Origin: an uncultured Planctomycetales bacterium
Lineage (GTDB): Bacteria; Planctomycetota; Planctomycetia; Isosphaerales; Isosphaeraceae
DNA: 63,581 bases
Direction: 5' to 3'
Assembly (NCBI GenBank): GCA_903926465.1
Contig: CAIYJE010000109.1
Span: 1-63,581 of the forward strand
Shown: positions 1 to 63,581 of the stretch, piece by piece
Layout: each line of letters opens with the position of its first letter
Position numbering within the stretch: the stretch's first letter is position 1
Program-made: the position numbers and the translations under genes
Notes under the pieces: model-generated
Seen by the model: the letters and a program-made list of their open reading frames with translations, nothing else
Database searches by the model: none
What the model was told of the DNA's origin: nothing

Positions 1-1
1 C

Positions 2-757
2 AAGCTGGAGCCAGATGCGGCCGCTGCGTCTCAGGTGGACCTCAAGTTCCGGAACCTCACCGACGTGGATGTGAAGGTATATGCGGTCGATTTGATGCGC
101 TTATACCTGACCCGGCGCAACCTGGACGCCATTGCCGGGATTGACCTGGCCGGCATTCGGCCGCTGCTTGAGAAATCCATTCCGCTGGGCGGCGGCAAGC
201 CGTTTGCGGAAGGGGCCGAGGCGATTGACCTACCCCTGGAAAAAGAAGGGGCTTACCTGGTGATGGCACGCGGGGGGAACCTGTACACCTCTGGCATTGT
301 GCTGGTGAGCCCGCTGGAGCTGGAGGTTCTGGAAGAGGTCGACGCCGGCCGGGTGCGAGTTCGGGTGCGAGACGCGGTTACTGGGGCGTATGTCCCCAAA
401 GCGCAGGTGAAGGTGATTGGCTCAGACAACCCGAAGTTCATCTCGGGCGAGACCGACCTGCGCGGGGTGATGGTGGCCGAGGGAGTTCGCGGAACGGCAA
501 CGGTGGTGGCTCGCAAGGGAACGGCCCAGTACGCCTTTCACCGAGGCAAGACCTACCTGGGCCAGCAGGCGCAGCAGGTGCCGCAAAAACCGGGCGATGG
601 GCAAACGGCAGACAAGCCCCAGGAGAGCCCCCAATCTCTGGAGTTCAACATCCGACAACAGAACGACTTCAATCGAGAGGGACAACGCCGACGTCTGGAG
701 AGTCGCTACAACGCGGCACCAGGCGGCCAGGGGGTCCAGGTTGACCAGGCTCGATAA
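2..757 (+). CDS. C-terminal part of a large surface/alpha-2-macroglobulin-like protein (5' truncated by window)
   Basis: The frame is open from base 2 with no stop upstream, so the gene starts outside the window and only about 250 C-terminal residues are seen. An internal GTG at 35 is probably not the true start. The sequence has the feel of beta-sandwich extracellular modules: a stretch around DLPLEKEGAYLVMARGG followed by a carboxypeptidase-regulatory-like segment (VRVRDAVTGAYVPKAQVKV, then GETDLRGVMVAEG). This is the pattern seen in planctomycete alpha-2-macroglobulin/Cna-B-like proteins. The last 60 residues are Gln/Arg-rich and low complexity (QQNDFNREGQRRRLESRYN). The specific family is inference; a conserved secreted or surface protein is likely. 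It is followed by an imperfect palindrome and a 250-base gap before the histidine kinase. Confidence 0.6.
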   Translation, partial: KLEPDAAAASQVDLKFRNLTDVDVKVYAVDLMRLYLTRRNLDAIAGIDLAGIRPLLEKSIPLGGGKPFAEGAEAIDLPLEKEGAYLVMARGGNLYTSGIVLVSPLELEVLEEVDAGRVRVRVRDAVTGAYVPKAQVKVIGSDNPKFISGETDLRGVMVAEGVRGTATVVARKGTAQYAFHRGKTYLGQQAQQVPQKPGDGQTADKPQESPQSLEFNIRQQNDFNREGQRRRLESRYNAAPGGQGVQVDQAR

Positions 758-778
758 GAACCTGGCCCCAAGCTGCCA

Positions 779-820
779 AACTGGGACAGGCAGAGCGTTC
801 GCCCTGTGCCTGTCTCAGTT
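779..820. repeat. Imperfect 14-bp inverted repeat (REP-like, CTGGGACAGGCA family)
   Basis: The left arm at 779-792 and the right arm at 807-820 are complementary except for one position, with a 14-nt loop. A run of six A residues follows at 821-826. The arm sequence (AACTGRGACAGGCA) resembles the intergenic sequences at 11458-11472 and 29740-29754, which suggests a dispersed repeat family. It may also act as a transcript end for the preceding gene, although there is no T-tract on the plus strand. Confidence 0.6.
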
Positions 821-1007
821 AAAAAATCCGTGTAAACTTGAGGAGTGACCTTGCTGCAAGCGAGCCTGGGGCCGATTTCACCGGCTCTGGCCTTCGCTTT
901 GGAGCGAACCACCCGCGCGATTTGGCCGGCCGCAGGATATACTTCAGTGGACCGCATCAACTAACGGGCGACTTTGCTCAGCTTCTTCTTGAATTGGACC
1001 CCGTCAC

Positions 1008-2369
1008 GTGTTTGAACTCGCCAGCGAGGCGTCGGCCGATCGTCGCGCATGGCAACTTGCAACCGAATCGATTGTTGTGAAGATCCGCTGGTTCGGCATC
1101 ATCATGGGCTCTGTGCTCGTGGAGATGAGACAGGCGGATTTACACAGTCCTATGGCGTTACGCGCCATCCTGGCCCTGGGGGCACTATATGCAGCCCTGG
1201 ATACCTTTTTTCATCGTCGCGGGCAGGTGTTTCTGGTCAGTCAGCCCCTGTTCGTTTCCACGATGGAAGCCCTTTTCATCGGTCTGCTCTGTTACTTCGA
1301 TACAGGGCTAGATAGCCCGTTCCGCTGGTATTACTTTCTCTCCACCATCTGCTGCGCCATCCGCTATCGGCCCCTGATCGCCTGGCTCACCCTTTTACTT
1401 CATGGCCTGAGTTTACTGAGTCTGGCCGCGGTACTCTCGCCCAACCGCAGGGTGGGCGGCCTGACCAGCGTGACGTTGATTTTTGTGGTTCTGGCCTGGG
1501 CCACCTGGGCCGTGTCGGCACTCGCGAATTTACTCAAGGCTACCGGACGGCGGCTTGAAGTGGCGAACGCCGCCTTGGAGCAACACGGGGCCGAACTTGA
1601 GGAACGAATTTCCGAGCATCTCGCTGATTTAAGAGCCTCTCAGGCGCGCTTGATTCACCAGGAAAAAATGGCCGCGTTTGGCCTGCTTTCCGCGGGGATT
1701 GCGCACGAGGTGGGCAACCCGCTTGCCGCACTCAGCTCACTGGTGCAGATGCTCAGACGCCGCCAACCGGACCTGTATACCGACTCCAAGCTGGAACTGG
1801 CCGAACGGCAACTGGTCAGAATCCAGCGGATCATCCGGGAACTGGTAGATTTTTCAAGGCCGGCCTCGGAACTCAAAACCCGCTTCCGGCTGGGCGATTC
1901 CATTGATGACGCCCTTGGAATTGCCAAGTATTACCATCGGACCAAGGAACGCTCGATCCAGAGCCAGATTCCCGCGGACCTACCGCCCGTGGAGGCGCCT
2001 CGGGACCATGTCTCTCAGATCATCTTAAACCTGTTGCTGAATGCGATTGATGCCACCACCAAGCAGGGCGAGATTTTGCTTCAGGCGGCGTTTGACCACA
2101 GCGAAGGAAAACTCTTACTGGAAGTGCATGATGACGGCTGCGGGATACCTATTGCCGACCAGGCAAGAATCTTCAACCCGTACTTCACCACCAAAACCCG
2201 GGGCACCGGCCTTGGCCTGTTCATCAGCCGCCAGATGGTCGAGTCCATGAACGGCACTCTGTCGTTCCGGTCGGAACCGGGAGTCGGAACAACCTTTACA
2301 CTTCTATTGCCTGTGGCAACAGACGTGAAAGCCCATTCGGAATCCGAGTTCGTAGGGCCCGAAGCATGA
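1008..2369 (+). CDS. Membrane sensor histidine kinase, NtrB/ZraS-like
   Basis: This 453-residue protein has about five or six hydrophobic segments in residues 25-175. A short coiled coil (180-215) follows, then a HisKA dimerisation domain with the phospho-accepting His233 in GIAHEVGNPLAAL. The HATPase_c domain shows the N box (NLLLNAIDAT, 341-350), G1 (DDGCGIP, 375-381) and G2 (GTGLGL, 399-404). No PAS domain is evident, so the stimulus is probably sensed in the membrane or periplasm. The GTG start at 1008 is the only start that keeps all of the N-terminal region; a later start is possible. The stop overlaps the next gene by 4 nt (ATGA), so this kinase almost certainly phosphorylates the NtrC-type regulator encoded there. 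The target process is unknown. Confidence 0.92.
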   Translation: MFELASEASADRRAWQLATESIVVKIRWFGIIMGSVLVEMRQADLHSPMALRAILALGALYAALDTFFHRRGQVFLVSQPLFVSTMEALFIGLLCYFDTGLDSPFRWYYFLSTICCAIRYRPLIAWLTLLLHGLSLLSLAAVLSPNRRVGGLTSVTLIFVVLAWATWAVSALANLLKATGRRLEVANAALEQHGAELEERISEHLADLRASQARLIHQEKMAAFGLLSAGIAHEVGNPLAALSSLVQMLRRRQPDLYTDSKLELAERQLVRIQRIIRELVDFSRPASELKTRFRLGDSIDDALGIAKYYHRTKERSIQSQIPADLPPVEAPRDHVSQIILNLLLNAIDATTKQGEILLQAAFDHSEGKLLLEVHDDGCGIPIADQARIFNPYFTTKTRGTGLGLFISRQMVESMNGTLSFRSEPGVGTTFTLLLPVATDVKAHSESEFVGPEA

Positions 2370-3772
2370 CACGTATCAACCGACCAGCGACCGAGCCCAA
2401 AGACACGAGTACCACTCAGGGTCGTATTCTGATCGTCGATGACGAGGAAGTGATTTCCTCAACGCTTCAAGAGTTTCTGATGGGGGAAGGGTTTGAAGCC
2501 GCAACCGCCTCAAACGCCACCATGGCCCTGGAACTTCTGGAACGATTTGAACCAGAAATTGTGCTGTGCGACGTACAACTTCCCGGCCTGGACGGGCTCG
2601 ACCTCCTGGACCGTATCTTGCATACGCGGCCCGAGACGTTGGTGCTCATGATCACCGCATTCGCCACGGTTGAAAACGCCGTGGCCGCCTTCCGGCGCGG
2701 GGCTCAAGACTACCTGATGAAGCCGGTGCTCTTCGACGAGCTTCTGGCCAAGATCGAACGACTGATTGGGTTCCGCAGGCTGGTGCGTCAGAACCTGGCG
2801 CTACGCAGGCAACTGCATCTCGACCAGGCCGGCCTGGATGGGCTGATTGGCAACAGCCAGGTGATGCTCGATGTCAAGAACATGCTGCGTAAGGTGGGCC
2901 CAACCCGCAGCAATGTCCTGATCAGCGGCGAATCTGGTACCGGCAAGGAACTTGTGGCCCGCGCACTTCATACCCTGGGCGTTGAGCCAGACGAACCATT
3001 TCTGGCCGTGAACTGTGCGGCCATTCCCGTGGAATTACTGGAGAGCCAGCTCTTCGGGCATCTGAAGGGTTCCTTCACCGGTGCCGACCGAGACCAGGCC
3101 GGGCTCTTTGCGGCGGCGGGTCGGGGGACCGTGTTCCTGGACGAGATCGGCGAAATGCCGCACGTCACCCAGGCCAAGCTCTTGCGCGCAATTGAAAACA
3201 AGGAAATCTTGCCCGTGGGGGCAACCCGAAGCCGGCCGCTCAAGGCCCGAATTGTTGCCGCAACCAACAAGGATCTTCCGGTTGAGGTTGCTGCCGGCCG
3301 GTTCCGGGCCGACCTGTATTACCGCTTGAATGTGGTCAACCTGCGAATGCCACCCCTCCGTGACCGGGCCGAAGACATACCGATGTTGGTCAGCCATCTA
3401 CTGGCCCGGCACGCCCGTTCCCTCGGCAAACCGATCAGCGGGGTGGATAATGAAACCATGCGCAGACTTCAGGCCACCGTTTGGAAGGGGAACGTTCGTG
3501 AGCTGGACAATGCCTTGGAACGGGCCGTGATTCTGACCGACGGGCCACTTTTGACCCCAGACGACTTCCCAACCGACTGGCTCACCGAGACCGATCCCGG
3601 CGAGACCGGCGATGATCTCAGGGCATTCCTGGCGCATGCAGAACGAGCCCATATCCGCCGCGTTCTAGCTCGCTGTGGTGGCGACAAACGTGAGGCGGCT
3701 CGCCGCCTCTGCCTGGGACTTTCATCCCTCTACCGAAAACTTGAAGACTTTCAGGAATCGGATCGAGGCTGA
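2366..3772 (+). CDS. Sigma-54-dependent response regulator, NtrC family
   Basis: This 468-residue protein has three domains in the classic order. The receiver domain spans residues 20-135 (acidic pocket DDEE 25-28, phospho-acceptor Asp69, Lys119). The AAA+ sigma-54 interaction domain has Walker A GESGTGKE (188-195), the sigma-54 contact loop GSFTGA (235-240, the usual Ala being Ser) and Walker B VFLDEIGEM (from 257). The C-terminus is a Fis-type helix-turn-helix (KREAARRLCLGLSSLYRKL). It is translationally coupled to the upstream histidine kinase through ATGA. By family knowledge, phosphorylation triggers oligomerisation and ATP-driven activation of sigma-54 promoters. I saw no clear GG-N10-GC promoter next to it, so its regulon is not visible here. 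Confidence 0.95.
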   Translation: MTRINRPATEPKDTSTTQGRILIVDDEEVISSTLQEFLMGEGFEAATASNATMALELLERFEPEIVLCDVQLPGLDGLDLLDRILHTRPETLVLMITAFATVENAVAAFRRGAQDYLMKPVLFDELLAKIERLIGFRRLVRQNLALRRQLHLDQAGLDGLIGNSQVMLDVKNMLRKVGPTRSNVLISGESGTGKELVARALHTLGVEPDEPFLAVNCAAIPVELLESQLFGHLKGSFTGADRDQAGLFAAAGRGTVFLDEIGEMPHVTQAKLLRAIENKEILPVGATRSRPLKARIVAATNKDLPVEVAAGRFRADLYYRLNVVNLRMPPLRDRAEDIPMLVSHLLARHARSLGKPISGVDNETMRRLQATVWKGNVRELDNALERAVILTDGPLLTPDDFPTDWLTETDPGETGDDLRAFLAHAERAHIRRVLARCGGDKREAARRLCLGLSSLYRKLEDFQESDRG

Positions 3773-4014
3773 GCCGCCGCACTTGGCCAATTCTGCGTAT
3801 CACCCAGGGGAATCCGGGAGACGTACGCTCTTCGGATACATCAACACAGGTTGACCGGCAGAAATGAGCAAGAACAGGCACCGAGGGTGAATAATCGGAC
3901 CTCCAGCCGTGGTTGGCTTTGAATCCACGGCTTGACATTCAAGGGGTCTGTGAGAATGATAGATCTCTTGCTCAATCCTGGAGAGTTTGGAACTGATTGC
4001 GGCTGTCTTGATTT

Positions 4015-4512
4015 GTGACACGATCTCTGTCTACGCTCGATCTCGATGCGATGCGACGGGCGATTGATTTAGCAAGTCAGGCTGCGGCTCAGGGTGAAGT
4101 TCCGGTGGGGGCGGTGGTTGTTTATCAGGGTCAATTGATCGCACAAGCGTTCAATTTGCGAGAGACTCTGAATGATCCTACCGCACATGCCGAGCGGCTT
4201 GCCTTGACGCTGGCAGGCCAATCTCTGGGACGCTGGCGGCTTGACGGCTGTGATCTTTATGTGACCTTGGAACCCTGCGTCATGTGCGCTGGGGCCATTG
4301 TTCAGGCCCGGGTTTCTCGGGTGATCTACGGTGCAGTTGACCGTAAGGCAGGAGCTTGTCAGAGTCTTTACCGGATTGCTTCGGATCCGAGGCTGAACCA
4401 CCGAGCTGAACTGATTGGTGGCGTACTGGCCGACGAGTGCTCTGATTTGCTGACACGCTTTTTTGAAGATCGTCGCGACCCAGCGACACGCCCCACACGG
4501 AGGGGTGCCTGA
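4015..4512 (+). CDS. tadA: tRNA adenosine(34) deaminase TadA
   Basis: This 165-residue cytidine/deoxycytidylate deaminase-fold enzyme converts A34 to inosine in tRNA-Arg(ACG), which is needed to read CGN codons. The zinc site and catalytic Glu are in HAE (residues 58-60) and PCVMC (87-91). The N-terminus (AMRRAIDLASQAAAQGEVPVGAVVV region) matches TadA spacing. The start is the GTG at 4015; the in-frame ATG at 4051 would cut the first helix. The 3' end runs into a tRNA-Ser gene: the last four codons and the stop (4499-4512) are also the acceptor stem and start of the D-arm region of that tRNA. A direct functional partnership between TadA and tRNA-Ser(CGA) is not expected, because TadA does not edit a C34 anticodon. 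Confidence 0.95.
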   Translation: MTRSLSTLDLDAMRRAIDLASQAAAQGEVPVGAVVVYQGQLIAQAFNLRETLNDPTAHAERLALTLAGQSLGRWRLDGCDLYVTLEPCVMCAGAIVQARVSRVIYGAVDRKAGACQSLYRIASDPRLNHRAELIGGVLADECSDLLTRFFEDRRDPATRPTRRGA

Positions 4513-4586
4513 GTGGCCGAAAGGGCCGGTCTCGAAAACCGGTGAACCGGTCTCCGGTTCCGTGGGTTCGAATCCCACCTCCTCCG
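4499..4586 (+). tRNA. tRNA-Ser (anticodon CGA)
   Basis: This is an 88-nt class II tRNA. The acceptor stem 4499-4505 pairs with 4579-4585, with one G-U pair. The anticodon stem CCGGT (4526-4530) pairs with ACCGG (4538-4542) around loop CTCGAAA, giving anticodon CGA at 4533-4535. The long variable arm is a 7-bp stem (4544-4550 with 4554-4560) with loop TCT, typical of tRNA-Ser. The T arm is GTGGG (4562-4566), loop TTCGAAT, CCCAC (4574-4578). The discriminator base is G4586, and CCA is not encoded. It decodes UCG. The first 14 nt overlap the end of tadA. Confidence 0.97.
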
Positions 4587-4598
4587 CTGACTGATCGC

Positions 4599-4629
4599 AA
4601 ACAACCCCCTGCTATACAGGGGGTTGTTT
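4599..4629 (+). terminator. Rho-independent terminator after tRNA-Ser
   Basis: A perfect 13-bp stem (4599-4611 with 4617-4629) closes a 5-nt loop. The 3' arm ends in TTGTTT and is followed by CGTTT. It lies 12 nt after the tRNA and would end the tadA/tRNA transcript. Confidence 0.9.
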
Positions 4630-4674
4630 CGTTTCCATCTAATCCGTTCGGCATTCCCTAGCTGACGCTCTATG

Positions 4675-4736
4675 GAACTTGCGGGTCGTGGGATTTTGCT
4701 GGGTAATCAGCCTGAAATCTGAGTCCGACACGTGAG
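4675..4736 (-). repeat. 62-bp dispersed repeat, inverted copy 1
   Basis: The reverse complement of this segment aligns without gaps to 5041-5102, with 47 of 62 positions identical by eye. The conserved blocks are CTCACG, GTCGG, CCCAGCAAA and CCCACGA. Confidence 0.75.
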
Positions 4737-4841
4737 CGTGGGCTCTGAAAGAGGCTAGACACACATGCAATCCTGGACCAGTACCTGGAACCGAGTGCCT
4801 GGTAGAAGCCGAGCTCACGTGAGGCGCGGACGCAGAAACCG

Positions 4842-4864
4842 CTTCTCCCGCACTGCGGGAGAAG
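4842..4864. repeat. GC-rich hairpin, REP-like
   Basis: A 10-bp stem CTTCTCCCGC/GCGGGAGAAG closes a 3-nt loop. It is followed directly by GGTGGCC-GAAA-GCCGG and ATGAGGG. This layout (CTCTCCC hairpin, GGTGGCC...GCC hairpin, GATGAGGG tail) is a recurrent intergenic palindrome in many high-GC genomes. Confidence 0.75.
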
Positions 4865-5001
4865 GTGGCCGAAAGCCGGATGAGGGCGACCGGGCCGGGA
4901 TGATGAGCACCGATCACGAGCGTAACAACGCACGCGTTCTCCACCCCGGTATGCCGACCAAACGTTCGGCAAGGGCGCATATTTGGAGAAGAGATCCACT
5001 C

Positions 5002-5142
5002 GCTCACGCTTCGAGCTCGTATCAGATGAAGAATCCCTCACTCACGCGTCGGGCTCATATAGCGGGCCTCTTGCCCAGCAAACCCCCACGAAGCGCAACT
5101 TCAAGCTCACACTCTGGGCTCGTATCAGAAATAGAATCCCTC
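5002..5142 (+). repeat. Two 38-bp direct repeats
   Basis: Segments 5002-5039 and 5105-5142 match at 31 or more of 38 positions, sharing GGGCTCGTATCAG-like and AGAATCCCTC blocks. Copy 2 of the 62-bp element lies between them and shares the same first block. Confidence 0.7.
5041..5102 (+). repeat. 62-bp dispersed repeat, copy 2
   Basis: This is the partner of 4675-4736 in opposite orientation. Its first 20 bases (CTCACGCGTCGGGCTCATAT) also resemble the starts of the copies at 5002 and 5105, so the whole cluster belongs to one repeat family. Confidence 0.75.
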
Positions 5143-5250
5143 GCTGTTATATTCCACTGTCCAGTCTTCTAGCTTATAGCGGTTCACGATTGGCTTGCAC
5201 ACGAAAGGATTTGCTTAGTGTCACGCCTCAGTGTCTTGATCTTCGTTCGA

Positions 5251-5327
5251 TGTAGGACAGCCGCCCTCGGCTGTCATCTTCGTAACGGCCCAAGAATCCA
5301 GAGACAGCCGAGGGCGGCTGTCCTACA
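5251..5327. repeat. REPIN-like pair: perfect 25-bp inverted repeat with nested hairpins
   Basis: The arms 5251-5275 and 5303-5327 are perfectly complementary and are separated by 27 nt. Each arm is itself a small hairpin (ACAGCCG-CCCT-CGGCTGT). Two REP-type hairpins in inverted orientation is the architecture of REPIN/BIME elements. No RAYT (REP-associated tyrosine transposase) gene is present in the window. Confidence 0.85.
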
Positions 5328-5610
5328 CTCGGAAAAGGAACACCAGGAAAGTCGCTCACTCTGTGTGCAACACAAATATTAACCGCTATAAATAAAGATT
5401 AGAGAGTGGAGCCCAGAACCCTTTGAAGATGAGACCGTTCCTCGCTGGGATCTTTTGAATCCGTGCGTTAGTTGGGTCCTCTTCAAAGTGGCCTCACCTT
5501 AGTTCGAATAGAAACTTGGGGATACACCCCGCATTGATCAGCTGGAAAAGGTGGCGCCGCGGTTCTTTCACCCTCAGCCTCTCTTACGCCTCTCAAGGGA
5601 TCTTCTCTCC

Positions 5611-5754
5611 ATGCCCGAAATCATCATCGGTGTCGACCTCAGTAAAGACTTCCTCGACACCGCAGTCGCGAATACAAACCGACCAGCAGCTCGCTTTGCA
5701 AATAACCCCGAGGGGATCGCCAAGCTCGTCGCCTGGGCTAACGCGTTGGGCTGA
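5611..5754 (+). pseudogene. IS110-family transposase remnant (N-terminal 47 residues)
   Basis: The frame begins MPEIIIGVDLSKDFLDTAVA and continues with a RFANNPEGIAKLVAWA segment. This is the start of the IS110/IS1111 DEDD transposase (RuvC-like domain, first catalytic Asp in GVDLSKD). It stops after about 47 residues at 5754, and nothing resembling the remaining roughly 300 residues follows before the FkbM gene. It is a truncated relic and not functional. It supports past mobile-element activity beside the tRNA gene and the repeat patch. Confidence 0.8.
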
Positions 5755-5800
5755 GTGGAAAGAGAAGAGATTCATCCCGCGGTTACTTCGAACCTGATTG

Positions 5801-6628
5801 TCAATGATCTCGGGCGGTCAGGAACCGATCCGCCACGGGTGATAGAGATTGGCGATACTGGTTGCGCCAGTCTGAGGAATGACGGCGATCGTATTCCGCG
5901 TACAGATGAGCACATAAGTCATAACTGCCGTAACAATAATGACAAATCTTCGCGAGCTTGACCAATTCTTGGTCCTTCAGCGCCTGCGGTGTTGTCAGAT
6001 TTCTGACATAAATGGCATCCGCAAAAACGAATTGACTGACCCCCCTGAACGGACTGGCGGTCATCTGAAACGGTGTGAAGCAGCGCCCGGCAATCTCGGC
6101 CAGGCGATGCAATTCAAAGCCATGTCCACGCAGGAATTGATCGATCTCGGAAAACAGCGGTTGAGACTTGTAAAGTTTGACGAACTCAACCTCTACCTCA
6201 ACTACCAAGGCCTGGCCCACATAGTTCATCGCATGCTCAAGAATCAGTAACTCGGCCCCCTGCGTATCAATCTTCACAAGATCCGGTACGGGTAAATCAG
6301 GAATATCGTTCAACCGGGTCGTTGATACGGTTTTCCGATCCATTACCGTGAAGTTTCCGCCCGGGCTTCCACAATGAATCCCAGTAAACAGGTTGATCAC
6401 TTCCGGATCCGGCTCAAGCAAAGACGAACACCCAAAATACCTGGTAGAATGAAAGACGTGCTCCTGCCCATCGCCCAGGTAATACGGCAACTGTCCGGTC
6501 TTGGGATTCTCAGGTTCGAACTCAACCATTTTCACGAGTTCGTGGTGCGCCAGGTCGTTCCATCGCGGTGCGCCTTCGGTTTGTGCCCCAATGTCGTAAA
6601 TGCAGATGGGGTCGGCTTCTGTCGGCAT
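5801..6628 (-). CDS. FkbM-family SAM-dependent methyltransferase
   Basis: This 275-residue protein starts with a Rossmann motif-I variant (IYDIGAQTE, residues 9-17) and an acidic motif II (MVEFEPENP). It carries the FkbM hallmark DLVKIDTQGAELLIL in the middle. The family methylates hydroxyl groups, often on sugars of surface glycans or on natural products; the substrate here is unknown. The ATG at 6628 fits, with motif I immediately downstream. It follows the secreted protein gene at 6779-7906 on the same strand, but a terminator-like hairpin lies between, so it is probably expressed separately. Its 3' end lies only about 50 bases from an IS110 relic, which suggests an accessory gene. Confidence 0.88.
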   Translation of the reverse strand: MPTEADPICIYDIGAQTEGAPRWNDLAHHELVKMVEFEPENPKTGQLPYYLGDGQEHVFHSTRYFGCSSLLEPDPEVINLFTGIHCGSPGGNFTVMDRKTVSTTRLNDIPDLPVPDLVKIDTQGAELLILEHAMNYVGQALVVEVEVEFVKLYKSQPLFSEIDQFLRGHGFELHRLAEIAGRCFTPFQMTASPFRGVSQFVFADAIYVRNLTTPQALKDQELVKLAKICHYCYGSYDLCAHLYAEYDRRHSSDWRNQYRQSLSPVADRFLTARDH

Positions 6629-6701
6629 TCCTGATTCCTCATCAAAACCATGAGCAGGGGCAATAATGGAGCGCCGCCCATTTGCTGCCTGGGTGCAGCA
6701 A

Positions 6702-6747
6702 AAACAAACCGAAGACCGAAACCGTGAAAAACGGCCTCGATCTTCGG
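6702..6747 (-). terminator. Rho-independent terminator of the 6779-7906 gene
   Basis: Read on the minus strand, CCGAAGA (6741-6747) pairs with TCTTCGG (6709-6715). An inner CCGT/ACGG stem lies inside, and a T-rich tail (TTTGTTTTT) follows. Confidence 0.75.
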
Positions 6748-6778
6748 CATATGAAAAGATTGGGGTACCGCTAAGGCT

Positions 6779-7906
6779 TTACTTCTCCGATGGAACCGAG
6801 GCCTTGGGGGTTGCCTGGGCAGGAGCCGCGCCTGGTGAAGGAGCAGGCGCACCGTCTGGCCGGGGTGCATTCAGCGGATCAATCTGGTCATTTTGACCGC
6901 CATCCCCCTGGCTCCGACGCCTGGCCGAGAGTTCGGAAATCTGGGCATCAATCGCAACCGAAACCCGGTCGGTGAGATCATCAATGCGAGCATTCTCGGG
7001 TACCCGGAACTGGAATTCGTCGGGCGAGACCTCGCGGTCGATCAGGTTGTACGTCAGGGTCAGCCGCGAGGGACGTTCTCGAACCGCGGTCGGCTTCTTG
7101 GCGATCGGACGACCGGTGGGGTCAAGGATGGGCTCTTCCTTCAACACGGAAGGGACCTTGCCTTCCATCACCAGCTTGTAAGGCCAGCCGTTATCACGAC
7201 CCACCCAAAGCGCAACCTGGCTAGGCACATAGGGAGGCAGGAATCCAATCCGCGCCGCCCCCTGGGCATTCGGGCCGCCTGCCGGCAGCCCCAAAGATTC
7301 CCGATCCTTCCATTGACCCCGAAGGATATAGACCGGCCGACCTTCGTAATCATCTTCCTTCATGCCCAGGTCAAACTCGGCGGCTTTCCTGAGTCCCTGA
7401 AGCAAAGCCTCAGGACCACTGAAGCCAAACTGCGTGAGCACCGCCTCTTTAAAATCTGCATCGGCATCTGGATTTTCCAGCGCCTTCAGAAGCGGGGCCA
7501 GCCGTATCGACGAGATCCGCTGCTCATCGTAGGCAATCGACAGGTTATAGATGGTGGTTCCATCACAGATTTGCTGGGTGGTTGCCTGGGCATCCGCCAG
7601 CCCTTCTACGGTCAGTCGAAGCAGCACCCGGTAATCTGTCGCTTTAAGGTACTGCCCCACAACACGGAACTTCTCGTTCAACATGTCGGCCTGCAGACTG
7701 ATGTCGGCAACGGCAGTTGGCCGATCTCTCAATTTGGTGATGGCGGCCTGAAGCACCTGATCCGCGGCTGCGGCCCCTGGCAGTTCCGTTGAAGTGGCCG
7801 GGGTTCCGGTCAGCGATGTAGGTCGGCCGGCGGGTTCCTGGGCCATCAGCCAAAGAGGAACTCCGAGTATAGCCAGGGTCGACAGAATGAATCGTTTGTT
7901 CGGCAT
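6779..7906 (-). CDS. Secreted LolA-like-fold protein, function unknown
   Basis: The chosen ATG at 7906 gives 375 residues beginning MPNKRFILSTLAILGVPLWLMAQEP, a clear Sec signal peptide; the longer open frame upstream would bury it. The body has the alternating pattern of LolA/LppX-like lipoprotein-carrier folds: an ISLQADMLNEKFRVVGQYLKA strand pair, YRVLLRLTVEGL, CDGTTIYNL and EGRPVYILRGQWKD. This pattern is common in planctomycete secreted proteins. The C-terminal 60 residues are Pro/Ala/Gln-rich, probably a disordered tail. It is divergently transcribed from the secreted-protein gene at 8215, with a 308-base gap holding a nested hairpin. The fold assignment is inference from pattern only. 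Confidence 0.7.
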   Translation of the reverse strand: MPNKRFILSTLAILGVPLWLMAQEPAGRPTSLTGTPATSTELPGAAAADQVLQAAITKLRDRPTAVADISLQADMLNEKFRVVGQYLKATDYRVLLRLTVEGLADAQATTQQICDGTTIYNLSIAYDEQRISSIRLAPLLKALENPDADADFKEAVLTQFGFSGPEALLQGLRKAAEFDLGMKEDDYEGRPVYILRGQWKDRESLGLPAGGPNAQGAARIGFLPPYVPSQVALWVGRDNGWPYKLVMEGKVPSVLKEEPILDPTGRPIAKKPTAVRERPSRLTLTYNLIDREVSPDEFQFRVPENARIDDLTDRVSVAIDAQISELSARRRSQGDGGQNDQIDPLNAPRPDGAPAPSPGAAPAQATPKASVPSEK

Positions 7907-8214
7907 GGTCGGGTTATACCGTATTTCCTCAAGGCTCCTCAGCGTATACCCGATCTTATCGGTACGTAAGAAGAGCCGCAAGGCCGGGCAGACGTGTGCC
8001 CGACCACGTGAGCGGCTCCGGTGAGACTCAATGAACCGGAATGGATGCCGGTTTGACTGGGTTTCACCGCATCAGTCTGGCCCGGTGGCCTCGTTGGTGA
8101 TTCCTCACCAAGGGGTCGGAAGCTGGAGGCAGCAGCCTCCCGCCAGTCCCAACGCTCCATCGCTCTGGACGTGGGGTTCAACGCGGGTCGATGAGCTGTC
8201 GCAGGAGGCACTCT
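7907..8214. promoter_or_regulatory. Divergent intergenic region with nested hairpin
   Basis: This region carries the upstream sequences of two divergent secreted-protein genes. A nested inverted repeat lies at 7974-8017 (AGCCGC/GCGGCT outer, CGGGCA/TGCCCG inner at 7985-8002). I cannot point to a clear promoter pair. A good Shine-Dalgarno (AGGAGG, about 8203-8208) precedes the ATG at 8215. Confidence 0.5.
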
Positions 8215-9297
8215 ATGAATGCGATCGGTGTGCTGCTGTTGGCGGCGGCGACCGCCACGTCTTCCGACGAACTGGGTAAGCCCCACGTCGGCATGAAACG
8301 ACTGTTCCGCCCTCATGCCGTCATGCATGGACCACCACCACCAAGTGGACCGGTCAACATGGCCAATATGGGTGGACCAGGCGGACCTGGTGGGCCGGGC
8401 GTCGCAGGTGATGTGGCCGGGGCCAATGCTGGTCGCCGGTTCCCGAATGTGCGGAGCCAGATCTTCTTTGTCGATCCGCCTGGAATGCAGGTGGGCTGGC
8501 AAACAGCCTCTGATAGTGGTGATCGGGTCTACCTGCCCGCCCAACTCATTGTCCCGGCGCGATATAACTTCACTCAGGGTTATATCTATCGCCTCAAGGT
8601 CACCAATATCCCGAACCGTCCCGGATTGTCGCTTTACCCGACAATCGAGGTGGCACCTTCAACCCCTGCCACCGATGCGTATCTGACGCATAACCCCATC
8701 CCGGTGCAGTTCACCGAGGAAGACTTTGACCAGGTCCAGGCTGGAAACTTTGTCACGAAAGTGATTTATCTTCCAGATCCCAAGTACCAGGAACTGGCCG
8801 TAGCCGGGGTTGAAACCCTGGTCTCCACTCGACTGGAGCCCGGCGTTGACCCAATCCTTGAGGCCGACCGGCGGGGTACTATCCTGCTCATCGTTCGCCT
8901 CGGCGGCATCGACCTGGAAATGCCAACCTCAGGCGTTGGCGTGGGCGGTACCCTGGGCGGCCCTGTGCTGGGTTCGGGTTTCGGTGATGGGCTCCCCTCG
9001 GGACCTCCAATCACCCCAATCTTCTCCCCCACCGGTTCGATTCTTCCGAACACCTCCGTGGATCTTCCACCCGGTGCTCCGGTGAACCCATCTGCCGCAC
9101 CTCTGGGAACCTTCCCCACGGGTGGCCAGGTTGTGCCACCAGCTCCGGTTCCACCCGGTGATGGCGCTCCCGCCTCGGCCGCTGTGCCCACTGGAGTGCT
9201 AGCTCCAGCCCCAGCCGAGCCAGCCGGTGCCGATCTTGGCAGCGAGCCCGCAAACGACGCACCGGTGGCCCCTGCCCCCGGCGTGCCTGACTTCTGA
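8215..9297 (+). CDS. Secreted planctomycete surface protein with Pro-rich C-terminus
   Basis: The AGGAGG at about 8203-8208 fixes the ATG at 8215 rather than the upstream ATG at 8191. The protein is 360 residues and starts with signal peptide [16 protein letters not shown]. After a Gly/Pro-rich linker comes a domain shared with the next gene: [18 protein letters not shown], then [27 protein letters not shown]. In the neighbour the equivalents are YYLRLSNLPNRPDGELFP and IQLTEEDIDNVLRNGRLVTEIVYLEDP. The last 130 residues are Pro/Ala/Gly-rich with little predicted structure. The function is unknown; the pairing of two secreted paralogues suggests structural or envelope roles. A strong terminator follows, so the two paralogues are separate transcripts. 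Confidence 0.8.
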
Positions 9298-9310
9298 GTG
9301 ATCGAAAGCC

Positions 9311-9351
9311 TCCCGGCAGGTCTGAAAAGGCCTGCCGGGATGTCTCTTTTT
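9311..9351 (+). terminator. Rho-independent terminator
   Basis: A 10-bp stem TCCCGGCAGG (9311-9320) / CCTGCCGGGA (9331-9340) is followed by TGTCTCTTTTT. It ends the 8215-9297 transcript. The next 290 bases up to the gene at 9641 hold no gene and presumably the next promoter. Confidence 0.9.
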
Positions 9352-9640
9352 CTGGGTCATGGTTCCCCCTCTCGGCAAGTTACCCATTGCTCCCAGGTAC
9401 GAATTGCCGGTCTCACGCCCGTACCGGGTGTTTCAAGCAAGCTCTTCAAACTTCTTCGTATTTGTCTGCAAGTTCATCGCATTGCAAATCTCTCTATCCA
9501 GCTCAACTGCTCCAAGATCCTTGTTTATATGCCGCTTGTCCGCGTTCAAAACCGTTTTTGCTGAATCAGGTCGGGTCGAGTGTCAGGATTGGTTTTTGGT
9601 TTCGCCAGGAGTCCGGGGTGAGGTTCGTAGGAGAATGTCT

Positions 9641-11443
9641 ATGTGCCGCAGTCAAGCAGCAAGCTGCAAGGTTCAGTGGGTGATGGGCCTGGCCCTGGGC
9701 CTGGCTCATTCATGCCTGGGCCTGGCACAGGAAGTGGTCCCACTAACCCCCACCCCAACGCTGGAACCAGCGCCAGCTCAAATCTCCGGGTTACCCGGCA
9801 CGATTCCGGGCGAGGCCGCGCTGGGTAACAGTGCTCCGGCGGGCATCGCCGTGATTGGGCCAGCCACTGGCGGCCTGGAACCGGGGCAGGTGCTCGGTCT
9901 CGAAACCATGGCCGCGGAAGCGCTCCCGCCTGAAATTCAGGTGGTCCGGATTCAAGGGCCAGAGGGAGTGGTGGTTTCCGTGATCGGTCCAGAGACCTCG
10001 CCGGTCTCTATTGGCGACGGCAAGGGGCTTGCCACGTTCGGGATGCGGGTGGGCACAAGTTACTACTTGCGGCTCTCCAACCTCCCTAATCGCCCCGACG
10101 GGGAACTCTTTCCCGTGGTGCAACTGGTGGGGCACCTCCACCGTCCCCCGGGCATTGACCCAGCTCGATACCCCATCCGCATTCAGTTGACTGAAGAAGA
10201 TATCGACAACGTGCTGCGGAACGGCCGGCTGGTTACCGAGATCGTTTATCTCGAAGACCCAGAGCAGGCGCTACCGCTGCACATGCCCAAAGATGAAATT
10301 CCGGTTGTGACCCTGAGTCCGTCTGAAGATGCCATGAAGGTTGCCCAAGCCTTGGGTCGACCGATGGCCATTGTACAGATCGGGAACCGGGCTCCCACGG
10401 CCGAGGATCTTGATGGCTCGGCTATTTATCCCATTGCACCGGTCCCCTGCCCGTTTGTGGCCTCTGGGGGCAATACCTGCCCGGTTGCCTGCGGCCCGGT
10501 TACTGGCACGCCGCCGCCACCCGGCCGTTCCTGGTTACCCAGAGACGAGTTTCTGTGCGATGGTGGAGATCAAAAGGCCACCGCCGCCACGGCCGGCAAC
10601 GGCAACCTGCGCGGCATTGACCCCAGAGATGCTGTCATCCGGTTCCAGGCCGAAGCCAAGCCCCGGGTCTTGCCCACGAACATGGTTTGCATCTACGCAC
10701 CACGGTTCGGGGCCGTCAGGCGGCCATTTGGCACCAATGCTGTCCTCTCCGTGGACATTCTGGCCGCCAACGAATTGCACCAGAAACAACAGCTTCAGGC
10801 CGCGCGTCAGGGTCCCAAGAAAATGATCCTGAACCAGAACCCCGAAGCCTATCGGCTCCGAAGTCGAGCCTCGGAAATGGCAGACAAGGTGCACGCAGGG
10901 GTTTATGACGAGCTTCGAGTGCTGTCTGGCGTGGATACTTTGGAACGGGTGCACGGCAACCTGAAGGTTCAGGGAACCGAGATCCAGAGGGAGCGGGTCA
11001 AAGCTCAAGGGATTGCCACGCCCACACGGCTGGTTGCCATCAAAACCGCCGAGAGCGCCGTGGTTCATGGCATCATCACCGGTGCGAACGAGAAAGTGAT
11101 GAGCTGGAAACCCCAGGAAACCGTGGGAGTTGAAGAGCCGCCAAACAAGCCCGGCATGGCGGTCTTGAAGCAGGTTGACGCCACCGAGGCAGAGCCTGGC
11201 GACTACGTCAATTACACCATTCGGTTCCGGAACATGGGAAATGTGCCCATTCGTGCAGTCTCAATTGTGGACAGCTTGCTGCCCCGCCTGGAATATGTGC
11301 CCCAATCGGCCCAAGGCCCCAAGGGAACGGTCTTCACTTCCGAACCCAACCAGGCCGGCTCCACGGAACTTCGATGGGACCTGCCAGGTGCACTCAAACC
11401 CGGCGACGAAGGCTCCGTCACCTTCAAAGCCAAGATCCGCTAA
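9641..11443 (+). CDS. Secreted protein with shared planctomycete domain and C-terminal DUF11-type repeat
   Basis: The SD-like TAGGAG at 9628-9633 is 7 nt from the ATG at 9641 but only 1 nt from the ATG at 9635, so 9641 is chosen. The product is 600 residues. The N-terminus (VMGLALGLAHSCLGLAQE) is a signal peptide. Residues 130-220 carry the domain shared with the upstream paralogue. A central Cys-rich stretch (about 265-330) has at least five Cys (PCPFVASGGNTCPVACG). The C-terminal 90 residues are a DUF11/conserved-repeat beta-sandwich (KQVDATEAEPGDYVNYTIRF, then NMGNVPIRAVSIVDSLLPRLEYV), a module typical of surface adhesins and OmcB-like proteins. Likely cell-surface or S-layer associated. 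The Cys content suggests disulfide cross-linking; that is inference. Confidence 0.8.
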   Translation: MCRSQAASCKVQWVMGLALGLAHSCLGLAQEVVPLTPTPTLEPAPAQISGLPGTIPGEAALGNSAPAGIAVIGPATGGLEPGQVLGLETMAAEALPPEIQVVRIQGPEGVVVSVIGPETSPVSIGDGKGLATFGMRVGTSYYLRLSNLPNRPDGELFPVVQLVGHLHRPPGIDPARYPIRIQLTEEDIDNVLRNGRLVTEIVYLEDPEQALPLHMPKDEIPVVTLSPSEDAMKVAQALGRPMAIVQIGNRAPTAEDLDGSAIYPIAPVPCPFVASGGNTCPVACGPVTGTPPPPGRSWLPRDEFLCDGGDQKATAATAGNGNLRGIDPRDAVIRFQAEAKPRVLPTNMVCIYAPRFGAVRRPFGTNAVLSVDILAANELHQKQQLQAARQGPKKMILNQNPEAYRLRSRASEMADKVHAGVYDELRVLSGVDTLERVHGNLKVQGTEIQRERVKAQGIATPTRLVAIKTAESAVVHGIITGANEKVMSWKPQETVGVEEPPNKPGMAVLKQVDATEAEPGDYVNYTIRFRNMGNVPIRAVSIVDSLLPRLEYVPQSAQGPKGTVFTSEPNQAGSTELRWDLPGALKPGDEGSVTFKAKIR

Positions 11444-11457
11444 GCAAAAGACACAGA

Positions 11458-11506
11458 ACCTGGATCAGGCAGGTCTCAAGACCCGGAGCCTGGCCAGGTT
11501 TTGAAA
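11458..11506 (+). terminator. Imperfect hairpin with T-tract; same family as 779 and 29734 repeats
   Basis: AACCTGG (11458-11464) pairs with CCAGGTT (11494-11500), enclosing a second inverted repeat CAGGC/GCCTG with GGTCT/AGACC. TTTGAAATCTT follows. It is likely a terminator for the 9641 gene. Its GGTTTTGAAA end (11497-11506) recurs exactly at 29779-29788. Confidence 0.6.
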
Positions 11507-11625
11507 TCTTATGGCAACCCTTGACCGGGGTAAATTCTCCGATCAATGTTGAACATCGGTCGAACGCAGCGTAACCTGAAGAAACTGCCCGGTCCATTTT
11601 CAGACGCCTGTTCGCGGACTCAACC

Positions 11626-13125
11626 ATGCTGCGGATTCTCGGCGGCCCCAAGCGGTTGTGCGATGGCATTACGCGGCGTGATCTACTTCACGCCGGCTCG
11701 CTGGGGCTTTTTGGCCTGAATCTGGCGGAGTGGAACCCCACGTTCGCTTCGCCAGTGACATCGGCCCTGCCCACGGCCGGCTACGGTCGTGCCAAATCTT
11801 GCATCCTGATCTATCTCTACGGCGCACCCAGCCAAATCGAGACGTTCGATCCCAAGCCAGACGCTCCCACCGATATCCGTGGTGAGTTTGGGACCATCCC
11901 GTCCGTGGTTCCTGGCCTGAATGTCTGTGAAGGCCTGCCCCGCATGGCAGGACTGATGGATCGGGTGACCGTACTTCGTTCGGTTACGCACCAGTACCCC
12001 ATCCACGGCGTTGCGTTTGCCACCACCGGCATACCGCAAATGGAACTGGCCATGGAACTGGCTCCCCGAGATTCTCGCCACTGGCCTTTTGTGGGCTCGG
12101 TGGTGGATCTGGTAGATGAGCGGGCCCAGCCCCACGCCATTCCTGAAGTCCCTCGGAACCTGATGTTGCCCTGGAACTTCAGTAGCCAGCGCGTGGGCGA
12201 GATCCCCCGCGCCGGCCCGTACGGCGGGTTCCTGGGTGCTTCTTATGATCCGGTCGCCACGGAGTTTGTTGGCAAAGGGACGATCAAGGCCCACAAAACC
12301 CTGGCTCAACAGGTCTGGGATGACGTGGAGCCCTATCGTGGGATTACCCCAGAGAGCCGATTCCAGCTCTCTGCCGTGAGTGAACCGGCCCCTGGCCTGA
12401 CCCTCGATCGACTCGATCGCCGTCGTGATCTGCTCGGTCAGTTCGAGGACGTCCGTCGGCAGGGCGAGAGCTTTCTGGAGAAATCTTCGGCAGACCGCCA
12501 TCGTGCCCTGGCCTACAGCCTGATGCATTCCGATCGACTTCGGCACGCCTTCAACCTGGGCACCGAGGCCGATTCCACACGCGACCTTTATGGAATGTCT
12601 CTGCTGGGCCAGGCCTGCCTGACGGCAAGGCGATTGGTGGAGGCGGGCGGCCGTTTCATCTCGGTGTTCTGGGATGAATATGGCCTGGCCGGTACCGGCT
12701 GGGATACGCACTGGGACCATTACGACCGGATGCGGAACGAACTGCTGCCCGGGCTAGACCGGACGCTGTCTGGGTTGTTGATCGACCTGGATCGAAGGGG
12801 CTTGCTGGACGAGACCCTGGTCCTTGTGCTGAGTGAGCATGGGCGAACGCCCAAGATCACGCCTGGACAGGGGGGCGGTCGAGATCACTGGTCACGCTGC
12901 TATTCGGTAGTCATGGCCGGCGGTGGCGTGAGCCGGGGGAATGTGATTGGCCGGTCTGATAAAATTGCGTCTGACCCGATTGAGCGGCCGATTTCGCCCA
13001 AGGACATTCTGGCCACGACCTATCACCTATTGGGCATTGATCCCAAGACCGAGATTCATGACCGGCAGGGGCGACCAATGACCCTGACCCCCACCGGCGA
13101 GGTGATCCAGGAAGCGATCGGCTGA
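11626..13125 (+). CDS. DUF1501 (sulfatase-like) protein, Tat-type N-terminus
   Basis: This 499-residue protein has near its N-terminus a twin-arginine stretch, ITRRDLLHAGSLGLFGLNL, fitting Tat export. The DUF1501 features are clear: AKSCILIYLYGAPSQIETFDPKPDAP, IRGEFGTIPS, and the C-terminal VLSEHGRTPKITPGQGGGRDHW. DUF1501 belongs to the alkaline phosphatase/sulfatase superfamily and is massively expanded in planctomycetes; no substrate is known. It heads a cluster with a cytochrome-type protein (13290) and a second DUF1501 protein (15645). That grouping is a recurrent planctomycete pairing, so the three products probably form one exported system. The ATG at 11626 is the first in the frame and keeps the export signal. 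Confidence 0.93.
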   Translation: MLRILGGPKRLCDGITRRDLLHAGSLGLFGLNLAEWNPTFASPVTSALPTAGYGRAKSCILIYLYGAPSQIETFDPKPDAPTDIRGEFGTIPSVVPGLNVCEGLPRMAGLMDRVTVLRSVTHQYPIHGVAFATTGIPQMELAMELAPRDSRHWPFVGSVVDLVDERAQPHAIPEVPRNLMLPWNFSSQRVGEIPRAGPYGGFLGASYDPVATEFVGKGTIKAHKTLAQQVWDDVEPYRGITPESRFQLSAVSEPAPGLTLDRLDRRRDLLGQFEDVRRQGESFLEKSSADRHRALAYSLMHSDRLRHAFNLGTEADSTRDLYGMSLLGQACLTARRLVEAGGRFISVFWDEYGLAGTGWDTHWDHYDRMRNELLPGLDRTLSGLLIDLDRRGLLDETLVLVLSEHGRTPKITPGQGGGRDHWSRCYSVVMAGGGVSRGNVIGRSDKIASDPIERPISPKDILATTYHLLGIDPKTEIHDRQGRPMTLTPTGEVIQEAIG

Positions 13126-13289
13126 TTGCGCAATCCCAGGCTCAACCGGCCGGTTCTGGAATTCGCCGCTGTCCCACGCCATTCACGTTGATAGAACGCT
13201 CTTGGTTTGCTCAGTCTCCTGACCTGTACGGCTACAGATGGCAACGGCGTGTTGAACCGATCCACAGCTTGACCACCGAAGTCCAGAGC

Positions 13290-15635
13290 ATGGGTGAAAA
13301 TTGCATGTTGCATCGTGTTCCGCCCGCGATCCGATCCCTGGTATTGGCGGCGTTTTGGATCGGGCTAACGGTGGGATCGGATCACACGTGGGCTGGCGAT
13401 CTTGAAGGCGAAGCACGACAAGCGGTTCCGGCCTGCGCTTTCACCAACCAGTATTTTGAAGAGCAGGTTTGGGCCAAGGTGGGAGAACGAACCTGTATCC
13501 GCTGCCACACCGCCAGCGGAGACGCGTCTGAGAGCGGATTGCTACTGATGAACCCAGCAGATCCGCGGGGCTTGGACTCATCCTGGATGGACCGGAACCG
13601 CGAGGCGTTCCGTCGGGTGGCAAGCGCCAAGGAAGGGGATCAGTTCCGGCTGTTGCTCAAAGTGACGGGCGGCCTGGAACATGGAGGCGGCCAGGTTCTG
13701 AAGCCAGACTCAACTGGCTACCGGATCCTGGAGCGATACGTGAAGCACACCAACGGGTTGGCCGTGGAACCGGTGGCTGAGCCGGTAACCGACCTCTCGG
13801 AAGCGCCGTTCTTTGATGGTGTGGCGATGATTTCGCCTGGTCGGCTGGTACGGCGACTTTCGCTCTCGCTTTGCGGGCGACTTCCCTCTGGCGAGGAACT
13901 GGCGGCTTTGAAAGCGCGTGGCCCGGACGCGCTGGATGGAATTCTGGACCAGATGATGAAAGAAGAGGCGTTTTACACGCGTCTGAAAGAGGGTTTCAAT
14001 GACATTTTCTTGACGCTTGGGATAGAGGATAACGCGGAAACAATCTTGTCTTATGACCACTTTGAAACCACAAGACAATGGACAGAAAAGCACGATCTGA
14101 ACCATGTTCCGGAGGCCGATCGCCAGAAGGCGCGGTGGGCGTTGGCCGATGTTTACCGTCAATCACTGTTACGTGAGCCGCTGGAGTTAATCGCTTACAT
14201 TGTGCGAAACGAGCGCCCGTTCACAGAACTGGCCACGGCCGATTACATCATGGTTTCGCCCTATAGCGCCCGTGGGTATGGAATCTTTGAGGAGCTGAAG
14301 GGGCAGTTCCAGAATGTGGACGACCCCCAGGAATATATTCCTGCCAAGTTGAACGCGCTGAAAAGCCGAGAGGGGAAAACTCAGGAGTCTGCAACCGGGC
14401 TTTACCCCCATGCCGGTTTCTTGAGCATGTTCCACTACCTTCACAGGTACCCCTCGACCGAGACGAACCGGAACCGGTTACGAGCCAGGATGTTCTATCA
14501 GCACTTCCTGGGCATTGACATCATGCAACTGGCACCCCGAACTTCCGACGCCTCTGCGGTGGCGGCCAAGTTCAAGGTGCCCACGATGGAGGCCCAGGAT
14601 TGTGTGGTCTGCCACAAGACCATTGATCCGGTGGCCGGGATCTTTCAGGATTTCAATTTTGAAGGCAACCTGGGCCCCCGAAAAGAGGGCTGGTATACCG
14701 ACATGTTTGGCGCGGGCTTTGAAGGCGAAGCCATGCCAGCATTAGAACGATGGCGTGCACCCCAGTGGCTTGGCGAACGCGTGGCCAGAGATCCACGGTT
14801 CCCGATTGCGATGGTCGAACATGTTTATTCTCTGATGATGGGCCGCAAAGTCCTGCAAGCGCCTGACGATATTGATAGCCCTACGTTTCCAGCCAGGCGC
14901 AAAGCGTATTGGGCCCAGCGCCGGATGATCGAAGGGGTTGCGAGCCAGTTCAAGGATGCCGGCTTCAACCTCAAAATGGTCTTCAAGGCTCTGGCGCAGA
15001 CCGATTTCTACCGTGCCGATGGCCATCTTGCGGCCACGGTGGGTCCCCAGCGTCGGGCCGAACTGGACGACCTGGGAATTGTGCGGCTGCTGGCTCCCGA
15101 GCAACTAGAGAGAAAGCTCCAGGCGATCTTTGGGAAACCGTGGGGCCGGCTCAACGACGAACTTCGCATCCTTTACGGTGGAATTGACTCCCAGACCGTG
15201 ACCGAACGGAATGCCGACCCCAGTGGGGCGATGGGGGCGATTCAGCGGATCATGGCCAACGACATGGCATGCCTTCATGTGGCCAAAGACTTCAGGCTAC
15301 CAGCCAATCAGCGCACGCTGTTCCCTGGAATTGAACCTACGGTTGTTCCTGGCGATGGAATGAGCGACCTGCTGATTCGCAAGGCACTGGTTGACATGCA
15401 CCAGCGGTTGCTTGGTTCAGAGTGTACGGCTACCGACCCTGAAGTGGAGCGATCGTTCCTGCTATTCACCGGAATTGTTGGTGAAGCAAAGTCGAGAGGT
15501 AACTTTGAGCCCAAGGAAACCTATTTCTGCGGTGGGCGAGAAGAATTCCGGGCCGATGACCCCCACTACACCCTGCGAGCCTGGCGCGCGGTGGTCACGT
15601 ATTTGTTGCGTCAACAGGATTTCCTTTACGAATAA
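13290..15635 (+). CDS. Secreted planctomycete cytochrome-type protein (DUF1549/DUF1588-like) with two CxxCH motifs
   Basis: The start at ATG 13290 (or 13305) gives about 781 residues with signal peptide VLAAFWIGLTVGSDHTWAG; the longer open frame would mask it. The first haem-binding motif, CIRCH, is at about residue 69 within a planctomycete cytochrome-like region ending in a YRILERYVKH segment. A DUF1549-like helical part follows (RLVRRLSLSLCGRLPSGEEL). The C-terminal half has the DUF1588/DUF1553-like motif RARMFYQHFLGIDI and a second CxxCH, CVVCHKTIDPVAGIFQDFN, at about 437. Redox or surface-linked roles are assumed for this family but not proven. It ends 9 nt before the following DUF1501 gene, so the two are surely co-expressed. 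Confidence 0.85.
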   Translation: MGENCMLHRVPPAIRSLVLAAFWIGLTVGSDHTWAGDLEGEARQAVPACAFTNQYFEEQVWAKVGERTCIRCHTASGDASESGLLLMNPADPRGLDSSWMDRNREAFRRVASAKEGDQFRLLLKVTGGLEHGGGQVLKPDSTGYRILERYVKHTNGLAVEPVAEPVTDLSEAPFFDGVAMISPGRLVRRLSLSLCGRLPSGEELAALKARGPDALDGILDQMMKEEAFYTRLKEGFNDIFLTLGIEDNAETILSYDHFETTRQWTEKHDLNHVPEADRQKARWALADVYRQSLLREPLELIAYIVRNERPFTELATADYIMVSPYSARGYGIFEELKGQFQNVDDPQEYIPAKLNALKSREGKTQESATGLYPHAGFLSMFHYLHRYPSTETNRNRLRARMFYQHFLGIDIMQLAPRTSDASAVAAKFKVPTMEAQDCVVCHKTIDPVAGIFQDFNFEGNLGPRKEGWYTDMFGAGFEGEAMPALERWRAPQWLGERVARDPRFPIAMVEHVYSLMMGRKVLQAPDDIDSPTFPARRKAYWAQRRMIEGVASQFKDAGFNLKMVFKALAQTDFYRADGHLAATVGPQRRAELDDLGIVRLLAPEQLERKLQAIFGKPWGRLNDELRILYGGIDSQTVTERNADPSGAMGAIQRIMANDMACLHVAKDFRLPANQRTLFPGIEPTVVPGDGMSDLLIRKALVDMHQRLLGSECTATDPEVERSFLLFTGIVGEAKSRGNFEPKETYFCGGREEFRADDPHYTLRAWRAVVTYLLRQQDFLYE

Positions 15636-15644
15636 GTGGGCTTC

Positions 15645-16937
15645 ATGTTACGACGCAATTTTCTGAAACACTGTCGAAACGCCGGCCTGGGATTCGCCGT
15701 CCCGCTTGGCTGGAGTTCGCTGGTACGAAGCCAGGAATCGACCTCGCATGCCGAGGGATATCCAGGACCATACTACGTGGTGTTCAACGCCTCTGGGGGT
15801 TGGGATACCACCTACCTGATGGACCCCAAGGGCGTGGATGGAATCAATCGCCTCTATCAAGAAGGGGACATCCAGACGGAGGGGCAGCATCGTTTCGCGC
15901 CTACGGCCAAGCAAGTTCAGAAGGGGATGAGTAACGAGGACTTCTTCCGAACTTATGGCCAGGAACTGCGCGTGTTCAACGGCCTGGATCTCTCGGTTAA
16001 CAATCACACGCCCTGCGCCCGCTACATGGCCACCGGCAAGCTGGACAGCCTTGCCTATCCCACATTTCCGGCTCTGGTTGCTGCTTGCCGTGGCGCCAGC
16101 GCTCCCTTGGCTTTTCTCACGTTCGGCAATTACTCGGCCACAGGGAACCTGGTCCCCATGTCTCGCGTGCCTTACCTTCAGTCCTTGAATCTGCTGGCCA
16201 GGGCAGATTCGGTCGAAGGGATCGACCAGCACCCGTACCATGATCCCTTTGTATCCGATCGGATTGAGAAGGCACTTGAAGAGCAATTTGAATCGCGGGT
16301 TTCCGAAGTTCGCTTACCGCGTGTGGAACGTAGCCAAAGTATGCTCTACGCCGCGCAGCTGAATTCCAAAGCGCTCAAACGGGTGGTCCCGTTTATTCCC
16401 AAAGAATCGGCCAAGGAGCGGCTCGCCCAGCAGGCGGATATTGCGCTGGCGGCTTTCAAGGCCGGCGTCTGCGTTTCCGCAAACCTCTCGATTGGACAGT
16501 TTGATAGCCATAACAACAATGATACGGACCAGATGAACCTGATCCCCGAATTCCTCTCGGGCATTGACTACCTGTTGAAGAAGGCCGAGGAACTACAGAT
16601 CCGAGACCAACTGGTGGTGATCATCCAGAGCGAGATGGGGCGCACGCCAAACTACAACAATGGTAACGGCAAGGACCACTGGTCGATTGGTTCGATCATG
16701 TTTCTTGGCAAGGGGATCACAGGCAATTGCGTTCTGGGAGCAACCGATGCGCAACAGAACCTGATCCCCGTCAATCCGCAAACGCTGAACTTGGACCGGG
16801 AAACGGGAATTCGTGTTCGCCCTGAACATCTTCACCTGGCGTTACGCCAGCTATCGGGTATTCAGGACCATGCCTTCAGTCAACAGTTCCCGCTTGGCGT
16901 GGTACCAGTTGAGCAGTTAAGCAACGTCTGGCACTGA
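15645..16937 (+). CDS. DUF1501 protein, Tat-exported
   Basis: The ATG at 15645 is preferred over the GTG at 15636. It gives 430 residues and a textbook twin-arginine start, MLRRNFLKHCRNAGLG, followed by a hydrophobic stretch. DUF1501 hallmarks are YYVVFNASGGWDTTYLMDPKG near the N-terminus and VVIIQSEMGRTPNYNNGNGKDHW at the C-terminus. It differs strongly from the first DUF1501 protein at 11626, so the two are not a recent duplication. It lies 9 nt after the cytochrome-type gene, forming a tight cytochrome/DUF1501 couple. The enzymatic activity is unknown. Confidence 0.92.
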   Translation: MLRRNFLKHCRNAGLGFAVPLGWSSLVRSQESTSHAEGYPGPYYVVFNASGGWDTTYLMDPKGVDGINRLYQEGDIQTEGQHRFAPTAKQVQKGMSNEDFFRTYGQELRVFNGLDLSVNNHTPCARYMATGKLDSLAYPTFPALVAACRGASAPLAFLTFGNYSATGNLVPMSRVPYLQSLNLLARADSVEGIDQHPYHDPFVSDRIEKALEEQFESRVSEVRLPRVERSQSMLYAAQLNSKALKRVVPFIPKESAKERLAQQADIALAAFKAGVCVSANLSIGQFDSHNNNDTDQMNLIPEFLSGIDYLLKKAEELQIRDQLVVIIQSEMGRTPNYNNGNGKDHWSIGSIMFLGKGITGNCVLGATDAQQNLIPVNPQTLNLDRETGIRVRPEHLHLALRQLSGIQDHAFSQQFPLGVVPVEQLSNVWH

Positions 16938-17042
16938 GTCGGACTGTGCACGATGATAGGCCCTGGGCATGTTCCGAGATCGTGGCTCGAAGATCGTGGC
17001 TAGAACTTAGTCCTGCCGTTGGTAACCCCTCAGAGGCTCTCC

Positions 17043-18224
17043 ATGCAACACGCATCACTCATTGCAAGACTGAGCCTGACAAGCCTGCTGCTGAATGCGG
17101 CCGCGATCTCAATTGCTCAGAACGACACAGGCCAAAACCAGCAGAGCGCAGTGGCAGAGTCCAAGCCAGGCACCAAGGCCCCGCGGCGGCCACAGTTCAA
17201 CCCGTTTGGTGACGCCAGCCGGTTCACCCGGTACGGCGGCTGGGGCGGAATTGGTGGCGCAGCCGGACAGTGGGGCTTCGGGCGCTCAATGCTGGTCATG
17301 ATGCCGGCCGTGCAGGAAGAACTCAAGCTTACGGACGACCAGAAACAGAAACTCCGTGACTGGTCCAAGCAAATGCGCACCCAGTTCGAAGAATCTGGCC
17401 AGGAGCTGCGCGAACAGGGCGAAGCCGCGGTCCAGCGCATGGATCTGGGCGCGGTGATGCGTTTGATGGGGTCGGTGAAAGACCTGACCCGCCAGAATGA
17501 TGCTGGACTTGCCCAGATTCTGACCCGCGTTCAGCAAACCAGACTCGAACAGATCTTGCTTCAAATGGAAGGCGTTACGGCCATCGCGCGTCCTGAAATT
17601 GCGGAACAACTGCAACTGACCGACGAGCAGGCTCAGCAGATTGAAGCCATCATCACGGAGTCACGCACTCGACAGATGGGCTTCTGGGTCCAGCAGGCCA
17701 TGGGTATGCGTCAGGCCATGCGTCGTGATTCGGCCCCAGCCACAGGCAAAGACCAGCCAGGCAAGGAAAAAGAAACCAAGAAGCCTGCAAAAGCAGCCAA
17801 ACCTGCCGACCCCGCGGCACTTGATGATCCAGAGGAAGAACAGAAGCGGCAAGAGGCCGCGGCTGAGGCCGAAAAGCAGAAGGCCCGGGGCGAACGGATC
17901 CAGAAGGCCGAGTCTCGGTTCCAGACCATGCGTGACGGGGCCGACAAGCTCCAAGATCAAACCGTTGAGCAAATCCTGAAGGCTTTGGCTCCTGGACAGC
18001 GGAAGATCTTCGATAAACTGCTTGGACCACCGTTTGACCCTAGCCGATTAATGCCAGGCGCGGGCGGCTCTCCACAAGGTGTTGCTGCGGAATCCTCAAC
18101 AGCTCCTGAGGCGGAATCGACCGCGGGCGCAGCCAAGAAATCTGCCAGGCTCAGGCCTGCACCCAGAATCAGATCCGCAACAGACGGACGCCCAGCAACA
18201 CCTAGCCCCGAATCTCCCAAGTAA
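17043..18224 (+). CDS. Periplasmic Spy/LTXXQ-like protein with coiled-coil
   Basis: The start at ATG 17043 gives 393 residues with signal peptide MQHASLIARLSLTSLLLNAAAISIAQ (about 26 residues). Two LTXXQ-type motifs are seen: LKLTDDQKQKLRDW (about 92-105) and LQLTDEQAQQIEAI (about 190-203). These mark the Spy/CpxP-like periplasmic helical fold, also frequent in planctomycetes. A Lys/Ala/Pro/Glu-rich linker (230-290) and a charged helix follow, then a disordered Ser/Ala/Pro tail. A role in envelope stress sensing or chaperoning is possible by family analogy only. It precedes an amidohydrolase by 25 nt, so the two may be co-transcribed. Confidence 0.75.
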   Translation: MQHASLIARLSLTSLLLNAAAISIAQNDTGQNQQSAVAESKPGTKAPRRPQFNPFGDASRFTRYGGWGGIGGAAGQWGFGRSMLVMMPAVQEELKLTDDQKQKLRDWSKQMRTQFEESGQELREQGEAAVQRMDLGAVMRLMGSVKDLTRQNDAGLAQILTRVQQTRLEQILLQMEGVTAIARPEIAEQLQLTDEQAQQIEAIITESRTRQMGFWVQQAMGMRQAMRRDSAPATGKDQPGKEKETKKPAKAAKPADPAALDDPEEEQKRQEAAAEAEKQKARGERIQKAESRFQTMRDGADKLQDQTVEQILKALAPGQRKIFDKLLGPPFDPSRLMPGAGGSPQGVAAESSTAPEAESTAGAAKKSARLRPAPRIRSATDGRPATPSPESPK

Positions 18225-18249
18225 ACACCCAATCCCAGGAAACCCACCG

Positions 18250-19107
18250 ATGCCGCTTGAACCGTACATTGATGCCCATAGCCATATCTGGACGCCGGAC
18301 ATTCACCATTACCCACTGGCCAAAGGGTTTGCCGTTGGTGACATGAATCCGAAGTCATTTACCGCCGAGGAACTGCTTGCCATTTGCCGACCGAGCAACG
18401 TGGGACGAGTCAACCTGATCCAGATGAGTTACTACGAGTTTGATAACTCGTACATGCTAGACATGATTGCGCTGTACCCAGACCGGTTTGTGGGTACGGC
18501 CATTATTGACCCGTTAAGTGACGACCCCGCTAGCGCAATGCGGGCCTTGGCACCTCGCGGGGTGCGGGCCTTCCGCATCCAACCGCAGTACAGCAAGCAA
18601 CCGCCTGCACACTGGCTTGAACCCCAGGGCTACCGCGCCATGTTTGCCGAGACGGCCAAAAGCCAGCAGGTTCTGAGCTGCCTGATTGGCCCTGACGGAA
18701 TTCCAGAGGTCGATCGCATGTGCAGCGCTTTCCCCAACACGCCCGTGATCATTGATCACCTGGCTCGGATTGGGGTCGATGGAAACATTGTGGATGCAGA
18801 CGTTCTGGCGCTTTGCAACCTTGCGCAGCACCCCAGGGTTTATGTGAAGGTTGGGGCGTTTTACGCTCTCGGCAAAAAGAAACCGCCGTACACCGATCTG
18901 GCACCCCTGATCCGCCGCGTCCTTCAGGCGTTTGGATCTCGCCGGCTAATGTGGGAAAGCGATTGCCCATTTCAGGTGGTAGACCACAAATACGAAGAAA
19001 GCATTGCCCTGGTACGGAACCACCTGGACTTCCTGAACAACGACGATCGAGACTGGATCCTGGGCCGGACTGCCGAAAAGCTGCTTTTTTCACAAATTCC
19101 GGGCTAA
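18250..19107 (+). CDS. Amidohydrolase-2 family (TIM-barrel metal hydrolase)
   Basis: The chosen ATG at 18250 begins MPLEPYIDAHSHIWTPDIHH. The HxH metal motif (H10, H12) thus lies where amidohydrolase_2 proteins place it; the longer open frame overlaps the preceding gene and is rejected. Other features are VIIDHLARIGVDG in the middle and RLMWESDCPFQVV near the end (a Asp-containing strand-8 motif). The 285-residue length fits the family (4-sulfomuconolactone hydrolase/gamma-resorcylate decarboxylase-like). The substrate is unknown. No signal peptide, so cytoplasmic. Confidence 0.88.
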   Translation: MPLEPYIDAHSHIWTPDIHHYPLAKGFAVGDMNPKSFTAEELLAICRPSNVGRVNLIQMSYYEFDNSYMLDMIALYPDRFVGTAIIDPLSDDPASAMRALAPRGVRAFRIQPQYSKQPPAHWLEPQGYRAMFAETAKSQQVLSCLIGPDGIPEVDRMCSAFPNTPVIIDHLARIGVDGNIVDADVLALCNLAQHPRVYVKVGAFYALGKKKPPYTDLAPLIRRVLQAFGSRRLMWESDCPFQVVDHKYEESIALVRNHLDFLNNDDRDWILGRTAEKLLFSQIPG

Positions 19108-19237
19108 GAAGGCAAGATCTGCCCTGTTTGTTTGCCGCAGTCCGCTTGACCTGATCGTCTCCAGGGCATTAAAATTTGTGGTTCTACAGGCCGCGAGGAT
19201 TGTGGCCCGTTCCGAGAACCCACTTTCGAGCCGTGCG

Positions 19238-20296
19238 ATGAAGAACGAGAAAGAGCAGCCACATCACCTGACCAGTGAGGCTGCCGAACCAATCCATATC
19301 CACAACGAGCACGCCGACGAAACTCTGCTGGCTGGCTGGCTTCGGAAGGGTCTCGAACAAGGTGCAAGCTTCTGGGCCAGTCTCATTGGATTGACGGCCC
19401 TTGGAATTGCCTTGGTTTGGGGAATCAATTCCGTTCTCACCAAGCCCCCTGCCGGTTCTGAGGCATGGGATGAACTCATTGTCCCCTCCGTGGTGAACGT
19501 CCCCTCAGATGACCCCCGGTACGAGGGGATGCCAGCCTCCGTGCGGCCGCTGCTGAAAATTGCAGATGATCACTCGAATACAGCGGCAACCCCCTGGGCC
19601 TTGCTGCGAGCCGCGGCTGAACTTCATGCTCAGGGGATGAGGGATCTCCCCAATCGTAAAGAGACGGGGCGACCAATGCTCCAGCAGGCGATCGAGCTTT
19701 ATGACCGGGTGCTGAAAGCTGCAACCGCCGGTTCTCCAGAAGCACTGGATGCCACGCTCGGCAAAGCCCGTGCCCAGGAATCTCGTGGGGATCTGAAAGA
19801 GGCGATCGAAACGTACAACCTGGTCGTCTCCAAGTTCCCCAACACGCCAGAGGCAAAAGCTGCCGAACAGCGGGCGAAAGATCTTGAAGATCCAGAAGTT
19901 ATCGCATTCTATACAGACCTCTACGCTAAAGACTTCTCCACCTTTAGTGGTTCTCCCGGTGGCATGCCAGGCGGAATGATGCCGTTTGGCGCCTCAGGCG
20001 GGCGGACCATGGAAGACGTTCTGAAGAGCCTGCCCACCGGCCTGACCGATGGCCCTTCAGGGTCAACCCCGGTACGGTCAACGGGTGAACTGCCCGCCAA
20101 CTTGCTGGCTCCTACTGCTCCTGCGGGAGCAACCGGGACCGCTCCTGAACCCGCAACCCCCAAGGTTGATGGGCAGCCAGAAGGTGCGGCAATTGTAGAA
20201 CCGGCCGCCGCCCCAGTTATCCCTGCGGTTCAGCCTGACCAGGCTGCCCCAGTTACTGTTCCTGCTCCGGCCGAACCCACAACCGCAGCCCCCTGA
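19238..20296 (+). CDS. Membrane-anchored TPR-like protein with Pro/Ala-rich tail
   Basis: The ATG at 19238 gives 352 residues starting MKNEKEQPHHLTSEAAEPIH. A single transmembrane helix (WASLIGLTALGIALVWGI, about residues 49-66) follows a short cytoplasmic leader. Residues 110-235 form two or three helical TPR-like hairpins (LLRAAAELHAQGMRDL, LDATLGKARAQESRGDLKEAIETYN, FPNTPEAKAAEQRAKDLED). This resembles the YfgM/BamD-type layout of a membrane anchor plus periplasmic TPR. The tail beyond 250 is Gly/Pro/Ala low complexity. A scaffold or assembly role is inferred. It ends 45 nt before the rluA-type gene. Confidence 0.75.
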   Translation: MKNEKEQPHHLTSEAAEPIHIHNEHADETLLAGWLRKGLEQGASFWASLIGLTALGIALVWGINSVLTKPPAGSEAWDELIVPSVVNVPSDDPRYEGMPASVRPLLKIADDHSNTAATPWALLRAAAELHAQGMRDLPNRKETGRPMLQQAIELYDRVLKAATAGSPEALDATLGKARAQESRGDLKEAIETYNLVVSKFPNTPEAKAAEQRAKDLEDPEVIAFYTDLYAKDFSTFSGSPGGMPGGMMPFGASGGRTMEDVLKSLPTGLTDGPSGSTPVRSTGELPANLLAPTAPAGATGTAPEPATPKVDGQPEGAAIVEPAAAPVIPAVQPDQAAPVTVPAPAEPTTAAP

Positions 20297-20341
20297 GTCT
20301 TTTGAAGACTGGGGCTCCGAATGGTTGCCTGAAACTAAGCC

Positions 20342-21340
20342 ATGCCTCCTGGCCTTTCTGAAACGCCTCAGGAATTTGAAGTCAAGGGTCGGATTGCCGG
20401 CAAACGCTTGGACGCGTATCTGGCGAGCCGTTTCACAGACTTTTCTCGAAGTATTATCCAGAAGCTCATCGACGCCGATGCCGTTTTGGTCAACGACAAA
20501 GTCGTCAGAGCTTCTTACAAGGTTCAACAGGGAGACCGGATCCGGATCTGGCTCCCTGACCTTGGCGATGGTAGCCCAACGCCCGAGGATATTCCGATCT
20601 CGGTGCTTTATGAAGACAGCACCTTTGTGGTGGTGGACAAGCCGCGGGGGATGATTGTTCACCCTGCCAAGGGGAACTGGTCTGGGACCCTGGTCAACGC
20701 CCTCCAATTTCACTTCGATAAACTCTCCAGCGTGGGTGGAGAGGAACGGCCTGGGGTTGTCCATCGACTGGATAAAGACACCACCGGGTTGGTGATTGTG
20801 GCCAAGGACGACCAGGCGCATAAGCATCTGGCTTTCCAGTTTGAAAGCCGGACCGTTCAGAAGCAGTATCTGGCCCTGGTCTATGGAGAGCCGAGCCGGG
20901 ATCAAGATTATATTGAGCGGGCGATTGGCCATCATCCAACCTATAGAGAGAAGATGGCAGTACGCGCGGTCGAAGACGGCGGTAAAACGGCGGTCACGTT
21001 TTATGAGGTGCTGGAAAGGTACAAGGGCTATGCCTTGGTACGCTGCAAACCGGAAACTGGTCGGACCCACCAGATCCGGGTTCACCTCGCGCACATTGGG
21101 CATCCAATTCTGGCCGATAAGATGTACGCAGGGCGAGAAAAGCTAACCCTTGCAGACGTGACAGGCGCGTTACCAGATAGTCCGGAAGCCGAACAGGTCT
21201 TCATTGATCGCCAGGCCTTACACGCCCACCGACTGCGTTTTACCCACCCAAACACGGGCGAAATCATCGCACTTGAGGCTCCCATTCCAGCAGATTTTGC
21301 CGCCGCAACTGCAGCCCTGAAAACTTATCGAGGTCGCTGA
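20342..21340 (+). CDS. RluA/RluD-family rRNA pseudouridine synthase
   Basis: This 332-residue protein has an N-terminal S4 RNA-binding domain (GKRLDAYLASRFTDFSRSIIQKLIDADAVLVN, about 20-51). The catalytic RluA domain follows, with HRLDKDTTGLVIVAK at 141-155 (catalytic Asp144) and the KQYLALVYG and GRTHQIRVHLAHIGHPILAD motifs. S4 plus catalytic layout points to RluD (23S rRNA U1911/1915/1917) or RluC rather than RluA; the exact target cannot be set by eye. Cytoplasmic housekeeping enzyme. Confidence 0.93.
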   Translation: MPPGLSETPQEFEVKGRIAGKRLDAYLASRFTDFSRSIIQKLIDADAVLVNDKVVRASYKVQQGDRIRIWLPDLGDGSPTPEDIPISVLYEDSTFVVVDKPRGMIVHPAKGNWSGTLVNALQFHFDKLSSVGGEERPGVVHRLDKDTTGLVIVAKDDQAHKHLAFQFESRTVQKQYLALVYGEPSRDQDYIERAIGHHPTYREKMAVRAVEDGGKTAVTFYEVLERYKGYALVRCKPETGRTHQIRVHLAHIGHPILADKMYAGREKLTLADVTGALPDSPEAEQVFIDRQALHAHRLRFTHPNTGEIIALEAPIPADFAAATAALKTYRGR

Positions 21341-21609
21341 TCCGCAACCCTGCTGAGGCTGAATTTGCTTATGCGGACTCGATCCAATGTTATCCAAGTG
21401 GTTTTTCCACTGGGTCTTGAGCGAATGTCCCAAGCCGCAACAGCCACACGCAATAGACTTTCATCAGCGGCAGCGATTGAGCAACCGGCAGCAGATTCCC
21501 CGCCCTGCCTGATTGCATAAAACCCTATCCATTCATTCACGCTTGGTTTTGTTGCGGAACATCTTTCCTGTTGAGGCTACTTTATGTTTGAGATTGCCCG
21601 AGGTTCACA

Positions 21610-23445
21610 TTGAGCCTGCTCGAACAGATTCCTGGCCTCAGCGGGTGGTTCTTTTCAAGAATTCGTAGTCGCTGGGAAGATGTGGCGGCCTTCTCTCTGG
21701 CGTTCCGGCTCATCAACCTGGTGTTTCTGGCGCCCCTCTCTGCAACCGCACTGCGTCTATTTCTGAACCACTGGGGCCGGGCCTCGGTTGGGAACTTTGA
21801 AGTGGCCTGGTTCCTGCTCTCTCCCACAGGATTGCTGGCTTTGGTGGTGGTAGGCGCGGTCGCGCTGGCAATTCTGTATATGGAACTAGCCGGCCTGATG
21901 CGATTGCTGGGCGATCACCGGGTGGCCTGGTGGCACGCATTAACAGGCCCGGCCACTAGCTCGCCGAGACTGGTCTGGCTTGGGGTCTGGCAACTGATCA
22001 TTTTCCTGCTTCTGGCTGCCCCCTTCCTGATAGCGATCGGAGTTGTTTACCTGTCCGTCTGGAATGGACGAGACCTGAATGGCCTGATTCTCCTGAAGCC
22101 GCCCGCCTTCTGGATTGGAGCGGGCTTGGCGGGCTGCATTGTGGCGGTTTATCTCGTCATTGCCGGCCGATTGTTTTTGCGCTGGCTGTTTGCCCTGCCC
22201 ATTGTGTTGTTTGAACCGGGGGTCTCTGTCAAACACGCGCTGAGCTTATCGAGCGAACGAACTGCGGGGCAACTCCGTGAACTGGGAACCGCAATCGTGG
22301 CCTGGGCTGCCATTCAGTCGGCATTGGCGGCCATCGTACTCGGCGGGCTCAAGCTCCTTTCCGCCTGGGTGCTTGATCGGGTTGGCTCCTCGCTGGCCAG
22401 GGCCGTGCCGGCAACCGCCGCGTTACTCACGCTTCATGGCCTTTTGCTTGCCTTGCTGTCAATTATCGGGACCGTCAGCTTTGCGGGGCTTGTGCTGGCA
22501 TTTTATCGGCAGAGCAGCGCGGCGCTGGACCAGTCGACCGCGGATCGCGAAGAACAGATTCCGAGGCTTGGCTTCTCAACACCCAGCCTGATTGTTGGTG
22601 CTTTACTGGCTCTGCTCGTGTTTACCACATTGGCCTGCGTCTCGACCCTCAATGGCCTCAAACTTGAAGACAAGCTCCAGATCACTGCGCACCGAGCAGG
22701 TGCAACCAACGGCCCCGAAAACAGCATTGCCGCCCTGAAACGAGCGATCCTGGACCATGCCGACTGGGCCGAGATTGACGTTCAGCGTACCTCGGATGAT
22801 GCCGTCATCGTTCTTCATGACACCGACCTGGCACGTATCGGCGGCGGTAACCAACAAGTGGGAAAGACGCCGCTTGCGCAGATCCAGCAACTGGATATCG
22901 GCAGCCTGCACGCTCCAGAGTTCGCTGGCGAACGGGTCCCGACTTTCAGTGCGTTTCTGGAAGCGAGCCGGGGTCAGCCGATCGGCCTTACCGTGGAACT
23001 CAAACCGCACGGCAAGAACGATGAGGAACCACTGACCAGACTTACCGTGGCCGCCATTCAGGAAGCAGGGATGGTGGATCAGTGCCGGCTCTGTTCCCAA
23101 TCTTATAACAGCCTGATGATTGCCAGAAAACTTGAGCCAAAACTCAAGGTCGGCTGGATTGGTGCCAATGCCATTGGCGACCTGACCAAGCTGGACGTCG
23201 ATTTTCTGATGCTCAAGAGCGAGCTTTGCAAAGCGGATCTTGTGGAACGTGCCGCACTTCGGAAAATTGCCGTACACGCCTGGACTGTGAACGATCCGGC
23301 CTGGGTTGCTCCCCTGCTAGACGACGAGGTCGAGAATATCATCACCGACGACCCAGCCCAGATGCGAGCGAGGTTCGAGGAGATCCGTGGACTCAGCACC
23401 ATCGATCGCTTGCTCCTACGTGCCCGCAACGCACTTCTCAATTGA
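21610..23445 (+). CDS. Membrane-bound glycerophosphodiester phosphodiesterase
   Basis: This 611-residue protein starts at TTG 21610, preceded by GAGG at 21600-21603. Residues 1-340 contain about seven or eight hydrophobic helices, matching the GDPD membrane domain (DUF-type glycerophosphoryl diester phosphodiesterase N-terminal region). The catalytic TIM barrel begins at ITAHRAGATNGPENSIAALK, with AEIDVQRTSDDAVIVLHD (the Glu-Asp metal ligands and second catalytic His) and VELKPHG. It ends with VHAWTVNDPAWV, a GDPD signature. It hydrolyses glycerophosphodiesters to glycerol-3-phosphate, probably outside the cytoplasm. A lipase gene follows 27 nt downstream; together they suggest phospholipid turnover. 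Confidence 0.93.
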   Translation: MSLLEQIPGLSGWFFSRIRSRWEDVAAFSLAFRLINLVFLAPLSATALRLFLNHWGRASVGNFEVAWFLLSPTGLLALVVVGAVALAILYMELAGLMRLLGDHRVAWWHALTGPATSSPRLVWLGVWQLIIFLLLAAPFLIAIGVVYLSVWNGRDLNGLILLKPPAFWIGAGLAGCIVAVYLVIAGRLFLRWLFALPIVLFEPGVSVKHALSLSSERTAGQLRELGTAIVAWAAIQSALAAIVLGGLKLLSAWVLDRVGSSLARAVPATAALLTLHGLLLALLSIIGTVSFAGLVLAFYRQSSAALDQSTADREEQIPRLGFSTPSLIVGALLALLVFTTLACVSTLNGLKLEDKLQITAHRAGATNGPENSIAALKRAILDHADWAEIDVQRTSDDAVIVLHDTDLARIGGGNQQVGKTPLAQIQQLDIGSLHAPEFAGERVPTFSAFLEASRGQPIGLTVELKPHGKNDEEPLTRLTVAAIQEAGMVDQCRLCSQSYNSLMIARKLEPKLKVGWIGANAIGDLTKLDVDFLMLKSELCKADLVERAALRKIAVHAWTVNDPAWVAPLLDDEVENIITDDPAQMRARFEEIRGLSTIDRLLLRARNALLN

Positions 23446-23472
23446 AATCGCATTTGCGACGGAACGGTTTTC

Positions 23473-24444
23473 ATGCTGCTGGAACCCAGGCCCCTGCCAC
23501 CGGAAACCGTCGATGGCCTGCGCCCGCCGCGTGCAGGATTTCCCTACTTCGCTCACGCAGACCAATATGCGTTTGAGCCAACGGCTCCGGCCGGCTCACC
23601 CGTAAATGCCTGGTGGCTTGCCGATGCCTCGTTCTTGGTCTATGGCGATTCCACGTTCATCGATCATGCCTTCAACGCTTCTCCGTTGCCATTGCAAGGA
23701 TTCTCGCTGGCCTGGCTTGGCTCTTCCGAGCTGAACCGTGGCATGATCTTGAGCAATCCATCGGCTCTCGTCATTGTATTTCGCGGTACCAGGCTTCAGG
23801 TCCGCAACCTGTTCGATGTGGCGGAATTCGTGCTCATCAATCAGAACGATCTCTGGACCGATACCAAGTTCTTCCCAGCGGCCTGGCCGACTGATGGAAA
23901 AGTGCATTCCGGATTCCTGGAGGCGTTCAGCGAGATCAGTCCGATTCTCGACCGGGTTGTTACCAACCGCACGCCTGGTCAGCGTGTCTGGCTAACAGGC
24001 CATAGCCTTGGCGGTGCACTTGCCACCCTGGCCGCGGCTCATCTTGGCTTTGAACAGGTTCACGCAGCCACAACCTATGGCGCTCCGCGGGTGGGTGACT
24101 CGGCCTTCATTCGATCGATTCCAGAAGCCAGGCTCGCCCGCTATGTCCACCGAGATGATTGGGTGGCCACCGTACCTCCAACCATCCTGGGCTACGCTCA
24201 TCCAGGCGTCTTGCACTCCTTGAAAAGCGGAGGCAATCGAGACCTTTGGAACGATCTCCGAACGGGCACCGAAGAGCTTGCCGCCGCCCTGGTCACCCTG
24301 GCACGTGAAGGGAAAAGCCGTGTCGGTGCCCTGCCCTTCAAGATTAGCGGGCTCGCCGATCATGCAGCCATCTACTACGCCACCCTGCTCTGGAACAGAC
24401 TGCTTGAATCCAGTTCCCGGAAGTTGAAAAGCGAGACTCGATAA
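23473..24444 (+). CDS. Class 3 lipase family protein
   Basis: This 323-residue alpha/beta hydrolase has the nucleophile elbow GHSLGG at 176-181 (Ser178). Its context VWLTGHSLGGALATLAAAHL and the following TTYGAPRVGDSAFI are diagnostic of lipase class 3. The oxyanion-loop segment is VIVFRGT. The catalytic Asp and His are probably in VHRDDWVATVPP and the His near 243-248 (YAHPGVLH). No signal peptide is seen, so it may be cytoplasmic or exported by another route. It lies 27 nt after the GDPD gene on the same strand, consistent with a shared lipid-degradation transcript. Confidence 0.9.
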   Translation: MLLEPRPLPPETVDGLRPPRAGFPYFAHADQYAFEPTAPAGSPVNAWWLADASFLVYGDSTFIDHAFNASPLPLQGFSLAWLGSSELNRGMILSNPSALVIVFRGTRLQVRNLFDVAEFVLINQNDLWTDTKFFPAAWPTDGKVHSGFLEAFSEISPILDRVVTNRTPGQRVWLTGHSLGGALATLAAAHLGFEQVHAATTYGAPRVGDSAFIRSIPEARLARYVHRDDWVATVPPTILGYAHPGVLHSLKSGGNRDLWNDLRTGTEELAAALVTLAREGKSRVGALPFKISGLADHAAIYYATLLWNRLLESSSRKLKSETR

Positions 24445-24547
24445 GGATCCAAGAAAGCTATCATCGCTGCTGAAAATCAGGAGTAACGATGATCGACAAC
24501 TCCAAGCCAGGAATTTTCAGGTTCATGCGATCGAGAGATTGAGCTCG

Positions 24548-25729
24548 TCAGCTAGCGTCTGAAATCAGGGTCTGAATGGTGTGGTCCAGTGCGAGCCGCC
24601 GATCGTACACCTGCTTTGCCCTGGATTCCAGGTTCTTTCGTAGATCGGAATCGGCCAGAACAATCTCCGCCGCGTTGACAATCTCTTCAACCTTGTTATT
24701 GGGGCAAAGGAATACACAACGCTCATTGGCCCACATTCGATCGGCCAGATGGCCATCCCCTGTGATAATTGCCTTCCCGTGAGAGGCGCAGGCCATCAGG
24801 GTACCTCTGCGGGTTGACGGCCCATCTCCATAGAGCTGAATCATCAGATCGCAAGCCTGAAGGTGGATCGAAAGCGAGCTCGCTTCCAGTCTGCCGGTCG
24901 TGATCAGGCGATCTCTGAGTAATGGGTACTGTTGCGCAATTTTTTCAGCCACGGCATCTCCTCGAGGGCCGATCAGGAGGAAATGACGATCTTTGGAGCC
25001 ACTCAAAAGTCTTGCAACAATCTCGTAAAATTCCTGGGGCATTAAATGCCCAAATTGCGCAAAACTTCCGATGAGCATTTCCGAGGAAGGAACGAGCTTC
25101 GTTCGCAACTCGGCCACGGCTTGTTGATTGTTTTCAAACGGAATATTGCTTGGAACAGGAAGCAAAGAACACAACCGATCTGGCCTGGGATCGTGCCGCT
25201 GGATGAACTTTTGAAATGCCTCGCAAGAAACGTAGACTTGATCACTCGACTTCAGGAGTTTACGTAGAATGTGAACATGAATGGCATGGAGTGGCCAGCG
25301 GGTGGGACGATCAAAAAGCGAGAACGGATAGGCCGCCTCATGAACCATCAAGACGATGCGATCACCTGCACGGCTGCGAGATTCCACCCAAGACGGAAAA
25401 CGTAGGTTAACACCCGCCGAGCCCCAGATCTGGGGAGTATGTTGAATCAGCAGCGTTCTGGGCCCCGGAAATTCGTTGAGCAGGGAGCTCAGTCGCTGAA
25501 GATCTTTGGGCGATTTCCAGGAAGGTACAACGCGATGCACAATGGGGAAATTCCGAGATTTCTCTGCGCCAGGCGAAACTTCGTGTTCGCCCTCTCGTTG
25601 GCTCGTCCAGACATTCACCGACTGACCATGTTTAGCCAAATCCTCCGCCACCAAGCCTGTATAATCTGAAACGCCTCCGTGGAATGGGGGGTACTGAGCC
25701 GCAATAATATGCCAATTGGTGGAAGTCAT
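24548..25729 (-). CDS. Glycosyltransferase, GT-B fold (GT4-like)
   Basis: This 393-residue protein begins MTSTNWHIIAAQYPPFHGGVSDYTGLVAEDLAKHG, the GT4-type N-terminus with its Gly-rich acceptor loop. Later segments are MLIGSFAQFGHLMPQEFYEIVA and RHFLLIGPRGDAV. The C-terminal donor side has LYGDGPSTRRGTLMACASHGKAIIT. The usual EX7E motif is not obvious. It probably transfers a sugar during synthesis of a surface glycan. Base composition is visibly AT-richer than the flanking genes. It is divergent from the methyltransferase gene at 26129 and convergent with the lipase gene. Confidence 0.82.
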   Translation of the reverse strand: MTSTNWHIIAAQYPPFHGGVSDYTGLVAEDLAKHGQSVNVWTSQREGEHEVSPGAEKSRNFPIVHRVVPSWKSPKDLQRLSSLLNEFPGPRTLLIQHTPQIWGSAGVNLRFPSWVESRSRAGDRIVLMVHEAAYPFSLFDRPTRWPLHAIHVHILRKLLKSSDQVYVSCEAFQKFIQRHDPRPDRLCSLLPVPSNIPFENNQQAVAELRTKLVPSSEMLIGSFAQFGHLMPQEFYEIVARLLSGSKDRHFLLIGPRGDAVAEKIAQQYPLLRDRLITTGRLEASSLSIHLQACDLMIQLYGDGPSTRRGTLMACASHGKAIITGDGHLADRMWANERCVFLCPNNKVEEIVNAAEIVLADSDLRKNLESRAKQVYDRRLALDHTIQTLISDAS

Positions 25730-26128
25730 GTTGGAGCTTAGGGCAGGATTTGAGTCCGAACAGAGAACTGATCAATTATGCCCGAGACTACCTAAAACTC
25801 AAAGTTCAAGCCTCCTGGAAAACCTGGTACTCATTCTTGTTTCAGTAAATAGGAAAACGATTCGGTATTCTTGCTCCCGTGGAAGTAGTTCTTCAGTGCA
25901 AAGGATTTGCTACCATATGATCTCTGGCTCATGATTCAATTTCAGATCACGCACCTCTCACAAACGCTGCGAGAATGACCACTGTTCCTGGATGATTGCA
26001 AGGTTCTGATTGATGGATTCCTCATTTCTTTGTAAATGCCCAGAATTTCTCGATCTATCAACTTGGCTCTCTCGAACAAACGAGTTATTCATTCTGCCAC
26101 TCTTGGAAGATAGAAATAGGATCCGCTG
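25730..26128. promoter_or_regulatory. AT-rich divergent intergenic region
   Basis: The 399 bases between the divergent glycosyltransferase and methyltransferase genes are clearly AT-richer than the surrounding DNA. I see no protein-like frame. It probably carries both promoters. An AGGA at about 26121 may serve as the Shine-Dalgarno of the gene at 26129. Confidence 0.5.
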
Positions 26129-26815
26129 ATGAACGAACAACGAGTTCAAGCAGCTCTTGAGAGTTGTGGTACCTCCGCTCCGCATATTCATAAAGTTTTC
26201 TTGAGTGAAGCGAAAAAACTTCATCAGAATGGATGCAAAATCGTTTTAGACTTTGGTGCTGGCACTGGAGAACTGGCAGCGGAGCTGATCAGACAAAAAC
26301 TTTTCTCCGAAATCCATGCGGTGGACCTCCTTCCATTTGAAGGCGCCATCCAAACAGGGGCTATCTGGCATTACGCCGACCTGAATGAGCCACTGCCAGG
26401 TCTGGAAACCACCTTTGATGCCGTCTTTGCATCGGAAGTCATTGAGCATCTAGAAAACCCGCGCGCTCTGGCACGAGAGTGGTTCCGTCTGCTCAAACCT
26501 GGCGGGCGAATTGTCTGCTCGACCCCCAATAATGAGAGCTGGCGATCTCTACTCTCCCTGGTAACACGCGGTTATTACGTTGCATTCGGTCCAACGAACT
26601 ATCCCGCACACATCACACCAATGCTTGGAATAGACCTCAAACGGATCCTGAGTGAAGCCGGATTTGAAGAAATCGAATTCCGTTACACAAATCATGGGTC
26701 TTTACCAAAGTTTACAGGAGCTACTTGGGGCCAGGTGAGTGGTGGACTACTAAAAGGGAAACGTTTTTCCGACAATGTGATCATTTGTGGACGTAAACCG
26801 CTGACAGCCAATTGA
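26129..26815 (+). CDS. Class I SAM-dependent methyltransferase
   Basis: This 228-residue protein has motif I VLDFGAGTGELAAELIRQ (about 38-55) and motif II acidic residues in EIHAVDLLPF. It also has FDAVFASEVIEHLENPRAL (methyltransf_11/UbiG-like motif) and LLKPGGRIVCSTPN. The HxxxYxP-type ending seen in glycan methyltransferases is not obvious. Placed between two glycosyltransferases, it most likely methylates a glycan or a lipid-linked sugar; the substrate is not deducible. It belongs to the AT-richer island. Confidence 0.9.
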   Translation: MNEQRVQAALESCGTSAPHIHKVFLSEAKKLHQNGCKIVLDFGAGTGELAAELIRQKLFSEIHAVDLLPFEGAIQTGAIWHYADLNEPLPGLETTFDAVFASEVIEHLENPRALAREWFRLLKPGGRIVCSTPNNESWRSLLSLVTRGYYVAFGPTNYPAHITPMLGIDLKRILSEAGFEEIEFRYTNHGSLPKFTGATWGQVSGGLLKGKRFSDNVIICGRKPLTAN

Positions 26816-26909
26816 TCAAACTCACGTCCCGCCGTCATCCGAAACCGGGCACAACGCTTTCTCGATCTGCTCGACCAGGTTTTGATTCACCCCATTGCTT
26901 TCGACCGGA

Positions 26910-28052
26910 ATGAACACCTTGAAAGTCTTGAACGTTTATGCTGGGAACCTGTACGGTGGCATTGAGAGCATGCTCTTTACTCTTGCCAGAACCAAAGGAG
27001 AAGTTCCCGGTTTTGATATGGATTTTGCCTTGTGTTTCCCTGGGCGATTGATGGATGAATTACGATCTACCAAGGCAACCACTCATGATCTTGGCCCGGT
27101 TCGGGCCCGATATTTCTGGCAGGTTTATCGCGCCAGACATCGACTGAAAACAGTCCTGAAAAAAACGCGTTATGACGCTGTGATTTTGCACGCAAGCTGG
27201 CCTTATGCGATCTTTGCCCCCGTTGTGCGACAAGCCGGAATACCTTTGATCTACTGGCAGCATGATCTCGCTTCCGCAAATCCTCAATCAAAAATTGAAA
27301 AAGTTGCGGCTCGGATCAAACCCAATTTCATCATTAGTAATAGTCATTTTTCGGCCAAAACACTGGTCAACCTTTTTCCTCAAATCCCTTACAAAGTTCT
27401 CTACTACCCCGTTTTGCCAAGTATTCCTGCCGCCGATTCCGCATCGCAGCGTACGAGCGTAAGGCAAGAACTGCAGACACCACTCGATCATGTGGTCATC
27501 ACCTTGACCGCACGCCTTGAAAGCTGGAAAGGTCATCATTTACTACTGGATGCTCTTTCCAACCTGCATGATTTACCAGGCTGGACCGCATGGATTGTTG
27601 GGGGCCCCCAACGCCCAGCAGAACATTCTTATCTTGCCGGCCTGAAACAAAAGGCTCAGCAGTATGCCATTGAAGATCGTGTCGTCTTCGTAGGCCAGAG
27701 AAACGATGTACGGCGGCTACTCTACGCCTCCGATATTCACTGTCAACCCAATACAGGGCCAGAGCCGTTCGGCATTGCATTCATTGAAGCGCTTTACTGC
27801 GGACTTCCTCTCGTTACGACCGCCATTGGTGCAGCCGTAGAAATTGTCGACACCAGTTGTGGCCAGACCGTTCCAGCAGACGAGTCCAAAGCCCTATCAG
27901 AAGCACTTCGAGAACTGATTACCAATACAACCAAACGACAAACACTGAGCGCCTACGGACCAACTCGTGCCGCCGACCTCTGCGATCCCGGAAAATCGAT
28001 CCGTGAACTCAGGTCGCTCATTGAAACGCTGAAGCCTGTAGCAAACCATTGA
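26910..28052 (+). CDS. Glycosyltransferase family 4
   Basis: The ATG at 26910 (MNTLKVLNVYAGNLYGGIESML) is preferred over the TTG at 26895. The protein is 380 residues. The N-terminal domain has the GGIE loop; the C-terminal donor domain begins ITLTARLESWKGHHLLLDAL and contains VVFVGQRNDVRRLLYASDIHCQPN. The EX7E-like stretch is GPEPFGIAFIEALYCGLPLVTT, diagnostic for GT4 retaining enzymes using nucleotide sugars. Probably part of a surface-polysaccharide or glycolipid pathway with the genes at 24548 and 26129. The region is AT-richer than the window average. Confidence 0.92.
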   Translation: MNTLKVLNVYAGNLYGGIESMLFTLARTKGEVPGFDMDFALCFPGRLMDELRSTKATTHDLGPVRARYFWQVYRARHRLKTVLKKTRYDAVILHASWPYAIFAPVVRQAGIPLIYWQHDLASANPQSKIEKVAARIKPNFIISNSHFSAKTLVNLFPQIPYKVLYYPVLPSIPAADSASQRTSVRQELQTPLDHVVITLTARLESWKGHHLLLDALSNLHDLPGWTAWIVGGPQRPAEHSYLAGLKQKAQQYAIEDRVVFVGQRNDVRRLLYASDIHCQPNTGPEPFGIAFIEALYCGLPLVTTAIGAAVEIVDTSCGQTVPADESKALSEALRELITNTTKRQTLSAYGPTRAADLCDPGKSIRELRSLIETLKPVANH

Positions 28053-28440
28053 CCAGGCAAGAGATCATGCGCGACCCGATGAAACAAGTTCGCCAAACTT
28101 CGTTGGCTTGCATGCCTTCCCTTGGTAATTGCTTAGCTTACCGACGGACGACCTCTCTTGAGTCCCAAGATTGGGTCACGGCAGGTTTCTGAATTCCGCT
28201 GCATCTTCCGATCAGTATGATAGGCCTGTTGAGCAAGTCTCTTGTACCCTTTGCGAAAATCGACCGGGGTCATAGCCACGAAATCTCTGCGGTGGCCCAA
28301 AGACGGATCATCTTCACTCCTCTTGTCCCGTTGAGCAAGCGTTCCAGTGCCCTATGGCCTTCCTGCTCCTTCTCGGCCTGGCAGGATCGACTCGAACCGC
28401 CTAACCCGCCCACCCCGGCGATGATTCCAAGTACGCAGTC
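28053..28440. other. Intergenic region, no convincing gene
   Basis: This lies between the GT4 gene and the Y-family polymerase promoter. A minus-strand frame around 28160-28330 reads ...VAMTPVDFRKGYKRLAQQ. That weakly recalls the start of IS66 TnpB (VDFRKG), but it is short and bounded by stops, so I do not call it a gene. Confidence 0.4.
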
Positions 28441-28469
28441 TTGACCTGGCTTTTCGTACACACTAAACT
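28441..28469 (+). promoter_or_regulatory. Sigma-70-type promoter of the Y-family polymerase gene
   Basis: TTGACC (28441-28446), a 17-bp spacer and TAAACT (28464-28469) form a near-consensus promoter. The ATG at 28477 is only 7 nt after the -10 box, so transcription would start at or next to the A of ATG: a leaderless or nearly leaderless mRNA. No Shine-Dalgarno precedes the ATG, which agrees. Confidence 0.6.
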
Positions 28470-28476
28470 CCCGTCC

Positions 28477-29721
28477 ATGGGAAACTCCAGGCGAGACACG
28501 GCGATCGGCCATCTGGATGCCGACTGTTTTTACGTCTCGGCAGAGCGGGTGCGTGACCCGTTTCTGTGCGGCAAGCCCGTGGGCGTGCTGGGCAACCAGG
28601 GCGCCTGTGTTATTGCCAAGAGTTATGAAATGAAGGCGGCCGGCGTGAAGACCGGCATGCCGATCTGGGAGGCCATGAAACTGTGCCCCGGCGGTATCTA
28701 TATCAAGCGAGACTTCCGCTGGTATGAGGTTTTGAGCCGGCGCATGCTTGAGGTGATGCGTACCTGCTCGCCGCGAGTCGAGTATTACTCTATTGATGAG
28801 TTCTTCTTTCAGGCGGTCCCGCAAAGCCCCGGCATGAGTTTGCAAGATTCGGCCCTGGCCATTCGTGACCGGGTTGCGCAAGAGGTTGGCGTGCCGGCCA
28901 CCATTGGCATTGCTCGGTCTCGCACCCTGGCCAAGCTGATCTCAGATTCCGCCAAGCCGTTTGGGGCTCTGGCGGTGCTAGACCCGGAGGCAGAGGCAAG
29001 CCTGCTGGCGGAACGGCCGGTCTCTGAAATCACCGGAATTTCTGGCCAGCGAGAGAAGCGGCTCTTACCCTGGGGTATCCGGACATGCCTCGATTTGGCG
29101 CGGGCCGACCGGCGACTGGTGCGCAGCCTGCTCACAAGCTCTGGAGAAACCCTTTGGTGGGAACTCAATGGCGAGCCAGCACAGCCTATTCGGGCAAACC
29201 GCCCACTCCACAAGGCAATTTCTCGTGGGGGCAGCTTTGGCGAAACGGCCGTAGACCCCGCCGTGCTCTACGCCTGGCTGGTGCGGAACATCGAACGCCT
29301 GATCGAGGAACTGCACTATCATGAAACTCTTGTTGGTCGGCTGAGCGTTTGGGTGGGCTACAACGACGGTCGGTCTGGTATCGGCCAGACCACCCTTGCC
29401 GTACCCACCGACCGTTTCGACCAACTGGTTGAGGCGGCCCGCTCATGCCTGCGTACCGCCTGGATTCCCCGCGCAGCGGCCCAGCGCATGCACCTGATTG
29501 CCGAGAACCTGCACAAACGCGAACCCAGACCGCTCGGGCTGTTTGAGTCGGCCACCGAACACAACCGCGCGGAGGCCGTAGCCAAGGTCAAACGCCAGGT
29601 CAATGACCGAATTGGCCGGTTCGCGCTCCGGAGCGCGGCCACGCTCCCACTGAAATCGATCTACAAAGATACCAGCAACGGTTACGACATCTGCGATATC
29701 AGGGGCAAAACCTGCTTCTAA
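28477..29721 (+). CDS. Y-family DNA polymerase (UmuC/DinB-like)
   Basis: The ATG at 28477 gives 414 residues. The catalytic carboxylates are in GHLDADCFYVSAERV (Asp14, Asp16) and YYSIDEFF (Asp107, Glu108). The little-finger region includes KAISRGGSFGETAVD, reminiscent of the UmuC/ImuB C-terminal side. The helix-hairpin-helix region is GISGQREKRLLPWGIRTCLDLAR. It lacks a recognisable beta-clamp QLxLF motif at the end (last residues NGYDICDIRGKTCF), but by eye this is not conclusive. The enzyme performs translesion synthesis. It is preceded by a near-consensus promoter and followed 125 nt later by a divergent SRAP-like gene, a combination suggesting a DNA-damage module. Confidence 0.9.
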   Translation: MGNSRRDTAIGHLDADCFYVSAERVRDPFLCGKPVGVLGNQGACVIAKSYEMKAAGVKTGMPIWEAMKLCPGGIYIKRDFRWYEVLSRRMLEVMRTCSPRVEYYSIDEFFFQAVPQSPGMSLQDSALAIRDRVAQEVGVPATIGIARSRTLAKLISDSAKPFGALAVLDPEAEASLLAERPVSEITGISGQREKRLLPWGIRTCLDLARADRRLVRSLLTSSGETLWWELNGEPAQPIRANRPLHKAISRGGSFGETAVDPAVLYAWLVRNIERLIEELHYHETLVGRLSVWVGYNDGRSGIGQTTLAVPTDRFDQLVEAARSCLRTAWIPRAAAQRMHLIAENLHKREPRPLGLFESATEHNRAEAVAKVKRQVNDRIGRFALRSAATLPLKSIYKDTSNGYDICDIRGKTCF

Positions 29722-29733
29722 TCTTGGAGGCAA

Positions 29734-29788
29734 TTTCAAAACCTGAGACAGGCACCTGGCAGACCAAGATCCAGTCCCGGTTTTGAAA
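29734..29788. repeat. 10-bp perfect inverted repeat between the polymerase and SRAP-like genes
   Basis: TTTCAAAACC (29734-29743) and GGTTTTGAAA (29779-29788) are exact complements 35 nt apart. The left arm runs into AACCTGAGACAGGCA, the motif shared with 779-792 and 11458-11472. It could be a terminator of the polymerase gene, a regulator site for the downstream gene, or a REP element. Confidence 0.65.
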
Positions 29789-29845
29789 CGGCTTCTTACG
29801 GTTTCACCAACTCACCAAAACCTTGTCACAGATTTTCGTAACGCC

Positions 29846-30313
29846 ATGTGCCTTGGAATTTCACTGGCCCGGACAGAGCTTCCCCTCGAACTGATTGCTC
29901 GCCACGGGCTCGATCGTTGCGCGCATGCACGCGGCGGCGAGAAAGAGATTCAGTTCCTGTTCAGAGACAGAGACCCCCGCCTGCCCGTCTGGCAAGACGG
30001 CCAGCTTCAAATCATGCGCTGGGGCAACAGCCATGGCCAGAGCCGGTTGTTGCCACGCACCGGCTGGACCTGGCAGGAAACGATCGATTCTGGTGGCTGG
30101 AAAAATCTGGACGCCGTTCCGGTTGATATCCCCGCCTCGCTCGGCTTTGAGAGAGGTGTCTGGTACCGTATCCGCCAGGGAATTCGTGGCCTGCTGGTCC
30201 TCGATGAACAGAACAGCCATGTCGTTTACATGATCTGCGAGCCATCCACCCACTATTATCGCGTGATGACCCGCTCTGATCGGATGCCCATGCTCATTGA
30301 TGAACAGATCTGA
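29846..30313 (+). CDS. Divergent SRAP-like (HMCES/YedK-type) protein
   Basis: The ATG at 29846 places Cys as residue 2 (MCLGISLA), as required for SRAP proteins, whose Cys2 links to abasic sites in single-stranded DNA. The protein is 155 residues, shorter than the usual 190-230. Further SRAP-like features in order are LQIMRWGNSHGQ (compare MRWGLIP), a possible Glu/Trp region RGVWYRIRQG, and the C-terminal RSDRMPMLID (compare HxRMPVIL). The conserved catalytic His before RMP is replaced by Ser, and no NARSE-like motif is clear. So it may be a stripped-down or inactive relative, or a related DNA-damage protein. Its place directly after a translesion polymerase supports a damage-tolerance role. 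The family call is inference. Confidence 0.6.
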   Translation: MCLGISLARTELPLELIARHGLDRCAHARGGEKEIQFLFRDRDPRLPVWQDGQLQIMRWGNSHGQSRLLPRTGWTWQETIDSGGWKNLDAVPVDIPASLGFERGVWYRIRQGIRGLLVLDEQNSHVVYMICEPSTHYYRVMTRSDRMPMLIDEQI

Positions 30314-31607
30314 CAGGGGGCAAACCGATCAGGCCTGGCAGGCAACTCCCAGAAGATCAGAACTGCTCAGAAGGTTGCCAAGCAAACCCGGAACAATCGG
30401 GGGGCTTGCTTGCCACGTCGATGTTTGACCCGCCTGAAGCGCCAGCGTTCCCAAGCGGGTAAATCCCTACGGATGCAGCGGTTCCATCGCCAGCAACTGC
30501 CGACACACATCTCCAGCCGCATCCACCGACCCACCTGGGAAAACTCCAGAGCATGATCCGGAAGCCGATGATGCGGCATCATGAGCATCGCCTACCCCAC
30601 CCTCCAACCGGACGGCGAAGCAAAAGCCAAGGGCAATTCGGCAACCACGCCGGTATGCCGTCGAACGAGATGATCGCAAGAACCGAACGCCGTTGCGCAT
30701 AGGTTTTGCCCCAACTCAACCCAATACATCTCGCCCATTTGCCCCAATATTCGCAATTCGCGAAACATGGGCCGGTGCGTCAGAACAAATCTCAAAAAAA
30801 GATCGAGCGCGCTATCACTTTGTGCCCGCGAGTTCCGACATATGGGTAACGAATTCCAAGCCGGCCGATCTGACCCACGCCCAGACCTCTCAACCGCCCC
30901 ATTTTCCAATCAACAAACAATCTCCCCCATGTCCATTCGTAGCCACCACAGGTAATTACGGTTCTTGCCGCAAGGTTCTGTTGCACCTGGGTCCAAACCA
31001 AGCCGGTGTAGTGATATTGCGCAGGGATATGAGGAACCCAGCCTGGGGCGGCTTCAACCCCTGGAGGGGGTTCCCAATTTTGGAGTCTGACACGGGCGAT
31101 GATCGCCTCGGTATAGCCCACGACGCCGTGGGGGCATGCCGATTGAGTTCATGCGACTGGCACAATGGCTGTGCACATCGCGTGAACTTTGATTTCTTTA
31201 CGACTGAGCCTGTTTAGCCAGGCTGCTGGAGTAACTGCCCCGTATTGGGCATCGCTTGCCAATGTGTTAAAGGGGCTTTCAGCGGAATGGGGAGTGGACG
31301 CGCAGGCCGTTGGACTGGCTCTTGAAAATCGGTCGGGCGTAACTGGACCAAGGCATGCCGATCGTAGGCCAATCCGCATGAAAGAATGGATAGCTTGCAA
31401 GGAATGAACAAAAGCTCCAAATGCTTGACTTCCATGAGCCTCAACCGTATGTTTTTGTAGATTTTCAAGCGAATTCCTCTCAAAACCGTCGTACAAATCC
31501 AGGTAAAACCTGATACCTCTGACGACACCACGCACGGCTTCCGTGTTGGCACTGTAATGAGCTGGCCTGGGTCTGTGTTCTGAGATGGCATCTCAATAAG
31601 GAATTCC
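30314..31607. other. 1.3-kb stretch without a convincing gene
   Basis: Open frames exist on both strands. Examples are 30693-31217 plus and 30792-31121 minus, the latter containing GWVPHIPAQYHYTGLVWTQ. They overlap each other, lack a good start context, and none shows a recognisable family. Codon use does not look like that of the neighbours. The stretch may contain decayed genes, plus the promoter of the ECF sigma gene at 31608. I found no insertion-sequence ends. Confidence 0.5.
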
Positions 31608-32207
31608 ATGCCCAACACTACAAGCGTGAGTCTTGTTGCCGGCATGGCGGAGCGTCCACACGATTCAAATGTGTGGGCTCAGTTTGTTTTGACTTATGGC
31701 GAGCAAGTTGTTTACTGGTGTATGCGGTACGGCCTGCAGGAAGCTGATGCACGAGATGTCGCGCAGGACGTATTGCTCCGCTTCTGGCGGCAAGCCACTC
31801 GGCTAGACTCGGGTGGTCCTCCCAGACGTTTTAGAGCCTTCCTTAAAACCCTGACTCATGCGGCCTGGGCCGACTGGTGCGATCAGTTCGAACCACGTGA
31901 GGCTGCTCGTGGCGGTACGGAGTACTTGAGCCTTCTGCGACAGCTACCTGCCCGCGAAGAATTGCTGACCAAGCTTGAGGAAACGTACGACGCCGAGCTA
32001 CTCCAGTTAGCCATGGCGAAAGTGGAAGGCCGGGTTGAACCGCACACATGGGCGGCATTCCGCATGCTGGCACTCGAACATCGACCAGGCCGTGAAGTGG
32101 CAGACCAGCTAGGGATGGCAATCAACACCGTTTTTGTTGCGCGAAAGAAAGTCCAGCGGCTGATCCGCGAGACGATTCACCAGCTTGAAGAGTCTTCTGG
32201 TTCATGA
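31608..32207 (+). CDS. ECF-type RNA polymerase sigma factor
   Basis: This 199-residue protein has region 2 with VYWCMRYGLQEADARDVAQDVLLRFW (the conserved DxxQDVF-like core binding helix). Region 4 is ALEHRPGREVADQLGMAINTVFVARKKVQRLIRE, a helix-turn-helix for the -35 element. Its 3' end overlaps the start of the kinase gene by 4 nt (ATGA). Planctomycetes encode many ECF factors coupled to Ser/Thr kinases, and by analogy the kinase or its N-terminal zinc domain probably controls this sigma factor. Target promoters are not visible in this window. Confidence 0.93.
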   Translation: MPNTTSVSLVAGMAERPHDSNVWAQFVLTYGEQVVYWCMRYGLQEADARDVAQDVLLRFWRQATRLDSGGPPRRFRAFLKTLTHAAWADWCDQFEPREAARGGTEYLSLLRQLPAREELLTKLEETYDAELLQLAMAKVEGRVEPHTWAAFRMLALEHRPGREVADQLGMAINTVFVARKKVQRLIRETIHQLEESSGS

Positions 32208-34840
32208 CGACCATCTCCGCTTGCCCGGACCAATCTACCTGGCTCAGATTTCTAGAGGAACAGGTTCACGAGCCAGAGCTCAGCGTGCTGGGGAACCATC
32301 TCGATGCCTGCCCGGCCTGCACCAACGAAATGGGGAGGCTGGCCGGAAGCTGGAGCTTGGACGGCGGCCGCCATCCTGCGCCGCTCGCGCTCGCGACTGC
32401 CACGCACAACATGCTGCAGGAGCTGGCGGCAAATCCCGACCAGCTCTCACGAGCTGCCGATGCCGCGGCATTCGACAGATTGTTGCCTGAAATTCCCGGC
32501 CTGACCGATTTTGTCAGAGTTGGGCAGGGTGGCATGGGGGTTGTGTACCGCGCCCAGGAAATCAACCTGAATCGGACGGTGGCGGTCAAGGTCATGTCCG
32601 GTTCTGGACTGGCATCGACTTCCAGTCGACTACGCGCAGAGCGAGAGGCTTTGACGCTGGCCCGGTTACAGCACCCGAACGTGGTCCAGATCTTCCGGTC
32701 GGGCGAAGCCAATGGCTTCCCTTACCTGATCATGGAATGGATTCAGGGGGGCACGCTGCAAGATCGTATTTGTCAGAAACCTTTGGATCCGATGGAAGCG
32801 GCCACCCTTGTGCGTGACCTGGCCCTGGCGATTGGTGAAGCACACGCGCTGGGAATCATTCATCGCGACATCAAACCCGATAACGTGCTGATGATGCCCT
32901 CCAGCAGACCGGACCGCCCACCGGTTCCCAAGCTGGCCGATTTCGGCCTATCCCGGCCTGATGACGCAACCCCGGGACTTACCGGGGTAGGGTTGATCGT
33001 GGGGACCCCCAGTTATATCGCTCCTGAACAGACCAGCCTGGATTCCACCTTGGGCGAGGTTGGCCCGGCAACCGATATTCATGGATTGGGTGCCACGCTG
33101 TATGCCCTGATCTCCGGCCAGCCACCTTACAACGGCCAAACCTCTCGGGAGTCGCTTCTGCGTTCCGCTTCGGGCGTGGTAACGCCACTCGAATCGCTTT
33201 GCCACGGTCTGTCTCTCGACCTGAAAACCATCGTTGAGAAATGCTTACAGCACTCGCCCCAACGCAGGTATCGTTCGGCGGGCGACCTGGCCGACGACCT
33301 GACGCGGTTTCTGGCAGGAGAGCCGATTCTGGCCCGGCCAATCTCCAAGCCCGAACGACTGGCCAAATGGGCACGCCGAAAGCCTTTGGCAGCCGCAGTC
33401 ACTTTACTTTTGGGCCTGGGTGGAATTGCTGGCATTGTGGGCACAAGTTACCATCTCCACTCCATCTCGTTCGCCCTCACGGAAAAAGATCAAGCGTTAG
33501 ACACAGCAAAGCTGGCCGTGGAGCTTGGAAAACGCACTCAAGACCAGTTGCGTGCGTCACTCGGCTCGCTGACCAACGACGTGGTTGACCGCATGATCCA
33601 GCGCGGGCCGGCGCTCGATGCGGGTGACCGAGATTTCCTCCGATCGGTCCGAGAAATGTATCTCAAACTCCCCCTGGAGTTTGACCCGCTCGAAGCCCAT
33701 AAATATCGCGCCAACGGACTTTTTAAACTGGCCAACCTGTTCTTTCAGATCGAACAGTATGACGAGGTTCACACCTGCGCGAAGGCGGCCCTGGCCGATT
33801 GTGACGCAGCGCTTGCTCTTGACCCAGAAGATCGTCAGATCGCAAAAATGCGACTGAAGCTCTTACTCTCTGATCACCATGCCTTGTTCCGCTCTCAGCG
33901 TTTCCCAGAAAGCGAACAGGCGGCACGTCGATTGATTGACGAGAGCCAATGGATTGCTCAAATTGACCCAGCTTCCGGGAACTCCGTTGCCCATGCTCTG
34001 ATCAGCCTTGGCATCAATCTGGCGGAAACCAACCGATCCGAAGAAGCCATCGGCTTCGTCTCCAAGGGCATAGCTCTCTTTGAGCAAATCCGCCGGGAAT
34101 CTCCCGATAACGATGCCCGATGGCATTCCATGGCAATGGGCCACTATAACGCGGCTCTTTGCCTCAGCCATGCGGGGCAACCCGAAGGCCAGAAGGCCCA
34201 GCTACTCACCATGCTAAGCGTGGCCGAGGAAGCTGCCCAAAAATTCCCAGCCAAGCGATTGAACTTTCTGAACGTCCAGCAAATTGGCCTCGGCTTCCTG
34301 GCCGGAACCTATTTACGAGAAGGTCGGCTTCAGGAATCCAAGGAACTCGTCGATCGGGCTTTGACACTTTCCCGGATCGCTCTTGAATCTCAGCCCGACC
34401 AAGCGTTACTCGTGAAGTTGCGTGACGGGCTGATTGACTCAGCCATTCTTGAGTACGAGATCTGCAAGCAGGAACATCGTCCACTCGATGCCGAAGCCGC
34501 ACTCCAGGAAGCCGTGCAGGCCGCCAGACAGAACAGGCTGGAAACGCCCGCTATCTATTACCATAGCCACCGCCTGATGGAGAGCCTTCGCCAAATTGCG
34601 GCCCTGTTCGAGCAAACGAACCAGGCCGAGGCTGCGCGTCGGGCTTATGAAGAGATCATTGAGGTTGCCCGCCCTTGGCTCAATTTTGAGCGACACACCA
34701 CCGCCGTGCGAGAGACGATGAACAATGCGATGGATCGCCTGATCTCGCAGGCTTCCCTTGAAGGAAATCACGGCCGTGTCGCCAGCCTGACAGCCGAGAG
34801 AATCCAGCAGCAAATGGGCAGGCCCGACGAACAAAAGTAA
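32204..34840 (+). CDS. Receptor Ser/Thr protein kinase with zinc-finger N-terminus and TPR C-terminus
   Basis: This 878-residue protein begins with an anti-sigma-like zinc-finger (zf-HC2-type) segment: Cys7, His32, Cys36, Cys39 in NHLDACPACTNEMG. The kinase domain (about 100-370) has the Gly loop GQGGMGVVY (107-115), Lys129 in VAVKV, HRDIKPDN (220-227), DFGLS (246-250) and GTPSYIAPEQ. One transmembrane helix spans 394-412 (LAAAVTLLLGLGGIAGIVG). The remaining 450 residues are helical, with TPR-like repeats, and face the other side of the membrane. Overlap with the ECF sigma gene suggests the zinc domain binds the sigma factor and kinase activity releases it, a planctomycete-type transmembrane signalling pair. 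The mechanism is inference. Confidence 0.94.
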   Translation: MTTISACPDQSTWLRFLEEQVHEPELSVLGNHLDACPACTNEMGRLAGSWSLDGGRHPAPLALATATHNMLQELAANPDQLSRAADAAAFDRLLPEIPGLTDFVRVGQGGMGVVYRAQEINLNRTVAVKVMSGSGLASTSSRLRAEREALTLARLQHPNVVQIFRSGEANGFPYLIMEWIQGGTLQDRICQKPLDPMEAATLVRDLALAIGEAHALGIIHRDIKPDNVLMMPSSRPDRPPVPKLADFGLSRPDDATPGLTGVGLIVGTPSYIAPEQTSLDSTLGEVGPATDIHGLGATLYALISGQPPYNGQTSRESLLRSASGVVTPLESLCHGLSLDLKTIVEKCLQHSPQRRYRSAGDLADDLTRFLAGEPILARPISKPERLAKWARRKPLAAAVTLLLGLGGIAGIVGTSYHLHSISFALTEKDQALDTAKLAVELGKRTQDQLRASLGSLTNDVVDRMIQRGPALDAGDRDFLRSVREMYLKLPLEFDPLEAHKYRANGLFKLANLFFQIEQYDEVHTCAKAALADCDAALALDPEDRQIAKMRLKLLLSDHHALFRSQRFPESEQAARRLIDESQWIAQIDPASGNSVAHALISLGINLAETNRSEEAIGFVSKGIALFEQIRRESPDNDARWHSMAMGHYNAALCLSHAGQPEGQKAQLLTMLSVAEEAAQKFPAKRLNFLNVQQIGLGFLAGTYLREGRLQESKELVDRALTLSRIALESQPDQALLVKLRDGLIDSAILEYEICKQEHRPLDAEAALQEAVQAARQNRLETPAIYYHSHRLMESLRQIAALFEQTNQAEAARRAYEEIIEVARPWLNFERHTTAVRETMNNAMDRLISQASLEGNHGRVASLTAERIQQQMGRPDEQK

Positions 34841-35067
34841 GGACTTGCCACGAAGAATCGCGATCCGGGCAGGCCGTGGCCTGAATAGACATGGAGTAGC
34901 CCCCCACAAGACTCGCCCGATGTGCGAGTGGGCTGGATCAAAATCCAGCTATGGGAAGATTTCGGAAGGATTTCGTATGCTTGAACTACTCCGGGCCGAG
35001 TGAGAGGGCGTGTTGCAACGAGTTCAGAGGCCCAATCTGACCCTTCCTGCGGAATGAGTGATCATCC

Positions 35068-36654
35068 ATGAGACACCTGTTGGCCTATCGTCGTGCGGCG
35101 TTACTACTGACCCTGGCGGGGGCCTCCGCCACTTCGGCTTGGGCTCAGGCACCCATTCCTGCAGCCATTGCCACGCCAGAGACCGTGAAAGGAATTTTGC
35201 CCAGGACCGTGGAAGGGCATATGAACTTCCTGGCCAGCGACCTGATGAGGGGACGAGACACCGCTTCGCCCGAGATCCGGCTGGCCGCCGAATATCTGGC
35301 CACTCGTTTGATTGCGGCCGGTGCGGAACCGCTGGGGGACGAGGTCAACGGACACAAGTCCTTCTTTCAGAGCTATCCGCTTCAGCGTCTCACGCTTCCG
35401 ATCGAGTCTACCGAACTCTCGATCTCAACGGCTGGTCAGAGTGACTCCATCAAGCCAAGACTCAATGACGAATATGTCGTCTGGCCAATTCTGAACGTGA
35501 CTCCCGGCATCTTTGAAGGCTCAATCGTCTTCGCAGGCTATGGGTTGGTCGATACGGAAGCCAAATACGATGACTTTGCCGGCCTGGAGGTTGAAGGCAA
35601 GTTTGTACTGGCCTATGACGGTGCGCCCGGTGGCGATACCAAGTTGAGCCGCACGGATGTGGAATTCAAGCGTGAACAAGCTCAAAGCCGGGGCGCACTT
35701 GGCTTGATCCTGGTTCACCCTCCAGAGCTGAAGATCGATCCCTACACTCAGACGATGGGTTTTGCCAAGAAAGCCGTAGGTCGTCCGGAACTCCGGGTGC
35801 CGCCAGATCAGGCACCCGCCAAACGAATCCCCACGCTTTATCTGGAAGATGGAATTCGAGACCGGATCTTGCCAGCCCTGGAAGCTGGTGCGGCCCGAAA
35901 GCCCGGTGCGCTGGCTGGTTCCCACCTCCGATTCGACTTCCCGCTCAAGATCGAGCGAATTTCCGACCGGAACGTGGTGGGGATCTTCCGGGGCTCCGAC
36001 CCAGAAAAAGCCAAGGAAGTGGTCATCTACAGCGCCCATTACGATCACGTGGGCACGAACGCCGAGGGAGAGATCTTCAACGGCTCTGACGACAATGCGT
36101 CCGGCACCAGTTCATTGCTTGAGATTGCCGAAGCCTTTGGCGAATCAGCCAGGCCTGCCCGTAGCGTGGTCTTCCTTTGGGTCTCCGGAGAAGAACACGG
36201 CCTTTGGGGTAGCAAGTACTTCTCAGATCACCCGGCACTTCCAGACGGGTACTCCGTGGTTGCCGACCTCAACCTGGACATGGTCAGCCGGAACGACGGC
36301 AAGCAGATAGGCATGACCCCCTCGCCCAAGCATCCCGACCACTCAACCCTGATTCCCCAGGCCCAAGAGGCCTGCAAACTTGAGGGACTCACCCCGCTGT
36401 TCAATGCCGACGAGTTTTACGCCCGCACCGATAGCTACAACTTCGCCGCCAAGGGAATCCCCGTGATTTTCTTCTTTTCTGGCCTGCATGAAGATTATCA
36501 CCGACCCACCGACGACGTGGCCAAGGCCGATTTTGACAAGGCCGCGCGCATCTCACGAGCCGCCTTCCGGCTTGGCTGGCAGGTCGCTCAGAGTGTAGAG
36601 AAACCTCACAAGATTGCGGCCCCCGCTGCCGCCCCTGCCGAGCCCGCAAAATGA
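35068..36654 (+). CDS. Secreted M28 family zinc peptidase
   Basis: This 528-residue protein has signal peptide MRHLLAYRRAALLLTLAGAS...AWA (about 26 residues). A PA-type inserted domain (about 150-290, IVFAGYGLVDTEAKYDDFAG) precedes the catalytic core. Metal ligands seen are H324 in SAHYDHVG, D341 in NGSDDNASG, E375/E376 in VSGEEHGLWG, D404 in LNLDMVS and H478 in LHEDYHRPTDD. This is the aminopeptidase/glutamate carboxypeptidase-like M28 layout. It probably trims peptides in the periplasm. A strong terminator follows, shared with the convergent SDR gene. Confidence 0.94.
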   Translation: MRHLLAYRRAALLLTLAGASATSAWAQAPIPAAIATPETVKGILPRTVEGHMNFLASDLMRGRDTASPEIRLAAEYLATRLIAAGAEPLGDEVNGHKSFFQSYPLQRLTLPIESTELSISTAGQSDSIKPRLNDEYVVWPILNVTPGIFEGSIVFAGYGLVDTEAKYDDFAGLEVEGKFVLAYDGAPGGDTKLSRTDVEFKREQAQSRGALGLILVHPPELKIDPYTQTMGFAKKAVGRPELRVPPDQAPAKRIPTLYLEDGIRDRILPALEAGAARKPGALAGSHLRFDFPLKIERISDRNVVGIFRGSDPEKAKEVVIYSAHYDHVGTNAEGEIFNGSDDNASGTSSLLEIAEAFGESARPARSVVFLWVSGEEHGLWGSKYFSDHPALPDGYSVVADLNLDMVSRNDGKQIGMTPSPKHPDHSTLIPQAQEACKLEGLTPLFNADEFYARTDSYNFAAKGIPVIFFFSGLHEDYHRPTDDVAKADFDKAARISRAAFRLGWQVAQSVEKPHKIAAPAAAPAEPAK

Positions 36655-36686
36655 TCCTTCAAGATCGACTCTGCAGATAAAACAAG

Positions 36687-36720
36687 GGCCTCGATCACGA
36701 ACGTGGTCGAGGCCTTTTTT
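36687..36720. terminator. Terminator between convergent M28 and SDR genes
   Basis: A 12-bp stem (36687-36698 with 36703-36714, one G-U pair) around loop GAAC is followed by TTTTTT at 36715-36720. On the other strand the hairpin is followed by CTTGTTTT, so it may work both ways. Confidence 0.9.
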
Positions 36721-36730
36721 CGTTTTGGCT

Positions 36731-37546
36731 TCAGGATTTGGAGCTATGGGTGGCAGAGTCATCGGGTGTATCAAAGATCTGAGAAACATCATCCGCGCAG
36801 TGCAGGCCCGCATCCACGTACAGAATAATGCCATTAATACGCCGGCCGGCCGGGGTGGTTAAAAACAGCACCGTCTGGCCAATATCCACAGGATCAATCA
36901 GGTTCCGAACGCCCGCGGGAAAGTTGGGGTTCCCGTGTTTTGCCTGGAGCCGTCTTTCGCCCGGGGTATCCACCCATCCAGGCGCCACCATGTTACAGGT
37001 CAGGCCGTCATCCAGGCAGTCTACGGCCACTTGCTTGGTCAATCCAAGCAAGCCAGCCTTGCTTACCCCGTATACAAAGAGACCACGCCGGGGACGAGTC
37101 GCCCTGGTCGATCCAATATTCACGATGGTACCACGGGTGGCCTTGAGTAACTGCCAGCAGCGCTTGATACCGAGCCAGGGGCCCTTCAAATTCACCGCCA
37201 GGGTCAGGTCCCAGAGCTGTTCATCGACCGACTCGGGGGTGCCCCGGGGACTGATTCCCGCGTTGTTGACCAGCAGGTCAAGCCGACCCCAGCCAGCCTC
37301 GATCTCCTGGACCGCACGATCCCAAGACCGAGCGCTGGAAACATCGAGCAACACGGCCGTTGCTTCAGCTCCTGCGTGGCAGAGTTGGTTGGCCTCATGG
37401 GTGGCAATCGCATGGTCAAGATCGCCAAGAATGACGCGAAACCCCGATCTGGCCAGCACCTGAGCGATTCCCAGCCCAACCCCTTGCGCGGCCCCCGTGA
37501 CCAGGGCGATGGGCTTGGCGGACGTATCATTCACCGGTTTGCTCAA
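36731..37546 (-). CDS. Short-chain dehydrogenase/reductase
   Basis: This 271-residue classical SDR has the cofactor motif TGAAQGVGLG near residue 18 and NNAG for strand 4. The catalytic Ser and Tyr-x3-Lys are in NIGSTRATRPRRGLFVYGVSK. The substrate is not deducible; the 3-oxoacyl-ACP reductase-like and sugar dehydrogenase groups are both possible. The ATG at 37546 gives the normal 15-residue lead before the Gly motif. It is on the same strand as, and downstream of, the small protein and MaoC genes, with a 110-base gap. Confidence 0.93.
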   Translation of the reverse strand: MSKPVNDTSAKPIALVTGAAQGVGLGIAQVLARSGFRVILGDLDHAIATHEANQLCHAGAEATAVLLDVSSARSWDRAVQEIEAGWGRLDLLVNNAGISPRGTPESVDEQLWDLTLAVNLKGPWLGIKRCWQLLKATRGTIVNIGSTRATRPRRGLFVYGVSKAGLLGLTKQVAVDCLDDGLTCNMVAPGWVDTPGERRLQAKHGNPNFPAGVRNLIDPVDIGQTVLFLTTPAGRRINGIILYVDAGLHCADDVSQIFDTPDDSATHSSKS

Positions 37547-37656
37547 GGTTCAGTCCCAAAAAACAAGAAGGCTGGGGCAGCGGTAGGAACCTTGAACATC
37601 GAGATCAAGGCCCACCGAAATGAATAGGGTCGGCCAGGCCAGTGCCGCAGGTCCAC

Positions 37657-37869
37657 TCAATGTCCCAGCACCGGTTCATCCTCGAACTCTTCCCACCATT
37701 CCATATCATGGCGGTTCATCCCGAGCAGTTCGACAAACTCATCCTCACTGGAACCAGACGCGTCATCCGGATCAGACTCCTCCAGAACCTGAACGACAAT
37801 GACCGCTCGTCCGGTCGGCATGTCTTCAGGGAGGTGCAGCATGATTTCATGATCCAGAGGAATCACCAC
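37657..37869 (-). CDS. Small hypothetical protein, antitoxin-like N-terminus
   Basis: An AGGA five bases before a GTG at 37869 suggests a 70-residue protein. It starts VVIPLDHEIMLHLPEDMPTG, then AVIVVQV. This is the pattern (two beta strands, PEDVP.G.V.V) of small addiction-module-like or DNA-binding antitoxin N-termini. The rest is acidic (EESDPDDASGSSEDEF). No toxin gene is adjacent. The longer open frame from 37995 overlaps the MaoC gene by 50 bases and is less likely. Function unknown. Confidence 0.5.
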   Translation of the reverse strand: MVIPLDHEIMLHLPEDMPTGRAVIVVQVLEESDPDDASGSSEDEFVELLGMNRHDMEWWEEFEDEPVLGH

Positions 37870-37945
37870 TTCTGTCCTGTAGCGACGCACGGCAACCCCC
37901 AGTTGAAAAGAAAACCCGGAACGAAAGCGGACAGTACGACCGATA

Positions 37946-38476
37946 CTAAGTGCACAAATCTTCACTGGATGTCGAGTCGCATCGTGCGTCCGCATTCCCA
38001 GATTTTGACAACTGGCGTTTGCTCTGAACCAGCGTTCGAGTGAGCCCCTCTTGGACCAATCGACCTGCCTGATTGGTAATTTTGCGATGCCAGGTCACCA
38101 CGCCTCGTCTCCCCCGCGATCTGGGCTCAAGCGCAGTCACCGTGGTCACAACGTGGATCGTATCTCCAATGAAAAGTGGCTCCAGGAATGACCACTGATG
38201 AATTCCCAGGAACGCCAGTGTGGCGACACGCGGACTTTGAGAAGAAAGACCACTGGCCATGGCGATGCCAAGTAATCCGTGAGCGATCGGGCGACCGAAA
38301 GGGGTAGATTTTGCGAACTCGTGGTCCACGTGGATGGCATTGAAGTCACCCGAAAGGCAGGCAAACGAGACAACGTCAGACTCCGTGACGGTACGTGCCG
38401 GGCTAACCCAGGCGTCCCCCACGACAAGATCTTCAAAGTACAGGAAATGCAGTTCCTGAGGCGGCACGAGTGTCAT
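37946..38476 (-). CDS. MaoC-like acyl-CoA hydratase
   Basis: The start at ATG 38476 gives 176 residues (MTLVPPQELHFLYFEDLVVGD); the longer frame has no support. The hot-dog fold motif is SGDFNAIHVDHEFA (hydratase Asp and His) followed by FGRPIAHGLLGIAMASGL. This matches (R)-specific enoyl-CoA hydratase and MaoC dehydratases. The usual partner is fatty-acid or PHA metabolism; here the neighbours on the same strand are the small protein and an SDR, which could be the matching reductase. Confidence 0.88.
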   Translation of the reverse strand: MTLVPPQELHFLYFEDLVVGDAWVSPARTVTESDVVSFACLSGDFNAIHVDHEFAKSTPFGRPIAHGLLGIAMASGLSSQSPRVATLAFLGIHQWSFLEPLFIGDTIHVVTTVTALEPRSRGRRGVVTWHRKITNQAGRLVQEGLTRTLVQSKRQLSKSGNADARCDSTSSEDLCT

Positions 38477-38772
38477 TCCGAGGTCGGACAATGTGAGATT
38501 AGCGCAATCCACTCTATGCAGACAAAAACGATCCCAACCAATCGTTTCTGAAAGTGTGATTGTGAATGCTCGCGGTAGCGTCGTCAAGCAAACATTGAGC
38601 CTGATGCAACACTCCAGGCTTCTCTCAAGTTTTGCCATGACCCCCAAGGCATACCAAGCACCCCAATCCCGCAAGCTTCACGGCACTCAACTAAGACTGA
38701 GCCCGACGACCCCCAAAACCGGCATAACAACCATCACTTGAAATCCGTCCATCCAGCTACGCAGGATTGGCT

Positions 38773-38786
38773 GTGCCGTACGGCAC
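38773..38786. promoter_or_regulatory. Perfect 14-bp palindrome GTGCCGTACGGCAC
   Basis: This is an operator-like perfect palindrome 240 bases upstream of the ANTAR regulator, just before the first copy of the TCTGAACCGRGAAT repeat. Confidence 0.5.
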
Positions 38787-38791
38787 GGATA

Positions 38792-38867
38792 TCTGAACCG
38801 GGAATACTCAAAAGCAACTTGCCAGAAGTTTCACCGCCAATCGGGTGAATTCTCTGAACCGAGAATG
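38792..38867 (+). repeat. Direct repeat TCTGAACCGRGAAT, two copies 62 bp apart
   Basis: TCTGAACCGGGAAT (38792-38805) and TCTGAACCGAGAAT (38854-38867) differ at one base. The second contains a small inverted repeat TTCTC/GAGAA (38851-38866). The spacing is close to six helical turns, which suits paired operator sites; the role is not known. Confidence 0.55.
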
Positions 38868-39026
38868 TAGTATGCTATTCTTATTTTAAGTGACAAATAG
38901 CGCTGAAGCCAGTTTGGTCGCTTTGCGAGCTTGGCCTGATGGGACGTCTTTGAAAGTACAGGTTCTTTCGACCGTTCAGATCCATCGTCAGTCTACCGAT
39001 CTCCGGCGGAAATTTGAGGTTCAGGG

Positions 39027-39671
39027 ATGGCTCGTTACTTGCGTGTGATGATAGCAGAGCTGGATAAAGGTTCGGCGAGTGCCATTCAATCGATGCTTGA
39101 GAAGCTCGGTTGCTATGAGCTCGTTGGAAACTTTGAAGATGCTCCTAAATTGGTTCATGCCTGCTCAACGCTACGCCCAGATATTCTTCTGATTGATATC
39201 GAGTTCCCCGGCTATGAAGGCCAGACCTCGGCGAAGCGGGTTTGCGAGGAATTGGATATTCCGGTGATCATGCTCTCCGCCCACGGCCATCCGAATCTCG
39301 TTGACCACGCGGTGAACGAGGGGGCCAGCCAGTTTGTGATCACCCCATGCACCCCGACAATTCTTCACGCTGCGCTACAGACCACGCTTGCCCAGCACGA
39401 GAAGTTCAAACTTCTTCGTGAAAAAGTGACAAGTCTGGAAAACACGCTGCGCGAGCGCAAGGTGATTGAACGGGCCAAGGGAATTTTGATGACTCGCCGA
39501 GGCATGGCAGAGCCAGAAGCATTCCGGCATCTCCAGAGGCAAAGTCAGGATCGGCGTATTTCCATGGCCAAACTGGCTGAGATGATCATGGAAGCCGAGC
39601 AGCTCTTGGAAGGGCCGTTGGTCCCTTCCGGACCGCGTGACATGAATCCGCGTATGCACCGCGATGATTGA
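39027..39671 (+). CDS. ANTAR-domain response regulator (RNA-binding antiterminator type)
   Basis: This 214-residue protein has a receiver domain at 1-125 with phospho-acceptor Asp57 in PDILLIDIEFPG. The usual acidic pair at the N-terminus is degenerate (MIAELDKG). A linking coiled coil (LREKVTSLENTLRERK) leads into the ANTAR domain, VIERAKGILMTRRGMAEPEAFRHLQRQSQDRRISMAKLAEMI. ANTAR proteins bind paired RNA hairpins and prevent transcription termination, classically in nitrate, nitrite or amide genes. No partner kinase or obvious target leader lies nearby. Confidence 0.94.
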   Translation: MARYLRVMIAELDKGSASAIQSMLEKLGCYELVGNFEDAPKLVHACSTLRPDILLIDIEFPGYEGQTSAKRVCEELDIPVIMLSAHGHPNLVDHAVNEGASQFVITPCTPTILHAALQTTLAQHEKFKLLREKVTSLENTLRERKVIERAKGILMTRRGMAEPEAFRHLQRQSQDRRISMAKLAEMIMEAEQLLEGPLVPSGPRDMNPRMHRDD

Positions 39672-39755
39672 ACAGGCAAACGCCCCTTGGTCTCGATCAG
39701 ATGACCGGGAAGCCAGAGGCGACTTGATTCTTGCCCTGCCCTGCCTTGTGCAGCC

Positions 39756-41021
39756 TTAGCGGCTGCCAGATCCACCCCGAATCATCCGAGCGTCTGCCCA
39801 GTCACCAGAATCTTGAACGTCACCGCGTTCCCCGAACTCGGTGATCAGGATCAAGAGTCGACCGCCCGTGACATCAAGGTCGATTGGTATCGGGGTATCG
39901 CGGCGGCTCATGGGTGGAGAGACATAAACCTCTTTGCGATCCACCAGCACGCGAAACACCAGGCTGCCAAGTTCGCCTGCCCGGGAATCTTGTCCGATCA
40001 AAGCCTGGAACCGCCGATCGGTTGGTTCCAGGCGATACGCCAGCAGGGTGCGTGGTAAGGTGCCCAGGCCACGTTCGTATGAGATTCCCCCCAAGCGGAG
40101 CGGGTAACCGTCCCACGTCTGATCATGCCCATACAGCATGGGGTGCCGATCCAGGTAGGGGACAAACTGGGCAGCATCGGGCACGCGGTCTGCCAGGTAA
40201 GAAACGGAACCATTCAAAACGGTTGCAGAAACCAGGCTCGAAAGTGGCACAGCCAGTTCGGCATCGAACCTGGTTTTGAAAACGAGCCGAGGCCCATCGA
40301 GCCGGCATGCCGATGCACCCAGCCGAGAGCCATCGGCAAAGAGCAGCTCCAGGTAAGGCCCTTGCAGGTCAGGATACTGAGCAAGTGCCGGGTCAAATCC
40401 GAGGGCGGTCACCGTGGATCGATCAATGGCAACCAGGCCGGCACCCGAATCAAACTGAAGCCGCTCACCATCAAGGCCCAGGAAACTTCCCTCTTTCCGG
40501 TCTCCATTGCCTAGCCAAAGAGTTTCGCCCGCACGCTTTGGATCTCGCAGGGCCTGTGTCAAATCACTGAGCACTTTTCTGTCGGCGGGTGGGTTGAAAA
40601 TCACTCCCAGGGGACGATCGAGGGGCACCCGAACGCTCAGGTCTGGAGCCCACAGAGGCGCAACCTCCAGGCTGGTTGCATCTGCCGCACCAATCCGGGC
40701 CAGCAAATGATCACGGCCGGGTAAAACCAGCAAGGGTGCGCCAGGAGGAACCGAAGTGGATACCGGCTCTTTCTGCGTGACCTTGACCAGCTCCAGCAGC
40801 GAAACCGTTCGGGGAGCCTCGCCGACAATGGTCAGCGTACCGGTCCCAGAGGGATCGAGCTGAATGGCCCCAAGTTTTCCCTCTACACGGGTCTGGTCTG
40901 TCAGGGTTGCAATGAATGACGGTTCGGATCGTACGGGCTTCGCAGGCTCATCAGCCCGGGCAGTGACAATCGAGAACGTGAGCAGAGCACAGATCCAGAG
41001 TGGAGGTTGGGCCATTTTCAA
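39756..41021 (-). CDS. Secreted NPCBM/NEW2-domain protein
   Basis: This 421-residue protein has signal peptide MKMAQPPLWICALLTFSIVTARA. The C-terminal 140 residues have the NPCBM signature: LRLGGISYERGLGTLPRTLLAYRL, FQALIGQDSRAGELGSLVFRVLVDRKEVY and RLLILITEFGERGDVQDSGDWADARM. NPCBM is a carbohydrate-binding-type domain. The N-terminal half is beta-rich (DLTQALRDPKRAGETLWLGNG) without a recognised family. It is the last gene of the co-oriented envelope block, 56 nt after the prenyltransferase-repeat gene. A cell-wall or glycan-binding role is inferred. Confidence 0.85.
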   Translation of the reverse strand: MKMAQPPLWICALLTFSIVTARADEPAKPVRSEPSFIATLTDQTRVEGKLGAIQLDPSGTGTLTIVGEAPRTVSLLELVKVTQKEPVSTSVPPGAPLLVLPGRDHLLARIGAADATSLEVAPLWAPDLSVRVPLDRPLGVIFNPPADRKVLSDLTQALRDPKRAGETLWLGNGDRKEGSFLGLDGERLQFDSGAGLVAIDRSTVTALGFDPALAQYPDLQGPYLELLFADGSRLGASACRLDGPRLVFKTRFDAELAVPLSSLVSATVLNGSVSYLADRVPDAAQFVPYLDRHPMLYGHDQTWDGYPLRLGGISYERGLGTLPRTLLAYRLEPTDRRFQALIGQDSRAGELGSLVFRVLVDRKEVYVSPPMSRRDTPIPIDLDVTGGRLLILITEFGERGDVQDSGDWADARMIRGGSGSR

Positions 41022-41077
41022 TCATGCTGAAGAGGAAGTAGACCGGGCCGTGAGAAACCGCGCGCAAGCGACGGAAA

Positions 41078-42172
41078 TCATCTCTGAAAAATTGGCAGGT
41101 AGTTGTTTGGGATCTGCAAGATGATCAGGGCCATGGCTGTCCCGTACTCGTTACCAATCGAATCGGTCCAGAAGCCAGCATTCGCCTGCTTCCCCACCAG
41201 TTCATCACGAATGGAGGTGTACCACTTACCCCATTCGTCGCCCCCCCGAATCCAGAACGCCTGCGCCGCGTAATAGTGGCCATAGAAGTAATGGCTGAAC
41301 CGAGGACCAAATTTCATCTCGGGCACAAACTGCTTGAGGTAGGCAAACCCCTTGTCCAGTTCGTCCCCCTCATAAATGCCTGCGCTCTGCATGGCAACCA
41401 CCCCGGCGGCAGAACGGGGGAACGCACTTCCACCACCCGTGAGCATATATTTGAAGCCGCCATCCGAGTTCTGAGACTGCTTCACATAACGGATGCAGGC
41501 TTCAACGGTTTCTCTGGGCACAAAAATGCCGGCATTCCGGGCCGCCCGCAAGGCATTGATCTGACAGATGGTTACCGAGAGATCAGCATCGCTCCGGACA
41601 GGCTGGTAGCGCCAGCCCCCCTCACCATTCTGCGTATCAATGATCAATCGCACAGACTTTTCCAGCTTCTCACGGATCTCAGGACGATGCGTCATTCCAT
41701 AGGCCTCGGCCAGGAACAACGTGCCGAACCCATGCGAGTACATGGGGCCGTGGGTGGCCGCATTGGCCACACAAACAAAGCCCGATGGACTGGTATTGTC
41801 GAGAACGTACTGCAAGGCCTTTTCCACGGCCGCCCCATAGGGCCCACGATTCGGGCTGGACCCAGAAGCCATGAATGAGATGGCAGCCAGGCTGGTGACC
41901 GCCACATTGCCCCGATACGCTCCGGATCCAAACGAGCCGTCGGCATTTTGCTGGGTTGAAAGCCAGGCCAGGCCCTTTTCAATGGCGGCATCCGTGGCGG
42001 GCGTCACCAGTTCGGCCGCCCCTTCGGGAACCACCCCGCTGCGCCCCTCAACGAATCCGCCCTCTTGGGGCTTGTTGGCACGTTCCTGAGACCAGGCGGG
42101 CGCGGCCAGAAAGAATCCACCAGAAATCAGCAAAACCTGAGCAAGAAGGCGACGACCAGAGATCCAGGACAT
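41078..42172 (-). CDS. Secreted prenyltransferase/squalene-cyclase-repeat protein
   Basis: This 364-residue protein has signal peptide RRLLAQVLLISGGFFLAAPAWS. The body shows three or four alpha-alpha toroid repeats with the QxxxGxF/W motif: WLSTQQNADGSFGSGAY, IDTQNGEGGWRYQP and VKQSQNSDGGFKYML. This fold is shared by terpene cyclases, alpha-2-macroglobulin TED domains and pectate-lyase-like proteins. The DxDD motif of a class II cyclase is absent, so terpene cyclisation is unlikely; a structural or binding role outside the cytoplasm is more plausible. It lies 4 nt after the 42177-43199 gene, implying tight coupling. Confidence 0.85.
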   Translation of the reverse strand: MSWISGRRLLAQVLLISGGFFLAAPAWSQERANKPQEGGFVEGRSGVVPEGAAELVTPATDAAIEKGLAWLSTQQNADGSFGSGAYRGNVAVTSLAAISFMASGSSPNRGPYGAAVEKALQYVLDNTSPSGFVCVANAATHGPMYSHGFGTLFLAEAYGMTHRPEIREKLEKSVRLIIDTQNGEGGWRYQPVRSDADLSVTICQINALRAARNAGIFVPRETVEACIRYVKQSQNSDGGFKYMLTGGGSAFPRSAAGVVAMQSAGIYEGDELDKGFAYLKQFVPEMKFGPRFSHYFYGHYYAAQAFWIRGGDEWGKWYTSIRDELVGKQANAGFWTDSIGNEYGTAMALIILQIPNNYLPIFQR

Positions 42173-42176
42173 GGCT

Positions 42177-43199
42177 TCACTCTCCCCGGTTGCCTGTGCT
42201 CTTGCGGGTCACAGAAATGTAGTAGCGGTCGATCAGCGTTTTCCGGGAAGGAAGGGCTTCTTCCTTGAAAACGTTTTCCATCTCTCCACGCAGCTCGGGA
42301 GGCAAGTGCCCCCATTCATCCTTGCTATCGGCAAGTGCAGACTTTGCGTCGGGCTTCTTGGGCATGGCTGGACCCACGCCAGATCCCGTACTACCAGGCT
42401 TATCGCCGGGTCCGCCGGGCTTGTTGCCGGCCTGCTGAGTACTGCGCTGGGGCTTGCCTGAAGAGCCAGAGCTGCCGGCTTGCTTGGCCTGGGCAATCAG
42501 TTGATCAAAGTCTTTGACGATCTCTTTCTGCTTGCCACGGGTTTCGTCACCGGTATCTTCCTTACCCAGACGCTGCTCAACTTCGCGCATCTTCTTGACG
42601 GTTTGCCCCATGGGGCCAGAGCTTGGATCTTGCTTCTTGTCTTGTGATCGCTTACGACGCACGCCCGAAAGTTCTTCCAGGTGTTCATCAATCTGCTTCT
42701 TATCAGGACTCAGCCCATCACCAGATTCTGGCTTGGTGGCACCAGGCTGGCCCTCACCACCTCCAGGAGCGGGTGGGGTTTCGCCGGGCTCGCCCGCTCC
42801 GCCCCCTTTGGGCTTCTCCTTCTTCGCCTTGGGCTCATCTTTCGATTCGCCAAGCTTCTCTAGCAGGCTATCGAGTTCCTCGTCTTCAACCTTGCCGGAA
42901 TCGCCAGGCTTCTGGCCCTGAGCCTTGTCCTTGGGATTCTCAGTTCCCGGAGTGACTGAGCCCTTCGCCTGGTCTCCCGGTTTCACCGCATCGCCCGGTT
43001 TGGGCGTGTTGGTAGGCCTGGGTTGTGCCGGCGTATCTTTGGTCTTGGGATCGACCTTCTCCAGCAGCCGATCCAGCGCATCATCCGCTGGGGTATCTTG
43101 CGCTCTGGCCTGCGGGCCAGCTCCAAGCATGAGCGACCCCAGCAGACAGAATGTTCCGATTCCGGCGATCCGATCACGGCCGAGAAACTTCAACATCAT
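42177..43199 (-). CDS. Secreted Lys/Pro/Gly-rich low-complexity protein
   Basis: This 340-residue protein begins MMLKFLGRDRIAGIGTFCLLGSLMLGAGPQARAQ, a signal peptide. The short motifs DALDRLLEKVDP and EELDSLLEKLGES resemble each other and may be a repeated binding helix. The middle is Lys/Pro/Gly/Glu-rich and probably disordered. The C-terminus (DEWGHLPPELRGEMENVFKEEALPSRKTLIDRYY) is the most folded part. Its ATG overlaps the stop of the 1338-aa gene by 4 nt (ATGA). Function unknown; association with the large DUF4175-like protein is inferred from coupling. Confidence 0.75.
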   Translation of the reverse strand: MMLKFLGRDRIAGIGTFCLLGSLMLGAGPQARAQDTPADDALDRLLEKVDPKTKDTPAQPRPTNTPKPGDAVKPGDQAKGSVTPGTENPKDKAQGQKPGDSGKVEDEELDSLLEKLGESKDEPKAKKEKPKGGGAGEPGETPPAPGGGEGQPGATKPESGDGLSPDKKQIDEHLEELSGVRRKRSQDKKQDPSSGPMGQTVKKMREVEQRLGKEDTGDETRGKQKEIVKDFDQLIAQAKQAGSSGSSGKPQRSTQQAGNKPGGPGDKPGSTGSGVGPAMPKKPDAKSALADSKDEWGHLPPELRGEMENVFKEEALPSRKTLIDRYYISVTRKSTGNRGE

Positions 43200-46100
43200 T
43201 CCTCCCCATCACTACGTTTGGGCTGAGTGAGGTCACGCGCCAGATCACCAACGTTACGCTGTTCATCTTGAAGTCGATCGAGTTCGGCTTGTTGCTGATC
43301 GTCCAGACCTTTCTTCCTGGTCCGAAGTTCGTCCAGGGAGTCCGTCTGTTCATTGATCTCTTCCTGTAGCATCTTGAGCAGTTTGAGCTGGGCAACCGCG
43401 GGCAAACCATCCCCGCCGCCGCCACCGCCGCCACCACCTCCGCCACCTCCTCCACCACCACCGGCCCCACCCTTTTCTGGCTTGATGGACTCAATCAGTT
43501 GCTGGAACCGCTTGGCGGCCAGTCGTTCGGCGGCCAGGGCCGTAGGATCGGCGTTCCCCTTCCGGAGCCGCTGCGAGGCGTTATCCATGGACTCTCCGGC
43601 CCGCTTCAGAATTAACTGAAAAACAGGGGCGGCATCCAGGCGTTCCTGAAGATCGGTGGTTTCATCACGGATGGCATCTTGGGCACGGCCCAGACCAACC
43701 ACGCTCTTCTTCTGGGCCAGCGTCAGAGCGGATCCATCCTGGATCTTCTCGTAGTTTTCGGTTTGCTTGACCAGTTCCTCCTGCCGCTTCGCCAGATTTG
43801 CAAGATCATCCTTGATCCGAGAGAGTTGCTCCATGGCAAGCTGGTCTTCCGCCTGCTTGCGAGCCTCTTCGACTTCATCTTGAACGTCATCCAGGTCGGC
43901 CAGGGCTTCTTCTTGCTCTTGCTCGGCTTCGTCCGCGTCTCCCTCTTCCTGTTCCTGGGCCGCCTTGCTCATTTTCTCGGCCGCTTTGGCACCACTACGG
44001 GCCCCAGCCTCTGCGCTGAGCTTGGCGAGTTTCTGAAGCTGGCGTTTCAGGTCTTCCTCGATCTTTTTCTGTTCCTTGGCCAGCTTTTCCAGTTGCTTGG
44101 CTCGTTCGGCGGCGTTGGGATTTGCCTTGGCCTGCGCCGTATCCTTCTTGTTTTGCTCTTGCCGTTCACGCAGAGCCTGCAGATCCTGCTCCGCCTTTTT
44201 GAGTTCCTTGACCAGCCGCGCGAGTTCGTTTTCTCGCCGGTTTTCAAGTGAGTTCACCAGCTTCTTCAGGTCTTGCTCAATCTGTTCTTGCTGCTCACGC
44301 GCACGGCCCATCTGGTTTTGAGAAACCTGCTGGCCCGTTTCAGACGCTTTACCCGCCGTGTTCCGCTGCCGACTCTCACTGGCGGCGTCACGAAGCGCAG
44401 AGGCCGAGAGCGGCTCGGAGTTATCCAGCCGTCGAGCCATCTCGTCCATCTTGTTCTCAAGCTGCTTCAGTCCCTCAGACATCTTGGCCTGGCGGGCACC
44501 CAGATTATCCAGGCTTGTCTTCTGTTCAGGCGCAAGCTGGTCGGGCCGTTTCCCCTCAAGCTTTTCTTTGGCTGAGGTATCGGCAACCGCCTTGTTCACA
44601 TCCCTTTGCTCATTGAGCAAATTCTTGGCGTCTTGAATCACTCCCCGATAAGTCTCGAACTCGCCCAGGCCATCGAGCATCTTCTGCAACTCTTCAGAGA
44701 TTGCGCGTTGCTCATCTGCGGCCTGCTTCAACTCCTTGGCTGCGGGATCGGCCCCCTTCTGGGAATTCGCCTGCTTGGGTTCGGCACCGCCCTGAGACGG
44801 CTTACTCGATTCCCCAGACGCGGGCTGACCTGCCGACTCAGGCTTGGCCCCACCGGCTTCGGGCGAGGGCTGACCTGCCGACTCAGGCTTGGAAGCTTTC
44901 TCAGCACCACCAGGGCCGGGCTTCTGCCCGGGCTTGGACGGCTGGGCTTCCCCAGACGGCTTGGTTGAATTGGCTTTTTCACCTGCTTGACCGGCCTGGT
45001 CGGCAGGCGATGGACTGGACTTCTCCTGGGCTGGCCCAGATTCTGCTCCGGGGGCTTCCTCAGACTTGTCCTGAGGCTTACCGGCTTGCCCATCGGCGGA
45101 GGCTTTGGATCGTTCCCTTGCCAGGTTGGCGGCACGGGCCACGCTTTGCTCGGCCGGCTCCAGGTGGTTCTCGCGAATGGAATCAACCGAGTCTTGCAGC
45201 TTTTCCATTTGCTGCTGGGAGTCAGGTTTGTCCAGCTTCAGATTCTTCAGATCCTGAAGGTACTTTTTGATTTTTTCGGAGAGGCTTTCGGCCGGGTCGG
45301 CAATCCGGCCGCTGATCTGGCGCTGGATCACCTCGGAGTTCCGGAGTGCGTCCTGTTGCTGATCGTTCAGGCGATCGACATTTTTGAGTGCTCGTTCAGC
45401 ATCTTCGACCGGCCGCTGGGCCTGCTTTTGCATTTCGAGGATCCGGGCAACCTCGTCACGAATGGCCTGCCTCTGCTCATCGAGCCGCTGGGCCACCTGA
45501 GCAGGCTCGAACACGCGAATCAGTAGCTCGCGGCTTTTACCAATCTTGGGCCCACGCAGGTCGTCAAGATCACTGGCGGCGGCAAAAATGGTGATGACCG
45601 AACCGGGCTGGAGGTCGAGCCCGCTGGTGGAAAGATCCCATTCATAACGAACCTGTTGAGACCGGCTCGGGCGAGCAACGCCAGCCTCGGCGGATGAGTC
45701 CTGCGCAGCATCTGCGGGAACCCAGAGCACGAGCGGATCTTTGGAGAGCGGTTCGGATGTCCCCAGCGCAACCTTGATATTCAGCCAGATCTTGCCAAGG
45801 CCGAAGTCATCTTCAGCCCGGATCACAATGGGCACAATGGCGTTGGCCGTAACGTCTCGGTTCCCTTCAGGTTCTTCAAAGCGAACCTGAGGTACCAGGT
45901 CGGCAATCGACTCCAGGTCAAACCGCACCTGCTCACGCGGGCGGCTGGGGAACCCGTCTTGATCACGAAGCTCGAAGGAGAACGAACCTGTGGTCTCGGC
46001 CACAAAGCCAAGGCTGAGTTGGGAGCCACCCGGCTGAATGGCAACCTCTGGAGTAGGCACTGGGCTGGGTGCCACGATCGCTGGTGAACCAGGTGCAGCG

Positions 46101-47212
46101 GTTAGCGGCGCAGCCTGCCAGGGAAGCGAGCCGCCGATCGGTGCAAGCTTGGCCTCCACCACAGGCTTGTTGGTGGCGGCTTCCAGTTCAATGCGCGAAC
46201 CGGCGATCACCTTGTCGATCCGGAACTCCGAACCGAGGGCCGTTTTGCTCCCAAGCGGTTCCAGCAGCGCAACCGGCTCTCGGGTGTAGGCGGGCGGCAC
46301 AATCCGCACCCGAGCATGCGTGAGCGCGGGCGACGGAACCACCTCAACGGCCCGAGCCAGGGTTTCGTCGTCTCCGGCCCGAACGGTGAATGTGAACGAG
46401 CGAGAAACCTCCGCCAGCCGATCGGTTAGCCTGGAACCGGCGGTATTGCCGGACTCTCCAGGACGTGAAGCCAGGCGGCGGGTCAAAACCTCGCCGTTGT
46501 CGAACAGGTAGGTAACCTCTCCAGCCTCAGGCAGAGACTCCCCTTCCGCAACCGCCACCTCAAGCCGGAACGGGTCGCCCTTGGCTACCTTCTGACTCCC
46601 AGTTTTAGGATCAACCACGCTCAGATGCGTTTGCTTGGGCCACTGGGTATCTGCAAGCGGAGCGAAAAGCCGTTTCAGACCGATGCCGCACAGGCTTGGT
46701 GAAAGCGCGAGCAAGGCGGCACTGATCCCCAGCGGAATCGCTGCACTGGCAAGGGCCACTCTGAGCGGCCGATGATCCACGACTTCGCGAAAATCGATCG
46801 ACTCTACCTCCGCCAGGGTCCGGCGGATGGTTTCCTCTCGCAGAGCTTTGGAACCGTGTACATCTTTGTGGTCGGGCTCGCCGCGGAGCCTGAGAAACTG
46901 GACCGTGGAAGCCAGACGATCCTGAAGCCCTGGCCAACGTTGCTCAATCCGAAGGGCAATATCTAGATCACGAAACTTCACGAACAGCGGCTGAATCACC
47001 TGTCGGTAGACAATCCAGGAGACGAGCGCACCCAGAGCCACTAACAGACCGAAGCGGAGTTCACGAGAGAGATGGAACAGCCAGTCGATGAGCACAGCCA
47101 GCAAAACGGCGACCACGGCGCCGGCAACAACCCATGCCAAGCCATGCAACGCCAGTTGCCGACGCACCTGGCCACGCAACCCAGAGATCCGCCGTTCCAG
47201 CTCAGTTCGCAT
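43196..47212 (-). CDS. Very large DUF4175-like membrane protein with coiled-coil
   Basis: This 1338-residue protein has two N-terminal transmembrane helices (LAWVVAGAVVAVLLAVLIDW and LRFGLLVALGALVSWIVY, about 24-68), followed by RDLDIALRIEQRWPGLQDRLAS. That beginning is typical of the planctomycete DUF4175-type envelope protein in MoxR/BatA clusters. A beta-rich part extends to about residue 530. A long Pro/Ala/Gly/Lys linker follows, with a repeated AKPESAGQP segment. Residues 800-1240 are highly charged coiled coil (Glu/Lys/Gln-rich). Near the C-terminus is a 17-Gly tract, then a short charged helix. It overlaps the next gene by 4 nt. It likely spans the envelope or acts as a scaffold for the VWA proteins. 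Inference only. Confidence 0.8.
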   Translation of the reverse strand: MRTELERRISGLRGQVRRQLALHGLAWVVAGAVVAVLLAVLIDWLFHLSRELRFGLLVALGALVSWIVYRQVIQPLFVKFRDLDIALRIEQRWPGLQDRLASTVQFLRLRGEPDHKDVHGSKALREETIRRTLAEVESIDFREVVDHRPLRVALASAAIPLGISAALLALSPSLCGIGLKRLFAPLADTQWPKQTHLSVVDPKTGSQKVAKGDPFRLEVAVAEGESLPEAGEVTYLFDNGEVLTRRLASRPGESGNTAGSRLTDRLAEVSRSFTFTVRAGDDETLARAVEVVPSPALTHARVRIVPPAYTREPVALLEPLGSKTALGSEFRIDKVIAGSRIELEAATNKPVVEAKLAPIGGSLPWQAAPLTAAPGSPAIVAPSPVPTPEVAIQPGGSQLSLGFVAETTGSFSFELRDQDGFPSRPREQVRFDLESIADLVPQVRFEEPEGNRDVTANAIVPIVIRAEDDFGLGKIWLNIKVALGTSEPLSKDPLVLWVPADAAQDSSAEAGVARPSRSQQVRYEWDLSTSGLDLQPGSVITIFAAASDLDDLRGPKIGKSRELLIRVFEPAQVAQRLDEQRQAIRDEVARILEMQKQAQRPVEDAERALKNVDRLNDQQQDALRNSEVIQRQISGRIADPAESLSEKIKKYLQDLKNLKLDKPDSQQQMEKLQDSVDSIRENHLEPAEQSVARAANLARERSKASADGQAGKPQDKSEEAPGAESGPAQEKSSPSPADQAGQAGEKANSTKPSGEAQPSKPGQKPGPGGAEKASKPESAGQPSPEAGGAKPESAGQPASGESSKPSQGGAEPKQANSQKGADPAAKELKQAADEQRAISEELQKMLDGLGEFETYRGVIQDAKNLLNEQRDVNKAVADTSAKEKLEGKRPDQLAPEQKTSLDNLGARQAKMSEGLKQLENKMDEMARRLDNSEPLSASALRDAASESRQRNTAGKASETGQQVSQNQMGRAREQQEQIEQDLKKLVNSLENRRENELARLVKELKKAEQDLQALRERQEQNKKDTAQAKANPNAAERAKQLEKLAKEQKKIEEDLKRQLQKLAKLSAEAGARSGAKAAEKMSKAAQEQEEGDADEAEQEQEEALADLDDVQDEVEEARKQAEDQLAMEQLSRIKDDLANLAKRQEELVKQTENYEKIQDGSALTLAQKKSVVGLGRAQDAIRDETTDLQERLDAAPVFQLILKRAGESMDNASQRLRKGNADPTALAAERLAAKRFQQLIESIKPEKGGAGGGGGGGGGGGGGGGGGDGLPAVAQLKLLKMLQEEINEQTDSLDELRTRKKGLDDQQQAELDRLQDEQRNVGDLARDLTQPKRSDGEE
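43412..43462. repeat. Trinucleotide tract encoding 17 Gly
   Basis: NCC codons on the plus strand give 17 consecutive Gly codons in the 1338-aa gene. The codons are mixed (GCC, ACC, TCC, CCC), so it is less slippery than a pure repeat, but its length could still vary. Confidence 0.85.
44822..44892 (-). repeat. 26-bp direct repeat in the 1338-aa gene
   Basis: Two copies at 44822-44847 and 44867-44892 encode the repeated KPESAGQPS segment of the Pro/Ala-rich linker. They are 45 bases apart and in frame, so recombination could add or lose 15 residues. Confidence 0.8.
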
Positions 47213-47315
47213 CCGTCTTGCCCTCCTCGAAAGTCGGGGCCCAAGTCAATCACGTATATTTTATCGATCTGGCCAGTTTCAGGGTAAGAAATCCCAGGAA
47301 TTCCCCAGGATCCTC

Positions 47316-50030
47316 TCAGGCAAGCTGCATTCGTTTCCTGATCAACCACTCCAGGGTCAGCAGAACGAGGAACGCCAGGAACGCAGGCCAGGTATTCCAG
47401 AGCGCAATCGGTGGGTCCGAATCCAGGGGTACTTTTTCAGGCGGAGGTAACAGTTCGGCCAGGGTTTTTTCCACCCTGGACGCGGAAGCACCGTCTTCCG
47501 AGGCCGTGGAGCCTGGATTTCCAGACGTGGATCGGTTCACCGAGTTGGACTCAACAGCCTGGGTTTGGTCATCCCAACGGAAAAAGGTTCCTCCGGTCAG
47601 GCGTGACGCAGCGGTCAATTCCGCCCGGTTGAGTTCGATCCGGACAAACTCCCTGGCCGGTGGGTCGACCTGAAATTCCATCGCCGGCGGATCACCAGGA
47701 AGCACCGGTGGCGGCAAATACTGAACCCGATATTTCCCTTCGGTCAGGCCGTTCAGTGATCCTTCAAACACGCTGGCAGAGGCAGAACCCGCTGCCGGAC
47801 GTAAGGTCATGGTTCGTGCGGATCCGCTGGGGCCCTGAACCTGAAGCGATACGGTTTTCAAATCTTGGGCAAGGCTGGGGTTCAGGAAACGGACCTGAAG
47901 CCGAACCGACTGGCCACGCGGATATCGCTGACGATCGCCCGTAATTTCGATTTGCTTTTGCCCAAGCAGCTTGGACCGGGCCAGGAACCGCAGGGCCTGA
48001 ACCCAGTAGCGGCCAAAAAACCGATCGCCCACCCGCATCCGCCAGCGCCAGGTGTCGTCAATGGCGCTGAAGAGGACCTTACCGGCACCGACGTACTGGT
48101 AAAGCAGCAGCGGCAGCTTGCCATCGGCACCAAGTTGCGTGGGATGCTCAAGCAGAACCGCGGCCGTGGGCTGGCGCCTGGGAGCCTCGAAATACCAGAG
48201 TGAGGGGGGAAGCCGCTCCCAAATTTCGCGGTTCGAGGCTTCATCGTCGGCCAGGCGAAAGATGGGGCTGGCACGCCCCTCGGGGGTGAGCGCTGGGTGA
48301 AATGCCTCAACGGGTAAACCGGTGCTGGCAGGATTTCTGGCGTCGTCCAGCCGAACCGGCAACAGGGGTTCGATGGGCCGCCCCTTGTAAGCCAGAGGGT
48401 TGAAAAGCTCTCCAGCAATGAACATGAGACCGCCACCCTTGATGGTGACGAACTCAACCAGGTCCTTCATCTGCTGGGCGTTCATCAGGCTGGGATCCAC
48501 GTCACCAAGAATGATCGCGTCGTACTGAAACAGTCCGTCTGGCCCTTCCTTGGTGGAGGGGAAGCTGATCAGCGCCGACCGATCTTGTTCGGCGTAGCGT
48601 TCGTCAGACGACATCAGCACGATCGCCAGGTCGACCGTGTTATCCCGTTCCAGATAGGTCTTCAGGTACCGAAACTCCCAGCGCGGTTCCCCTTCGATAT
48701 ACAGAATTCTGAGCTTTTGATCACGCACCTCAACCAGCCGCTCGATCCGGTTATTCTCGGTCTGAAGCTCGCGGTCACGCGGTTCGACCTCTAGAACGTA
48801 GGTAATTCCCTCGGTCTTCTGGGGCCGGTGGGTCAGTTCAACTTTCTGAGACTTCCCTTCGGGCGGCATCGGAACCTGGATAGATTCCAACGTTTCCAGA
48901 TCCTGAGGGTCTACGGAACCCGGCTTGCGCCGCTTGAGGTTTACGGTCAAGGAGCCGGGCTGACCGTCCGTTTTCTGGTCGAACCCCTGGGCCTGGAGCC
49001 GGGCTTCAAACCGAACCACGTCACCCACAAACGCAACCTCATCCACCTGGAGATCGCTCAGGGCCAGATCACGGGCCGGCCGTTCATCTCCCAGGCCGAT
49101 AGCGAACAAGGGAACGCCATCCTTGCGGGCCTCCTCGGCGGCCTCATTCAGGCGAGCCCCCTCGGTGGTCTGTCCGTCAGAAAGCAGCAGAATCGCGGTA
49201 GGGGGAGTGCCCCTGAGTTCTTCAAGCACCTGCTTTACATCATCACCAAGCCGAGACTCGTCACCGGTCGGCTGAATTTCCTTGAGCTTGGCGAGCGCAG
49301 CCGGAAGATCGTCGGGTTTGACCACATCGGCCACCGGCTTCGCAGCGTCTGACACGCGATAGAACCGGATCCGTTGCTGGGCAGCCAGCGATTTCAGAAA
49401 ACTAGCGTCATCACGGAGCAGCCAGCCGAGCCCAACGGCCAGGCGATCCGGTTTTTCCCGACCGGCAGCCTGAGCCAGAACTTTGGCCTGAGCCTGGGTG
49501 GCGGCTTCGGCATAAGGGTCTACAATCTGACCACTGGCGGAATCGTCGATCAGGATGGCGAAGACAGGCAACCCACTGCGTTGAACGCTGAGCGTGGCTT
49601 CGGCGAGGAAGAACAGAGCGAGCAGCAGCAGGCTCAGCCGGAGGCTGGTGAGTAGGATTTTCGTCGGCAACGGGGTGGACCCCTCGCGACGATAGAGCCA
49701 GATGATGAAGGCCGATCCGCCCAGGAACAAGCTCAAGAAGAGCCACTCGGGCCAGGGTTGCTCATACCGGATTGAGGGGGCCAGGTCCTCACCCGCCGGC
49801 GGTTGCTCAACCAGGAACGTGGCCAGCCCCCGCGCCACCAGATTCTCGATCGGTTGCAACGGCTTCCAAACACCGCTCATTGCGGGCGTTTGAGACAGTG
49901 GGGCATTGCGCCACCGCTGGATATACGACGGCCCAAAACGGAGCAGCAACAGCAAAACAGCCAGCAGCAGTGCTGAGGCTATCCAGCGAGGACCCGTCCA
50001 GAAACCTTTTTCAAGTCGCGAAGCAGTCAC
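47316..50030 (-). CDS. VWA/glutamine-amidotransferase-like membrane protein
   Basis: This 904-residue protein has at least three hydrophobic segments in the N-terminal 150 residues (WIASALLLAVLLLLLRF, WLFLSLFLGGSAFIIWLY, LRLSLLLLALFFLAEA). A VWA-like MIDAS motif follows in FAILIDDSASGQ, and a TAILLLSDGQTTEGA stretch. The middle has FQYDAIILGDVDPSLM and DLVEFVTIKGGGLMFIAG, matching the DUF1355/GATase-like domain of BatA-associated proteins. One hydrophobic helix at the C-terminus (WPAFLAFLVLLTLEWLI) anchors it. It lies between the BatA-like gene (46 nt) and the 1338-aa gene (103 nt). Probable partner of the MoxR ATPase. Confidence 0.85.
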   Translation of the reverse strand: MTASRLEKGFWTGPRWIASALLLAVLLLLLRFGPSYIQRWRNAPLSQTPAMSGVWKPLQPIENLVARGLATFLVEQPPAGEDLAPSIRYEQPWPEWLFLSLFLGGSAFIIWLYRREGSTPLPTKILLTSLRLSLLLLALFFLAEATLSVQRSGLPVFAILIDDSASGQIVDPYAEAATQAQAKVLAQAAGREKPDRLAVGLGWLLRDDASFLKSLAAQQRIRFYRVSDAAKPVADVVKPDDLPAALAKLKEIQPTGDESRLGDDVKQVLEELRGTPPTAILLLSDGQTTEGARLNEAAEEARKDGVPLFAIGLGDERPARDLALSDLQVDEVAFVGDVVRFEARLQAQGFDQKTDGQPGSLTVNLKRRKPGSVDPQDLETLESIQVPMPPEGKSQKVELTHRPQKTEGITYVLEVEPRDRELQTENNRIERLVEVRDQKLRILYIEGEPRWEFRYLKTYLERDNTVDLAIVLMSSDERYAEQDRSALISFPSTKEGPDGLFQYDAIILGDVDPSLMNAQQMKDLVEFVTIKGGGLMFIAGELFNPLAYKGRPIEPLLPVRLDDARNPASTGLPVEAFHPALTPEGRASPIFRLADDEASNREIWERLPPSLWYFEAPRRQPTAAVLLEHPTQLGADGKLPLLLYQYVGAGKVLFSAIDDTWRWRMRVGDRFFGRYWVQALRFLARSKLLGQKQIEITGDRQRYPRGQSVRLQVRFLNPSLAQDLKTVSLQVQGPSGSARTMTLRPAAGSASASVFEGSLNGLTEGKYRVQYLPPPVLPGDPPAMEFQVDPPAREFVRIELNRAELTAASRLTGGTFFRWDDQTQAVESNSVNRSTSGNPGSTASEDGASASRVEKTLAELLPPPEKVPLDSDPPIALWNTWPAFLAFLVLLTLEWLIRKRMQLA

Positions 50031-50076
50031 ATCATTCTCCGCTCAGATGCCCTTGAGAAACACGGGGCATCCAGAT

Positions 50077-52302
50077 TCAAGAGCGATTTGCGTTCCGGTG
50101 ATGGCCAAACTTCCAGGCCAGAAATGATTCGATCAGCAACAAACCCAGCACCGACCAGAGTAACGGACGATGAAATTCTCCGCGCTGACGCAGGGAACTC
50201 GTACTCTTTTTGAGCGGCTTCCAGTCATTATCGTAGTCAAATGACCAGCCTGGCAGCCCGACTCGCAATCCGGCAACATCCAGCTTGGTCAGGTCGCTCT
50301 CTGTGGCCGGGGGATTGGCGGCAAATCGCTCGGTCTTGGATGTCGGAGGACCAACCTCCACTTGGTAGTCGCCAGCTAGATCCGTGACGGGCGAGCGGGC
50401 AAAGCTTGAGAGATCTCGAACTTCCAGATCCAACCGCTCGGACCGGCGCTCGTTGTCTGCCTGTCTGGCCGACGAACGATCTGGCCAGCGCACGGTGACC
50501 TCGGAATCGGCAGCCTTGGCCGGCAAAACAACGTCGATCGGTTCACCAACCGTCACGTTCCGATCCGAGAATCGCTGCGAGGCGGCCTCATAGATCATTT
50601 TCTCCATCAGAACCGGATAGCTTTGATGGATCGGCCAGTCCGACCAGTCACGATCGGCCGCGGTACCCACCAGCAGAACCTGGCCACGCCCGCGTCTGGC
50701 CTCCACAATCAGCGGATCTGGACCCAGGCGAAGCACGGTCTGAGTGCCCGAGTCGGCAGGGACATTCAAGCGGTGATAGCGAAAGGTTTTGACGTTGGCC
50801 AGGCTGGCCACCACAGGCTCAGGCTGACCCGCGTAATCCGAGAGCACGGGATGACGGAAGCCTAGTGGATCAAAGAAAAACGGCGTCTCGCGGCTTGCGG
50901 GATCACCGATCGGCGGCAGGATTTCGGCCGGCAAAATCCCCTTCCCCCCCTTGAAGAGCAGGCTGTTGTAGTTTTCAGGACGAACCTGATCGCCCGTGAA
51001 AAAGACCAGGCCACCCCCCTGCCCGACAAAGCTTTCCAGCGCTTCCACGGATTCCCGGCTGAATCGGGCAACGTTGCACAGCACAATCGCATCGTAGCCG
51101 GAAAGATCGCCGCGACTCAGTTGCGCCTCGGTCACTTCTTTGACACGAATCGCAGAGGCCTGACCCGGCGAGTCGGTCTCTGGGCTTAACGCCTCGGCAA
51201 GGAATGCGGTCTCGCTCTGGAACACACCAGGCTTGGCATCTCCGTCAACCAGCAACACATCCACAGCCTCACGCACCGGCACAATCCGGAACCGGCGATC
51301 GTCAACTGGCAGAGAATCCTGGTCAATTCGAACTTCAACCAGATAGTCTCCCATGGCGGCAAACTGATGCCGGAACTCCAGTTCGGTTTCATCCCCCGCC
51401 TTGATCGCCGGCAGTTCCTGAGTTTCATCGGCCAGCACCCGCCCATCGACCACCAGTTGTGCTCGACCGCCCGGGTATCCGCCGCCAAACGCCTTCACGC
51501 GAGCCTTCACAGCCACATTGGACCCAATCGTCACAATAGCCGGAGTGGTCTCCACCGCAACCACCGCGCGGTTCTTGGCGTCGGCCTGCCCCAGGTCAAT
51601 CACCTGGCTATGGGCCCGCTTGGCCTCCCAACGTTCGGCAATCGAACGAAGTTGCTCTTCCTGACTCGCTCCGGCTGGCTTCCACCCCTCAGACTGCAAG
51701 TCGGTCAGAAATACAATCTCTTTCCGCGTGATGTCGGATGTTTCCAGCGCCGCATCGATCGCCTGAAAGCTGCCGGCAAGGTCCATGCCGCCTTGCGGCA
51801 CAGTTTGGCTATCAAGCGCGCTCAGCACGGCATCCTTGGCGAAGGCCGGGGCACCGATGACGGTCCGTGGCGGGTCGGCTAGCAGGACCAAGCTGAAGGC
51901 ATCTCCGGGGCGTGCGTCCTGGATCAGGCGACGGGCCACGGTTCGCGCCTGGTCGAAACGCGTGGACTCTCCGTTCTCGAATTCCATGCTCATCGAGCCG
52001 TCGATCGCGAGCAGCCAATGGCGTCTGCCTCCTAGCGAATCCAGGGCCCCAAGCGCCTCCAGGGCCGGTCGGGCCATGGCCAGCGCCAGGCACGCCAGAA
52101 GCAGTGTCCGCACCAGCAGCAAAAGCCAGTGTTCGATCTGGATCCGCTTCTGATTCTTCCGCATCGCCGCCAGCAGAAATCGCATCGCAGCCCACGATTC
52201 CTCGCGGAACTTGCGGCGATTTAGCAAATGGATGAGCAGCGGAACCGAAGCCCCAGCAAGCCCCCAGAGCAGCAATGGATTCGTGAATGCGGCAAACAGC
52301 AC
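50077..52302 (-). CDS. BatA-like aerotolerance VWA membrane protein
   Basis: A GTG at 52302 with AAGG just upstream is chosen, giving 741 residues. The longer open frame runs into the preceding gene. It begins VLFAAFTNPLLLWGLAGASVP, then LLIHLLNRRKFREESWAAMRFL, the BatA N-terminal domain. Next come LLLLVRTLLLACLALAMARPAL (membrane helix) and the MIDAS motif in WLLAIDGSMSMEFE. A GATase-like part follows (DVLLVDGD, YDAIVLCNVARFSRESVEALESFVGQGGGLVFF). The last residues are a membrane helix (LLWSVLGLLLIESFLAWKF). The family acts with MoxR ATPases in stress tolerance and envelope maintenance. Confidence 0.9.
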   Translation of the reverse strand: MLFAAFTNPLLLWGLAGASVPLLIHLLNRRKFREESWAAMRFLLAAMRKNQKRIQIEHWLLLLVRTLLLACLALAMARPALEALGALDSLGGRRHWLLAIDGSMSMEFENGESTRFDQARTVARRLIQDARPGDAFSLVLLADPPRTVIGAPAFAKDAVLSALDSQTVPQGGMDLAGSFQAIDAALETSDITRKEIVFLTDLQSEGWKPAGASQEEQLRSIAERWEAKRAHSQVIDLGQADAKNRAVVAVETTPAIVTIGSNVAVKARVKAFGGGYPGGRAQLVVDGRVLADETQELPAIKAGDETELEFRHQFAAMGDYLVEVRIDQDSLPVDDRRFRIVPVREAVDVLLVDGDAKPGVFQSETAFLAEALSPETDSPGQASAIRVKEVTEAQLSRGDLSGYDAIVLCNVARFSRESVEALESFVGQGGGLVFFTGDQVRPENYNSLLFKGGKGILPAEILPPIGDPASRETPFFFDPLGFRHPVLSDYAGQPEPVVASLANVKTFRYHRLNVPADSGTQTVLRLGPDPLIVEARRGRGQVLLVGTAADRDWSDWPIHQSYPVLMEKMIYEAASQRFSDRNVTVGEPIDVVLPAKAADSEVTVRWPDRSSARQADNERRSERLDLEVRDLSSFARSPVTDLAGDYQVEVGPPTSKTERFAANPPATESDLTKLDVAGLRVGLPGWSFDYDNDWKPLKKSTSSLRQRGEFHRPLLWSVLGLLLIESFLAWKFGHHRNANRS

Positions 52303-53204
52303 TGGCACCTTGGGAAATCTCCGACAGCCTGGCGGCCGGTCAGCGAGAGCGGGTAAGTCGAGCGGAGCGAGTGGCCAGATAGCTCGATAACGCCTGATCG
52401 AGCGACTGGTCGGTCCGAAGCAGGACGTAATCAATGTTGATGGATTGGCAACCCTTGCGAAGTTCGCTGCAGAATGCGTTCACTTCGTCTTGATAGGCAC
52501 GCCGGAGGGAAGCGGGGTCGGCAAGCTGGTCGCCTAGCCCTTCGAGTCCTTTGAACAGTGTGGTCTGCCGGAACGGAAAGTCGAGTTCGGCCGGGTCCAG
52601 AACCTGAAACACAATCACGTCATGGCGGCGATGCCGGAAATGCCTCAACCCGGCAAGAATTCGTGAAGGCTCATCAAACAGGTCAGACAGCAAGACGATC
52701 AGACCGCGTTTCTTGAACCGTTCGGCCAGGTCATGAAAAATTGCCCCCAGGTCGGTCTTCTGGCGAGCGGGGGTAGCCGACATCACCTGAAGCACGTCCT
52801 TGAGGTGAGACGGCTGACCACTGGGCCGCAGAAACCGGTCAACCTTGGCATTGAATGTGGCAAGACTCACAGAATCTTGCTGCTGCAACACCAGGTAAGA
52901 CAGTGCCGCCGCCACAAGCTGCGCGTACTGGAGTTTGGAAACATGGCCCTCAGACGCATAGCCCATGCTTTCGCTGGTATCCAGAAGCAAGTAGGTAAGA
53001 AGATTGGTCTCCTCGTCATACTGCTTCAGGTAAAACTTGTCGGTCTTGGACCAGACCTTCCAGTCCACATGGCGAATGTCGTCGCCGGGCACATACTCGC
53101 GGTGCTCGGCGAACTCGACAGACACTCCGTGGTACGGACTTTTGTGCATCCCCGCGACGTACCCTTCAACGGCAAGCCGCGCGGCCAGGTCGAGTCCCTG
53201 AATG

Positions 53205-54299
<1,095 letters not shown>

Positions 54300-54329
54300 A
54301 AGCGGCTCTCCCGAGAATCTATGGGATAC

Positions 54330-54348
54330 GAGGAAGCGCCACTTCCTC
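54330..54348. other. 7-bp hairpin between PQQ and MoxR genes
   Basis: GAGGAAG (54330-54336) and CTTCCTC (54342-54348) are complementary around a 5-nt loop, upstream of the MoxR start on the minus strand. No T-tract follows on that strand, so it may be an attenuating or processing structure rather than a terminator. Confidence 0.45.
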
Positions 54349-54402
54349 TGGATTTGAGGCTAACCCCAACAGGGACTCACTGTCTACTGAGGTGGAATGG
54401 CA

Positions 54403-57400
54403 TCATTCACCAGAACCGATCGGGCGAAGCGCCCAGAGTTCACGCTGAGAGGCAAGAAGTGGCACATCGGAATCCAGCCGAACCCGCAATCCAGAAGAAT
54501 CCGAGGGAAGAACCAGGCGTTGAACCAACTGGCCGGTATCACGCCGGATGACCAGAAGTGGAGAGCTGGTGTCCGTGAGACTGGGATCCTCACCCTGTTG
54601 CGGGAAAGCAACCAGGCAGGGACCGTGAATCCCAATGGCCCAACCTCCGTCAGGTGCAACCAGGAGCCGATTCCACTCAATCGAGCCATCCTCCAACTTC
54701 ATAGCAATCAACCGACCAGGCGTTGCGCAGTAGAAACGAGTTCCATCGAGCGCAAAGGCTGCCGGGGTTTCACTCAGATCTTCCACGGAAACGCCGCGAC
54801 TCCAGATCCGTTTGCCGCTGCTGGCATCCAGTCGTGTCAGGTGCTGTCCGCCGAATAAGATAAGGATAACCCCGTGGTCAACCATGGCCCGAGGGGCCGC
54901 GGCCAGCGGCAGCGCGGAATCATCTCGATAGGACCAGACGTCGATCCCTTGAACCAGGTCGAAAAGAACCACGGTTCGGGCGTCAATGACCAGCAAAACG
55001 CGTTCGTCATCCAGCGGTTGCGGCGGTCTGAGCCAGGAACTCTGGTCCTGCTCGCGGGCGAATTCTCCCCGTTTCGCGCCGGTTGCTGCGTCCAGAACCA
55101 GCACCGAATGAGAGCTGCCAAGCTGGGCGACAATGAGTTCCGGGCCAATCAGGAGTTGGGGATTCAGGCGCGGTTCGGTTCGACTGGAATCCTTTGTGGT
55201 GGCCTCATAGCTCCATTCGAGCTTGCCCTCGGCCGCGTCCACACACATCAAGGCTTGATCACCTCGAAGGAAGTACAGACGGGTTCCCTGAAGGTTGAAC
55301 GTATGCAGCCGCCCGGTTGGTTCGGCGAGAGTGGTGGTTTCTTCCGAGCTAGATTTCAAATCCGACCGCGAGAAGGGGTCAATCCGCAACGCGGGTCGGC
55401 CTTGTTCTTTGGGGTCGAATCGCCAGAGGGGCTGACCATCAATCTGCTGAAAAGCCCGAATTTCCGTGGCGGTCGCGGCCAGAACAACATCACCAAACTG
55501 AGAAACCCAGACAGGCTCCTGGCCAAGATCTACGCTCCATGCGTCTTGTCCCGTTGTGGATTTGAGGGCCATCAACCTGGTCCCATTGGCCAGGAAGAGA
55601 GTGCCCAGAATTCCAGACGCGGTGCGGCCACCCACCGGGAATGAGCGCCAGTGCGATTCAACCTTGCGAACCCATTTCCGTTCCAGGGGAAGGCTGGAAC
55701 CAGCCTGATTCTCTTCCAGAGTCCGAAAGTCACTGGCGTCAAGTCGACCCGCCACAATGCTGGCGACGGTCCCTTCCTGGCCAAGCAAATCCAACTTCAC
55801 CGGCCCAAAACGTTCAGCCGCCTTGAGATAGATCGAGCGTGCGTTTTCAAGATCACCCCGAGCCTCACTGGCCCTGGCCAAGCCGATCAGGGCCCGAGCT
55901 CGATCTCGGTCAGATTCCGCCAGCGACAGCAGCCGTTTGTAAGCTGTGGCCGCTTCCGACCACTGCTGTTTTCGTTCGCTGACCTCGCCAAGGGCCCGTA
56001 AAGCTTCTGGAGCAACCCGAGACGCTGGGTAAACCCGGCCCACCTCCGCGAGCAATCGAGCATCTCCCTGGCTTCGACCCTGGTCTAGCAACCGTGCGGC
56101 AGCCTGATCCTGTTCCGCATAAATTGCCCGTCCGTTCAAGGCAATCATGCTCCGTAACCGGTCTGCAATCCAGAGATCGGCCCGCTCCCTGCGTCGGTCA
56201 TCAACCGGAACGGCCAGCCGGGTCAGACGTTCGTCCTCAAGGATGTTTTGCAGCGTTTTCACGCTCGCGGTGAAATCTCCATCCGACGCGTCAGCCTCGG
56301 CCTGTTTGAGACGGGTCGAGAGCTTTTCACGATCGGTCCTGGCCAGGTCAACCGCCTCAACCAGGTAGCTACGCGCTTTCTTCCAGTCACGAGAACTTCC
56401 TGCCCCATCGGCCTCGGCCAGAAGCAACCGGTGCAAACGGGCTCGCGCCTCTTCGCCCAGCGGTTGACCGTCTACGCGTTCGGCTGGCTGAGCACGCTGA
56501 ATGGCCTGCCGGTAACCGTCGGCAGCCTCCCTGGGCTGGTTGGTTGCTTCCGCAATTCGAGCAAGCTGGAAGTACGAGGCAGCCCGGTCTGGATTTTCGG
56601 TGATCTGGAGCCTGTAACGCTCAATCAGCCGGCGATTCTGGCAAAACACCAGCAACCGGTCGCGCTGGGCGACAACCAGATAGCCTTCACCAACCGCCAG
56701 ATTTCCGCCGCCGTAGCCGAAGGCCTGCGAGAGGGGGATACTGGAATTAATTGAGCCGCCGGTCTCTTGATCGAGGACCACGATTTCGGTTTTGGTTGGC
56801 CAGTACACAAAGTCGCCGGCAAGCAGGCCTCGACCGGCCCCCTCAACCCCTAGACCGGCCTCAGGCCAGGCTCGTAACACCCGACCCGTTGCCAGGTCAA
56901 AGGTGTAAACCCGGTCGCCGGTGGCAAACAGCTTTCCCTTGGCAGCGCCCAGAACGTGGGCCACCTGGGGAACCGGCTGCGTTTTCCAGACAAGGTGGCC
57001 ACTGCTGGCATCAAACGCAAAAAGTGACGACGAGTCTTCGGGCGCCACCACCACCAATCCATCAACGCAAATCGCCGGATTCAGGCCGCGCTTGGATTCG
57101 GTCCCCGCGGAATTCTCGCGGGCTGGGTAAGTGGCCAACCAGCGCAGCGAGCCGGAATCGGCATCCAGGCAAGCCACCGCGCCCATATTGGTCTGATAGT
57201 AAATGGTCTGATTGGCCAGCGTGAGCAAGCGGTTACCAATGGAACCCCCCAGTTGCATCTGTCGCATGGGATCAAACTGGGACGACGCATTGCCAATGAA
57301 CCGAACCCAGATCACTCGCCCGGTTTCGGCATCCAGGCAAGCCACGTAAACCCAGGTTTCCGTGGCAGCCTCGGTAAGCGCCACGTAAACCCGAGACTCA

Positions 57401-58824
57401 TCGGCAACCGGAGTCCCCTCGAACGTTGCCACCGCGCCGTTCCCGCCACCCCCACGTTTCACGGGAAGAGGAATCTCTGATGCGGGCTTGCGCCAAAGCA
57501 GCTTCCCTTCAACCTCACGGTTGCTGCGCATGGCGTACAGAATTCCACCGCCACCCGTCCGGCCGGTGGGGCCAAGACGCGCGATGATCCGATCGCCAGA
57601 CGCCGTCAAGGTTGTGCGTGAAACCCGGGTGGGCCCGGGCACGTTTCTTGTGGCCGCAGACAAGGTTGGGTGCAGTTGCTGCCAGGCCAGCAACTCGCGA
57701 ACCGAGTCGGTCTTCTTGCTCTCTTCAGGACGCTTGTTCAGATGAAAAGCAGCCACGCGATCTTCGAGCGCAACCACCACCAGGTCACCCACCACAATCG
57801 GGTACAACCCAGGTTCCAGGTCTACCCCCTGCGCGCCCCGAGGAAGTGATCCCAACGCGCGAAAATCGTCGGCTTCGGGCCCCTTGGTTTCACCGCTGTT
57901 GTTCTTGAGGTCGACCTTCCACTGAAACGATCCCACATCGATCTTGTCGGGGGCGTGGCCATTCCGATCCGCCGCCCCACCAAACGTGGGCCACCGCGTT
58001 TCCGCGCTTGAACCGCGAACCCAGTGATCTTCTTCAAGGGCACGGGTCAAACTCTCGGCCAGAGCCCCAGTGCGGCCGGCAAACGAAACCTTGGGGTCTC
58101 CGCCCGCGGCTTTGAGGGGATCCACCGCGTCTGCGGGGACCGATTCACCAATCGCGGCCCGACAAAGCAGTTTCTTGGCCACCACTCGGTTCGTGTCAAC
58201 CTCCGGCTCTGGGTACGCGATGACCGACGAGCCGACCTCGTCTGGCACCAGAGAGCGGTAAGCCGAAAGTGCCTCGAAGAATTCTCCCTCGCGAAACGCC
58301 AGATCGCCAAACAGGTTCAGCGCATCATCGCCCCACGAACTACAAAAGAAATCCTCCACCACTTTGCGGGCGGCATTCAGGTCCGAGTTGGCCGACGCCT
58401 CTCGATAGAGCTGCTCTGCCCTGGCATCCACCCGCTCTCGGTAAACAACACGCGCTTCCGCCGGCAAGGCAGCAATGGTGGCCTGACAGAATCGCCGGGC
58501 ATTGACATAGAGGGTCGATGCACCCGTGGGATCGGCCGCAGCATCAGACCTTGGCACCGCCGCTACCGAGTCTCCAAATTGCTCAACAACCCGCTGGTAA
58601 AGATCAATCGCTTCCGACCACTGTCGTTCCCGCACGTGAATCGCGGCATTTTTGAGCAGGGTCTCAGCGTTATAGCTGGAGTCCGGATGAAATGCAGACG
58701 CCCCTCGTGGAACAGCTCGCTCTTGAGCCAAGCACGGCACAACCAACAGAAACGTAGCCAGGACCGGAAAAATCCAATTCCTGCAAATTCGACCAGGGAA
58801 CCAAACTGGAGGCCTGCGCATCAT
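54403..58824 (-). CDS. Giant PQQ-like beta-propeller plus TPR protein
   Basis: The ATG at 58824 is preceded by GGGAGG and gives 1473 residues with signal peptide RNWIFPVLATFLLVVPCLAQE. The longer frame upstream is rejected. The N-terminal part is helical. Two sets of PQQ/WD-type propeller blades follow, each with DxxxGxxxW-like motifs (DAETGRVIWVRF, DADSGSLRWLA, DASSGHLVWKT; later TTGQDAWSVDL, DAAEGKLEWSY, DASSGKRIWSR). Between them lies a helical, TPR-rich section (ERYRLQITENPDRAASYFQLARIAEA). No PQQ cofactor ligands can be judged by eye; a structural, BamB-like role is possible. It heads the co-oriented envelope block. Confidence 0.9.
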   Translation of the reverse strand: MMRRPPVWFPGRICRNWIFPVLATFLLVVPCLAQERAVPRGASAFHPDSSYNAETLLKNAAIHVRERQWSEAIDLYQRVVEQFGDSVAAVPRSDAAADPTGASTLYVNARRFCQATIAALPAEARVVYRERVDARAEQLYREASANSDLNAARKVVEDFFCSSWGDDALNLFGDLAFREGEFFEALSAYRSLVPDEVGSSVIAYPEPEVDTNRVVAKKLLCRAAIGESVPADAVDPLKAAGGDPKVSFAGRTGALAESLTRALEEDHWVRGSSAETRWPTFGGAADRNGHAPDKIDVGSFQWKVDLKNNSGETKGPEADDFRALGSLPRGAQGVDLEPGLYPIVVGDLVVVALEDRVAAFHLNKRPEESKKTDSVRELLAWQQLHPTLSAATRNVPGPTRVSRTTLTASGDRIIARLGPTGRTGGGGILYAMRSNREVEGKLLWRKPASEIPLPVKRGGGGNGAVATFEGTPVADESRVYVALTEAATETWVYVACLDAETGRVIWVRFIGNASSQFDPMRQMQLGGSIGNRLLTLANQTIYYQTNMGAVACLDADSGSLRWLATYPARENSAGTESKRGLNPAICVDGLVVVAPEDSSSLFAFDASSGHLVWKTQPVPQVAHVLGAAKGKLFATGDRVYTFDLATGRVLRAWPEAGLGVEGAGRGLLAGDFVYWPTKTEIVVLDQETGGSINSSIPLSQAFGYGGGNLAVGEGYLVVAQRDRLLVFCQNRRLIERYRLQITENPDRAASYFQLARIAEATNQPREAADGYRQAIQRAQPAERVDGQPLGEEARARLHRLLLAEADGAGSSRDWKKARSYLVEAVDLARTDREKLSTRLKQAEADASDGDFTASVKTLQNILEDERLTRLAVPVDDRRRERADLWIADRLRSMIALNGRAIYAEQDQAAARLLDQGRSQGDARLLAEVGRVYPASRVAPEALRALGEVSERKQQWSEAATAYKRLLSLAESDRDRARALIGLARASEARGDLENARSIYLKAAERFGPVKLDLLGQEGTVASIVAGRLDASDFRTLEENQAGSSLPLERKWVRKVESHWRSFPVGGRTASGILGTLFLANGTRLMALKSTTGQDAWSVDLGQEPVWVSQFGDVVLAATATEIRAFQQIDGQPLWRFDPKEQGRPALRIDPFSRSDLKSSSEETTTLAEPTGRLHTFNLQGTRLYFLRGDQALMCVDAAEGKLEWSYEATTKDSSRTEPRLNPQLLIGPELIVAQLGSSHSVLVLDAATGAKRGEFAREQDQSSWLRPPQPLDDERVLLVIDARTVVLFDLVQGIDVWSYRDDSALPLAAAPRAMVDHGVILILFGGQHLTRLDASSGKRIWSRGVSVEDLSETPAAFALDGTRFYCATPGRLIAMKLEDGSIEWNRLLVAPDGGWAIGIHGPCLVAFPQQGEDPSLTDTSSPLLVIRRDTGQLVQRLVLPSDSSGLRVRLDSDVPLLASQRELWALRPIGSGE

Positions 58825-59232
58825 CCAAAACCTCCCTGGGGACCAGTCAGACTGGAAAGCAGAATCACCCGGAATGCGAGTGCTGTCTTCAAAAAAACGA
58901 TTCCGATCTGATCCAAAAGAAACCACGCTAGACCACCAGACCATGAAAAAACCGACAGGCCCCCAACGCGGCAACACTCGCACAACTCAGAACCAGCATC
59001 CACACCTGGGAGGATGGGGTGTGAGCAAAATCAGGACCATTGGTAAATTTTCCGCAAACTCGCTCGTTGAATCAAGGAGTGCGACCAGCCTTCCCGCACT
59101 TCGTTCTGCCTCAAACGGCAAAACAGGCATTCGCTGCTCAGAGAAAAGGCACCCGCTAACATTCTCGCCGTGGGTCGGCTCAGGTCCTTACTGAAGCGAA
59201 CCACCCTGGAAATAAGAGCGTCAAAACAAGAG
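58825..59232. promoter_or_regulatory. Intergenic region upstream of the envelope block
   Basis: These bases carry the promoter of the minus-strand PQQ gene. The GGGAGG Shine-Dalgarno lies just before 58824. No protein-like frame is seen. Confidence 0.45.
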
Positions 59233-59276
59233 CGGCCGGCACACCGCAGAATCTCTACTTCGCGGTATGCCGGCCG
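59233..59276 (-). terminator. Terminator of the cupredoxin gene
   Basis: A 15-bp stem with one mismatch (59233-59247 with 59262-59276) lies just after the stop at 59300 on the minus strand. Read in that direction it is followed by TCTTGTTTTGA. Confidence 0.8.
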
Positions 59277-59299
59277 GATGTTCTAAAGACCGAAGAATT

Positions 59300-60115
59300 T
59301 TACTTCTTCGCCTTCTCGATCTTGGTTGGGTCGAGCTTGATCTCACCAAGGTCAATCACTTCACCCGCCTTGACGTTAACAGAGACCCCCTTGCTGCCAC
59401 CTTCGGTCACGTAACCACCCAGCCGCTGCCAGAGGATCACGTTCTGTTCACCGGCAGGCACACCCTGAATTTCAAACGATCCATCCTTACCGGTCACGGC
59501 AAAGAAAGGATGGTTGAAAACCATCAGGTTACCCTTCATCCAGGGGTGAATATCGCAAACAAGGTTGATGGCCCGCTTGTCTGGCACCATCTTCTTGTCA
59601 CGCGTCTTGTTTGGGCCCAGCGCGAAGTTATCGTTGTTGGCGAACCCGATGTAATGGACGTTATGGCCGACCGGGTCGCTGGACTTGAATTCCACTTCCT
59701 GATCCTTGAAGACGGCCGTGCTGATCGGCACGAATTCACAGTCAACCTGGTCGATCGTCACCTTCTTGTGGTCGGCAACCAGCTTCTTCTCAAGGTCGAC
59801 ATTCTTTCCCTTGGGCGTGGGCAAATACGCAAAGGCGTTGGCAACCCCCTTGGTCTCTTTATCCACCATCAACTCGGGATCGAGAAGCTGGGTCTTACTG
59901 CAGGACTTGGCATCATTATTCTTGGTGACATCAATCACCACGCGATCGGGGGCCGTGGGGCCACCCCAGACCAGACGGCCCTTGATGGTGCCGTAACCGT
60001 CCTGGGGAGCAGGTGGCGAAGCCGAGGCGGAAGGACCGCCTAGCCCAAACGCCATCACTCCGGCCATCGTCATGCCCGTCATACCACAGCAGGTCAAAAG
60101 CGAACGCAAACGCAT
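59300..60115 (-). CDS. Secreted cupredoxin-like protein
   Basis: The ATG at 60115 gives 271 residues with signal peptide MRLRSLLTCCGMTGMTMAGVMAFGLGG. Type-1 copper ligands are suggested by DPVGHNVHYIGF (His) and VCDIHPWMKG (Cys, His, Met), the plastocyanin/azurin order. A carboxypeptidase-regulatory-like domain follows (GKDGSFEIQGVPAGEQNVILW). The family includes planctomycete copper proteins and methylamine-utilisation-like proteins; an electron-transfer or copper-binding role is likely. A terminator lies directly after the stop. The gene is separate from the PQQ gene. Confidence 0.85.
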   Translation of the reverse strand: MRLRSLLTCCGMTGMTMAGVMAFGLGGPSASASPPAPQDGYGTIKGRLVWGGPTAPDRVVIDVTKNNDAKSCSKTQLLDPELMVDKETKGVANAFAYLPTPKGKNVDLEKKLVADHKKVTIDQVDCEFVPISTAVFKDQEVEFKSSDPVGHNVHYIGFANNDNFALGPNKTRDKKMVPDKRAINLVCDIHPWMKGNLMVFNHPFFAVTGKDGSFEIQGVPAGEQNVILWQRLGGYVTEGGSKGVSVNVKAGEVIDLGEIKLDPTKIEKAKK

Positions 60116-60327
60116 GGCAAGCTCTCGAAATTGTGACCCTGGAAATCTCTGAAGTTCTCTCAATGACGAGAGAGCGTACAAGAGCCAAACTCAGATCCCA
60201 TCGTATCAAGCGAATCCGAGTCCACGAAACAGCCGGCTGGTTGAGGCTGAACAAGATCCTCGAATGGCCAGCCGGATCTCCTTATTCATGTATCAGTATA
60301 GGAGCCTGGCGAGATTGACAAGCAGTT

Positions 60328-60540
60328 TCACGGTTTTGGCTCAGCGGAGGTGGAATCCGCAGGCGCGGCTTCCACGGATTTCGGAACGCTTTCCACTTTG
60401 ACTGACGTGACCTTCTCGGGCTCGGTAACAACCACCTTGCCCTCATCACGATGATCAACCACGCCACCGCAACCGGACAGCGACATGGTCAGTGCGAAAA
60501 AGGAAAGTCTTGCACCCGGAAACCTGACACCTCTGGTCAT
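60328..60540 (-). CDS. Small lipoprotein
   Basis: The ATG at 60540 gives 70 residues with the lipobox LSGC in ARLSFFALTMSLSGCGG (Cys about residue 24). The mature part is only about 46 residues, Glu/Val/Ser/Pro-rich (KVVVTEPEKVTSVKVESVPK), with no recognised domain. The longer frame upstream is rejected because it lacks a signal. Function unknown. Confidence 0.65.
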   Translation of the reverse strand: MTRGVRFPGARLSFFALTMSLSGCGGVVDHRDEGKVVVTEPEKVTSVKVESVPKSVEAAPADSTSAEPKP

Positions 60541-60614
60541 CCAGCACCTCGGCACAACATGGGACAGTTGAACGAAACCGGAAACTCGAAAATGGATCAC
60601 GTGCTCTCGATATT

Positions 60615-61418
60615 TTAACGCATCAAGACGTACCACAGGCAGGCCACCAGCACGACCAAAGCCACCAGGCCGATACCAAGAATCAAGACCGTCTGCAGGA
60701 GCGGGTTCGCTTGCGCAGACGATCCGGATTCAGGGGCCCCTTTGCGATCTTTGAGCTCGGTTGCGACCACTCTTGGCAACGGGTTGGCCTGAAGTTCCTG
60801 GGATTTTTTGCGGAGATTCGCGGCCTGCTCACGAGACCGGCTCGAATCTTTCTGAACCTCGGGCCGCTGCGAAGATTCTACAACGGCCTGAGTGACCGAC
60901 GGCGTTGCGGCCGGGACTGCGGTTTTTGCTTCAACCCCTGGCGCAGAGGACCGCATCATCGCAAGCTTTTCGGCAACTGAAAGGGGCTTGGCGGCGGCGT
61001 CCGAGGTTTTGGGAGCAGCCGCAGGCGCTGGGACTGGCTGGGGAGTTGCAGGTTCGGCGGTAGAAGACGCGTTCCTTGCGGCGGCCAGCTTTTCGCGAAT
61101 TGAGAGGGGACGACCTGGGTCTGCGTCAGCCGGAACTGCGGCCAGAGATTCCGGCTGGGGAACCACGGGCAATTCTGACCCCTTGGTCCCGCTGGAACCA
61201 GTTGCGTCTGGAGACGCTGTTGCCGCCTGCGTCGCCACGGTCTGGGACCGGATCGCGGCCAGCTTCTGCTGAAGTGTCAGGGGGCGTGATGGATCATCGC
61301 CGGGTGCCGGTTCCATCGCTTGAGGAGTTTGACTGGCCTTCGGTCGGCTCTCGCTTTGGGCTGGCTTGGCTGCGCGGATCCGCTCAAGAATTTCCTTGGA
61401 ACCAGGTCGTTCGGACAT
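60615..61418 (-). CDS. C-tail-anchored protein with a triplicated short motif
   Basis: This 267-residue protein has three copies of a short motif about 45-60 residues apart: RPLTLQQKLAAIRSQ, RPLSIREKLAAARNA and KPLSVAEKLAMMRSS. A fourth, weaker copy is at the start (SKEILERIRAAKPA). The rest is Ala/Pro/Glu-rich and probably disordered. The last 25 residues are a transmembrane helix (LQTVLILGIGLVALVVLVACLWYVLMR). This is the layout of a tail-anchored scaffold presenting repeated peptide ligands to the cytoplasm. It lies 30 nt after the ptsI stop, in the same direction, so co-expression is likely. I do not recognise a family. Confidence 0.75.
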   Translation of the reverse strand: MSERPGSKEILERIRAAKPAQSESRPKASQTPQAMEPAPGDDPSRPLTLQQKLAAIRSQTVATQAATASPDATGSSGTKGSELPVVPQPESLAAVPADADPGRPLSIREKLAAARNASSTAEPATPQPVPAPAAAPKTSDAAAKPLSVAEKLAMMRSSAPGVEAKTAVPAATPSVTQAVVESSQRPEVQKDSSRSREQAANLRKKSQELQANPLPRVVATELKDRKGAPESGSSAQANPLLQTVLILGIGLVALVVLVACLWYVLMR

Positions 61419-61448
61419 CGGAATTTCTCAGTCGGTGGGGGGGCGGGA

Positions 61449-63224
61449 TCAGTTGAAGTCAAACATTCCCAGGTCTTTGGAAACCTCGGACAGCCGAGCA
61501 GAGATGTACTTACGGATTTCGTCGCTGGTCTTGAGCTGAAGCACGTGGTGCGCGAACCGTTCGGCCTGAGCCGACGTGACCGACGAGAGCAAAGATTTGA
61601 TCGTTGGCAAGAAGGCCGGACTCATGCTGAATCGCCTCAGGCCCATGCCAAAAAGGACCAGCACGGCTCTTGGTTGGCCGGCCATTTCACCACAAAGGGT
61701 CACAGGCGTGCCAGTTCTCCGACAGGCTTCAAACACCATCTGAAGTACCCGTAACACGGCTGGGCTCAGGGGATCACAAAGATGGGCAACCTTGGGATTA
61801 TCGCGGTCGGCCGCCACCAGATACTGAATCAGGTCATTGGAGCCAATTGAGACAAAATCAATCTCACGCAACATCGCATCAATACAGACGGCTGCGGCCG
61901 GCACCTCGATCATCACCCCTTTTTTGACGTCGCGGCTGAAGCTGACTCCGGCGTCACTCAGCTCTTTCTTTGCGTCGTCCACCAACCGGTTGATCTGCCT
62001 CAACTCGTCATAGTTGGTGATCATCGGAAAGAGCATGCTGACCTTGCCATGCAGCCCTGCCCTGAGAATTGCCTTGATCTGGTTGAGGAAAATCTTGGGA
62101 TGATCCTTGGTCATCCGGATCGAGCGCCAGCCCATGAAGGGGTTGGGTTCATACCGGTTCCCCAGGTAAGGAACCGTCTTGTCTCCGCCCAGGTCGAGCG
62201 TCCTGATGGTAACCGTCTTGTTCGGGGCGGCTTCAATCGTCCGGCGGTAGTACTGATATTGCTCCTCTTCATCCGGAACGTTCGGATGGGTTATGAACAA
62301 ATACTCAGTACGAAAAAGCCCAATCCCGTTGGCACCCACCACGTCTGCGGCGGTTGCATCGGCCACGTTATTGATGTTGGCAAGCAGCTCGACCTGAATT
62401 CCATCGCGGCTCATCGCCGGTTCATCGCGATTCAGGACCAACCGATCCTTGAGCTGGAAGAATTCCCGCTGAACCTTGCGGTAGGCAGAGGTTGTCTCGG
62501 CATCAGGCCGAACCAGCACCACGCCTTCTCGCCCATCCACAATCACCAGGTCACCAGATTGGACCTCCGCCATGATCTCACTACAGCCGGAGACGGCGGG
62601 AATGCCTCGGCTGCGGGATAGGATGGCAGCGTGGCTGGTGGTACCGCCAATTTCGGTGACGATGGCGGCGATCTTCAGCCCATCAAGGCTCATCGCCTGG
62701 CTCGGAAGCAATTCATGAGCCACCAGGATGACGGGTTCCTTGACGCCTGACAGGTTGGCTGCCAGCCCCTTCAAACCGCCGATTTCACCGTCGTCACTCA
62801 GATGGATCAGGATCCGGGCAACCACATCACGAAGATCGGCGAGCCGTTCCCGGAAGTGCTCTTGCTCCAGCCGGGCAAAGACCGCAGCGAATTCCTTGAC
62901 AACTTCGGTGAGCGCAGAAGGGGCGGTCCTGGACTCCTGGCGAATCTTGTGGCGAACCGAGCTCAGTAGCGAGGGGTCGCGAGCCAGCGTCAGGTGGCTC
63001 CCAAAAATATCGGCCTCATTCCGGCCTACCTGCTCAGCCACTTTTTCAACGAGCTGAGCGATCTCTTCGATGGCCTTCGAAACCGCTTGATCAAAGCGCG
63101 CAAGCTCACTCTCAACTTGCTCGGGCCCAGAAAGAAACTCTGGTGCATCGTGAGCAAGAACGGAATCCACGCGGTAAGCCAGGCCTACCGCCACGCCAGG
63201 GCTAACTGCCACACCTTGATGCAT
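61449..63224 (-). CDS. ptsI: Phosphoenolpyruvate-protein phosphotransferase (PTS enzyme I)
   Basis: The ATG at 63224 (MHQGVAVSPGVAVGLAYRV) aligns with the usual start of enzyme I; the TTG at 63260 is less likely. The protein is 591 residues. The phospho-accepting His is in GGTTSHAAILSRSRGIP (about 198), and the PEP-binding barrel includes LFRTEYLFI, GWRSIRM and SIGSNDLIQYLVAADRDN. The catalytic Cys is in TLCGEMAG near the C-terminus. EI transfers phosphate from PEP to HPr. No HPr or sugar-specific EII gene is found nearby, so in this organism it may serve a regulatory rather than transport role. Inference. Confidence 0.95.
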   Translation of the reverse strand: MHQGVAVSPGVAVGLAYRVDSVLAHDAPEFLSGPEQVESELARFDQAVSKAIEEIAQLVEKVAEQVGRNEADIFGSHLTLARDPSLLSSVRHKIRQESRTAPSALTEVVKEFAAVFARLEQEHFRERLADLRDVVARILIHLSDDGEIGGLKGLAANLSGVKEPVILVAHELLPSQAMSLDGLKIAAIVTEIGGTTSHAAILSRSRGIPAVSGCSEIMAEVQSGDLVIVDGREGVVLVRPDAETTSAYRKVQREFFQLKDRLVLNRDEPAMSRDGIQVELLANINNVADATAADVVGANGIGLFRTEYLFITHPNVPDEEEQYQYYRRTIEAAPNKTVTIRTLDLGGDKTVPYLGNRYEPNPFMGWRSIRMTKDHPKIFLNQIKAILRAGLHGKVSMLFPMITNYDELRQINRLVDDAKKELSDAGVSFSRDVKKGVMIEVPAAAVCIDAMLREIDFVSIGSNDLIQYLVAADRDNPKVAHLCDPLSPAVLRVLQMVFEACRRTGTPVTLCGEMAGQPRAVLVLFGMGLRRFSMSPAFLPTIKSLLSSVTSAQAERFAHHVLQLKTSDEIRKYISARLSEVSKDLGMFDFN

Positions 63225-63469
63225 CTTCAATAATGTAACCCGGCTCACGGGTGGCGACAATCCTTGCCAGTCGACGAGGTGGACTTTTGTCCCCGTTTAT
63301 CGCCTAAAAAAATCATCAGGCCCTGAAAGTTTAACTACAGGAACCGGGAGCTGACGCCCTCGTTGTACTACACAAGCCCAAGAACTGAGTCGAGAGCCCG
63401 TGTCCCATGCAGGCAATAGATTTGTCACAAGCGCGGATCCGAAAGCTCTGAAGGGGCGTTTCAAGATAG

Positions 63470-63488
63470 CCCAGGGCAACGCCCTGGG
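63470..63488. repeat. REP-like hairpin CCCAGGGC-AAC-GCCCTGGG
   Basis: An 8-bp perfect stem closes a 3-nt loop. The form AGCCCAGGGCAACGCCCTGG looks like a recurrent intergenic palindrome of planctomycete genomes (from memory, not checked). Confidence 0.7.
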
Positions 63489-63529
63489 GAATCCATGAGC
63501 CCCTGTAATCTTCTTATTCTTAGGTGTTT

Positions 63530-63578
63530 TTGGGCTCCATGGGCGATCCAATCGAATTGGATCGCCCATGGAGCCCAA
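63530..63578. repeat. 23-bp perfect inverted repeat with 3-nt spacer
   Basis: Arms 63530-63552 and 63556-63578 are exactly complementary around CGA. No T-tract follows on either strand, so it is not a standard terminator. It lies at the very end of the window; it may be a repeat element, a mobile-element end or an assembly-end artefact. Confidence 0.85.
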
Positions 63579-63581
63579 GAG

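Follow-up and report, generated by a model that had tools for sequence, protein, structure and literature searches.

A shortened SRAP-fold protein regularly paired with a planctomycete subgroup of Y-family DNA polymerases

The window analysed here, a stretch of 63,581 nucleotides from an uncultured Planctomycetales bacterium, encodes next to a Y-family (translesion) DNA polymerase a protein of only 155 amino acids, named here mini-SRAP, which is a new variant of the SRAP family that current profiles miss and the regular partner of one planctomycete polymerase subgroup. Members of the SRAP family, found in every domain of life, are known to crosslink to abasic sites and to hold off mutagenic bypass. 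The fact that, in related bacteria, mini-SRAP and its polymerase are with few exceptions kept or lost together suggests that they form a dedicated damage-tolerance machine. We lean, with some reserve, towards the view that mini-SRAP would serve as a dedicated lesion-engaging subunit of the translesion polymerase in this one planctomycete Y-family subgroup.

The polymerase gene and its conserved tail

The first gene of the pair (28477..29721, + strand) encodes a polymerase of 414 amino acids. The earlier note had placed a Y-family enzyme beside the 155-amino-acid reading frame, and this assignment is borne out by the presence of both the IMS (6.9e-38) and the IMS_C (1.8e-12) domains of Pfam. 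The top bit score among the libraries scanned belongs to PHROG 1268 (DNA polymerase, 1.3e-73). The gene is intact, and the residues D14, D107 and E108, which we take to be the catalytic acidic residues, are all present and are invariant in the eight polymerases aligned. A phage origin, brought to mind by the PHROG match, is unsupported, the phage and plasmid polymerases listed being only 24-33% identical. As for the start of the gene, the TTG at 28441 that had been proposed is better explained as a promoter-like -35 sequence inside an element, TTGACC...ACTA, which recurs upstream of the polymerase in relatives, and for this reason the gene more probably starts at the ATG at 28477.

The last 22 residues of the polymerase (29653..29718, + strand), ending IYKDTSNGYDICDIRGKTCF, are considered a candidate docking tail on account of their conservation. 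The peptide ICDxxxKxCF is common to all 53 partner polymerases compared, some of which are close relatives of one another. Eight positions of the tail hold the same residue in 53/53 (Y, D, I, C, D, K, C and a terminal F), and the first D of DICD is found in 52/53. This comparison leaves out broken or partial polymerases (L125, L135, L136) and those encoded away from mini-SRAP (G017, G025, G039, G041). These eight positions do not vary even though the whole polymerases of the second family and of the Gemmataceae locus are 47-57% identical to that of the window. The polymerase of Methylophaga, whose partner comes from another branch, is devoid of the ICDxxxKxCF tail, and a tblastn search with the 40-amino-acid tail against plasmid and phage collections returned nothing at E<=10. 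UmuC is known to bind its partner. Conserved tails of YolD-linked polymerases have also been tied to their partner (PMC6511836), and the planctomycete tail may dock mini-SRAP.

Sequence and predicted fold of mini-SRAP

Mini-SRAP (29846..30313, + strand) starts 124 bases past the polymerase stop. It begins with Met-Cys and carries MRWG at residues 57-60 and RMP at residues 146-148, so that the MC start, the two blocks in SRAP order and the short length of 155 amino acids are all as first described. Most family genomes encode a full-length homologue, the best in each genome being 55-72% identical; these homologues, together with the SRAP fold obtained in two models, put far more behind this reading frame than chance.

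Profile searches are silent on this protein. No family was matched at E<=10 in Pfam, NCBIfam, PHROGs or PADLOC, PF02586 (SRAP) is absent among the profile matches at E<=10, and no SRAP turned up when the PDB was searched by sequence. In the window genome PF02586 has 0 matches, and 4 of 14 control profiles did match there. The earlier note had counted the lack of a SRAP profile match against the kinship, and such a match is indeed lacking. With no Pfam family at E<=10, the Peptidase S24 domain of UmuD/LexA-type partners is not seen in mini-SRAP either, the S24 domain at locus L048 belonging to the upstream LexA gene; nor is YolD seen at that threshold, a distant relation to it being possible despite the silence of the profiles. 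A match to beta-lactamase inhibitory protein II (profile A2 against the PDB, E 0.0016-0.003) concerns a repeat protein, extends over 41 columns and is put down to chance. A viral origin was also considered and rejected: a 27-residue match (L051) was all that pattern scans of IMG/VR yielded, phage records gave no match, and BFVD gave no convincing one.

The kinship is carried by the computed fold. AlphaFold was given 14 sequences for the window protein, its own and 13 from genome contigs, and the best model reached a pLDDT of 86.6 and a pTM of 0.83; the five models range from 66.1 to 86.6, the four lower ones lying at 66-78. A Gemmataceae homologue, 50% identical to the window protein, was modelled with a pLDDT of 89.0. 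In VIA-align 2, all 15 entries listed for the window model are SRAP proteins (Z 8.4-9.7), and the same is true of the 15 entries listed for the Gemmataceae model (Z 9.3-10.8). Those listed for the window model include HMCES, YedK, 1zn6, 2f20, 2aeg, 2bdv and 2icu, the last five of which are named as SRAP in PMC3765255. With both models the alignments span 129-145 residues at an rmsd of 3.5-4.1; they start at residue 2 of model and chain in 14 of the 15 entries for each, and they run through to the end of the model.

Foldseek against the PDB agrees in its ranking. For the window model the top five matches are SRAP chains (probability 0.89-1.00, E 0.012-0.12), none of them at E<=0.001, and the remaining 45 listed rows have a probability of 0.11 or less. 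The result for the Gemmataceae model is weaker, with SRAP at ranks 1, 2 and 4 (probability 0.98, 0.99 and 0.80) and the other listed rows at 0.08 or less. The structural matches stop near residue 170 of the 222 residues of YedK, and the C-terminal part of SRAP is therefore absent from mini-SRAP. Structure prediction thus upholds the suspected SRAP relationship, with two models for which every VIA-align entry listed is a SRAP protein, and mini-SRAP can be regarded with confidence as a divergent, shortened protein of predicted SRAP fold.

Proteobacterial relatives

Relatives are encoded on plasmids of Methylophaga, Pseudomonas and Nitrosomonas, and a profile comparison links them to the planctomycete proteins (98.4% probability, E 9e-15). 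Two of the four proteobacterial proteins start with MC, and three keep an IHxRWP motif that resembles the His-containing block of SRAP. When mini-SRAP is set directly against canonical SRAP in hhalign, the match is weak (E 0.003-0.005, probability under 10%): the mixed profile places GFER near FYEW and DRMP onto HDRMP, and with the planctomycete profile alone just the DRMP block is aligned. Because of this weakness, residue equivalences are taken from spacing. In Methylophaga thalassica the genes for LexA, PolY and the mini-SRAP relative form an overlapping row, where lexA precedes and overlaps the polymerase gene. Among the plasmids searched, a close polymerase is found on only one of the four of this branch.

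Active-site residues

The register used below is a putative one, derived from spacing and anchored on R-x-P. Conservation was counted in an alignment of 65 homologues, comprising 49 close and 12 second-family rows (61 planctomycete) and 4 proteobacterial ones. Left out were duplicates (L031-L040, and L041, from the same place as L126), fragments (L045, G003:C557), the broken L135, the partial or diverged paralogues L064-L068, and L044, with two copies that hold long inserts.

Cys2 (codon 29849..29851, + strand) lies at the position of the SRAP nucleophile, according to the alignment and to the start of the model matches at residue 2. It is present in the window protein and is conserved, if not invariant, across the subfamily: 41/49 close and 11/12 second-family rows (52/61 planctomycete) and 2/4 proteobacterial rows carry it. 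Glu102 (30149..30151, + strand) would take the position of SRAP Glu105, as judged from its gap-free distance to the IPA motif and from the mixed-profile hhalign alignment, and an acidic residue stands there in 63 of the 65 rows (47/49 close, 12/12 second-family, 4/4 proteobacterial).

The gap-free spacing from Thr72 to Glu102 equals that from Asn75 to Glu105 in SRAP. Under this register, Thr72-Gly73-Trp74 (30059..30067, + strand) would stand at the position of SRAP Asn75-Ala76-Arg77; the NARSE motif, reported as not evident, does not occur in mini-SRAP, and T72-G73-W74 occupies that spacing. The conserved Asn of NARSE is replaced by Thr72, Thr being found in 48/49 close, 1/12 second-family and 3/4 proteobacterial rows. 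Through the R-x-P anchor, Ser144-Asp-Arg-Met-Pro148 (30275..30289, + strand) would correspond to SRAP His160-Asp-Arg-(Met/Arg)-Pro164, and the serine noticed in place of the His before RMP is Ser144, two residues before Arg146, where SRAP has His160. This position holds Ser in 41 of the 49 close rows (Ala, Asn or Gly in the remainder), and Tyr in nine, Asn in two and His in one of the 12 second-family rows, six of which carry a His at the next position. In this register, His160 is replaced in 60/61 planctomycete rows. The SRAP-invariant Arg4, Asn37 and Arg77, which contact DNA, have no counterpart in the mini-SRAP alignments.

The claim of altered catalytic residues is supported by the changes of His to Ser and of Asn to Thr in the register used, but Cys2 and the Glu105 position, which matter most in YedK, are mostly kept, so that altered need not mean dead. 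Mutant work on YedK (PMC9436759) ranks Glu105 next to Cys2 in importance, with E105D only modestly impaired, and presents N75A as nearly normal at internal sites; it assigns His160 to ring opening and not to Schiff-base formation, and it reports that C2A still forms a Schiff base. Since Cys2 and the acidic position are kept and His160 is replaced, this work suggests that the residue pattern of mini-SRAP is the one expected for kept capture chemistry with poor opening of the AP sugar. His136, conserved in 46/49 close and 12/12 second-family rows, might be a relocated acid. Cys131 was rejected as a second active cysteine, as it is present in 49/49 close but in 0/12 second-family and 0/4 proteobacterial rows.

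Cys2 has been lost with the polymerase still next door in genus g18 (Ser, Ser, Ala and Ser) and at loci L030 (Ser), L060 (Phe) and L132 (Tyr), and both copies at L044 are devoid of it. At L012 and L136 the start of mini-SRAP is ambiguous or cut. Canonical SRAP (PF02586) is found in only 9/45 family genomes, namely in three of the four of g18 and in 6/41 of the others; its presence in g18 alongside the loss of Cys2 is suggestive and concerns one lineage only.

Pairing of mini-SRAP with the polymerase

Mini-SRAP is present in 41/45 family genomes, that of the window included (the copy in G003 is a contig-end fragment), and a close polymerase is present in 40 of these 41 (as contig-end fragments in G018 and G035). 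The sole family genome with mini-SRAP and no close polymerase seen is G015, where mini-SRAP lies ~240 bases from the contig end. The four family genomes without mini-SRAP have no intact close polymerase: three have only polymerase matches of ~30% identity, and G026 retains a remnant with three stops. Within genus g5, G006 has both genes and G007 neither. In a sample of the phylum, 14/392 genomes have mini-SRAP and 9/294 have the polymerase at E<=1e-70; all nine of the latter carry mini-SRAP, and all 14 with mini-SRAP carry the polymerase. These counts, given without a P value, come from related genomes of one phylum that are not independent.

Polymerase sequence, in some cases fragmentary, lies next door at 43/48 family loci. 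Of the other five, L003 and L005 have the two genes 52-65 kb apart and L020 has them at a distance of 2.7 kb, L004 has them on different contigs, and L012 lies at a contig end. In the second family the polymerase is next door at 12/12 full-length mini-SRAP loci. The arrangement of the pair varies between co-directional, divergent and unlinked (the last in G017, G025, G039 and G041): among the 53 adjacent pairs that were measured, both genes point the same way in 43, separated by -4 to 195 bases, and in the other 10 they diverge, their aligned starts lying 59-77 bases apart. Extra mini-SRAP copies in G030 and G040 also adjoin polymerase sequence. At L135 both genes are broken, and at L125 an intact mini-SRAP stands beside a broken polymerase. 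Unpaired copies, mostly diverged or partial, were found at L044 (two), L045 and L064-L068, with no polymerase match in the stretch examined. Locus L043 begins too close to a contig end for its pairing to be judged. Co-occurrence and co-loss give strong support to the link with the polymerase that the adjacency in the window had suggested, and we are confident that the two proteins are functional partners.

Upstream element and regulation

Upstream of the polymerase (28441..28465, + strand) lies a promoter-like TTGACC...ACTA with a degenerate TGNNC-N4-GTACA dyad, similar to that of relatives. With three mismatches allowed, the pattern of this element matches the window site and the polymerase upstream region in 4/5 other genomes; it has two further matches in G000, and a reversed control pattern has two matches across six genomes. 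The dyad TGTYC-N4-GTNCA is exact in 15/34 family polymerase upstream regions and degenerate in the window; the corresponding figure in 500 single-base shuffles is 0.036 on average and 2 at most, the sequences being related to one another. A similar TGTTC-N4-GTGC is found upstream of lexA in 4/5 family genomes and of 0/4 second-family lexA-like genes, a count from which L164 (a mis-cut stretch), L158 and L169 were left out. LexA (PF01726) is present in 10/10 planctomycete genomes tested, and no LexA DNA-binding match was found within 60 kb of a full-length mini-SRAP on the same contig in these 10 genomes. Expression of the pair may be induced by damage through the dyad, although this regulation is kept as a lead because the window's own dyad is degenerate.

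Proposed role and alternative explanations

If mini-SRAP is the lesion-engaging subunit of its polymerase, removal of the initial Met would leave Cys2, backed by Glu102, in the pocket that captures the abasic-site aldehyde in YedK and HMCES. Without His160, opening of the AP sugar ring would be slow, so that loose or reversible engagement of the lesion, or reaction with already opened ends, would be expected rather than hours-long shielding. Mini-SRAP would then hold the lesion for its partner polymerase, or carry it there, and the damage would be bypassed, with docking probably taking place through the invariant C-terminal peptide of the polymerase. Engagement of abasic sites is plausible, and the protein may bind abasic or single-stranded DNA. 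Canonical SRAP crosslinks, described as suppressing translesion synthesis (PMC10250235, PMC9436759), fit a pro-bypass role awkwardly. The several lineages that keep the polymerase without Cys2 count against a lesion-engaging subunit.

A further reading, possible and put forward tentatively, is that in planctomycetes the pair makes up a translesion polymerase of two subunits, equivalent to Pol V, where a stripped SRAP replaces UmuD' and its N-terminal Cys anchors the polymerase to abasic or aldehyde lesions. Damage capture would in that case be coupled to bypass, the opposite of the suppression exerted by HMCES.

It seems rather unlikely to us that mini-SRAP is a purely structural accessory comparable to UmuD' or YolD, that is, a recruited SRAP fold with a relic Cys2 and no abasic-site chemistry. 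The regular pairing with one polymerase subgroup, the changed His160 and Asn75 positions and the retention of the polymerase in g18 and at L030, L060 and L132, where Cys2 is lost, would all agree with such a role, for which the YolD partners of tail-conserved polymerases offer a precedent (PMC6511836). However, a Cys2 kept in 52/61 planctomycete rows and an acidic Glu105 position kept in 63/65 are hard to square with a relic, and Ser2 or Ala2 would still leave a free alpha-amine, as in the YedK C2A protein that forms a Schiff base (PMC9436759).

Improbable in our judgement is an HMCES-like shield that restrains its own polymerase, an off-switch whose crosslink would block mutagenic bypass until needed. 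Crosslinks of canonical SRAP do block translesion polymerases (PMC10250235), Cys2 and the Glu105 position are mostly kept, and mini-SRAP could substitute for PF02586 proteins, which were not found in the window genome and are present in only 9/45 family genomes. Yet the ring-opening His160 is replaced in 60/61 planctomycete rows (even if a His follows at the next position in 6/12 of the second family), a shield should have no need of regular partnership with a single polymerase subgroup, and Cys2 has been lost without release of the pairing. That the genes are mere neighbours, which common descent within a single bacterial group has kept side by side, is very improbable, for while the strong pairing data come from non-independent genomes of one phylum and unpaired diverged copies exist (L044, L064-L068), the pairs persist when divergent or unlinked (G017, G025, G039, G041), the further copies of G030 and G040 adjoin polymerase sequence too, both genes are absent together within one genus (G007 against G006), and remnants of one gene are seen where the other has disappeared or is broken (G026, L135).

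Comparison with known systems

The gene context of canonical SRAP is already known. SRAP genes beside umuDC, dinB and imuB were described in 2013, for proteins of 220-260 residues with conserved Cys2, Asn, Glu and His, and a role beside bacterial mutagenic polymerases was proposed there from gene neighbourhood (PMC3765255). A SRAP gene beside a mutagenic polymerase is thus no novelty in itself, whereas the stripped-down and regularly paired form appears to be new: no description of a miniature SRAP was found among the titles and abstract openings of the open-licence papers listed. Mini-SRAP opens a test of the function of the SRAP fold next to mutagenic polymerases of bacteria. It also opens a test of which parts of the active site serve capture and which serve delivery, because nature has apparently removed His160, Asn75 and sometimes Cys2 and yet kept the polymerase.

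Mini-SRAP shares with SRAP proteins (PF02586; YedK of E. coli, human HMCES) a fold that runs from residue 2 to the end of the protein, Cys2, the acidic Glu105 position, the W-G of the RWG block, the Arg-x-Pro of the HDRMP block and the neighbourhood of a mutagenic polymerase. It differs from them in its length, ending soon after the HDRMP block at 155 amino acids against 220-260, in having no counterpart of His160, Asn75, Arg4 and Arg77, in the silence of the SRAP profile and in its association with one polymerase subgroup. Crosslinks of HMCES block translesion polymerases (PMC10250235).

Like UmuD' and YolD, mini-SRAP is small and is encoded together with a Y-family polymerase that bears a conserved C-terminal tail. 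Its predicted fold is that of SRAP and not the UmuD/LexA peptidase fold or the SH3-like fold of those partners, and the tail of its polymerase, ICDxxxKxCF, is a sequence type found in no plasmid or phage record. A further parallel is offered by the ImuB-C / LexA / PolY operons (GeoPolY-like), which have been reported in Planctomycetes too (PMC6511836) and where an active Y-family polymerase is likewise accompanied by a standalone small partner, sometimes with lexA. The mini-SRAP pair is set apart from these operons by the SRAP fold of its small partner and by a lexA gene that adjoins only in the Methylophaga relative.

Variation in the mini-SRAP and its partners

In genus g18 of the window organism's family (genomes G033-G036), the nucleophile position of the mini-SRAP, Cys2, is replaced by serine or alanine, and despite this replacement the polymerase still adjoins the gene at loci L127-L130. 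The canonical, full-size SRAP is found in three of these four genomes, versus 9 of 45 across the family, where it is uncommon. At three places in genome G040 (L124, L125, L136), a mini-SRAP that belongs to a mini-SRAP/polymerase pair has a canonical SRAP gene, or a fragment of one, about 100 bases away or less and convergent with it.

Two diverged copies at locus L044 (4710-5378, plus strand; 5669-6574, minus strand) have long inserts, lack Cys2, and adjoin genes that by eye resemble those of ribosomal proteins; no polymerase match was found in the 10 kb around them. The second family has further diverged or partial mini-SRAP-like paralogues (L064-L068), spread over three genomes and likewise with no polymerase match found nearby; two of them (L066 and L068) appear by eye to start with Met-Cys.

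Genetic neighborhood and candidate LexA site

At 31608-34840 the window holds an ORF of 199 aa and, after it, one of 878 aa; judged by eye from their translations, the first resembles an ECF-type sigma factor and the second a protein kinase. A candidate LexA site of the window's family lies upstream of lexA in L162, L163, L166, and L167, where a conserved block contains TGTTCTCGCGTGCGCTAG and CCTGTGTACATTAG.

Proteobacterial plasmid relatives

In the plasmid-borne proteobacterial relatives at L046:5028-5438 and L050:3983-4387, antitoxin or toxin-antitoxin-type genes lie directly upstream, in place of the polymerase.
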